Of a stretch of 38,109 nt of DNA, positions 1 to 38,109 are shown one piece after another. The notes under the pieces are model-generated. The model saw only the letters and a program-made list of their open reading frames with translations. It was not told the origin of the DNA and did not search any database. Both the position numbers and the translations under genes were made by a program. Location: contig NZ_JAGGRI010000056.1 of the NCBI RefSeq assembly GCF_018612875.1, positions 10,610 to 48,718 of the forward strand, in the 5' to 3' direction. This DNA comes from Lysobacter sp. ISL-50 (GTDB lineage: Bacteria; Pseudomonadota; Gammaproteobacteria; Xanthomonadales; Xanthomonadaceae). Numbering within the stretch: position 1 is the stretch's first letter; each line of letters starts with the position of its first letter.

Positions 1-5
1 CAAGA

Positions 6-41
6 GCCCCTCCCACAAGAGAAGCCGCTCCTACAAGAACC
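6..41. repeat. REP-like tandem repeat, two 18-nt units
   Basis: Two 18-nt units lie head to tail (6-23 and 24-41). The first 15 nt of each share the pattern GCC[C/G]CTCC[C/T]ACAAGA, and a partial copy (CAAGA) begins the window, so the array probably continues upstream. The reverse complement reads TTGTAGGAGCGGC, which resembles the GTAGGAGCGGC core of REP-type intergenic repeats of pseudomonads and xanthomonads. No gene is seen in 1-244 apart from this. Confidence 0.6.
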
Positions 42-244
42 GCGCGCGCGGCACATCCGTTCCATCGCGATGATGCGATTCACTCGTTAAATTTTCGCAA
101 CGCATCGGCTAGCCCGATCCGGCTATTTCGCCGCAACCGCGCGACGCGTAGCTTGCCGGCCAAGCTGGCACGGCGAGCGCAGAACCCGCACCGCCGCGCA
201 GCGATCGCACGACGGTTCAATGGATGGACTAGCGGAGGATTGTC

Positions 245-1729
245 ATGAACGATCCGGACACGACGGCGACGGACAGCGCCGGATGGACACTGGCTCAACA
301 GCAATTGTGGCAACGGCTGCGCGACTATCGTTTCGACGAGCCGGACTCGGAGGAATTCACGCTGCGCGTCGCCACGCACGCGCAACTCGATATCGCCGAC
401 GCGCAGGCCGCGATCGAGGAATACCGGCGTTTCTGCTTTCTCGCGATCGGCGCCGCACACGCAGTCACGCCAAGCAAGCTCGTCGATGAGGTGTGGCATG
501 CGCACATCACCGACACCCAGCGTTATCTGAGCTTCTGCCGACGCACCCTCAAGCGCTGGCTGCATCACGTGCCTTCGCGCGGCGGCGTCTCGGAAGATCG
601 GCGTCACCAGCGCCAGTACGCCGACACCGTGCGCAGCTACGAACACTACTTCGGCCGACCGCCGCAAAAATTCTGGCCCGCACCGCAGATCGAACCCGCA
701 CCGAAGCCGACACCGGCCATCGGCCGCGCCGCCGCGCGCGAACCCGCGCACGGCCTGTCGTGGATGCTGCGCATGAGCCTGATCGCCGGCTTCGCCTATC
801 TGCTGATCGCCGCCTATCACGAACAGGGCAATCCGCTGCATTGGCGTGGGCCGGGATTCCTGCTGTGGTACCTCACCCTGATGTTCGCCGCCTACCGGCT
901 CGGCGCCTGGCTGCGGCGGCGCGCGCTGGATCGCGGCGATCGCGGTTCGCGCAAGGCCGATCGATGGGAACTGGCCTATCTGGCCGGCGGCGCCGAACGC
1001 GTCGCCGATACGATCGTCGCCGAATTGCTGGAACGCGATGCGGTGACGCTCGAATTCGACCGCGATCGCGCCGACAAGGCGCGCCGCACCGGACGGGTGT
1101 GGCTGCGGCCGCGTGCGTTGTCGCCGCAGGAGTCGGATGCGTTGCCGCCGATTCTGCGCGAGGCGCTGGATGAGGTCGTGCGCACGCGCAAGGCGCTGTC
1201 CAGCATCCTGCTGGCATTGCGCGAGCGGCACCAGCACATGCACCGGCAGTTGCAGGACGCGGGCCTGACCAACACGCCGGCGCAGCAGCACAAGGCCAAG
1301 CTGTATTCGATGGCGCCGCTGGCCGCGCTGATATTGCTGGGCCTGATCAAGATCGATATCGGCCTGAGCGATAACCACCCGGTCGGATTCCTGACCGCGC
1401 TGACGATACTCACCGTGTTGATCACCCTGACCCGATTGCCGTCCAAGCCGGACGAACTGCTCAGCCATGCCGGACAGTGGGAGCTGTTCCGCGCGCGCCA
1501 GCGTCAGCGCAACGAGCCCGGCGACGCCATGACCTACGTCGCCCTGGCCGGGCCCATCGCCTTGATCGGCACGCCGCTGGCCGACTACCACCAAGTCCGC
1601 GTCCCGCACGCAAGCAACGCCGGCGGCGGCGACGGAGCCGGAAGTGGCGGCGATGGCGGCGGAGGCGATGGCGGCGGTGGAGGTTGCGGCGGCGGCTGTG
1701 GCGGTTGCGGTGGCTGCGGCGGCGGTTGA
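245..1729 (+). CDS. Glycine-rich domain / TIGR04222-type membrane protein
   Basis: A 494-residue protein of unknown function. The start follows a good ribosome site (GGAGG, 7 nt upstream). The N-terminal 150 residues contain the motif DEVWHAHI (81-88), typical of glycine-rich-domain (DUF1399-like) proteins. Hydrophobic segments lie near 174-191, 204-222, 355-372 and about 380-398. The last 35 residues or so are almost only Gly with four Cys in GGC/GGGC spacing, a tail seen in proteins annotated as TIGR04222 domain membrane proteins. The region between the membrane pairs (about 230-345) is charged and presumably cytoplasmic. No operon partner is evident; a strong hairpin follows. The family assignment is by motif recall; the function is not known. 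Confidence 0.7.
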   Translation: MNDPDTTATDSAGWTLAQQQLWQRLRDYRFDEPDSEEFTLRVATHAQLDIADAQAAIEEYRRFCFLAIGAAHAVTPSKLVDEVWHAHITDTQRYLSFCRRTLKRWLHHVPSRGGVSEDRRHQRQYADTVRSYEHYFGRPPQKFWPAPQIEPAPKPTPAIGRAAAREPAHGLSWMLRMSLIAGFAYLLIAAYHEQGNPLHWRGPGFLLWYLTLMFAAYRLGAWLRRRALDRGDRGSRKADRWELAYLAGGAERVADTIVAELLERDAVTLEFDRDRADKARRTGRVWLRPRALSPQESDALPPILREALDEVVRTRKALSSILLALRERHQHMHRQLQDAGLTNTPAQQHKAKLYSMAPLAALILLGLIKIDIGLSDNHPVGFLTALTILTVLITLTRLPSKPDELLSHAGQWELFRARQRQRNEPGDAMTYVALAGPIALIGTPLADYHQVRVPHASNAGGGDGAGSGGDGGGGDGGGGGCGGGCGGCGGCGGG

Positions 1730-1803
1730 TGCCTCCGCGCGCGATCGCGGCAAGCCCGGCTGGAACATAGAACGATTTCGTCGATCAGTCTGCCAAGTCG
1801 ATA

Positions 1804-1834
1804 GAAGGGTCCGCGCCACCAGCGCGGACCCTTC
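1804..1834. terminator. Bidirectional rho-independent terminator
   Basis: A perfect 13-bp stem (1804-1816 with 1822-1834) and 5-nt loop CACCA, with GTTT following on the + strand. It lies between the convergent ends of the glycine-rich gene and the SDR gene and can serve both. Confidence 0.8.
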
Positions 1835-1858
1835 GTTTCGACGCGATGCGGCTTCAGC

Positions 1859-2602
1859 TCAGAACGATCCCGCCGTCGGCCGCACGATCACCTCGCTGAC
1901 GTCCACGTCGGCCGGCTGCTCGATCGCGAAGCCGATCGCGCGCGCGATCGCATCCGGGCCGATGGCGATGCGGCGGAATTCGCGCATGCCCTGCGCGGTG
2001 TCCGGATCGGTGATGGTGTCGGCCAGTTCCGACTCGACCACGCCGGGCGAGATCGTGGTGACGCGGATGTCCTGGTGTTCCTGGCGCAAGCCGTCGGAAA
2101 TCGCCCACACCGCGAACTTGGTCGCGCAGTACACCGCGCCGGTCGGCAGGACGTAGTGCGCGCCCAGCGAGGCGACGTTGATCACCTGGCCGTGGCCCTG
2201 CGCCTGCATCGTCGGCAGCACCGCGGCGATGCCGTGCAGCACGCCGCGGATGTTGACGTCGATCATGCGGTTCCACTCGTCGAGCTTGAGCGCCTTCAGC
2301 GGCGACAGCGGCATCACGCCGGCGTTGTTGACCAATACGTCGATGGCGCCGAATTCGTCCTGCGCATAACGCACGAAGGCGGCGAAGTCCTCCGCGTCGG
2401 TCACGTCCAGGGCGCGATAGCGCAGCGTGCCGCCGGCGGCGGCGAGGGTTTCGCTCAGGGCCTGCAGGCGCTGCGTGCGGCGCGCGCCGATCACGACCTT
2501 CGCGCCGCGCACGGCGAGCAGCCGCGCGGTCGCCTCGCCGATGCCGCTGCTGGCGCCGGTGATCAATACAGTCTTGCCTTGCATGTTGGGGTGGCTGCTC
2601 AT
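1859..2602 (-). CDS. SDR family NAD(P)-dependent oxidoreductase
   Basis: A 247-residue classical short-chain dehydrogenase/reductase. The cofactor motif TGASSGIG is at 15-22, NNAG at 92-95, catalytic Ser145, and the YxxxK pair Tyr158/Lys162 (YCATK). The start MSSHPNMQGK was chosen because homology begins there; the longer open frame to 2719 runs into the divergent promoter region. The Arg pair after the second strand (GARR, 39-42) suggests NADP(H) preference, which is an inference. The substrate cannot be read from sequence. It is divergent from an AraC regulator (start 2834, 231 bp away), a common pairing in which the regulator controls the reductase. Confidence 0.9.
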   Translation of the reverse strand: MSSHPNMQGKTVLITGASSGIGEATARLLAVRGAKVVIGARRTQRLQALSETLAAAGGTLRYRALDVTDAEDFAAFVRYAQDEFGAIDVLVNNAGVMPLSPLKALKLDEWNRMIDVNIRGVLHGIAAVLPTMQAQGHGQVINVASLGAHYVLPTGAVYCATKFAVWAISDGLRQEHQDIRVTTISPGVVESELADTITDPDTAQGMREFRRIAIGPDAIARAIGFAIEQPADVDVSEVIVRPTAGSF

Positions 2603-2833
2603 GTCGGAATCCTTGGCTTGGGGGCGGACGCGGGTCGTCCGGCTTGGTCGCCACTGTGCGGACGGCGGCCCGGGCCGCGGTAGAACGATCCCGGCCGGTT
2701 CTTGCACGATCCTCCACAACCCGGTTCCAGCCCTTGCCGCGGCCGCCGCGCGGACCGATCATCGCGGCCATCCCCACCCCGCCGAATCCTCAGTAAAACC
2801 CTCGGTTTCGGCTCATTCGACAGGCATCGCGCG

Positions 2834-3769
2834 ATGGAAGCGGTAGAACGGCTGGCAGAAGCGATTGATCGAAACTCCGGCATCGACGGTCTGCACTCGA
2901 CCGCGCTGCCGCGGGTGCAACTGATCCGTTCCAGTCGCCGCGTCGATTCGATCCACGAGTTGCATCGCCCGGCGGTGGGCATCGTCGCCCAGGGCTGCAA
3001 GCGGGTGATGCTCGGCGACCGCATCTTCGAATACGACCGCCGCCGCTATCTGGTGGTGTCGGTGGACGTGCCGATCCTCGGCCAGATCGTCCAGGCCAGC
3101 GAGGACGAGCCCTATCTGTGCCTGCGCCTGGATCTGGACCCGGCGGTGCTGAGCGCGCTGTGGCTGGAATCGGGCCTGCCCGAGCCGGCCGACAGCCCGC
3201 CGGGGCCCAGCCTCATGCTCAGCGACGCGACGCCGGACCTGCTCGATGCGGCAGTGCGGCTGCTGGCCCTGCTCGACCAGCCCGACGACATTCCAATGCT
3301 GGCGCCGCTGATCGAACGCGAAATCCTGTACCGGTTGATCAGGGGCGAGCAGGCCACGCGCCTGCGCGAGATCGCCCACGGCGAAAGCCGGCTGCGCCAC
3401 GTCACCCGCGCCATCGACTGGATCAAGCGCAACTACCGCGAACCCTTCGACATGACGCAACTGGCCGCGCACGCGAGCATGAGCGCCTCGGCGCTGCACG
3501 CGCACTTCAAGTCGGTGACGCGCATGAGCCCGCTGCAATACCAGAAACAACTGCGCCTGCAGCAGGCGCGCGGACTGATGCTGGGCGAGGCGATGGACGC
3601 GGCCAGCGCCGGGCACGCGGTCGGCTACGACAGCCCGTCGCAGTTCAGCCGCGAATACAGCCGTTTGTTCGGCGCGCCGCCGCTGCGCGACGTGGCCCGC
3701 CTGCGCGAATTGCCGCCCAGTTTCCAGGGTTCCGCGGCGAGCACCGGCGCCGGCTTCGCGCAGAACTGA
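2834..3769 (+). CDS. AraC family transcriptional regulator (AraC_N type)
   Basis: A 311-residue protein. The N-terminal half (about 20-190) looks like the AraC_N domain (HELHRPAVGIVAQGCKRV region and the following VSVDVPILGQI stretch). The C-terminal 100 residues carry two helix-turn-helix units (TQLAAHASMSASALHAHFK; SPSQFSREYSRLFG). The ATG at 2834 begins the family-like MEAVERLAEAI segment; an open frame to 2702 upstream lacks homology. It is divergent from the SDR gene at 1859-2602 and probably regulates it and itself. The inducer is unknown. Confidence 0.88.
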   Translation: MEAVERLAEAIDRNSGIDGLHSTALPRVQLIRSSRRVDSIHELHRPAVGIVAQGCKRVMLGDRIFEYDRRRYLVVSVDVPILGQIVQASEDEPYLCLRLDLDPAVLSALWLESGLPEPADSPPGPSLMLSDATPDLLDAAVRLLALLDQPDDIPMLAPLIEREILYRLIRGEQATRLREIAHGESRLRHVTRAIDWIKRNYREPFDMTQLAAHASMSASALHAHFKSVTRMSPLQYQKQLRLQQARGLMLGEAMDAASAGHAVGYDSPSQFSREYSRLFGAPPLRDVARLRELPPSFQGSAASTGAGFAQN

Positions 3770-3782
3770 GCCGCGCCGCCGC

Positions 3783-4700
3783 TCAAGCCTGCGCGCGCAG
3801 CCACGCCAGCAACACGGCCGCCGGCGAGCCTTCGCCTATCGCCTGCGGCGAGAGCAGGTGATAGCCGCTGCCGTCGGCGACGAACCCCTGCGGCGCGACC
3901 AGCACACCGGCCTCGATATCGTCGCGCACCAGTTGCCACGGCCCGATCGCGACGCCCACGCCGGCCGCCGCGGCCTGCAGGCTGAAGTAGAAATGTTCGA
4001 ACGCCTGCGTCTGCGCGGCCGGTACGCGCCGTCGCGCCGCGCGCGCCCAGTCGGCCCAGGCGCCGGGCCGGGTCGCGCTGTGCAGCAACACCGCCGATTC
4101 GTCCCACTGCGCGCGCCTGCCCTCGCCGCGCAGATGCCGCGCGCGATAGGCCGGACTGCACACCGGGCCGACCCGCTCTTCGAACAGCAACTGCGCATGC
4201 ACACGCCGGCCCCAATCGAAATCGTCGCGGCGGATCGCCAGATCGATCTCGCCGAACCCGACCGGGCCGCCGCCGGCGACCAGTTGCAGGCCGATGCCCG
4301 GGTGCGCGGCCTGGAACGCCGGCAGGCGCGGAATCAGCCAGCGCATCAGCAAGGTCGGCTCGCACGACAGCACCAGCGCGGGCTTGCGCGGCGGCTCGCG
4401 CAGTTCGCGCACCGTAGCGGCGAGCACGTCGAAGGCGGCGGCGGTGGCATCGCGCAGACGCTCGCCGGCCGCGGTCAGGAATACGCGCTGGCTGCGGCGC
4501 CGGAACAGCTCGACCGCGAGCGCGTCCTCGATCGAACGCACCGCGCGGCTGACCGCGCCGTGGGTCAGATGCAGTTCCTGCGCGGCGCGGGTAAAGCTGC
4601 CCAGGCGCGCGGCCGCCTCGAAGCAGCGCAGCGCGCCCAGCGGCGGCAGGTCGCCGCGCTGGTAGCGTGAGTTTTCCTCACTGGCTTTGTGATCATTCAT
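3783..4700 (-). CDS. LysR family regulator (GcvA-like)
   Basis: A 305-residue LysR-type regulator. The winged HTH lies at about 18-80 (LGSFTRAAQELHLTHGAVSRAVR) and is followed by a substrate-binding domain. The LPPLGALRCFEAAARLGSF opening is typical of GcvA-like members. It is divergent from the LysE-type exporter at 4765; only 64 bp separate the starts, and a short dyad CTAA-C-TTAG sits at 4726-4734, so control of the exporter and self-control are likely. The ligand is not deducible, although LysR/LysE pairs usually sense the exported amino acid or analogue. Confidence 0.9.
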   Translation of the reverse strand: MNDHKASEENSRYQRGDLPPLGALRCFEAAARLGSFTRAAQELHLTHGAVSRAVRSIEDALAVELFRRRSQRVFLTAAGERLRDATAAAFDVLAATVRELREPPRKPALVLSCEPTLLMRWLIPRLPAFQAAHPGIGLQLVAGGGPVGFGEIDLAIRRDDFDWGRRVHAQLLFEERVGPVCSPAYRARHLRGEGRRAQWDESAVLLHSATRPGAWADWARAARRRVPAAQTQAFEHFYFSLQAAAAGVGVAIGPWQLVRDDIEAGVLVAPQGFVADGSGYHLLSPQAIGEGSPAAVLLAWLRAQA

Positions 4701-4725
4701 GGTTTGCGGCCTCGATCCAGCGCCT

Positions 4726-4734
4726 CTAACTTAG
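4726..4734. promoter_or_regulatory. Small dyad in LysR/LysE divergent promoter
   Basis: CTAACTTAG, a 9-nt perfect dyad, lies 26 bp upstream of the LysR start and 31 bp upstream of the exporter start. It is the only symmetric element seen in this 64-bp gap. It may be part of the LysR site, but it is short enough to arise by chance. Confidence 0.3.
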
Positions 4735-4764
4735 CCTGATCCCCAATCTTCGGCACAGCCCCCG

Positions 4765-5394
4765 ATGCAGGAATTGATAGCTGTAGTCACCATCACTGTG
4801 TTGGCGGTGATCAGCCCCGGGCCGGATTTCGCGATGGTCTCGCGCAACAGCCTGCTGCTCTCGCGCCGCGCCGGCGTGCTGACCGCGCTCGGCATCGGCC
4901 TGGGGGTGTGGGTGCATGTGGCCTACACCCTGCTCGGGGTCGGGCTGGTGATCCAGCAATCGTTGCGCCTGTATGCGGCACTGAAGATTCTCGGCGCGCT
5001 GTACCTGATCTACCTGGGCGTGAAGATGCTGCGTTCACGCGCCGAACCGGCGCCGGCCGCGGGCCCGGCCGCCGAGCCGCCGCCGGCGATCTCCGACGCC
5101 GCCGCGCTGCGCACCGGTTTTCTGACCAACGCGCTCAATCCCAAGTGCACGGTGTTCGTGGTCAGCCTGTTCCTGCAGGTGGTGCAACCGGCGACGCCGC
5201 TGGCGCAGCGCATCGGCTACGGCGCCTTCGTCAGCGCCACCCACGTGCTGTGGTTCGCCCTGGTCGCGCTGCTGTTCTCGCACGGCGCGGTCCGCGCCGG
5301 ACTGCTGCGCTGGCGGCACGGGATCGATCGCGCCTTCGGCGCGCTGCTGATCGGTTTCGGCGGCTTGCTGGCCGGATCGGCGCTGCGTCGATAA
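4765..5394 (+). CDS. LysE/RhtB family amino-acid exporter
   Basis: A 209-residue inner-membrane protein with about six hydrophobic segments. The N-terminal [14 protein letters not shown] motif (13-26) is the hallmark of LysE/RhtB translocators, and the [17 protein letters not shown] segment near 115-131 is the second conserved signature. It probably exports an amino acid, homoserine lactone or related metabolite using the proton gradient. No clear Shine-Dalgarno precedes the ATG, but it fits the family N-terminus exactly. It is divergent from a LysR regulator. The hvf operon starts 158 bp downstream on the same strand behind its own upstream elements, so it is probably separate. Confidence 0.9.
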
Positions 5395-5419
5395 CACCGC
5401 GCCGGCATCGACCGGACTT

Positions 5420-5436
5420 TGTATCCGAATGTATCC
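5420..5436 (+). promoter_or_regulatory. Tandem repeat motif upstream of hvf operon
   Basis: TGTATCCGAATGTATCC: two TGTATCC units exactly 10 bp apart, 117 bp before the hvfX start. The same architecture (13 of 17 positions identical) occurs at 9676-9692 ahead of the hydrolase-ccdA-redoxin-two-component operon. Ten-bp direct repeats are typical of OmpR-family response regulator sites, and the first 14 nt resemble the RstA box read in reverse (TGTAACNANATGTA). An alternative is an ECF-sigma -35 element (GTAACC-like). Confidence 0.5.
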
Positions 5437-5492
5437 AACCGCCCCATTGCTGCGTTTGGCTGACAAATCCCCGCCTTCGCCGACACCCTGAC

Positions 5493-5517
5493 GATACCGC
5501 GACGCCCCGAAATAGCC
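5493..5517 (+). promoter_or_regulatory. Second shared element, GATAC-N13-AATAGCC
   Basis: GATAC (5493-5497) and AATAGCC (5511-5517) are separated by 13 nt. The same two blocks with identical spacing occur at 9746-9770. Both sit about 60 bp downstream of the tandem repeat motif. This may be core promoter or transcription start sequence; which part is the -10 cannot be decided by eye. Confidence 0.35.
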
Positions 5518-5552
5518 CCATCCCAACCGGGCCGGCCTTTCAGGAGCGAACC

Positions 5553-6239
5553 ATGCAGTATCTGCCTTCCACCCTCTCGTCCCTCACCCCGCGCATCGAT
5601 GCGGTGGGCCGCTGGCTCGCGCCGACTGGTCTGCGCGTGGTGCTGGCTTGGGAATTCTTCGAAGCCGGCCGCGAAAAGTGGCTGGGCGAGAACTGGTTCG
5701 CCGATCTGGGCGACAAGTTTCCGCTGCCGTTCTCGCTGCTCGGGCCGGACGTGAACTGGACCCTGGCCACCTGGCTGGAACTGAGCGCCAGCATCGCCCT
5801 GCTGTTCGGACTGGGCACGCGCTACGCCGCCTTCGCGCTGTGGGTGCTGACCGTGGTCGCCATCTACGCCGTGCACTGGCCCAGCGATTGGTCGAGCCTG
5901 AGCGAGCTGTGGCAGGGCTACGCGATCAGCGACCAGGGCCACGGCAACTACAAGCTGCCGCTGCTGTATCTGGTGATGCTGCTGCCGCTGATCCTCAACG
6001 GCGGCGGCCGCCTCAGCCTCGACCATCTGCTGAGCGCCGCGCGCACCGCCGGCGCCAACGGCGGTTTCGATCGCCAGGCCTGGGGCGCGACCGCACTGGC
6101 CTTCGGCTTGCCGCTGAGCCTGCCGCTGCCGTGGCTGGGCGGCGCGATGGCCGTCGTCGGCGTCGCTTTGATCGCGTTCAAACCCCGCACCGTCGCGGAT
6201 TCGGGCGCCATGGCCGCCGCCTTCGCCGCGGCTCGCTGA
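5553..6239 (+). CDS. hvfX: HvfX/BufD-like DoxX family membrane protein
   Basis: A 228-residue membrane protein of the DoxX-like superfamily. The start was chosen at [10 protein letters not shown] behind CAGGAG; the longer open frame is a shadow of the exporter gene. Four main hydrophobic segments are visible (about 25-40, 68-82, 88-108, 133-150), plus a C-terminal hydrophobic pair near 180-210. [16 protein letters not shown] (33-48) is a DoxX-like signature. In HvfABCX/bufferin clusters a DoxX-like protein accompanies the precursor and the DUF692/DUF2063 maturation pair; its exact role is unsettled. It is first in the operon, 113 nt before hvfA. The family name rests on cluster context and general fold. 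Confidence 0.82.
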
Positions 6240-6352
6240 GCCCTCACCAACATCGCATCCCACGGCCCGACCGCCGCTGCACCGACTCGCTTCCCATCGC
6301 CGCCAATGCGGCGCCCCCCCTGCGGCATCGCCGCGTTCTTCGGAGAAACACC

Positions 6353-6778
6353 ATGTCCCGTAACGATTCGAACATCCGCACCTCGACCCGCAACCACAGC
6401 CTTGGCCTGATCGGCGTCGCCCTGGCCGGCGGCATGTTCCTGAGCGGCTCGGCCTTCGCCGTGCAGCCGCTGGCGCAGGGGTATCTGGCCTCGTCCGGCC
6501 ACGCCGCCAAGGCCGGCGAAGGCAAGTGCGGTGAAGGCAAATGCGGCGAAGAGAGCTTCGCCAAGACCGACACCAATCACGACCAGAAGGTCTCGCGCGA
6601 GGAATTCATCGCCGCCGCGCCCAAGCGCGCCGCCGAGTTCGACCAGATCGACACCGACAAGAACGGCAGCATTTCCCTGCCCGAAGCCCTGAAGTCGGTC
6701 GAAGCCGCGCGCAAGGCGGCCGGCAAGTCGGTGGGCGAAGGCAAGTGCGGCGAGGGCAAGTGCGGCGGTCAGGCCTGA
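6353..6778 (+). CDS. hvfA: HvfA/bufferin-type RiPP metallophore precursor with two EF-hands
   Basis: A 141-residue exported precursor. It has an unusually long signal peptide (about 1-36, cleavage after AFA) and two EGKCG motifs at 56-65 (Cys59, Cys64). Two canonical EF-hand loops follow, D73-E84 ([12 protein letters not shown]) and D100-E111 ([12 protein letters not shown]), then two further EGKCG motifs at 129-138 (Cys132, Cys137). In this RiPP family the EGKCG cysteines are converted to oxazolone/thioamide or thiooxazole-type copper ligands by HvfBC. The EF-hand insert should bind Ca2+ or a similar ion and lies between the paired core segments. The start ATG follows CGGAGAAAC. A strong terminator-like hairpin follows the stop, which would give more precursor than enzymes. 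Family confidence is high from motif and neighbours; the role of the EF-hands is unknown. Confidence 0.9.
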
Positions 6779-6785
6779 TCGTCTT

Positions 6786-6826
6786 GCGCCCCTTCCCATC
6801 CCTCCCCGGGAAGGGGCGCTTTTTTT
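6786..6826 (+). terminator. Intra-operon terminator/attenuator between hvfA and hvfB
   Basis: A perfect 12-bp GC-rich stem (6786-6797 with 6808-6819) with a 10-nt loop, followed directly by seven T (6820-6826). It begins 7 nt after the hvfA stop and ends 20 nt before the hvfB start, so it lies inside an otherwise continuous operon. Partial read-through would favour the precursor over the maturation enzymes. Confidence 0.85.
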
Positions 6827-6846
6827 CTTCCATGCGAGCTGCCGCG

Positions 6847-7704
6847 ATGAACGACTTCCACGCCTCCACCCACGCCGGTCTCGGCCTGCGCCGCGGCCTG
6901 TTGCCCGAACTGCTGACGATGGACGAGCACGCCGTGGATTTCCTCGAATGCGCGCCCGACAACTGGATCGGCGTCGGCGGCCGCTTCGGCGAAGCGCTGG
7001 CGCAGTTGTCCGCGCGTTTCCCGCTGAGCTGCCACGGTTTGTCGCTGTCGCTCGGCGGCACGCAGCCGCTGGACACGGTGTTGCTTGGCCGCACTCGCGA
7101 ATTTCTAGATCGCCACCGGGTGAGCCTGTACAGCGAGCACCTGAGCTACTGCAGCGACGACGGCCATCTGTACGACCTGATGCCGATCCCGTTCACCGAC
7201 GAAGCCATCCATCACGTCGCCGGCCGCATCCGCCAGGTGCAGGATCTGCTGGGCCGGCGCATCGCGGTGGAGAACGTCTCCTACTACGCCGCGCCGTATC
7301 AGGCGTTGAGCGAAATCGACTTCATCGGCGCGGTGCTGGCCGAAGCCGATTGCGATCTGCTGCTGGACGTCAACAATCTTTTCGTCAACGCCTGCAACCA
7401 CGGCTACGACGCCGGCCGGTTCCTGGCGCGGCTGCCGGCGCAGCGCATCGCCTCGATGCACATCGCCGGCCATTACGACGAAGCCGAGGATCTGAAGGTC
7501 GATACCCACGGCGCGCCGGTCAAGGACGATGTGTGGTCCTTGCTCGAACAGGCCTATGCGCGTTTCGGCGTGCGCCCGACTCTGCTGGAGCGCGATTTCA
7601 ATTTCCCGCCGCTGAGCGAGCTGCTGGCCGAAACCGACCGCATCCGCGCGATGCAGACCGCGGCGATGAGCGTGGCCGACACCCGCGAGGCCGGCCATGA
7701 CTGA
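6847..7704 (+). CDS. hvfB: HvfB, DUF692 (MbnB-like) multinuclear iron RiPP maturase
   Basis: A 285-residue DUF692 protein with a TIM-barrel fold. The N-terminus [13 protein letters not shown] is typical. Conserved metal-ligand segments are visible: [10 protein letters not shown] (His63), [35 protein letters not shown] and DTHG. By family, these hold a di/tri-iron centre that oxidises the Cys of the EGKCG core peptide together with the HvfC partner. The start was taken at MNDFHASTH (6847); an in-frame ATG at 6832 (MRAAAMNDF) is possible. It overlaps hvfC by 8 nt, indicating translational coupling. It lies just after the attenuator-like hairpin, so expression is probably below that of hvfA. Confidence 0.93.
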
Positions 7705-8485
7705 GCGCCTGCTCGAACAGCAGTACACCCTCGCCCGCCATCTGCGCGATCCGGCCCGGCACGCGCCGCCGCCCGGCATCGAAGCGCGCCGCCTGCGGGT
7801 CTATCGCGAGTTGTTCTTCGGTTCGATCGAATCCCTGCTCGCCGGCAGCTTCCCGGTGATCCGCCAGACCCTGGACGAACCCCGCTGGCGCGCGCTGGTG
7901 CAAGCGTTCTACGCCGACTACCGCAGCCAGACACCGTTGTTCACCCGCATCGCCGCCGAGTTCGTCGCCTTCGTGCAGCAATACGAAGCCTTGCGCGATG
8001 ACGCGCCGTGGCTGGCGGAACTGGCGCATTACGAGTGGGTGGAGATCGATCTGCAACTCAGCGACACGCCGGCGCCGGCGTATCGCGCCGATGGCGATCT
8101 GCTCGAAGCGGTGCCGCTGCTGTCGCCGCAGGCGCTTGCGCTGGGTTATCGCTGGCCGGTGAATCTGATCGGCCCGCAGTTGCAACCGCGCACGCCGCCG
8201 CAATCGCCGACCTTGCTGCTGGTGCATCGCGACCCCGCGCACGAGGTGCGCTTCGCGCAGATCGCGCCGCTGACGTACCGACTGCTGCAGTCGCTGCACA
8301 GCCATCGCTGGTCCGGCCGCCGCCACCTGCGCGCGCTCGCGGACGAAACCGGCGGCGACGCCGACGAACTGCAGGCGCAGGGGCTGGCCTTGCTGGAACA
8401 GCTACGCGAGCAAGCAATCGTGCTCGGCACCGCCGCCGACGATGCACCGCCGCCCTCTTCCACTTCGACCCGGAGCGATCCATGA
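7697..8485 (+). CDS. hvfC: HvfC, DUF2063 partner protein of the RiPP maturase
   Basis: A 262-residue protein. The N-terminal DUF2063 domain (about 5-95) shows the expected pattern [29 protein letters not shown] and the [15 protein letters not shown] segment. By analogy with MbnC and BufC it recruits the precursor leader and forms a complex with HvfB. The C-terminal half (about 150-250) has the [16 protein letters not shown]-like strand pattern and a final helical part. It overlaps hvfB by 8 nt and shares ATGA (8482-8485) with the next gene, so all three are translationally coupled. Confidence 0.92.
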
Positions 8486-9138
8486 ATCTGCAAACCACGA
8501 CGCCGCTGAGCAGCGGTTGGAAACTGTTCGGCCTGATCGCCGCGCTGATCCTGGCCATGTCCGCCGCCATCTTGTGGGCGCATGCGGATCCGGTCGAAGG
8601 CGTGCGCAGCCTCATCCGCGCCACCGCCCGGACCTCGTTCGCCTTGTTCCTGATCGCCTTCACCGCCTCGGTCTTCGTCGCCCTGGTGCCGGCGCCGTGG
8701 TCGAAAGCGGTGCTGCGCGAACGCCGCTACATCGGTCTGGCGTTCGCGTTCTCGCATCTGGTGCACGCCATCGCGATCTACAGCTACGGCCGGCTCTCGC
8801 CGGAGTTCTGGCCCGGCCGCACCGGTTTCGCGAATGTTCCCGGCTCGGTCGGTTACCTCTTCATCGTGTTGATGACCGTCACCTCGTTCAAGCCGGTGGC
8901 GCGCCGTCTCAGCGCCGTCGCCTGGAAGCGCCTGCACACCTCCGGCATGTGGGTGATCGCGGCGGTGTTCGCCTCCTCGTATTTCAAGCGCATTCCGATG
9001 GATTCGGCCTACGCGATCCCGTTCGGAATCTTGTTGGCGGCGATCGCGATCCGCCAGGTCGGCAAGCTCGCGCAAGCCAACAAACGCCGTCAGGCCGCGA
9101 CACGCGGCGCCGCTCAGTACCCAACCGAAGCCGCGTAA
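8482..9138 (+). CDS. Ferric-reductase-like (YedZ/MsrQ-type) heme membrane protein
   Basis: A 218-residue membrane protein with about six hydrophobic segments. AFSHLVHAIAIYSYG (about 91-105) and WKRLHTSGMWV (about 148-158) place histidines within membrane helices, as in heme-b-binding ferric reductase-like transmembrane domains. No flavin or NAD(P)H domain is present, so electrons must come from a partner or from quinol. It starts within the hvfC stop (ATGA overlap, CGGAG upstream), so it is part of the hvf operon. A role in reducing copper or in quinone-linked redox chemistry of the metallophore is an inference. It could also be an unrelated membrane redox protein. Confidence 0.65.
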   Translation: MNLQTTTPLSSGWKLFGLIAALILAMSAAILWAHADPVEGVRSLIRATARTSFALFLIAFTASVFVALVPAPWSKAVLRERRYIGLAFAFSHLVHAIAIYSYGRLSPEFWPGRTGFANVPGSVGYLFIVLMTVTSFKPVARRLSAVAWKRLHTSGMWVIAAVFASSYFKRIPMDSAYAIPFGILLAAIAIRQVGKLAQANKRRQAATRGAAQYPTEAA

Positions 9139-9205
9139 CCACCCGCGCACTCCCTTCCCTGCGGCGATCCGATCCCGCGTCGTCGCTCATCCCTGGAGCA
9201 TCGCC

Positions 9206-9631
9206 ATGATCAAGCAAACCGAAGAAGTGCTTTACACCGCCCACACCCACACCAGCGGCGGCCGCGACGGCAGCGGCCGTTCCAGCGACGGCGCCATCGA
9301 CGTCAAACTCAGCACGCCCGGCTCGGGGCGGTCGGGCAGCAATCCCGAGCAGTTGTTCGGCATCGGCTACTCGGCGTGCTTCATCGGCGCGATGCAGTTG
9401 GCCGGCGCCAGGCTCGGCATCAAGCTGCCGGCCGACGCCGCCATCGACGCCGCCGTGAGCCTGGGCAAGACCGACGGCGGCGCCAGCTATCTGCTCTCGG
9501 TGAAGTTGACCGTGATCCTGCCGGGCCTGGACGACGCGCGGAAGCATCAGTTGGTCGAAGCCGCGCATCAGACCTGCCCGTACTCGCATGCCACCCGCGG
9601 CAATGTCGATGTTCAGTTCGAAATCGTCTGA
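9206..9631 (+). CDS. ohr: Organic hydroperoxide resistance protein Ohr
   Basis: A 141-residue OsmC/Ohr-fold thiol peroxidase. The peroxidatic cysteine lies in GYSACFIGAM (Cys58) and the resolving cysteine in TCPYSHATRG (Cys124). The conserved GGRDG (Arg20) and NPEQLFGIGY (Glu48) segments complete the Ohr active site. It reduces organic and lipid hydroperoxides to alcohols, using lipoylated-protein thiols by family knowledge. The length is that of typical Ohr (about 140). The start follows GGAG. It lies 67 nt after the reductase-like gene with no terminator seen between, so it may be the last gene of the hvf transcript. No OhrR-type MarR gene is adjacent. Confidence 0.93.
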   Translation: MIKQTEEVLYTAHTHTSGGRDGSGRSSDGAIDVKLSTPGSGRSGSNPEQLFGIGYSACFIGAMQLAGARLGIKLPADAAIDAAVSLGKTDGGASYLLSVKLTVILPGLDDARKHQLVEAAHQTCPYSHATRGNVDVQFEIV

Positions 9632-9675
9632 CACCCACACCGGCCCCGCGTGCGCGCGCCGCGCACGCGGGCTTG

Positions 9676-9692
9676 TGTAAGCCAATGTAACC
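9676..9692 (+). promoter_or_regulatory. Tandem repeat motif upstream of hydrolase-ccdA-redoxin-TCS operon
   Basis: TGTAAGCCAATGTAACC: two TGTAA units 10 bp apart, 103 bp before the hydrolase start. It matches the 5420-5436 motif at 13 of 17 positions, and both are followed about 60 bp later by GATAC-N13-AATAGCC. The first 14 nt resemble an RstA-type box. The regulator may be the response regulator encoded at 11994 in the same gene group. Confidence 0.5.
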
Positions 9693-9745
9693 ACGGCGCG
9701 CACGACAGCTTCGCTTACGAAAACCGGCCCTTGCGAAACACCGCC

Positions 9746-9770
9746 GATACGCCGCGCCGCTGCAATAGCC
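9746..9770 (+). promoter_or_regulatory. GATAC-N13-AATAGCC element, second copy
   Basis: GATAC at 9746-9750 and AATAGCC at 9764-9770, with the same 13-nt spacing as at 5493-5517 ahead of hvfX. It lies 25 nt before the hydrolase start codon. It is probably part of a shared core promoter or leader. Confidence 0.35.
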
Positions 9771-9794
9771 GCTCACTCCCAACGAGATTTCCCC

Positions 9795-10586
9795 ATGTTC
9801 CGCACCGTACTGTTCAGCGCCCTGGCTTGCGCATCGTTGTTTTCCACCACCAGCGCCGCCGCGGAAAAAAGCGATCCCGCCGCGCCCGCGACCGTGGTCC
9901 TGGTCCATGGCGCTTTCGCCGACGGCGCCAGCTGGAACAAGGTCATCGCTATCCTGAATTCCTGGGGCGTGCCGTCGATCGCGGTGCACAGCCCGCTGAC
10001 CTCGCTGCAGGACGACGTCGACGCGACCCGTCGCGCGATCAAGTCCGCGCCGGGCAAGGTGGTGCTGGTCGGCCATTCCTGGGGCGGCACCGTCATCACC
10101 CAGGCCGGCGTCGATGCGCAGGTCAGCGCGCTGGTCTACGTCGCCGCGTTCGCTCCCGATGTCGGCCAGAACAGCGCCGATCAAGGCCGCGATTTCCCGG
10201 TTCCACCCGGACTGAGCAGCTTGCAGAACCGCGATGGATTCCTGTGGCTCAGCGAAGCCGGCGTCGCGCGCGATTTCGCCCCCGACCTCAAGCCGCGCGA
10301 GTCGCGCCTGTTGTTCAGCACCCAGGCGCCGGTCAAGGCCAGCGCGTTCGGCGAAGCGGTGACGCAGGCCGCGTGGCGAACCAAGCCGAGCTGGTACGTG
10401 ATCGCGCGCAACGACCGCATGCTCGCGCCGCAACTGCAGGCCGCGACCGCGCAGCGCATCCACGCGCAGGTGAGCTCGACCGGTTCCAGCCATGTCGCGC
10501 CGCTGTCGCAACCGCGCGAGGTGGCGTTCGCGATCCTCGAAGCGGCCGGCGTCAAGACGCAAGACAGCGTGCAAGAGGGAGGCTGA
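9795..10586 (+). CDS. Secreted alpha/beta hydrolase (EstC/salicylate-esterase-like)
   Basis: A 263-residue protein with a signal peptide (about 1-22, cleavage near TSAAA). VVLVHGAFADGASW (34-47) supplies the oxyanion-hole HG motif, and GHSWGG (93-98, Ser95) is the nucleophile elbow. The C-terminal GSSHVAPLSQP holds the likely catalytic His. This is the compact family often annotated as alpha/beta hydrolase or EstC esterase, with small ester substrates. It is first in a run with ccdA (3 nt gap) and the redoxin. The link between an exported esterase and thiol redox genes is not obvious. Confidence 0.85.
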   Translation: MFRTVLFSALACASLFSTTSAAAEKSDPAAPATVVLVHGAFADGASWNKVIAILNSWGVPSIAVHSPLTSLQDDVDATRRAIKSAPGKVVLVGHSWGGTVITQAGVDAQVSALVYVAAFAPDVGQNSADQGRDFPVPPGLSSLQNRDGFLWLSEAGVARDFAPDLKPRESRLLFSTQAPVKASAFGEAVTQAAWRTKPSWYVIARNDRMLAPQLQAATAQRIHAQVSSTGSSHVAPLSQPREVAFAILEAAGVKTQDSVQEGG

Positions 10587-10589
10587 GCC

Positions 10590-11312
10590 ATGGTCGCGCA
10601 CGGCATCGCCGAATACGCCCTGGCCGGCGTCGCCGGCCTGGCCACCATCGCCTCGCCCTGCATCCTGCCGGTGTTGCCGATCGTGCTGGCGACCACGGCC
10701 GGACGCAGCCGCGCCGAACCGATCTGGATCATCGCCGGCTTCACCGCCAGCTTCGCCGCCGGCGGCATCGCCATCGGCGCCTTGTCGGCGTTCTCCGGCG
10801 AACTGCAATACGCGGTGCGCAACGCCGCCATCGTATTGCTGCTGTTGGCCGGACTGGCCTGCTGGTGGTCGGCGCCGTTCGACTGGCTCGCAACGCAAGT
10901 GCAGCAGCGGCTGTCCAGGCGCGCGGCGCGGACCTCGGCGCAGGCCGCGCCGCGCACCGGCAAGGGCGGCGCGCTGCTGGTCGGCGCCTCGCTGGGACTG
11001 GTCTGGACGCCTTGCGCCGGGCCGATCCTGGCCTCGGTGCTGGCCCTGGCCGCCTCGGCGCAGGCGCCGGCCAAGGCCACCGCCCTGCTCGGCCTTTATG
11101 CGCTGGGCGCCGGCGTTCCGCTGTTGGCCATCGCTTACGGCGGCCACTGGGTGTCTTCGCGCCTGGCGTTCTTCAACCGCCATGCGCTGCCGATCCGCCG
11201 CGCCTTCGGCGCCATCGCCGTCGCGGTCGCGGTGCTGCAACTGCTGCAGTACGACGTCGCCTTCTCGGCCTGGGCCACGCAATGGCTTCCCGCTGTTTCC
11301 ACCGGACTTTGA
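10590..11312 (+). CDS. ccdA: CcdA/DsbD-like thiol-disulfide transporter
   Basis: A 240-residue polytopic protein of about six transmembrane segments. The paired cysteines lie in ASPCILPVLP (Cys24) and WTPCAGP (Cys142), the classic positions in CcdA/ScsB/DsbD membrane domains. It moves reducing equivalents from cytoplasmic thioredoxin to periplasmic thiols. It starts 3 nt after the hydrolase stop behind GGGAGG and is followed after 18 nt by a redoxin with a CINC active site, its likely client. The combination corresponds to a split DipZ. Maintaining reduced cysteines or delivering reductant for metal handling outside the cytoplasm is a reasonable role next to the copper RiPP operon. Confidence 0.9.
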   Translation: MVAHGIAEYALAGVAGLATIASPCILPVLPIVLATTAGRSRAEPIWIIAGFTASFAAGGIAIGALSAFSGELQYAVRNAAIVLLLLAGLACWWSAPFDWLATQVQQRLSRRAARTSAQAAPRTGKGGALLVGASLGLVWTPCAGPILASVLALAASAQAPAKATALLGLYALGAGVPLLAIAYGGHWVSSRLAFFNRHALPIRRAFGAIAVAVAVLQLLQYDVAFSAWATQWLPAVSTGL

Positions 11313-11330
11313 CTCCACGAAGGAATCACC

Positions 11331-11888
11331 ATGAACAAGCCCCTGAGCCTGCTCAAACCCATCTTCTGCGCGCTGTGCCTGTGCGTCGCCGCCGGCGCCT
11401 GCACGCCCGGCGCCCACGCCGAGCCGGTGCACGGCACCCAGACCCTGCCCGCGCCCAAGGCGCCCGAGTTCGAAGGCATCGACCGCTGGATCAACAGCCC
11501 GCCGCTGACCATGGCCGGTTTGCGCGGCAAGGTCGTGCTGGTCGAGTTCTGGACTTACTCGTGCATCAACTGCATCCACGTCATGCCCTACGTGAAGCAA
11601 TGGCACCAGCGCTATCAGCCCGCCGGCCTGACCGTGATCGGCGTGCATACGCCGGAATACGGCTACGAGAAAATCGCGCGTAACCTCGATGCGGCGGTGA
11701 AGCGCTTCGGCATCGAGTACCCGGTCGCGCAGGACAACGCCTTCGCCACCTGGAACGCCTACCACAACCGCTACTGGCCGGCGCTGTACCTGACCGATCG
11801 CGACGGCCATGTGGTCTACGAGCACTTCGGCGAAGGCGGCTACGCCCAGACCGAAGCCAAGATCCAGCAATTGCTGCAGGCGCGCTGA
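11331..11888 (+). CDS. Exported thioredoxin-like redoxin (TlpA/DipZ C-terminal type)
   Basis: A 185-residue protein with an N-terminal hydrophobic export signal. It could be cleaved after AHA (30), or it could be a lipoprotein with Cys24 (AGAC). The redox site EFWTYSCINCIHVMPY has Cys78 and Cys81; WTYSCINC is characteristic of DipZ-associated redoxin domains. It probably receives electrons from the CcdA protein encoded just upstream and reduces periplasmic disulfides. The start follows AAGGA. A GC-rich hairpin near 11898-11927 follows the stop and may weaken read-through into the response regulator gene. Confidence 0.88.
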   Translation: MNKPLSLLKPIFCALCLCVAAGACTPGAHAEPVHGTQTLPAPKAPEFEGIDRWINSPPLTMAGLRGKVVLVEFWTYSCINCIHVMPYVKQWHQRYQPAGLTVIGVHTPEYGYEKIARNLDAAVKRFGIEYPVAQDNAFATWNAYHNRYWPALYLTDRDGHVVYEHFGEGGYAQTEAKIQQLLQAR

Positions 11889-11993
11889 GCCAGCACCGCA
11901 AGCGCACGCGCCGCGGCGCGCGCGCTTGCTGGGGCATAATCGCAAACAGGCCGAATCCGGGCCTGGCGTCCTTTCCACCGGCGGGATTTGTGC

Positions 11994-12734
11994 ATGAAAC
12001 AGCTCGATCACATCCTGATCGTCGATGACGACCGCGACATCCGCGAAATGGTCGCCGACTATCTGCAGAAGAACGGCCTGCGCACCACCGCGGCCGCCGA
12101 CGGCCGGGAAATGCGCGCGGTGCTCGACACCCACGCGGTCGATCTGATCGTGCTCGACGTGATGATGCCGGGCGAAGACGGCCTGGTGCTGTGCCGCAAT
12201 CTGCGCGCGAGCAAGCACCGCTCGATCCCGGTGCTGATGCTGACCGCGCGCGACGACGCCACCGATCGCATCATCGGCCTGGAAATGGGCGCGGACGATT
12301 ACGTGGTCAAGCCGTTCTCGGCGCGCGAGCTGCTGGCGCGGATCAACGCGGTGATCCGCCGCACCCGCATGCTGCCGCCGAATTTGCAGATCAGCGAAGC
12401 CAGCCGCCTGATCGCGTTCGGACAGTGGCGACTGGACACCAGCGCGCGCCATCTGCTCGATGAGCAGGACACGGTCATCGCCCTGAGCGGCGCGGAGTTC
12501 CGACTGCTGCGGGTGTTTCTCGATCACCCGCAGCGCGTACTCAGCCGCGATCAGCTGCTGAACCTGACCCAGGGCCGCGACGCGGAGCATTTCGACCGCT
12601 CCATCGACCTGCTGGTCAGCCGCCTGCGCCAGCGCCTGCAGGACGGCGCGCGCGAGCAGACCTACATCAAGACCGTGCGCAGCGAAGGCTACGTGTTCTC
12701 GATGCCGGTCACCCTCGTCGGCGACGAGGCATGA
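11994..12734 (+). CDS. OmpR/RstA-type DNA-binding response regulator
   Basis: A 246-residue response regulator. The receiver domain has the acidic pair VDDDRD (about 10-15), phospho-acceptor Asp55 in VLDVMMPGEDG, and Lys in VVKPFSAREL. The C-terminal winged helix (about 145-240) has the OmpR pattern (LSGAEFRLLRVFLDHPQRVLSR...SIDLLVSRLRQRLQ...IKTVRSEGYVF). The ATG was chosen over an in-frame TTG two codons upstream. CATAAT at 11935-11940 is a possible -10. The stop overlaps the kinase gene by 4 nt. It may bind the tandem repeats at 5420 and 9676 (inference from repeat geometry and location). Confidence 0.93.
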   Translation: MKQLDHILIVDDDRDIREMVADYLQKNGLRTTAAADGREMRAVLDTHAVDLIVLDVMMPGEDGLVLCRNLRASKHRSIPVLMLTARDDATDRIIGLEMGADDYVVKPFSARELLARINAVIRRTRMLPPNLQISEASRLIAFGQWRLDTSARHLLDEQDTVIALSGAEFRLLRVFLDHPQRVLSRDQLLNLTQGRDAEHFDRSIDLLVSRLRQRLQDGAREQTYIKTVRSEGYVFSMPVTLVGDEA

Positions 12735-14062
12735 ACGCCGCGGCCGCCAAGGCGCCGTCGGCATGGCTGCCGCGCAGCATCGCCTCGCGGCTGTACCTGA
12801 TCCTGTTCGCCGGCCTGCTGCTCGCGCATGGGTTGTCGTTCGGCCTGTTGTTCTATGAGCGTTACGTCACTGCCACCTCGATGATGCTCGGCAATCTGGA
12901 GCAGGACGTGATCACCTCGGTCGCGGTGCTCGACCGTATTCCGGCCGCCGAACGCACGGAATTCCTGCCGCACCTCACCCGCCGCACCTACCGCTACGTG
13001 CTCAGTGCCGGTGAGCCGGGCCGCGCCGAACTCAGCGAACGCGCGCAGAGCATTACCCGCATGATCGGCTCGGCGCTGGGGCCGCGTTATCCGGTGCGCG
13101 CCGATACCGTCTCGCAGCGACCGGAGCGCTTCCAGGTTCATCTGACCCTGGGCGACGGCCATCCGCTGACGATCGAAGTCACGCCCTCGACGATGCCGAT
13201 CGCGCAATGGCTGCCGTACGTGCTGGCGATCCAACTGGGCTTGCTGCTGCTGATCACCTGGCTGGCGGTGCGGCTGGCGACGCGGCCGCTGGCGTGGCTG
13301 GCCAACGCCGCCGAATCGCTGAGCCCCAGCGGCGGCGGCAAGCCGCTGCGCGAAGGCGGCCCGACCGAAGTGGCCAAGGCGGTGTCGGCGTTCAACGCGA
13401 TGCAGGACCGCATCGCCGCCTACCTGCGCGAGCGCCTGCAGATTCTCGCGGCGATCTCGCACGACCTGCAGACGCCGATCACGCGCATGAAGCTGCGCAC
13501 CGAAGCCATGGACGAGTCGCCGCTGCGCGCCAAGCTGATCGACGATCTCGACGAAATGCAGCATCTGGTGCGCGAAGGCGTCGCCTACGCGCGCAGCGCC
13601 CACGGCGCGTCCGAGCCGCCGCTCAAGCTCGATCTGGACGCGTTCCTCGACAGTCTGGTGTTCGATTACCAGGACACCGGCAAGGACGTGGTCCTGGCCG
13701 GATGCGTCGGCGCGCCGATCTTCACCCGCCCGCACGCGCTGCGCCGGGTGATCGGCAATCTGATCGACAACGCGGTCAAGTACGCCGGCGCGGCCGAAGT
13801 CGAAGTCGTGCGCGCCGCCGACGGCGGCATCGCCGTCAGTGTGCTCGATCGCGGCCCCGGTATTCCGGAGCCGGAGCTGGACGCGGTGCTGCAGCCGTTC
13901 TATCGCCTGGAGGCCTCGCGCAACCGCGACAGCGGCGGCGCCGGCCTGGGTCTGGCCATCGCTCAGCAGCTGACGCTGTCGTTGAACGCGAAGCTGGTCC
14001 TGGAAAACCGCGAAGGCGGCGGCTTGCGCGCCACCTTGTCGCTGCCGTCGGCGAAGACCTGA
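12731..14062 (+). CDS. EnvZ/RstB-like sensor histidine kinase
   Basis: A 443-residue inner-membrane kinase. TM1 lies at about 19-38 and TM2 at about 160-180, flanking a roughly 120-residue periplasmic sensor of no recognised domain. A HAMP region follows (RLATRPLAWLANAAESL). The H-box AISHDLQTPITRMKLR has phospho-acceptor His244. The N-box NLIDNAVKYAG and G-boxes DRGPGIP and GGAGLGLAI complete the ATPase domain. It overlaps the response regulator by 4 nt (ATGA), so it is the cognate partner. The signal is unknown; the genomic position beside copper RiPP and thiol-redox genes suggests metal or redox stress. Confidence 0.93.
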   Translation: MNAAAAKAPSAWLPRSIASRLYLILFAGLLLAHGLSFGLLFYERYVTATSMMLGNLEQDVITSVAVLDRIPAAERTEFLPHLTRRTYRYVLSAGEPGRAELSERAQSITRMIGSALGPRYPVRADTVSQRPERFQVHLTLGDGHPLTIEVTPSTMPIAQWLPYVLAIQLGLLLLITWLAVRLATRPLAWLANAAESLSPSGGGKPLREGGPTEVAKAVSAFNAMQDRIAAYLRERLQILAAISHDLQTPITRMKLRTEAMDESPLRAKLIDDLDEMQHLVREGVAYARSAHGASEPPLKLDLDAFLDSLVFDYQDTGKDVVLAGCVGAPIFTRPHALRRVIGNLIDNAVKYAGAAEVEVVRAADGGIAVSVLDRGPGIPEPELDAVLQPFYRLEASRNRDSGGAGLGLAIAQQLTLSLNAKLVLENREGGGLRATLSLPSAKT

Positions 14063-14063
14063 T

Positions 14064-15113
14064 TCAATCCAGGCCGCTGAGGCTGAGGTATTCCGGCGCC
14101 AGCGCGCGCAGGAAATCGGCCGCATCGAAGACCTGCCCGGGCGCGATCACGCCGTCGCCGTGGCGCCGCCCATCGACGATGCGTTCCAGGGCCTCGACCA
14201 GCAGCGGCGCGGTGACCGCGTAGATGTCCTGCCCCTGCGCCGCGACCCGTTGCCGCCGTGCGCCGGCGCGGACTTCGACTTCGATCGCGAAACGCTGCGC
14301 CGAACGGCCGTGCGCATCGGCCGCGACCGGAGGAGGCGTGGCCGGATCGCGCAGATCCTTCAGCGGCGTCAGATTGAGATACGAATGCACCTCGGCCACG
14401 CGCAGGTGCCGGGCGATCAACGGGATTTCGCTGAAAGGCAACGCCACCACGTCCTGATCGGCGAACGGCGCGGCGAAGCTCCATTCGCGCGTCGGCGCCG
14501 GATCGGCGAGAAATTGCAGCGCGCCCGCGCCGATCACCAGCCGCCGCGCGGTGTTGCGCTGCCCGGTCAGGCGCGTGCCGGCGGTGGGATGCCAGCTGTC
14601 GAGCGCGATGGCGATATCGAGCGCGTCCGCGCCGGCTTCACCGCCCACCGCCGCGGTGGCGAGCAGATCGGCGAGGCCGCCGTAGAACGCCATCGCCGGA
14701 ACCACGGCGACGCCGGCCTCGACGGCCGCATCGTGATAGCGCTCGAACGCGGCGATCACCGGCTGCTGCTCGGCCGAGGTGTCCAGGTAGTGGATGCGCG
14801 CGCGCAACGCCGCTTCGATCAGCGGCCCGCCCGATTCGCTGAAAGGCCCGGCGCAGTTGAGCACCGCGACGGCGCCTTCCAGCGCGCGATCGAGCGACGC
14901 CGGGTCATCGACCGTCGCCACCCGCCGCTCCAGCCCGGGAAAATCTTCCGCCAGGGCAGCCAGCTTGGCCGCGTCGCGGCCGGCCAGGATCGGCTCCCAC
15001 CCGCGCGCGAGCAGATGCGCGACGGTGAACCGTCCGGTATGACCGTAAGCGCCGAATACGCTTACGCGCCGGGAGTTCGAGGGGTGCTGCGCAGCCGCGG
15101 GATCGATGGACAT
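14064..15113 (-). CDS. Saccharopine dehydrogenase-like NAD(P)-binding protein
   Basis: A 349-residue protein. The Rossmann motif VFGAYGHTGRF lies near the N-terminus, followed by ILAGRD, NCAGPF, ARIHYLDTSAE and VPAMAFYGGLADL, the pattern of saccharopine dehydrogenase/trans-acting enoyl-reductase-like proteins. The start MSIDPAAAQHP (15113) fits the fold. The substrate is unknown. It is convergent with the histidine kinase gene with a 1-nt gap between stops. A frameshifted relative is at 33033-34047, roughly 60 percent identical by eye over the N-terminal half, so this is the intact copy. Confidence 0.82.
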   Translation of the reverse strand: MSIDPAAAQHPSNSRRVSVFGAYGHTGRFTVAHLLARGWEPILAGRDAAKLAALAEDFPGLERRVATVDDPASLDRALEGAVAVLNCAGPFSESGGPLIEAALRARIHYLDTSAEQQPVIAAFERYHDAAVEAGVAVVPAMAFYGGLADLLATAAVGGEAGADALDIAIALDSWHPTAGTRLTGQRNTARRLVIGAGALQFLADPAPTREWSFAAPFADQDVVALPFSEIPLIARHLRVAEVHSYLNLTPLKDLRDPATPPPVAADAHGRSAQRFAIEVEVRAGARRQRVAAQGQDIYAVTAPLLVEALERIVDGRRHGDGVIAPGQVFDAADFLRALAPEYLSLSGLD

Positions 15114-15275
15114 TGGGTTCTCTGGGTGCCGGTAAAAAGGACAAGCATAGAAGACACCAGAGCGGGCGGCGGCGCTGTCGAAATATTTAGTTCCTTGCTC
15201 GAACTGCACTGGCGACCTGCCGACGGAGCGCTAGTTCCATCGAATGCCCGCCGACCGCCGCCGCGTGTACGCGTC

Positions 15276-15782
15276 CTATCGAGCACCCCCATCGCGAGGC
15301 GGCAGCTCCAACACCACCGAGGTATCGATCTGTCGCTCGGGGATATTCCAATAACTGCGCAGCAATGCCGCCGCGCGCGCCGGCGGCACCCGCACGAAGC
15401 CGTTGCGCTGATAGAACGCGATGGCCCACGCGGCATCGGCCCAGGTGCCGACCAGAACCGGGCGCTGGGCGTTCTCGCGCAGGTGCCGCAGCAGCGCCGC
15501 GCCCACGCCGGAACGCTGGCGGCCGGGCCGCACGTAGGCGTGGCGGATCAGATCGACGTCGCGCACCGGCTGGATGCCCATCACGCCGAGCAGTTCGCCT
15601 TCGTGTTCGTAGCCGGAAAACGCCACGCCGGCGGCGATCTCCTCGCGCAATTCCCGCGCCGGCATGTACGGCTCATGCCAGCGGTCGGCCGGGATCACGC
15701 CGCGATAGGCCTCGGCGGCGGCGTTGATGATCGTGAGGATCGCCTCTTCTTCGTCGGCGCGGCACGGCCGGATCGGAGTCAT
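15276..15782 (-). CDS. GNAT family N-acetyltransferase
   Basis: A 168-residue acetyltransferase. The acetyl-CoA-binding motif A region VRPGRQRSGVGAALLRHL (R-x-x-G-x-G/A) is clear, preceded by LLGVMGIQPV and followed by the FYQRNGFVRV motif B. The start was set at MTPIRPCRADEE behind GGGGAG; the longer open frame adds a low-complexity leader. The substrate is not deducible. It stands alone between a divergent-looking gap (15114-15275) and an AraC gene on the same strand. Confidence 0.88.
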   Translation of the reverse strand: MTPIRPCRADEEEAILTIINAAAEAYRGVIPADRWHEPYMPARELREEIAAGVAFSGYEHEGELLGVMGIQPVRDVDLIRHAYVRPGRQRSGVGAALLRHLRENAQRPVLVGTWADAAWAIAFYQRNGFVRVPPARAAALLRSYWNIPERQIDTSVVLELPPRDGGAR

Positions 15783-15933
15783 CGCCGGCTCCCCGCCACT
15801 GCGCGCGGTGTTGGATGGAAGGACGGCGCGCAGTGCGGATGGGGATGTCGGTTGCGCATGAGTACGGGCTCGTGTCGATCGGAGCCCCACTGTCCGCATC
15901 GCCGCGCCCGCGGTCTTGGATAAAAGTGCGCGC

Positions 15934-16755
15934 TCAGCCCAGGTGACGCGCGTACCGATGCGGAGTGACGCCGAACTGGCGCACGAAACAACGGTTGAGA
16001 TGGCTTTGATCGCAGAAACCAGCCTGCGACGCGGCGTCGGCCGCTGAGTGCCCGAGCCGGATCAGCCGCCGCGCCAGGGCGATGCGCCGTTGCACGATGT
16101 AAGCGTGCGGGGTCAGGCCGAACTCGCGCGCGAAGCCGCGAATCAACTGATAGCGGCTGACGCCGGCCTCGGCGGACAGCTGCGCCAGCGACAGTTCCGC
16201 CGCCGGTTCGGCCTCGATGCGGTCGCGCGCGCGTCGCACCGGTGCGGTGGCGCCGGCAGCCGCCCGCGCCGGCGTGGTCGCGTTGACGTCGCTGGCCGCG
16301 AGCAAACGCAGCAATGCGGTTTCGCGCGCCATCGCCGCGGCCGATCCGCTTATCGCCGCCGATCCGGTCAACACCGTATAAGCCGATTCGAACACGCGCC
16401 GCACGCGTTCATCGCCGAACACCGCCGCGGCGAAGGTCAACGGCCGCCACGCGCCGTCGGCGATCTGGCTTCGGGCCTGATCGACCCACTGCGGATCGAG
16501 ATACAGCATCCGCCACGCCCGCGGCCGCCCGCCTATCGCGCGGCCGTCGTGGACCTCGCCGGGGTTGACGAAGATCAACTGCCCCGGACCGGCCTCGACC
16601 TGACGGCGGTCGCTGGCGGAGGCGTGGCCGCCGGCATCGACGACGCCGATGCCGTATTGATCGTGGACATGGCGCGGATAAGCGCGCGCCGTCACCGCGC
16701 TCATCGCATCGATGCCGGTCAACGCGGTGGCGAGGTAACGGATCTGTTCGGGCAT
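15934..16755 (-). CDS. AraC family regulator with cupin-type sensor
   Basis: A 273-residue regulator. The N-terminal cupin (about 15-110) shows YPRHVHDQYGIGVVDAG and GQLIFVNPGEVHDG, typical of AraC_binding domains. The C-terminal double HTH (about 185-270) includes LSLAQLSAEAGVSRYQLIRGF and GFCDQSHLNRCFVRQFG. The ligand is unknown. The nearest gene in the same direction is the acetyltransferase 150 nt downstream, which is a possible target. LysE-type exporters are frequent targets of this subfamily, but none is adjacent. Confidence 0.9.
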   Translation of the reverse strand: MPEQIRYLATALTGIDAMSAVTARAYPRHVHDQYGIGVVDAGGHASASDRRQVEAGPGQLIFVNPGEVHDGRAIGGRPRAWRMLYLDPQWVDQARSQIADGAWRPLTFAAAVFGDERVRRVFESAYTVLTGSAAISGSAAAMARETALLRLLAASDVNATTPARAAAGATAPVRRARDRIEAEPAAELSLAQLSAEAGVSRYQLIRGFAREFGLTPHAYIVQRRIALARRLIRLGHSAADAASQAGFCDQSHLNRCFVRQFGVTPHRYARHLG

Positions 16756-16830
16756 GAGCCGACGCGGTGGCGTGCGGGAGGACGGTTCGTTCGCATCCTA
16801 CCGCGCCGCGGCCGTTGAAGCGGCGATCGC

Positions 16831-17559
16831 TCAGCGCGTGGTTTCCAGCGGCGGCCAGACGTAGCAGCCGCCGCCGCTCGATCCCATGGCTTGCATGAAG
16901 ATATCCGGGGGAAAATAACCGCGCCCGCACAAGGCGCCGGAAAACTCCGGACCGCCCTCGCCTTCGGTCAGGACGACGAAGGGCTTCTCGGCGGCATCGG
17001 TGAAGATGAAGAAAACATCGCTGCCGCCCAGCCCGCCATCCTCAAAAATCACCCGCACGATCGAGGCCCAGGCGAAGCTCACATCCACCTCCGGCTCGCG
17101 CGGCGGCCGGGCGCGTATGCGTACCTGCGTGTCGTCGAAACTGACCTTGAACCATTCCTTGACCGTCGGCGGCGGGCCGCGAATGCCCTGCATGAACATG
17201 CCGACACCGCCGAGTATCGCGATAATCGAACCCGCCAGCCCGAGCAGGCCGTGTTTCAGGCCGATATCGCCGCCCTGCCACAGCGTCCACAGCAGCCATG
17301 CCAATCCGGCGACGCCGCCCAGCGCGAAGACCGTAGCGATGACGTATTGCGGCAGTTGCAGCAGCAGTCGCCGCCACGACCAGACCTTCATGTCGGTGGC
17401 GCGCACCAACTCGGCATGCAGATCGCTGGCGTACAACCAGCCGGCGCAAAAGCTGAAAGGCAATCCCAGCAGCCACCAGGCGCTGCCGGTGATGCGCAGC
17501 ATCAACAGCGACAAAGGCAAAACCGCGACGGCCGCGGCGAGTTTGTGTCCGGTCTTCAT
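16831..17559 (-). CDS. Uncharacterised membrane protein
   Basis: A 242-residue protein not recognised as a named family. Hydrophobic segments lie at about 7-22, 28-44, 70-93 and 104-124, so the N-terminal half is a four-helix membrane unit. The C-terminal half (about 130-242) is soluble, beta-rich in appearance (VKVSFDDTQVRIRARPP, SFAWASIVRVIFEDGG, FFIFTDAAEKPFVVLTEG) and ends with a Gly/Cys segment. The membrane-then-beta layout resembles PH-like YcxB/DUF-type proteins, a weak guess. No partner genes are apparent. Confidence 0.7.
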   Translation of the reverse strand: MKTGHKLAAAVAVLPLSLLMLRITGSAWWLLGLPFSFCAGWLYASDLHAELVRATDMKVWSWRRLLLQLPQYVIATVFALGGVAGLAWLLWTLWQGGDIGLKHGLLGLAGSIIAILGGVGMFMQGIRGPPPTVKEWFKVSFDDTQVRIRARPPREPEVDVSFAWASIVRVIFEDGGLGGSDVFFIFTDAAEKPFVVLTEGEGGPEFSGALCGRGYFPPDIFMQAMGSSGGGCYVWPPLETTR

Positions 17560-17919
17560 CGTCCCTGCCTCGCCTCGGCCAACACGTCGCCTTCGTCCTC
17601 GTTATCGCCCCGCCTCATCGCTCAGTCGCGCCGCAGCGAGGCTTCGCGCGCCTGACTCGGCGTGGTGCCGGTCCCGCGCCAGGCGGCCGGCGGCGATGCG
17701 CAACGGCGCGCGCGGACGGCAGCATTCGGCGGCGCTGCATGCTGACAGGGACGTAGTGGCGCGCATCGATTTCTCGTGGCCCTTGATGCCGATCATGTTG
17801 ACATGCTCGGTACCGATTGCAACGCCCGGCCCGCGGCGAAACGGCATGGAGGCTCGTGCCGAGACCGGGGTCTGGCAGGACGCGGTGGCTTGAGCGCGTC
17901 GCCGCCTCGCCGACGCGTT
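17560..17919. other. Intergenic region without a supported gene
   Basis: 360 nt between the unknown membrane protein and the MBL-fold gene. Several short open frames occur on both strands, all with arginine-rich composition typical of antisense high-GC frames. No ribosome site, RNA hairpin or known motif was found. Confidence 0.5.
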
Positions 17920-18798
17920 TCAGACAACCCAGTCCAACCATTCTCCCGGCATCATCGGCTGTATCGCGATCCCCGCGGCCGACTTCGCGCGCGCGGCCTT
18001 GCGCAGCGAACCGATCGGATCGTCCACCTCTCGATATTCCTCGTCCATGCCCGTTATGCCGTAGTGGATGGGAATCAGACGGCGCGCGCCCAGGATGGTC
18101 GCGGCCGCCACCGCCTGTTCCGGCGTCAGTACGCCCGGCTGGCCGCTGACCGGCTTGCGCCAGCCGAAACGCGCGCCGTTGATCGGCAGAAACGCCGCGT
18201 CGAACGGGCCGAACTGGCGCGCGATCCGCCACCAGTGCCCGTGCCAGAGCGTGTCGCCGCCATGGAAGATGCGGCGGCCGCCGGCCGACACCACCCACGA
18301 CACCTGCGGATCGCCGTAACCGTCCGAAGCCGGCACCGCGGTGGCGGTGAAGTCGCCGAGCAGTTGCGGCTCCCACAACGCGCTCGGCCGCGCTCGCGCT
18401 TTTTCGGGCAGGGGCCGCGGCTGGGTTCCGGCCGCAAACACCAGCGCCCCGCCCTTGCTCAGCGCCTGCGCCGCGGCCACGGGATCGAAATGATCCGGAT
18501 GCGCGTGGGTGATCGCGACATAGGTATCGCCGACCGCATCGCCGACCGGGACCAAGCGGTCCTTGAGCGCGGCGCCCCAGGCGTCGGGATTGATCAACGG
18601 GTCGATGAATAAGGTCGCCTGCGGCAATTGCAGGCGGATGCCGGCCCACGCCAGCCGCTGGATTTTCAGTTCATCGCCGTTGCCGGCCGCGAACACGCGG
18701 CCAACCGGCAGCAGGCTCGCCGCCGCGAAGCTGGCGCAGCCGCTCAGGAATCGCCGCCGCCCGATGCCGCGACCGGACCCGATGTCTGCGCGATTCAT
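17920..18798 (-). CDS. Tat-exported MBL-fold metallohydrolase (UlaG/NAPE-PLD-like)
   Basis: A 292-residue protein. The N-terminus carries a twin-arginine signal (RRRFLSG, 14-20, hydrophobic core to about 38, cleavage near VFAAG). The metal site THAHPDHFD provides His98, His100, Asp102 and His103. Later GGDTLWHGHW and IPIHYGITGMD fit the lactonase/UlaG-like MBL group. It is probably a periplasmic zinc hydrolase of unknown substrate. It overlaps the upstream MBL gene by 4 nt (ATGA, 18795-18798), so the two form an operon, probably controlled by the divergent LysR. Confidence 0.87.
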   Translation of the reverse strand: MNRADIGSGRGIGRRRFLSGCASFAAASLLPVGRVFAAGNGDELKIQRLAWAGIRLQLPQATLFIDPLINPDAWGAALKDRLVPVGDAVGDTYVAITHAHPDHFDPVAAAQALSKGGALVFAAGTQPRPLPEKARARPSALWEPQLLGDFTATAVPASDGYGDPQVSWVVSAGGRRIFHGGDTLWHGHWWRIARQFGPFDAAFLPINGARFGWRKPVSGQPGVLTPEQAVAAATILGARRLIPIHYGITGMDEEYREVDDPIGSLRKAARAKSAAGIAIQPMMPGEWLDWVV

Positions 18799-19619
18799 GC
18801 CGGCACCGCCCGTGCTGCGAGCGCGGCGTCGAAGGCGAACACCGACTGGGCGATGACGACGTCCAGATTGCGCCGATGCCATTCGCGCTCGAACGCGCAC
18901 GCTTCCACCCCCGGCGCCAGACAGGCTTCGATGGGAATCGAGGCGATGCGGGCGTCGGCTTCGTCCGCGGCGAAATCGAGCCGCAGTTTCGTGACACGGT
19001 GTTGCAATCGGTCCAGATAATGCACCGCGTTGTCGAGCACATCCGCCGGAAACTTGCCCATATGCCCGCCGACGACGGTGCCGCGGCCGAACTGGCGAAT
19101 ACGGCCGATCGCGGCGCGAATCAACGCCGGATCGGCCTTGGACAGATAGACGATATTGCCGACGATGTTGTCGCCTACGCAGACCAGATCGGCGCCGGGC
19201 ACGTCCACGCTGATGTGGTCCATGGTCTTGCCGGGGTTGTGGATCAGGGCCAGATCGTGCCGGCCCCAACGCAGGTTCATCGCGCTGTCGAACACCACCC
19301 GCGGTTCGCGATAGAACGCATCCACGCGCCGGTTCTGCGAAAGAAAGGCATAGCGATGATGGCGGTGCGCGACGGTCAGCGCGTCCGGGAACAGCGAAAG
19401 TCCGGCCATGTGATCGCTCATGAAATGCGTGGCCACGATCACCCGCACCGTCTTGCGCAAGTCCTCGCACAACACCCGGCGCAGCCAGCGCGCATCGTCG
19501 TGGCTTCCCAGCGCGTCGATCAGCAGCGCCTGCTCGCCGTCGAGGATCGCGGTGGCGACCGACTCGTGGTCGTCGCCGACGAACATCAGCACGTCGCCGG
19601 CCAGTTCTTCGAATCTCAT
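18795..19619 (-). CDS. MBL-fold protein with altered metal motif
   Basis: A 274-residue metallo-beta-lactamase-fold protein. The usual HxHxDH motif reads H65-F-M67-S-D69-H70 (VATHFMSDHMAGLS), so the second ligand His is Met. Other ligands appear present (GDNIVGN, VVGGHMGKFP). Loss of one site-1 His could alter or abolish zinc binding, or reflect another metal use. The start MRFEELAGD (19619) was chosen by fold; the longer open frame covers the promoter. It lacks a signal peptide, unlike its downstream partner. It is first in a two-gene operon, divergent from a LysR gene with an operator-like dyad between them. Confidence 0.82.
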   Translation of the reverse strand: MRFEELAGDVLMFVGDDHESVATAILDGEQALLIDALGSHDDARWLRRVLCEDLRKTVRVIVATHFMSDHMAGLSLFPDALTVAHRHHRYAFLSQNRRVDAFYREPRVVFDSAMNLRWGRHDLALIHNPGKTMDHISVDVPGADLVCVGDNIVGNIVYLSKADPALIRAAIGRIRQFGRGTVVGGHMGKFPADVLDNAVHYLDRLQHRVTKLRLDFAADEADARIASIPIEACLAPGVEACAFEREWHRRNLDVVIAQSVFAFDAALAARAVPA

Positions 19620-19697
19620 GATGCGCGTCCGCCGTTTCGATGGCCCCATCATTTCCAGCGCCGGCGGCGCTGACAAACGAGATGTTTTGCGCGCCGC

Positions 19698-19712
19698 GTT
19701 AGCAAAACTAAC
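19698..19712. promoter_or_regulatory. LysR-type operator (T-N11-A dyad)
   Basis: GTTAG-CAAAA-CTAAC, a perfect 5+5 dyad that contains the T-N11-A pattern of LysR regulators (T19699 to A19711). It lies between the divergent MBL operon and LysR gene, ending 8 nt before the LysR start and beginning 79 nt before the MBL start. It is the expected position for autorepression and activation of the operon. Confidence 0.65.
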
Positions 19713-19720
19713 TTGATAGG

Positions 19721-20701
19721 ATGCCGGCTCCGGCACCCCACGGGTTCGATGCGATCGTGAAGTCCTTCCACCCTGTCCCGCTCAACGCCTTGCGCGCCTT
19801 CGAAGCCGCGGCGCGGTGCCTGAGTTTTCAGGTCGCGGCCACGCAGTTGTTCGTCACCCCGGCCGCGGTCAGCCATCAGGTGAAGCGGCTGGAGGCGCAC
19901 CTGGGCGTGAAGCTGTTCCATCGCGGCCATCGCGCGGTCGAACTGACCGCGCAGGGCGAGGCGCTGGCCGCGTCGCTGACGGAACTGTTCGGGCTGATCA
20001 ATCTGGCCCTGGACCGGGCCACCGCGCCCGCCCACGCCGACCTGCGCGTGAGCACGATGGAATCGTTCGCGGCGAAATGGCTCGCGCCGCGGCTGCATCG
20101 GTTCCATCGCGACCATCCCGAGGTCAAGGTGCGTATCGAAACCGGCAACGAACAAGCCGATTTCGTCCGCGACGGCATCGATGTCGCGATCCGCTACGGG
20201 CCCGGCGCTTACACCGGCGTGCGCACCGAACATTTGCTGCATGCGCCGGTGTTCCCGGTCTGCGCGCCGTCGCGGCCGGACGACGGTCGCCCGGCGCCGA
20301 CGCGGCCCGACGATCTGCTGCGGCATACCTTGCTGCACGACGAAAGCGCCATCGGCCGCGCCGGCGTGCCGGATTGGGCCGCGTGGCTGGAATCGGCGGG
20401 CGCTGCGCGCATGAACGCGACGCGCGGCCCGGTCTTCTCCAGCATCTATCTGGCCCAGGAAGCGGCGATCGCCGGACATGGCGTCGCCCTCGGCGTGGGT
20501 CCGCTGGTCGCGGAGGATTTGCAGCGCGGGCGCCTGATCGCGCCGTTCGATCATGTCCTGGCCAACGCATATGCGTTCTGGATCGTGCGCCCGGCCGACG
20601 GCGGCGACGGCAATCCGGCCGTCGATGCCTTCTGCCGCTGGCTGCGCGAGGAAGCGGCTGGCGCGGATTCGCAAACCGCGATCGGTGAAGACGCGGGTTG
20701 A
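19721..20701 (+). CDS. LysR family regulator (GcvA-like)
   Basis: A 326-residue LysR-type regulator. The HTH is near 15-75 (FQVAATQLFVTPAAVSHQVKRLE), followed by a GcvA-like effector domain (STMESFAAKWLAPRLHRF; DFVRDGIDVAIRYGPG). No strong ribosome site precedes the ATG at 19721; an in-frame GTG at 19757 directly before KSFHPVPLNALRAFE is an alternative. It is divergent from the two MBL genes with a T-N11-A dyad in the gap, so it probably controls them. The ligand is unknown. Confidence 0.9.
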   Translation: MPAPAPHGFDAIVKSFHPVPLNALRAFEAAARCLSFQVAATQLFVTPAAVSHQVKRLEAHLGVKLFHRGHRAVELTAQGEALAASLTELFGLINLALDRATAPAHADLRVSTMESFAAKWLAPRLHRFHRDHPEVKVRIETGNEQADFVRDGIDVAIRYGPGAYTGVRTEHLLHAPVFPVCAPSRPDDGRPAPTRPDDLLRHTLLHDESAIGRAGVPDWAAWLESAGAARMNATRGPVFSSIYLAQEAAIAGHGVALGVGPLVAEDLQRGRLIAPFDHVLANAYAFWIVRPADGGDGNPAVDAFCRWLREEAAGADSQTAIGEDAG

Positions 20702-20766
20702 ATTGATGTCATCGCCGCGGGCTGGCCGGCATCTTGCGATGTCCGCGACTCCGCGCCCCCTCATCC

Positions 20767-20822
20767 AGCCCCTCTCCCGCGCCCGAAGCAGGGCACTTTG
20801 GGCGGCAAGCGGGAGAGGGGCT
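20767..20822. repeat. REP-like hairpin with CCTCTCCCGC core
   Basis: A perfect 14-bp inverted repeat (20767-20780 and 20809-20822) with a 28-nt loop. The stem core CCCTCTCCCGC / GCGGGAGAGGG is the same as in the large nested element at 36124-36257, so these are members of one dispersed family. It lies after a LysR gene and may also act as a terminator. Confidence 0.7.
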
Positions 20823-20882
20823 TAATCCGCGCGTGGGTCATCCGATGGCCGTAGCGGCTCTAAACACCGCTAACGACCGGAT

Positions 20883-21167
20883 TCAGCGCACTACGCCAGC
20901 CCCGCTTTCCACCGGCGCCGGCCCATAACAATCCAGCCGTGTACCGCCGCGCGCCTCGTCGGTTTCTTCGCCCCAGCCCGGCGGCTGCGGATACTCGCAG
21001 CCGTAGCTGACGAAGCGCATGCCGACGACGGCGCCGTCGCGGTAGTAATAGACCATCTGGACATACGGATGCCCCGGCGGCGGCCACGCGAACGCGCTGG
21101 TGGCCGCGCCCAGTCCGAGGGTCAAGGCGGCAATGGCGCCGCACAGTTTGCGGTTGAGTCTTCTCAC
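20883..21167 (-). CDS. Small exported protein, DUF6289-like
   Basis: A 94-residue secreted protein. The GTG start was chosen because AAGGAG lies 8 nt upstream (minus strand) and a clean signal peptide follows (RRLNRKLCGAIAALTLGLG...SAFA, cleavage near residue 27). The mature part is tyrosine- and proline-rich with two cysteines (YGCEYP; RLDCYGPAP), which could form a disulfide. It resembles small xanthomonad proteins annotated DUF6289, a moderate-confidence recollection. The function is unknown. It is divergent from the GH16 glucanase gene. Confidence 0.65.
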   Translation of the reverse strand: MRRLNRKLCGAIAALTLGLGAATSAFAWPPPGHPYVQMVYYYRDGAVVGMRFVSYGCEYPQPPGWGEETDEARGGTRLDCYGPAPVESGAGVVR

Positions 21168-21613
21168 GATCCTTCTCCTTGGTCGGGTTGACTGCGGGTC
21201 CTGACCGCGCGGACTTCGCCGCGCGGCCGCGCAGGCCGGCGGCCTCGAAGCCTTGCCGGCATGCGTGGAGGAATTATCGCGGTGCCGCCGACGCGGGCCA
21301 GGGTCGGCGAGGTGCCGGTCATCGCAATTCGAATGCGGCCGCGCAGCGCCGGCCGAAAGCGACCGAAGCGGCGAAGCCACCGCCCCGCCCCGTCAAACGT
21401 GCATGCGTCACGCATCAGCACCGAAGCGTGCGGGGTGTTGCGACGCCCTGCGCAGCGCCATGCCGGCGCATAGGATCGAATCTATCCGCGACCGCGCGAA
21501 GCGCCGCAGTCGCCGCGCGGCGACGCGATCCGCACGCCGTCGCGACTGCCCGGCATGGCCGCGCCCATCGCGATGCGATGCGACGTTCCCGACTCCCACG
21601 AGGACACGACCTC
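21168..21613. other. Divergent intergenic region before glucanase
   Basis: 446 nt between the small exported protein and the GH16 gene. An 8-bp hairpin (CCGCGCGG at 21205-21212 and 21219-21226) lies near the small-gene end. No convincing gene, -35/-10 pair or Clp/CRP-like TGTGA-N6-TCACA site was found by eye. Confidence 0.45.
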
Positions 21614-23035
21614 ATGAAACGACTGATCAAGAGCCTGATTTTCCTCGCCGCCTGCGGCTTCGCCGGCGGCGCCTGGGCGCAGAACTGGCAACTGGTATGG
21701 AGCGACGAGTTCGACGGATCGATCAAGCCCGACTGGGTGTTCGAAACCGGCAACGGCAGCGGCGGCTGGGGCAACAACGAGCTGGAGTACTACCGCCGCG
21801 AGAACGCCGGCATCGAGAACAACGCCCTGGTCATCACCGCCCGGCGCGAGGATTTCGGCGGCTTTCGCTACACCTCGGCGCGGATGAAGACGCAAGGCAT
21901 CCGCACCTTCAAGTACGGCAAGATCGAGGCGCGGATGAAGCTGCCCTCGTTCATGGGCGCGTGGCCGGCGTTCTGGATGCTGGGCGCGAACCTGCCGCAA
22001 GTCGGCTGGCCCGACTCGGGCGAGATCGACATCATGGAGCATGTCAACAACGAGGACCGCACCTACGGCACCATCCACTGGCGCGACAACAACGGCAACT
22101 ACGCGCAGTACGGCGGCAACACCGCGCTCAGCGTCGCCGACTGGCACCTGTACATGGTGGAGTGGGACGCCAACGCGATCCGCTGGTACGTGGACGGCAC
22201 CAAGTTCCACGAAGCCAATATCCAGAACAGCGTCAATGGCACGGAGGAATTCCACCGCGATTTCTTCCTGCTGCTGAACTTCGCCATCGGCGGCAACTGG
22301 CCGGGCTTCAACGTCGATGAAAGCCGCCTACCGGCGAAGATGGAAGTGGACTACGTGCGCGTGTACAGCGCCGGCGCCGGCGGCAACGGCGTCGCCACCG
22401 GCTTTCAGCACTGCAACTACGGCGGCTACGCCGTGGCCCTGCCCGAAGGCGGCTACACCTTGTCGCAGTTGCAGGCGCGCGGCATCCAGAACGACGATCT
22501 GTCGTCGCTGCGCGTGACCGCCGGTTATCAGGCCACCTTGTATCAGGACGACAACTTCACCGGCCCCAGCGTCACCAAGAGCGCCGATACCGCCTGTCTG
22601 GTCGATGACGGCTTCAACGATCGCGCCACCTCGCTGGTGATCGCGCGCGCCAACCCGCCGTGGGCGCTGACGCTGGAAGCGGAAAACTTCAGCGCGCAGA
22701 ACGGCGTTCAGGTGGAAGCGTGCTCGGAAGGCGGCTCCAACGTCGGTTGGATCGAAACCGGCGACTGGATGTCGTACAACAACATCGCCTTCCCCGCCAG
22801 CGGCAGCTATCGGGTCGAATACCGAGTCGCCAGCCCCAGCGGCGGCGCGCTGTCGCTCGACCTCAACGCCGGCGGCATCCTGCTGGGCCAGGCGCAGGTG
22901 CCGGCGACCGGCGGCTGGCAGAACTGGACCACCGTCGCGCACACGGTCACCGTGGCCGCGGGGACGTACAACCTCGGCGTCTATGCGCAACAAGGCGGCT
23001 GGAACATCAACTGGATTCGCATCACCCGATTGTGA
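21614..23035 (+). CDS. Secreted GH16 beta-1,3-glucanase with crystallin-like and CBM6 modules
   Basis: A 473-residue exported enzyme. The signal peptide ends after AWA (about 22). The GH16 domain covers about 24-252; the active site GEIDIMEH gives nucleophile Glu137, Asp139 and acid/base Glu142. Residues about 259-345 form a beta/gamma-crystallin-like domain (YGGYAVALPEGGY; LYQDDNFTGPS; DDGFNDRATSLV). Residues about 350-473 are a CBM6-type module (LEAENFSAQNGVQVE; GGWQNWTTVAHTV; GTYNLGVYAQQGGWNINWI). It probably degrades fungal or oomycete beta-1,3-glucan, as in Lysobacter lytic enzymes. The start follows the leader region, and a longer open frame upstream is unlikely. A hairpin terminator follows. 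Confidence 0.92.
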   Translation: MKRLIKSLIFLAACGFAGGAWAQNWQLVWSDEFDGSIKPDWVFETGNGSGGWGNNELEYYRRENAGIENNALVITARREDFGGFRYTSARMKTQGIRTFKYGKIEARMKLPSFMGAWPAFWMLGANLPQVGWPDSGEIDIMEHVNNEDRTYGTIHWRDNNGNYAQYGGNTALSVADWHLYMVEWDANAIRWYVDGTKFHEANIQNSVNGTEEFHRDFFLLLNFAIGGNWPGFNVDESRLPAKMEVDYVRVYSAGAGGNGVATGFQHCNYGGYAVALPEGGYTLSQLQARGIQNDDLSSLRVTAGYQATLYQDDNFTGPSVTKSADTACLVDDGFNDRATSLVIARANPPWALTLEAENFSAQNGVQVEACSEGGSNVGWIETGDWMSYNNIAFPASGSYRVEYRVASPSGGALSLDLNAGGILLGQAQVPATGGWQNWTTVAHTVTVAAGTYNLGVYAQQGGWNINWIRITRL

Positions 23036-23075
23036 ACCATCGCGACGGAGCCGACGTTTGCCGCCCGGGCGCGAC

Positions 23076-23114
23076 GAAACAAGGCTTCCGGGAAATGCCC
23101 GGAGGCCTTGTTTC
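23076..23114. terminator. Hairpin terminator after glucanase gene
   Basis: A 17-bp stem (23076-23092 with 23098-23114) containing one G-U pair and a 5-nt loop. The stem ends in a T-rich right arm (TTGTTTC) on the + strand. It starts 40 nt after the glucanase stop. Confidence 0.75.
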
Positions 23115-23434
23115 AAGGCACCGAACCATCGCGAATTCTTGCTCATCATCCACCAGAGCGGCGATCGATACGCTCGCCGGGAAAATCGCGGCACGGGAAA
23201 ACATCGCGGGCCGGTCGGCGCCTGCGCGAGCCGCGAACATCCGATCGCTCGCGCTGATTCAGGAAGCGATGCCGCAGGCCGCGGTGGATTCGTCCGTATT
23301 TCATTCGATGCCCGTGAGGCTTTCATGGCCTTTCGCCGACGCGTCGTTAACGGTTTTCCACTCAGTCTCGTGAGGCCCATCCACGGTTGGCGCTCTGCGC
23401 GCCAGCCGAACGCAAGCTTCTACAGGACGGACTC
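23115..23434. other. Intergenic region upstream of catalase
   Basis: 320 nt holding no supported gene. It must contain the catalase promoter. No clear OxyR-type ATAG-N7-CTAT series or sigma-70 pair was identified by eye. Confidence 0.4.
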
Positions 23435-25588
23435 ATGGCAACGAAACCTCGCCCCGCGAAGAACAAGGCCAGCGCCTCTCCCCCAGCCAAAAGCACTGCC
23501 AAGCCGGCCGCTGCCGCGGCCCCGGCAAAGAGCGGTAAAGCAGCGCAGGAATACCGAGGCAACGCAGACGAACTTCACCAGCAGGCCTCGGGCCGGCATC
23601 CGCCGCTTACGACCAACCAGGGGCTTGCGCTGTCGGACAACCAGAACTCGCTGCGCAGCGCCGAGCGCGGTCCGACGCTGCTGGAGGACTTCATCCTCCG
23701 CGAGAAGATCACCCACTTCGACCACGAGCGCATTCCGGAACGGATCGTCCACGCGCGCGGCTCCGCCGCGCACGGTTACTTCGAACTGACCCGTTCGTTG
23801 AAGAAATACACCACCGCGCGAATCCTCGGCGAGGTCGGCGAACGCACGCCGGTGTTCGCGCGCTTCTCCACGGTGGCCGGCGGCGCCGGGTCGGTCGACA
23901 CGCCCCGCGACGTGCGCGGCTTCGCGGTCAAGTTCTACACGCAGCAAGGCAACTGGGACCTGGTCGGGAACAACGTGCCGGTGTTCTTCATTCAAGACGC
24001 GGTGAAGTTCCCCGACGTGGTGCATTCGGTGAAGATGGAACCCGACCGCGGCTTTCCGCAAGCCGCGAGCGCGCACGACACGTTCTGGGATTTCGTCTCG
24101 CTCACCCCCGAATCGATGCACATGATCATGTGGGTGATGTCCGATCGCACCATCCCGCGTTCCTTGCGAATGATCGAAGGCTTCGGCGTGCACAGCTTCC
24201 GCCTGCTGGACGCGCGCGGCGCATCGACCTTCGTCAAGTTCCACTGGCGGCCGAAACTGGGGCTGCAATCGACGGTGTGGGACGAAGCGGTCAAACTCGC
24301 CGGCGCCGATCCGGACTATCACCGCCGGGATCTTTTCGAGGCGATCCAGGCCGGCGATTTTCCCGAATGGGAGTTGGCCGTGCAGTTGTTCACCCAGGAA
24401 CAGGCCGATGCGTTGCCGTTCGATCATCTCGACCCCACCAAGCTCATTCCGGAAGAGACCATTCCTCTGACCGTTATCGGACGCATGGTGCTGGACCGCT
24501 GGCCGGACAACTTCTTCGCCGAGACCGAACAAGTCGCGTTCTGTCCGTCCCATATCGTGCCCGGCATCGACTTCTCCAACGATCCGCTGCTGCAGGGCCG
24601 GCTGTTCTCCTACCTGGACACGCAACTCTCGCGCCTGGGCTCGCCGAACTTCCATCAGCTGCCGATCAACGCTCCGAAGTGCCCGTTCGCCAATCTTCAA
24701 CGCGACGGCCATATGCAGGCCCAGATTCCCAAGGGACGGGTGAACTACGAGCCAAGCTCGCTCGATCCCGCCTCGCCGCGGGAAACGCCGCTGGGCTTCC
24801 GCAGCGCGGCGGTGCGCGACGACGGCAGCAAGGGCCGCGTCCGCGCGGAAAGCTTCGCCGATCACTACAGCCAGGCGCGCTTGTTCTACCGCAGCCAGAG
24901 CGAACCCGAGCAAGCGCATCTGGCCTCGGCGCTGGTGTTCGAACTGTCGAAGGTGCAGACGCCGCACGTGCGCGAAGCGGTCGTCGGACACCTGCGGCAT
25001 ATCGACGCCGATCTGGCCCAGCGCGTGGCCGATGGCCTCGGCTTGACGCGGCTGCCGCCGGCGCCGCCGGCCGCGGTCGAGCCGATCGACTTGCCGCCAT
25101 CGCCCATGCTGCAGATCATCGGCAAGATGAAAGACACCTTGTCCGGCCGTTGCGTAGGCGCGTTGATCGATGAAGGCTCCGACGCCGCCGTCCTCAAAGG
25201 CTTGCGCAAGGCGGTGGAAGCGGCCGGCGCGCAGTTCAGGATCGTGGCGCCCAAGGTCGGCGGCGCGAAGCTCAGCGACGGTCGAATCCAGGCCGCCGAC
25301 GGTCAACTGGCGGGCACGCCTTCGCTGGTGTTCGACGCCGTGGCGATCGTGTTGTCCGACGCCGCCGGAAAACGCCTGGCGACCGAAGCCGCCGCCGTGG
25401 ACTTCGTCCGCGACGCATACGGCCACTTGAAGGCCATCGCCCTGGATGCCGGTGGACGGCGATTGCTGGACGCCGCGGGTGTCGAAGCCGATGAAGGCGT
25501 GATCGCCGCGGACAAGCCCGCCGCATTCGTCAAACGGGCCAAGACCCGCCAGTGGGATCGCGAATCGGCCGTCAGAACCTTGGCTTGA
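23435..25588 (+). CDS. katE: Large-subunit catalase HPII (KatE) with C-terminal flavodoxin-like domain
   Basis: A 717-residue clade 2 catalase that converts hydrogen peroxide to water and oxygen with heme. A Lys/Ala-rich N-terminal tail (about 1-45) precedes the core. The catalytic His is at 106 ([15 protein letters not shown]), the conserved Asn is in VGNNVPVFF, and the proximal heme Tyr is 393 ([10 protein letters not shown]). Both His and Tyr are offset by 22 from E. coli HPII numbering. Residues about 565-717 form the DJ-1/PfpI-like domain typical of HPII. The start [10 protein letters not shown] was chosen over an upstream ATG because homology and the basic tail begin there. It stands alone. 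Such catalases are usually stationary-phase or stress induced. Confidence 0.95.
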
Positions 25589-25876
25589 GCATGGCAGCCG
25601 CGCGCGGGGCGGGCCCATGCCCGTCCCTCTCTCATGCCGATGCGGCCGGCGCGGGTGCGCGCCCTTCCGGTATTTGACGAAGAAATGTGATATTGGCCGT
25701 GATTTTTCGCGGTCCATCGCAAAAAACACCTGTATCGCCGACCTTCATGATGGCCCAATGCTCACGGGAGATTCGCTATAAGCGATGAATTCCGCCGGGC
25801 TAGCCGGCGAGACGGCATGAATGGGGCGGTCTGGCGAATACGCCTGCCGATTTTTCACGCGAGGCCAGTTCACCGC

Positions 25877-26527
25877 ATGATCGCAATCGATCACCGTCCA
25901 CCGGCGCAACCGCTTAACTGCGCCGATACCGCAATGGCTCCGCCACCGGCCGATGGCGGCGACAGCGTCACCGCGCTGTTGGCCGCCGCGCACGACGGAC
26001 GGGCCGATGCCTGGCAGCGCATCTACAGCCTGCTCTATGCGGATTTGCATCGCATCGCGCGCTCGCAGATTCGCCAGCAGGGCGGGCCGCGCTTATCGCC
26101 GACCTCGCTGATCAGCGAAACCTGGCTGCGCCTGGCGCATTCGGACCTGCCGGTGGAGAGCCGCGCGCACCTCACCTCGCTGATCGCGCGCGCGATGCGT
26201 TTCGTGCTGCTGGACGAAGCGCGCCGCACCCTGGCGGACAAACGCGGCAGCGCGATCGATTTCACCGCCCTGAACGAGCATGCCGAGTCCGGTTCCGAAT
26301 CGCGCCTGGAGCAATTGCTGGCGCTGGATCAAGCGCTCGACTCCCTGGCCGGCTTCGACGAGCGTTTGGCGCAAGTCGTGGAACTGCGTTACTTCGGCGG
26401 CTTGAGCGAGCAGGAGATCGCCGACGGTTTCTCGCTCAACGTGCGCACCGTGCGCCGCGATTGGCGGCGCGCACGCGCCTATCTGCTGATGCGGCTGGGG
26501 CACGAGGGCGGCGACATCGTCATCTAG
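25877..26527 (+). CDS. ECF-like RNA polymerase sigma factor (TIGR02999 type)
   Basis: About 216 residues; starts at 25817, 25877 and 25934 are all in frame. The 25877 ATG has GAGG 12 nt upstream, while the 25934 start would give 197 residues, close to the family norm. The region-2 segment (LLYADLHRIARSQIR) and region-4 segment (VVELRYFGGLSEQEIADGFSLNVRTVRRDWRRARAYL) fit the ECF sigma group often paired with large Ser/Thr kinases that carry repeats. The partner kinase is indeed adjacent but convergent rather than downstream, which is unusual. No anti-sigma gene is visible. TATAAG at 25777-25782 could be a -10. Confidence 0.88.
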   Translation: MIAIDHRPPAQPLNCADTAMAPPPADGGDSVTALLAAAHDGRADAWQRIYSLLYADLHRIARSQIRQQGGPRLSPTSLISETWLRLAHSDLPVESRAHLTSLIARAMRFVLLDEARRTLADKRGSAIDFTALNEHAESGSESRLEQLLALDQALDSLAGFDERLAQVVELRYFGGLSEQEIADGFSLNVRTVRRDWRRARAYLLMRLGHEGGDIVI

Positions 26528-26578
26528 GCCGCCGCGTATCGCGCGGCGTATCGACCGACGCCCGCGCGCCGCGCGGGC
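26528..26578. terminator. Paired GC hairpins between convergent sigma and kinase genes
   Basis: Two short stems (a CCGCG/CGCGG hairpin around 26530-26547, and CCCGCGC/GCGCGGG at 26561-26567/26571-26577) fill the 51-nt gap between the convergent stop codons. No T tract follows. They are a plausible bidirectional termination region. Confidence 0.4.
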
Positions 26579-29458
26579 TCAGTGCTTGGCCAGCGCCTGC
26601 GCGCCGGTCGCGGAGGTGAGCCGCGCCAGCTTCTCTCCCACCTGACGGATCGACGCCTCCTTCGGCCCGGCGATGCGCAAGCCGATCTCGTAAGCGCGTT
26701 GCCAGTGTTCGCGCGCGCTCGCGGTCTGGCCCGCGGATGAGGCCAGATCGCCCAGCACATCGTGGCTGTTGAAGCGCACCACATCGACGGCCAGACTCGG
26801 CGCCGCCGCGTCGGCGTCGCGCAGCAAGGCGGTCAGCTCGCGTCCGGCATCGCTGTCGCGTTTCTGCCGCAGCAGCAATTCGACCAGCACGTAGCGCGTC
26901 TGCAGAACGCGATCGTTGCCGGCGCCGCGCGCGCGGGTCAGTCCGGCGATCACCCGCCCGAGTTCCGCTTCGATGCCTTGCGTGTGGCCGATGCGCAATT
27001 GCGCGCGGATCAGATACACGCGGTACACCAGCATCGGCAGTCCCTGCTTCTCGCCCTCGGTCACCGCGCGCTGATACAGGTCAACGACCTCGTGCCAGGG
27101 CCGTTCCGACGGCGTTTCCAGCGCCTTGACCGCCAGCGCGCTGCCCAGATGGATCATCGCGCGAATGCTGCGCTGGTGCGACGGGCCATGCGCGCGCAGC
27201 ATGATCGACAATGCGGTGCGCGCTTCATCGATGCCCAACTGGGTTTCGCCGGTTTGCGAATGCACGGCCGCGACCATGCGCATCGCATCGGCTACCTCCG
27301 GATGTTGCGATCCCAGCGCATCGCGCAGAATCCTTTCGCCGGTCTGCGCGGATTCGAGCGCCGGCGCCAGCTGCGCATTGGCGTACTGCGCTTCGGCCAG
27401 CACCGCCCAGGCCTTGCCGGTTTCCGGATGGGCCGGACCCAGCAGGCGGCGCCGGTTCGCCAGCAGGCGCTCGGCGATGGCCAAGGCCTGCGCGCGCTCG
27501 TCCATCGCGAACAAGGTGTGTTCCAGTTCGGCGCGCGCCGAGTCGGCCACGACCGCGTCGCGTCCGTCGGCCAGAACGACCGCGCGCTGCAGGTCGCGCC
27601 GCGCCGACTCGAATTCGAACAACTGCGTGCGCCATTCCCCGCGCTGCGTCAGCAACTCGGCCAAAGGCACGGGATTGCGCGCGGCCAGCGATTCGGCCAT
27701 GCCCAGGGCGCGGTCCAACGTCGCGTTGGCCTCGCTGAGCCGCGCCCTGCCCCATTGCGCTCGCGCCAGCTCCACGTCCAGGGCCAATACGACATGCGCG
27801 CGGCGGTTCAGATCGGCGGCGCTGACGTCCAGCAAACCTTCGCGCACCGCCTGTTCGGCCTGCGCATAACGGGATTGGACGTTGAACAGATGGGCCAGCG
27901 TGGCCTGGGTCAAGGCGCGCTGCTCGGGATCGTCCATGCCGAGCGCGCGCGCTTCCTTGACCAGGTTCAAGGCGCGCTCGTAATCGCCCAGCGTGGTGTA
28001 ACTCTTGGCCAGCGCGATCAGGCCGCGCGCGCGCACCGACGCCGGATCGGCGCTGCCGCGCTCGCGCAAACGCCGTTCGGCGACATGCAGCATGTCGCCC
28101 GACACCAGCGGCGAATGGCCGAGGCTGGTCAGCGTCATTTCGCCCAGGGTGTCTTCGAACAGGCGCTGTACTTCGCGGGTGGATTGCGCTTCGCGCGCGG
28201 CTTGACGGCTGTGCTTGTAGGCCAATCCGGACACCGCGCCCAGCGCGGCGATCATGACCACCGACACCGCGACCGCGATGCGGTTGCGGCGCAGGAACAA
28301 ACGCGCGCGATAACCGGCTTCGCCTTCGCGCGCGAGCAAAGGACGCGTCTGCAGCCAGCGGCGCAGATCGATCTGCAATTCCGCCACCGAGCGATAACGC
28401 CGCCGCGGGTCCGGATCGACGCAGGCCATCGCGATGCGATCCAGATCGCCGGACAACTCGCGTGCCCAGGCCGCGACCGTATCGCAGGAACGCAGTTTCG
28501 CCGCGTCGATCGTCGCCTCGCTGGCGAGCCGGCTCGGCGATTGCGGCGGGTCGAACCTCGCCATGCCGGCGGCGCGCAGTTCGGCCTGCGCCGGCTGCCA
28601 TCGTCCGCACAGCAATCGGTAAAGCACCGCGCCCAGCGCGTAGATATCGCTCGCGGCGCTGTAGCCCTCGCCCGCCATCACCTCCGGCGCGGTGTAGCCC
28701 CAGGTCATCGCCACGCCCGCGCGCGGTGCGCCGAGCGCCCCCAGGTTCAGCGAAGACAGACCGAAGTCGATCAACATCGGGCGCCCGCCGGCGCCGACCA
28801 GGATGTTGGACGGTTTGATGTCGGAATGCAGCGTGACCTTGCTGTGCGCATAGGCGACGCCTTCGCAGGCCTGATCGAACAAGGCCACGCGCGTGCGCGT
28901 GTCCAGTCGCTGCGCATCGCAGTAGGCGTCGATCGGCTGGCCGTCGACCAACTGCATCGCCAACCACGGATACCCTCCCGCGTCGATGCCGCCGTCGAGC
29001 AAGGTCGCGATGTTGGGATGATCCAGGCGCGCGAGCGCATCGCGTTCGTTGCGGATGGATTCGGCCAGCACCGGCGAGGAGATTTCCCTGCGCACGCACT
29101 TGATCGCGACGGCCTGCGCGTATTGCCCGTCGTCGCGCAGCGCGCGATACACCGTGCCCATGCCACCGGTCCCCAGCACCGCTTCGATCCGCCAGGGCCC
29201 GAGTGACTGTCCGATGCGTTGATCCGATGGCGAAGCGTCGTCGGCCCCGGCGCGCGCGGGCTGGCTCTGGGCGAGGATGTTCAGCGGCGAGGTTTCCAGC
29301 GCGCCCGGCAGCGCGTCGGCGCGCAGCAGCGAACTCACCGCCTGGAACAATTCCGGATCGTTGGCGCGCAACACCTCCAGCGCCTGCTGGCGATGCGCCG
29401 CATCCAGATCGGCCACGGCATCGAATTCGGCCAGAGCGCGGACTTCGAGAGAGGACAT
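26579..29458 (-). CDS. Membrane Ser/Thr protein kinase with TPR-like repeats
   Basis: A 959-residue kinase. After an 85-residue N-terminal segment the kinase domain runs about 88-370, with glycine loop LGTGGMGTVYRA, Lys120, the catalytic loop HSDIKPSN (Asp213, Ser replacing the usual Arg of HRD), and DFG Asp231. A transmembrane helix follows at about 393-414. The remaining 540 residues are outside the cytoplasm by topology and rich in helical repeats of TPR type (for example LGDYERALNLVKEARAL, AHPETGKAWAVLAEAQYANAQL). The start MSSLEVRALAE is preferred over an ATG two codons upstream. It probably senses an envelope signal and may act on the convergent ECF sigma. The Arg-to-Ser change suggests activation-loop phosphorylation is not needed. 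Confidence 0.92.
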   Translation of the reverse strand: MSSLEVRALAEFDAVADLDAAHRQQALEVLRANDPELFQAVSSLLRADALPGALETSPLNILAQSQPARAGADDASPSDQRIGQSLGPWRIEAVLGTGGMGTVYRALRDDGQYAQAVAIKCVRREISSPVLAESIRNERDALARLDHPNIATLLDGGIDAGGYPWLAMQLVDGQPIDAYCDAQRLDTRTRVALFDQACEGVAYAHSKVTLHSDIKPSNILVGAGGRPMLIDFGLSSLNLGALGAPRAGVAMTWGYTAPEVMAGEGYSAASDIYALGAVLYRLLCGRWQPAQAELRAAGMARFDPPQSPSRLASEATIDAAKLRSCDTVAAWARELSGDLDRIAMACVDPDPRRRYRSVAELQIDLRRWLQTRPLLAREGEAGYRARLFLRRNRIAVAVSVVMIAALGAVSGLAYKHSRQAAREAQSTREVQRLFEDTLGEMTLTSLGHSPLVSGDMLHVAERRLRERGSADPASVRARGLIALAKSYTTLGDYERALNLVKEARALGMDDPEQRALTQATLAHLFNVQSRYAQAEQAVREGLLDVSAADLNRRAHVVLALDVELARAQWGRARLSEANATLDRALGMAESLAARNPVPLAELLTQRGEWRTQLFEFESARRDLQRAVVLADGRDAVVADSARAELEHTLFAMDERAQALAIAERLLANRRRLLGPAHPETGKAWAVLAEAQYANAQLAPALESAQTGERILRDALGSQHPEVADAMRMVAAVHSQTGETQLGIDEARTALSIMLRAHGPSHQRSIRAMIHLGSALAVKALETPSERPWHEVVDLYQRAVTEGEKQGLPMLVYRVYLIRAQLRIGHTQGIEAELGRVIAGLTRARGAGNDRVLQTRYVLVELLLRQKRDSDAGRELTALLRDADAAAPSLAVDVVRFNSHDVLGDLASSAGQTASAREHWQRAYEIGLRIAGPKEASIRQVGEKLARLTSATGAQALAKH

Positions 29459-29813
29459 GCGCATTCCGATAAGGGAACAGGACCACGGCACCGCCGCGGC
29501 AGGATACGGCCCCCGGCCGGCCAGGGACCACGCGAAGCCGATGTGGCCGGGCATCGCGGCGTGCGCTGGACGATTCCGGGTTGGTGCTTATCCAGTTCGC
29601 GATACCCGCTTGAAACAGGACACGCGTCGCGGACGCGGCGTGCTGGCCGATGGCGAGCCGCGAACCGCCGACAGCGCCTGAAACTTCGACCGCGTCACAT
29701 TTCAACGTTCACGAAACCTTTTCGGGCGATCTCGCGCCGCGGCGATGTCCTGTCGATCCGCCTTGTTACGAAGCAAGGTTATCGATAACAACACCAGGCG
29801 AAGTATGGATCGC
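29459..29813. other. Intergenic region upstream of kinase, with 12-bp palindrome
   Basis: 355 nt without a supported gene. It contains the kinase promoter on the minus strand and the 3' side of the small exported protein. The perfect 12-bp palindrome GTTATCGATAAC lies at 29778-29789, next to a CCTTG/CAAGG hairpin at 29761-29778, 25 nt beyond the stop of the minus-strand gene. Composition is more AT-rich than the surroundings. Confidence 0.45.
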
Positions 29814-30149
29814 TTACAAGCTCGCGTGTTCGAGGATTTCCTGCCCCATCAGCGTGCAGCCCTGGCCTGCCTCGCTATAGATCAAACGCATCCGGTACGA
29901 ACCTTTGTAGACGTGCCCCCACACCTCCAGCACGGCGAATTGCTGCTTCGCGTTGGCAGGATTTCGTATGGAGGTGCGCTTTTTGACCGCTGAGTCGATC
30001 GAGATGCGGTCGTCTTCCCCGACGTGAAACGTCAACAGCCGTTTCGCCTGCGCGCGAGCCTCGTTCGCGCACGCGGGCTCGGCGGCGAAGCAGGAATTGC
30101 CGAGAGTCGCCAACACCAGTAACGCCACCATTCTGCGCACGATAGTCAT
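29814..30149 (-). CDS. Small exported protein, candidate immunity protein for adjacent effector
   Basis: A 111-residue protein with a signal peptide (about 1-22, cleavage near SCFA/AEP). The start follows GGGGAGA. The mature part has two Cys (ACANEA; GQGCTLMG) and no recognised domain. It is divergent from the 837-residue peptidoglycan-attacking effector gene, with starts only 53 nt apart. X-Tfe effectors are encoded beside small periplasmic immunity proteins (X-Tfi), although usually in the same operon. Size, export and position fit an immunity role. This is an inference; no family match was recognised. Confidence 0.6.
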   Translation of the reverse strand: MTIVRRMVALLVLATLGNSCFAAEPACANEARAQAKRLLTFHVGEDDRISIDSAVKKRTSIRNPANAKQQFAVLEVWGHVYKGSYRMRLIYSEAGQGCTLMGQEILEHASL

Positions 30150-30202
30150 GTCGTTCTCCCCAGAGTGAATCCACTTTTGATCGAAACCTTAGAGGTTCCG
30201 CC

Positions 30203-32716
30203 ATGAATGTCCAGTACAAATCTTCCGATCTACCGATGTCGCCGGCTCGTTCCATCGGCGGACTCACGCCGGAACAAGTGCAGCAGATCGCGCCGAATCT
30301 CAGCCTGGAGCGCGCGACCCAGTTGGCCGGCCCGCTGACTCAGGCGATGACCGCGGCCGACGCCAACACCGCGCAACGCCAATCGATGTTCCTCGCGCAA
30401 CTGGCGCAGGAAACCGACGGTTTCAATACGCTGGAGGAATACGCGGACGGCACCCAGTACGAAGGCCGCGAGGATCTTGGCAACACCGAACCGGGCGACG
30501 GCGCGCGCTTCAAGGGCCGCGGCTTCATCCAGCTGACGGGCCGTTCCAACTATGAGGCGGCCGGTGAGGCGCTGGGCCTGGATCTGGTGGGCAATCCGGA
30601 ACTGGCGAGCGATCCCGAAGTCGCGGCTAAGGCGGCGGCGTGGTACTGGAACAAACGCGATATCAATTCCGCGGCCGACGCGGGCGACTTCGAAGAAGTC
30701 ACCCGACGCATCAATGGTGGGCTCACCGGCATCGATGCGCGGCGCGCGTATCAAGGCCGCGCCCAGAGCGCGGTAGGCGAAGGCGTTTCCTTGTCCGACA
30801 AATCGCCGGACAACCAATCGCCGAACAACCCGTCGCCCTCTCCGACGCCCAATATCGGCGGCCCGACGCTTACGCCTGGCCAACCGGGCAGCGGCGAGAC
30901 GACGGAAGCGAAACCGGTCGATGATGCCGCCGGCCCGAATCTCGATCACAACCAGTGGTACAAGCCGCAGCCCGGTAATTGGCAATGCGGTCCGACCTCG
31001 CTGACGATGGCGATGGCGTCATGGGGAATGCGGCCCGCGGACGACGCCACTCTGGACGAAATGGTGAAGTTGACCGGCGCCAATCCCGACGACGGCGTTC
31101 CGGGCAACGCTTCGCTGGTCGCCAATGCGGCGAAGGAAGCGGGAATGGAAGCCAGCTTCAACCCGGACGGTTCCGCGGCCGCGGTGGGCGAAGCGGTCGA
31201 CCGTGGCCACAGCGTCGTGCTCAACGGCGGACTGCCCGGCGGCGGCGGCCACTTCATCTATGTCGCAGGCAAAGACGACAAGGGCAACTTCCTCGTCGGC
31301 GATCCCGCGCGGCCGCAGATCACCAGCATGACGCCGACCGAACTGGAACAATTTTCCAACGCCAATCCCGGTCAGCATCCGAACGGCTTCGCCGAAGTCT
31401 GGCGTGAAGGACGCACGCAACAAAAACCCGAGGCATCGTCTCCGGCCGCGGAAGCGCAGAGCCAGAACCCGCCGCCGTTCGTGCCGCCCGGATCGGCGCT
31501 GGATCAACATCTTCAGGCCAAGCAACACGAAGCGTCCGAGAATCCGCAGGCAAAAGTCGCCGCGTCCGGATCTTCCGAGAGTTCGGATGGCGCGACATCG
31601 ACCGCGGAAACCACTCAACCGCCGAGCCCGCTGCCGACGAAGGGCACGCCGCGGCAAATGGACGATGCGCCGTCGCCGCAGGACGTCCCCACCTACGCGC
31701 CCTACGAAGTCAAAAACAGCTCCGGCACGCCGCTGACCGACCCTGGCAAGCTGGAACAGCACCATGACGGACAGACGTCGCGCACGCGCGGCAGCGAGTA
31801 CGGGGTTCCGCAAGAACTCAGCGTGAACGATGTCGTGTTGGGGAATTCCGCCAATGCCGAGCAACAGAAAATTCCCGCGCCGATGTCGGGCGAAGTGATG
31901 GTCGCCGGCGAGTACGGCGGCGGTGCCGGCAACTCGGTGGTCATCAAGGGCGACGACGGCAAGTTGGCTTACATGTACCACATGTCCGAAGTGGACGTGA
32001 AAAAGGGAGACCGTGTCGAATACGGCCAAGTGGTGGGCAAGCAAGGCAACACCGGCGCCTCCGAAGGCGCCCACGTCCATATCGAAGCGCCCAAGGACGT
32101 GACGGACAAATGGGTCACCGATCTCAACGACGGCCGCTTCGATAAACAATCCAAGACGGACACCATCGCGGCCGGCGAAGCTCAGCCGCAAAAACTCCGA
32201 TCGGACACCGGCTACGCTTCCAGGCAGTCCGAGGCATTGCCGAACGCTTTCTCGCCAAGTCGCGGCGCTTCCACCGACGATCGCGAAAATCCAGCCATGG
32301 CCAACCGAGTCCAGGAGCAGCCCGGCCCCGGTCCCAAGCCGGAACAAGCGCATCCTCTTTTCGCGCAGGCCATGCGCGGATTGGAAAAGCTGGGCCCGGA
32401 GGCCGGCGGCTATCGCAACGAAGACGAGAAAGAACGCATCGCCGGCGCATTGGCTTTGAGCGCGAGAAACAGCGTGCCGCCGATCAAGGAAATCCACGAC
32501 GTTGTGGCCAGCCCGACGAACGGAAACTTGTTCGCGGTATGGACCAATCCCGGCAACCCGGTGGACATCGTGCATGCCAATGTCGATAAGGCGCAGGCCG
32601 CCCGGCAGCCGTTGCCGGACAGTCTCCACAGGCTCCAGGACGCCGACCGGCAGAATTCGCCGCAGGACGATGAGCAGATCCAGTCGCAGACGCGTGGAGC
32701 GTTGAGGATGGCCTGA
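30203..32716 (+). CDS. Probable X-T4SS antibacterial effector: GH19 + C39-like + M23-like + XVIPCD
   Basis: An 837-residue protein without a signal peptide. Residues about 17-190 form a GH19/lysozyme-like domain (Glu70 in AQETDGF; FKGRGFIQLTGRSNY). Residues about 248-395 form a C39-like cysteine peptidase (Cys262 in QCGPTSLTMA; His350 in GGGGHFIYV; Asp in VGDPA). A Pro/Ser/Gln-rich linker follows (about 400-505). The M23-like part (about 530-640) has AHVHIEA (His624, His626) but no clear HxxxD motif. The C-terminal 125 residues match the XVIPCD secretion signal pattern (HPLFAQAMRGLEKLG, FAVWTNPGNP, DSLHRLQDADRQ). By family it is delivered by the Xanthomonadales T4SS into rival bacteria to cut peptidoglycan. 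Start: AGAGG upstream. Confidence 0.88.
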   Translation: MNVQYKSSDLPMSPARSIGGLTPEQVQQIAPNLSLERATQLAGPLTQAMTAADANTAQRQSMFLAQLAQETDGFNTLEEYADGTQYEGREDLGNTEPGDGARFKGRGFIQLTGRSNYEAAGEALGLDLVGNPELASDPEVAAKAAAWYWNKRDINSAADAGDFEEVTRRINGGLTGIDARRAYQGRAQSAVGEGVSLSDKSPDNQSPNNPSPSPTPNIGGPTLTPGQPGSGETTEAKPVDDAAGPNLDHNQWYKPQPGNWQCGPTSLTMAMASWGMRPADDATLDEMVKLTGANPDDGVPGNASLVANAAKEAGMEASFNPDGSAAAVGEAVDRGHSVVLNGGLPGGGGHFIYVAGKDDKGNFLVGDPARPQITSMTPTELEQFSNANPGQHPNGFAEVWREGRTQQKPEASSPAAEAQSQNPPPFVPPGSALDQHLQAKQHEASENPQAKVAASGSSESSDGATSTAETTQPPSPLPTKGTPRQMDDAPSPQDVPTYAPYEVKNSSGTPLTDPGKLEQHHDGQTSRTRGSEYGVPQELSVNDVVLGNSANAEQQKIPAPMSGEVMVAGEYGGGAGNSVVIKGDDGKLAYMYHMSEVDVKKGDRVEYGQVVGKQGNTGASEGAHVHIEAPKDVTDKWVTDLNDGRFDKQSKTDTIAAGEAQPQKLRSDTGYASRQSEALPNAFSPSRGASTDDRENPAMANRVQEQPGPGPKPEQAHPLFAQAMRGLEKLGPEAGGYRNEDEKERIAGALALSARNSVPPIKEIHDVVASPTNGNLFAVWTNPGNPVDIVHANVDKAQAARQPLPDSLHRLQDADRQNSPQDDEQIQSQTRGALRMA

Positions 32717-32729
32717 ACAAACCGGCGAT

Positions 32730-32756
32730 CTGAACCGGTTTTTCAAACCGGTTCAG
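32730..32756. terminator. Hairpin after effector gene
   Basis: A perfect 12-bp stem (32730-32741 with 32745-32756) with a 3-nt loop TTC, 14 nt after the effector stop. It has no T tract and works at best together with the second hairpin at 32784. Confidence 0.5.
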
Positions 32757-32783
32757 CGGCCGCGCACCGAAGTCTTCGATGAG

Positions 32784-32817
32784 GCCAGAAGCTACCGCTG
32801 CGACGGTAGCTTCTGGC
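32784..32817. terminator. Strong hairpin terminator
   Basis: A perfect 14-bp stem (32784-32797 with 32804-32817) with a 6-nt loop CTGCGA, followed by TTTG. It is the likely end of the effector transcript. The rest of the gap to 33032 shows no gene. Confidence 0.75.
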
Positions 32818-33032
32818 TTTGTGCTGCCTTATCGATACGCAAGCAATAGCATTGTGGTTGGTCCTGGGCGATTGCGACGACGTGCGATAGCTCCGACTGT
32901 CTACGAAAGCCCGCGCGATTCAAGTTCTGCATTAGAACCTTCAGATTTTCCGGTTTGGCTAAAGATTCCGATAGCCGATGCGGAGAGCGAATGGTTCCAT
33001 CCGCCAGGACATCAACCGCCGCGGAGCACTGC

Positions 33033-34047
33033 ATGACAACGTCGAATCGCAAGGTCACCGTCTACGGTGCCTATGGACATACGGGACGTTTTGTCGTCGC
33101 CGAACTATGCGAACGCGGATGGACACCGATCCTGGCCGGGCGCGATGCAAACAAGCTGGACGAGATAGGCGACGCGTTTCCCCAGCTCGAACGACGGCTG
33201 GCATCGGTCATGGATCCATCGTCGCTCGACCGTGCCTTGGACGGCGCCCTGGGCGTCATCAACTGCGCAGGGCCATTTCTCGATACCGCGATACCGATGC
33301 TCGAAGCGGCGCTGCGTGCGCGTATCCATTATCTGGATGTATGCGCCGAGCAAGCGGTCGTGCTCGGCATCTTCGAACGCTTCGCTGAAACAGCAAGGAA
33401 GGCTGGGATCACCGTCATTCCCGCGATGGCGTTCTACGGTGGCCTGGCGGATTTGTTGGTAACAGCGGCGAAGCAGGATTGGCCGGATGCAGACTCGATC
33501 GAGATCGGCGTAGCCTTGGACAGCTGGCACCCTACGGCAGGCACGCGCGCACCGAGGCGCCCCGCCCACGGCCCGCGCCTGGTCATTGCGAACGGGAAAC
33601 TGGAACCCGCTCGCCGATCCGCCGTCATCGCGCGAATGGACGTTCTGTGCACCGTTCGGAATACAGCAGATGGTGGCGCTGCCGTTCTCGGAGATCGTCA
33701 CGATCTCGCGGCACCTGCGCAGCGATGAGGTGCAGTCCTATATGAACCTCACGCCGCTCAATGATCTGCGCGACCCCAGCACGCCGCCACCGGCATCGAC
33801 CGATACGCGCGGACGTTCAGCGCAGGTCTTCGCCGTCGATGTCCGGGTGCGCCGAAACGGCCAGACACGTTACGCAAGTGCGCATGGACGCGACATCTAC
33901 GCGATCAGCGCGCCGCTGGTAGCCGAAGCGCTCCAGCGCATAAGCGACGGGCGATGCAAGAAGAGCGGCATTGTCGCCCCGGGTGAGGCATTCGATGCGC
34001 AGGAATTTCTTGCGTCGATCTCCGATCTGGGCCTCGAAAGATCTTGA
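33033..34047 (+). pseudogene. Frameshifted saccharopine dehydrogenase-like protein
   Basis: A paralogue of the intact gene at 14064-15113. The first frame (from MTTSNRKVTVYG at 33033, GGAG upstream) matches through DSWHPTAGTR and continues to about LVIANGKLE. The match then resumes in the +1 frame from PLADP through REWTFCAPF, VALPFSEI and SYMNLTPLNDLRDPSTPP to 34047. One extra C in the CCC at 33606-33608 explains it. It is either a true null allele or a base-call error in a short homopolymer. Codon use is less GC-biased than neighbours (for example TTGTTGGTAACA), which hints at a different history from the intact paralogue. Confidence 0.8.
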
Positions 34048-34104
34048 TAGTCGCCGCAACCTGAGCCGAATACGGCGCGGCGCGAGGACGAAGACGCCGT
34101 AGAT

Positions 34105-34194
34105 TGGCGGAGAGAGTGGGATTCGAACCCACGGAAGGTTTGACCCTTCGGCGGTTTTCAAGACCGCTGCCTTAAACCACTCGGCCATCTCTCC
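34105..34194 (-). tRNA. tRNA-Ser (anticodon TGA)
   Basis: On the minus strand the sequence begins GGAGAGATGGCCGAGTGG, and the anticodon stem-loop reads CGGTCTTGAAAACCG with anticodon TGA. It has a long variable arm as in type II tRNAs, then GGGTTCGAATCCC (T arm) and closing TCTCTCC, G, CCA. The CCA end is encoded. Length is 90 nt with CCA. It reads UCN serine codons. Confidence 0.95.
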
Positions 34195-34279
34195 GTAGAA
34201 CTACGCGTTGTCGTTCGCGGGCGCGCCATCGCGGCGGCGCCCTGCGCGCCCGGTCTTGCACCGGACGCGGGACATTCTC

Positions 34280-35290
34280 TCACGCCGGGGCGGAAATCTT
34301 CACCGGCTTGTCGTGCTTCTTGCCTTCGCGGTGGGCGACGCTGTCCGGGCACGGCTGGCCCTTGATGTCGCTGCACTGCAGACGCGCGGATTCGACCAGG
34401 GACGGCGCTTTCTCGGCCAGGAAGTCGATGAACACCCGCACCGCCGGCAACAGGCCGCGGCGCGAGGCGAACACGGCGTGGAAGATGCCCTGCGGCAGGC
34501 GCCAGTTCGGCAGCACCACTTCCAGCTCGCCGCGGCGCACGGCTTCGGCGCAGACGGTTTCCGGCAGCAGGGTGATGCCCACGCCCTGCTCGGCCAGCGC
34601 CATCAGCATCGGGAAGTCGAAACCCATCACGCGCGGCTTGAGTTCGACCTTGCGCACTTCGCCGTCGGGACCGTGCAATTCCCAGCGCTGGCGGGCGTCG
34701 TCTTCGCTGATGCTCAGGGTGACGTGATCGGCCAGTTCGTCCGGATTGGTCGGGCGGCCCATGCGGGTCAGGTATTTGGGGCTGGCGACCAGCAATTCCT
34801 GGATCTGGCCGAAGCTGCGCATGACCAGGCTGCCATCGTCGTCGAGCTTGGAGCGCACGCGCAGGGCGACGTCGATGCCTTCGTTGATGATGTCCACGCG
34901 CCGGTTGCTGACGTGCAGTTGCACGCGCACCTGCGGGTATTTGGCCAGGAATTCGGGCAGCAGCCTGGGAATCTGTTGCTGCGCCAGGCCGACCGGGACG
35001 CTGACCCGGATCACGCCGCGCGGCTCGGCGCTGAGCCGATCGACCACTTCGCGCGCGGCCTGCGCCTCGGCCAGCATCGATTGGGCGTGGCGATACACGC
35101 TGTTGCCGACTTCGGTCACGGCGAAGCGGCGGGTGGAACGCTGCAGCAGGCGCACGCCCAGATCGGTTTCCAACTGGCTGATGCGGCGGCTCAGGCGCGA
35201 CTTGGGAATGCCCAGCGCGCGCTCGGCGGCGGCGAAACCGGCGTGGTCCACGACCATCGCGAAGTAGTAGAGGTCATTGAGATCGTGCAT
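34280..35290 (-). CDS. LysR family regulator divergent from azoreductase
   Basis: A 336-residue LysR-type regulator. The HTH lies at about 5-65 (HAGFAAAERALGIPKSRLSRRISQLE). The effector domain follows, and a basic/cysteine-containing tail of about 35 residues extends beyond the usual 300 (CSDIKGQPCPDSVAHREGKKH). This belongs to the LysR group that governs quinone and oxidative stress genes in related bacteria. It is divergent from azoR; two operator-like dyads occupy 35298-35330, starting 8 bp from its own start codon, so it should repress itself and control azoR. Confidence 0.92.
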   Translation of the reverse strand: MHDLNDLYYFAMVVDHAGFAAAERALGIPKSRLSRRISQLETDLGVRLLQRSTRRFAVTEVGNSVYRHAQSMLAEAQAAREVVDRLSAEPRGVIRVSVPVGLAQQQIPRLLPEFLAKYPQVRVQLHVSNRRVDIINEGIDVALRVRSKLDDDGSLVMRSFGQIQELLVASPKYLTRMGRPTNPDELADHVTLSISEDDARQRWELHGPDGEVRKVELKPRVMGFDFPMLMALAEQGVGITLLPETVCAEAVRRGELEVVLPNWRLPQGIFHAVFASRRGLLPAVRVFIDFLAEKAPSLVESARLQCSDIKGQPCPDSVAHREGKKHDKPVKISAPA

Positions 35291-35297
35291 GCCGATA

Positions 35298-35330
35298 GTT
35301 CCAAAAGTAGAACAGTTGGTGATATTGAAC
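35298..35330. promoter_or_regulatory. Tandem operator-like dyads between LysR and azoR
   Basis: GTTC-N8-GAAC at 35298-35313 is followed by GTTG-N8-GAAC at 35315-35330, the same layout with a 17-bp period. The position in the 120-bp divergent gap suggests two LysR dimers bound side by side. A weak promoter TTGGTG (35316-35321) / TATCCT (35337-35342) for azoR would overlap the second dyad. Confidence 0.5.
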
Positions 35331-35410
35331 CAGCTTTATCCTGTTACCGCAACGATCCAGACTTTGCTCCAACGCGGCACCGCCCGCCTTTCAGCCTACC
35401 GAGGCCCACC

Positions 35411-35989
35411 ATGAAGCTGCTGCACATCGATTCCAGCGCCTTGGGCGCAAATTCCGTGACCCGTGAGCTGTCCGCAGCCGTAACGGCGCGCTGGCAGGAC
35501 GAGGTGGCGGGGCTGAGCATCGACTACCGCGATCTGGACGCCGACCCGATTCCGCATCTTACCGGTCGTTCCCTGGCAAAGGTCAATCCCGCCGAAACCG
35601 AGGAATCCGAGCGCATTCTGCAACAATTCCTGGACGCCGACGTGATTGTATTGGGCGCGCCGATGTACAACTTCGGCATTCCTTCCACGCTCAAGGCCTG
35701 GATCGACCGGGTCGCGGTGTCCGGCAAGACCTTCCGCTACACCGCCGACGGCCCGGAGGGCCTGGCCCGGGGCAAGAAAGCCATCATCGTCAGCGGCCGC
35801 GGGGGTTTGCACAGCGGCCAGCCCAGCGATTTCCAGGAGACCTACCTGCGTCACGTCCTCGGTTTCATCGGCGTGACCGATGTCGAGTTCGTGCGCGCCG
35901 AGGGTGTGTCTTACTCGCCTCAGCATCGTGCCGACGCGCTCGCTGCGGCCCACGCTTCCATCCCGCTGCCGCAACGCAAGGCGGCATGA
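35411..35989 (+). CDS. azoR: FMN-dependent NADH azoreductase AzoR
   Basis: A 192-residue flavodoxin-fold quinone/azo reductase. The FMN phosphate motif HIDSSALGANSVTREL is at the N-terminus. APMYNFGIPSTLKAWIDRV (about 82-100) and SGRGGLHSGQPSDFQETYL (about 133-151) are family signatures. It reduces quinones and azo compounds by two-electron transfer from NAD(P)H, guarding against thiol and quinone stress. The start follows the gap with the LysR dyads, and a strong terminator follows at 36073. Length is close to the usual 200. Confidence 0.94.
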   Translation: MKLLHIDSSALGANSVTRELSAAVTARWQDEVAGLSIDYRDLDADPIPHLTGRSLAKVNPAETEESERILQQFLDADVIVLGAPMYNFGIPSTLKAWIDRVAVSGKTFRYTADGPEGLARGKKAIIVSGRGGLHSGQPSDFQETYLRHVLGFIGVTDVEFVRAEGVSYSPQHRADALAAAHASIPLPQRKAA

Positions 35990-36072
35990 CGCTTCATCCG
36001 TGTCTGTCCCGCAACACCCGTGATCACCGTGTAGCTCCCAAGTCCGGCGTTCCCTCCCCCACGCCGGCATTC

Positions 36073-36100
36073 GCCGGGTCCTGACGGGCCCGGCTTTTTT
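36073..36100 (+). terminator. Rho-independent terminator after azoR
   Basis: A 9-bp stem with one G-U pair (36073-36081 with 36086-36094), a 4-nt loop TGAC and six T directly after (36095-36100). It lies 84 nt beyond the azoR stop. Confidence 0.85.
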
Positions 36101-36123
36101 GTGTCCGCGGCATGGGCTCGCGG

Positions 36124-36257
36124 CCCTCACCCCGGCCCTCTCCCGCAAGCGGGAGAGGGAGTAGTACGACGCGACCGGAGCGGTCGAACAGCAAGCGCGA
36201 ACGAAAACCTCCGAAGAGCTCCCTCTCCCGCTTGCGGGAGAGGGCTGGGGTGAGGGG
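36124..36257. repeat. REPIN-like nested inverted repeat
   Basis: Two arms of 37-38 nt (36124-36160 and 36220-36257) are inverted copies with one mismatch, separated by 59 nt. Each arm holds its own hairpin with stem CCCTCTCCCGC / GCGGGAGAGGG. The same core forms the simple hairpin at 20767-20822. This nested layout is that of a REP doublet (REPIN). It lies between the azoR terminator and the 3' end of serS and can act as a serS terminator. Confidence 0.75.
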
Positions 36258-36274
36258 CCGCGAACCTGTCCCGC

Positions 36275-37570
<1,296 letters not shown>

Positions 37571-37739
37571 TTAGCCGGATGTGGCGGGGAGAACCGCAGA
37601 TTATCGCGTCAAAGCGGCTTTTTCGCGAACCGCGCATGGTCCGCGGCGGTTGCGGCCGACAGCGCGCGGCATTTCGTTGCAGAATGCACGGCGTCTTGAA
37701 ATCGCCGCGATCCCTCCGACCCGCCAGTCCTCCTGCCCT

Positions 37740-38109
37740 ATGTCCACGCCCTCCCCCGCGCCGCGCCGTTCCTTCAACTTCGCTTCCTGGCTGCCCTCGG
37801 GCAAGGCCTGGTGGTGGGTGCTGGGGGCGTTCGCGATCGGGCTGGCGCTGTTCGCCTGGGTCTGGTCGGGCAACCGCAATCGCAACGACGGCTTCTATCG
37901 CGCCGGCGAGGAAGCGCCGCCGACCAGCGAGCAACCCTTCTATGCGCCGCTGCCGGCGCCCGCCGCGGCCGACGGCAACGCCCCGGCCGCGCCGCAACCG
38001 GCGCCGGAAGCAGCGCCGCAGGCCCCGGACGAGCAGCCGCGCCTGGTCGAGAACCCGAATCCTCCCGCTCCGCCGCAGTCCCTGCCGAACGCGCAGCCCG
38101 CGCCGGCGC
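37740..38109 (+). CDS. Proline-rich single-pass membrane protein, TonB-like N-terminus (partial)
   Basis: The first 123 residues of a gene cut by the window end. A short cytoplasmic segment (PRRSFNFASWLPSGK) precedes one transmembrane helix (about 23-43, WWWVLGAFAIGLALFAWVW). A Pro/Ala-rich periplasmic stretch follows (from about 60), as in TonB-type energy transducers or other envelope-spanning anchors. The diagnostic C-terminal domain lies outside the window, so TonB is a guess from this layout and from recollection of similar genes beside serS in xanthomonads. It is divergent from serS with a 172-nt gap. Confidence 0.6.
   Translation, partial: MSTPSPAPRRSFNFASWLPSGKAWWWVLGAFAIGLALFAWVWSGNRNRNDGFYRAGEEAPPTSEQPFYAPLPAPAAADGNAPAAPQPAPEAAPQAPDEQPRLVENPNPPAPPQSLPNAQPAPA

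Follow-up and report, generated by a model that had tools for sequence, protein, structure and literature searches.

The gene at 6353..6778 (+ strand) of the window, which is the whole 38,109-nt stretch of Lysobacter sp. ISL-50 DNA analysed here, probably encodes a two-armed variant of the EfhP-type EGKCG/EF-hand precursors. The sequence, a structure model and the analogy with EfhP favour a protein with a calcium-folded core and flexible copper-binding arms, a reading that we hold at a probability of about 0.58. The layout in which EGKCG cassettes stand on both sides of an EF-hand pair recurs in several bacterial lineages.

The precursor and its operon

Translation of the gene gave 141 aa with a signal-like start, two EGKCG motifs, two EF-hand loops and two more EGKCG motifs, the order read in an earlier note on the same DNA. 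The signal peptide (residues 1-36, 6353..6460, +) was assigned by eye from its hydrophobic core and AFA end. The N-side cassette (residues 56-65, 6518..6547, +) and the C-side cassette (residues 129-138, 6737..6766, +) were placed by translation and by constraint within the genus, and their motif cysteines are Cys59, Cys64, Cys132 and Cys137, at the positions that had been claimed. Two perfect EF-hand loops had been described as well. Both loops are present (loop 1, residues 73-84, 6569..6604, +; loop 2, residues 100-111, 6650..6685, +), but only loop 2 has Gly at position 6; loop 1 has Gln there, and without that Gly its calcium binding may be weak. Among the matches listed, which include the window protein, 42 of the 44 both-sided proteins had Gly at position 6 of loop 1 and two had Gln, those of the window's genome and its nearest relative.

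The EF-hand pair proved genuine by Pfam profiles and by an AlphaFold2 model. EF-hand_1 scored 32 bits (cut-off 25.4) over two stretches of the precursor, and EF-hand_5, _6 and _7 also exceeded their cut-offs in the profile search; EF-hand_8 stayed below its own. The proposed membership of the HvfA family was likewise upheld, with NCBIfam NF050137 (KCGExKCG_twice, HvfA family) at 31.9 bits over two stretches (cut-off 19.5) and an operon shared with HvfB, HvfC and DoxX/HvfX. Identity with classical HvfA was rejected; the equivalog NF050188 reached 22.9 bits against a cut-off of 95, leaving the precursor a relative only. Lanmodulin is an EF-hand protein like the precursor, but a lanthanide site was also rejected, the profile match being weak (17.8 bits, cut-off 135). 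A stretch around LxQGYxL directly after the signal peptide (6461-6493 of the window) was conserved in EF precursors, with L, G and Y at ≥90% in A1 and A2, and was seen by eye in an EF-less precursor too (L112); it is a candidate HvfC recognition site.

Profile searches placed the precursor gene inside a DoxX-HvfA-HvfB-HvfC operon. It follows a DoxX/HvfX-family gene (5553..6239, +; Pfam DoxX 74.6 bits, cut-off 23.6; NCBIfam NF050144 138.6, cut-off 80) and precedes the MNIO maturase HvfB (6847..7704, +; PF05114 343.9 bits; NF003818 427.9 bits, cut-off 360) and the DUF2063 partner protein HvfC (7697..8485, +; NF050145 284.8 bits, cut-off 142). A hairpin followed by a T-run in the precursor-HvfB gap (6799..6816, +) is a possible partial terminator or stabiliser. 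Folding of this intergenic stretch was assessed in 65 short-gap loci, one of them C-only; against mononucleotide shuffles, z fell below -2 for 16 of the 35 both-sided loci and for 20 of the 29 N-only ones.

A ferric-reductase-like membrane protein (8482..9138, +; PF01794 32.6 bits, cut-off 28) and an Ohr-family peroxiredoxin (9206..9631, +; TIGR03561 152.5 bits, cut-off 88.85) come next. Downstream of Ohr are an abhydrolase gene, a DsbD-like gene, a TlpA/ResA-like thioredoxin recognised by profile matches (11331..11888, +) and a two-component pair. Nine chosen same-genus stretches were compared, of which six were both-sided and three were N-only. All nine kept the gene order DoxX-HvfA-HvfB-HvfC-FerR-TlpA-RR-HK; Ohr (three of nine), abhydrolase and DsbD were variable. 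Upstream LysR and LysE genes were found in all six both-sided stretches and in none of the three N-only ones. The gene order of these stretches thus indicates that both kinds share the operon together with its downstream partners but not the upstream border. The window's genome has a second MNIO locus (L112; G000:C47:10812-11609 plus flanks) with an EF-less precursor, which argues that the EF domain is optional; that precursor carries EGSCG and EGKCG motifs.

Layouts, descent and known systems

Genome contigs were scanned by pattern with the window protein as query, and the best 80 of at least 167 relatives were kept; 60 related genomes supplied 30 further loci, the window's own included, giving a total of 110. 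Cassettes were counted with the motif [KRQS]CG. This search for HvfA-like EF-hand proteins, which the earlier note had recommended, was productive: among the matches listed, an EF-hand protein with KCG motifs was present in 107 of the 110 loci and absent from L107, L109 and L110. The 107 chimaeras among these matches comprised 62 N-only, 44 both-sided and one C-only protein; these shares should not be read as frequencies, since loci were sampled for their similarity to the window protein. Near copies are numerous among the Pseudomonas rows, L081 is the window's own locus, L038 and L088 have identical HvfB, and L072 contributed one of its two chimaeras. In L081 and L082 an over-long frame was read, which added a false N-side motif; each in truth has 2+2. 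Only one N-side motif was found in 10 of the 44 both-sided proteins among the matches listed.

Three more both-sided proteins were recognised by eye in other families of the class (L114-L116). Together with the 44 of 107 among the matches listed, they rule out a lone oddity of one genome. N-only chimaeras occur in the same genus too: 18 of its 20 genomes matched at E 1e-8, seven with the both-sided kind and eleven with the N-only kind. At the same threshold, even sampling of the class gave matches in 7 of 369 genomes, the window's own among them.

Among the matches listed, HvfB lay within 1.5 kb downstream on the same strand in 44/44 both-sided and 29/62 N-only loci; two further N-only loci had HvfB elsewhere. 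A maturase could be missed in L007, L009 and L016, since these stretches extend no further than about 620 bases from where the match begins. Altogether 33 N-only genes (e.g., L003, L004, L006-L016, L018-L020, L022) had no maturase just downstream, and 30 of these 33 kept a BfmR-type repeat at 0-1 mismatch. For DoxX, the counts among the matches listed were 13 of 44 both-sided and 25 of 62 N-only loci.

The HvfB tree test used 73 of 77 rows, with L078, L080, L099 and L110 dropped as long or isolated; L060 was left out of the tree, its HvfB being cut short. On HvfB the both-sided label required eight changes, at least four of them forced by strong branches. The test rejected one clade for all both-sided HvfB genes (p-AU 1.6e-60), and with it a single origin of the layout; one clade for the seven both-sided HvfB genes of the genus was not rejected (p 0.19). 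On the EF-domain tree, whose 49 columns resolve little, the label required only two changes. In that tree the seven proteins of the genus joined four from Pseudomonas (SH-aLRT 90), and the window protein fell within an EfhP-like N-only group; the HvfB genes of these seven and four do not group. Because the EF-domain and HvfB groupings differ, the sequences suggest, tentatively given the short alignment, that precursor genes have been swapped while the maturases stayed in place.

The earlier note had called the protein an unusual RiPP design, a claim that does not stand as such: EGKCG/EF-hand chimaeras, of which Pseudomonas EfhP is the one that has been studied, and a possible calcium role are already in print (PMC12452194), as is a proposal of dual Ca/Fe sensing by EfhP (PMC11559002). 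As described in the text of PMC12452194, such chimaeras share with the window protein a membrane-directed N-terminus, EGKCG motifs and two EF-hands, and their EGKCG family has MNIO, DUF2063 and DoxX neighbours, as in the window. However, the EF-hands are placed there at the C-terminus of a short EGKCG domain, whereas the window protein has EGKCG motifs after its EF-hands too. EfhP (PA4107) of Pseudomonas aeruginosa, compared by its published description, likewise combines EGKCG repeats, four motifs in all, with two EF-hands, and its gene also precedes DUF692 and DUF2063 genes (PMC4053335, PMC8025907, PMC11559002). The same sources describe EfhP as being under BfmR control with bfmRS (PA4101-PA4102) nearby, for which the window has candidate counterparts. 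Both EfhP loops are reported to have Gly at position 6 (PMC9132961), unlike loop 1 of the window protein.

The captophorins fontiphorin, oxazolin (HvfA) and gonophorin also resemble the window protein in their EGKCG motifs and in maturation by MNIO and PME1, according to the text of PMC13097082, which nowhere mentions an EF-hand for them; the window protein has an EF-hand pair. As in captophorins, EGKCG repeats follow the signal peptide (by eye) in the window protein, and an MNIO maturase and a DUF2063 partner adjoin its gene. As in EfhP-type systems, the EGKCG domain precedes two EF-hands within an MNIO operon, and a BfmR-type repeat lies upstream by sequence match. The C-terminal EF-hands followed by NGKxxP...F that mark this type are absent, and a C-side cassette stands there instead. 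This NGKxxP...F element near the C-terminus was common to 36 aligned N-only proteins (N, K and F at ≥90%); the window protein keeps only its GK and lacks the P...F part. Since the C-side cassette replaces the C-terminal EF-hand end, the window protein was classed as a variant of the EfhP type. Whereas the chimaera, the operon and the possible calcium role were known, both-sided cassettes, the near-fixed N-side spacing and a BfmR-type repeat shared by such operons beyond Pseudomonas were not seen described in the searched literature text and appear new to that extent.

A BfmR-type repeat and its candidate reader

A direct repeat, TGTATC-CGAA-TGTATC, lies at 5420..5435 (+), 117 nt before the DoxX start, and fits the published BfmR motif TACAA-N3-GATACA (PMC8025907) when read on the other strand. 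It is perfect (TGTATC-N4-TGTATC) and is the sole match at ≤2 mismatches in the window; five shuffles of the window together gave one such match. The repeat was perfect in 9/9 fetched same-genus stretches; in L095 and L096, which are additional genomes of the genus, it carried a single mismatch.

In the sampled loci, the 400 nt preceding the operon were scanned (for L081 and L082, those preceding a wrong start). Among the matches listed, 56 of 62 N-only loci had the repeat at 0-1 mismatch. Of the 44 both-sided loci among these matches, seven, all in the window's genus, had it at 0 mismatch, four, the Pseudomonas ones, had it at 2 mismatches, and 33 were without it (3 or more mismatches), indicating that control through the repeat is not tied to the both-sided layout as such. 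Shuffled sequences gave 0-1 mismatch in 2/1,240 N-only and 0/880 both-sided cases (2/2,120 overall). A second copy before the two-component genes was sought and rejected: a weak direct repeat with 3 mismatches, TGTAAGCCAATGTAACC at 9676-9692, before the abhydrolase-DsbD-TlpA-two-component genes, was the only one there and occurred in the window and its nearest relative only, out of 11 sequences examined.

In P. aeruginosa, the efhP-PA4106-PA4105 operon is reported among the top targets of BfmR, and efhP as the gene that it activates most (11,268-fold; PMC8025907). An OmpR-family response regulator (11988..12734, +) is the candidate reader of the 5420 repeat in the window and stands beside its partner sensor histidine kinase (12731..14062, +), both in 9/9 same-genus stretches. 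From motif and linkage we infer that this regulator is a candidate BfmR. The regulators of eight of the nine stretches and of L042 were 82-85% identical to it, that of the nearest genome was 100% identical, and that of L001 was 81% identical. Among the 25 best matches listed, no curated equivalog model exceeded its cut-off for the regulator or the kinase.

Cassette geometry and the proposed roles of calcium and copper

Constraint was tested on orthologues from seven same-genus genomes (21 pairs, which are not independent). The C-side cassette had 0/504 non-synonymous and 6/126 synonymous differences, a weak test alone because synonymous change was itself low. The N-side region 55-65 had 10/546 non-synonymous against 42/147 synonymous differences, and all ten amino-acid differences fell at residue 55, just ahead of the motif. 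The EF pair had a pN/pS of about 0.40. By this comparison of coding sequences, retention of the cassettes in the genus is not chance.

The loop pattern required D at position 1 and E at position 12 and allowed eight residues at position 6; constancy of D1 and E12 is therefore no finding. It missed N-only loops with other position-6 residues, and 7 of 62 N-only proteins gave one loop only. From the last N-side Cys to loop 1, the 47 both-sided proteins had 6 (31 proteins), 9 (12), 12 (1), 15 (2) or 18 (1) residues, so that 43 of 47 had 6 or 9. In N-only proteins the spacing was 9 in 56/62 and 6 in 1/62, and by eye it was 9 in the 5/62 where the pattern missed loop 1. The both-sided spacings were all multiples of three (L065, L078, L104, L105, L114), a post hoc observation on few independent cases. 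Twelve C-side linker lengths occurred, the shortest being 9 and the longest 28 residues.

The AlphaFold2 model of the window protein (41 rows, near copies dropped) formed an EF pair over residues 66-122, with block means of 79-89 over residues 71-120. Residues 14-61 and 128-141 were below pLDDT 50, as were both cassettes except residues 62-65. A model of the N-only protein of L093 (36/62 N-only rows) was alike. Together with the spacings, the model indicates that the N-side cassette lies directly against the first EF helix, with the C-side cassette on a variable tether. Structure prediction had been proposed as a check; the model supported the EF pair and gave no support to a meeting of the ends, the arms being mostly below pLDDT 50. 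Foldseek searches against the PDB returned polcalcin and calmodulin lobes at a best E of 9.6e-3, with none below 0.001.

In the favoured reading of a calcium-folded core with flexible arms, a BfmR-like two-component system would switch the operon on through the 5420 repeat, as motif and linkage suggest. Cytoplasmic calcium is about 0.1 μM. In this calcium-poor compartment the EF-hand pair would be unfolded, HvfB and HvfC could reach all four EGKCG cysteines and convert them to 5-thiooxazoles, and the precursor would stay fit for Sec export, as EfhP and other EGKCG peptides suggest. Periplasmic calcium would then fold the pair into a core predicted to resemble a calmodulin lobe and to begin right after the N-side cassette, and the modified tails would serve on it as flexible Cu(I)-binding arms. 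Calcium would be mainly a folding and localisation cue, not the builder of one fixed copper site, and would perhaps expose a docking surface as in EfhP. The dual calcium and copper role put forward earlier is reasonable by analogy, since EfhP is reported to bind Ca2+ selectively (Kd 13.7 μM) and, without calcium, to lack a stable fold and probably to be a molten globule (PMC9132961). EGKCG cysteines are reported to become 5-thiooxazoles in peptides that bind Cu, and of the shortened FonA peptides the two-repeat one was modified and the one-repeat one was not (PMC13097082). Against this reading, the output reported in the EfhP studies is calcium signalling and iron uptake, not copper.

The protein could instead be mainly an envelope calcium sensor like EfhP, with the cassettes as a second input for iron or copper or as a remnant, and with calcium exposing a partner surface. 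We consider this unlikely. It draws on the selective calcium binding of EfhP, on its gain of hydrophobicity with calcium and on the loss of calcium-induced pyocyanin when its calcium binding was disabled (PMC9132961); dual Ca/Fe sensing through its EGKCG cysteines has also been proposed (PMC11559002). The conserved NGKxxP...F of N-only proteins might dock to a partner, but the window protein lacks its P...F part. Moreover, the cassettes are the most constrained part of the protein in the genus and therefore unlike a remnant, and the maturase lies just downstream in every both-sided locus (44/44 among the matches listed).

Two further readings give calcium a direct part in copper binding. In one, which we regard as improbable, folding fixes the last N-side thiooxazole on the core and the C-side arm joins it, so that copper is held tightly only at high calcium, outside the cytoplasm; to this end the layout would have arisen repeatedly. 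The other, quite improbable, is the earlier proposal that a calcium-folded middle brings the two modified Cys pairs together in a single calcium-gated four-ligand copper site. The first helix of an EF-hand pair packs beside the last, with both ends on one side. This arrangement, the constraint on the cassettes, the lack of a single both-sided clade on HvfB and the near-fixed N-side spacing (43/47 at 6 or 9), which among spacing, copy number and model is the one feature leaning toward a fixed site, all speak for that proposal. However, mostly disordered arms, variable motif number (one N-side motif in 10/44 both-sided proteins among the matches listed) and a C-side linker of 9 to 28 residues speak against its precise form. 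N-only proteins of the genus have the same downstream neighbours, 62/107 chimaeras among the matches listed lack a C-side cassette, and stochastic copper binding is suspected for EGKCG peptides (PMC13097082).

It is highly improbable that the EF pair is only a folding or anti-aggregation module that helps export and keeps copper-loaded arms soluble, with no sensing or gating: copper-loaded fontiphorin did precipitate and form large particles (PMC13097082), calcium-free EfhP has no stable fold (PMC9132961) and the precursor at the genome's other MNIO locus lacks EF-hands, but L112, L107 and L110 manage without the domain and linkage to a two-component system suggests more than solubility.

Why MNIO-made copper peptides bear calcium domains can be tested simply here: a single genus contains N-only as well as both-sided precursors whose operon partners are the same, a natural experiment on the function of the second arm. 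Through the repeat these operons are connected with a BfmR-type envelope regulator, which would link the literature on EfhP calcium with that on copper RiPPs. If calcium-dependent folding keeps the precursor accessible to modification and to Sec export, this would suggest how exported proteins with folded domains can serve as RiPP substrates.
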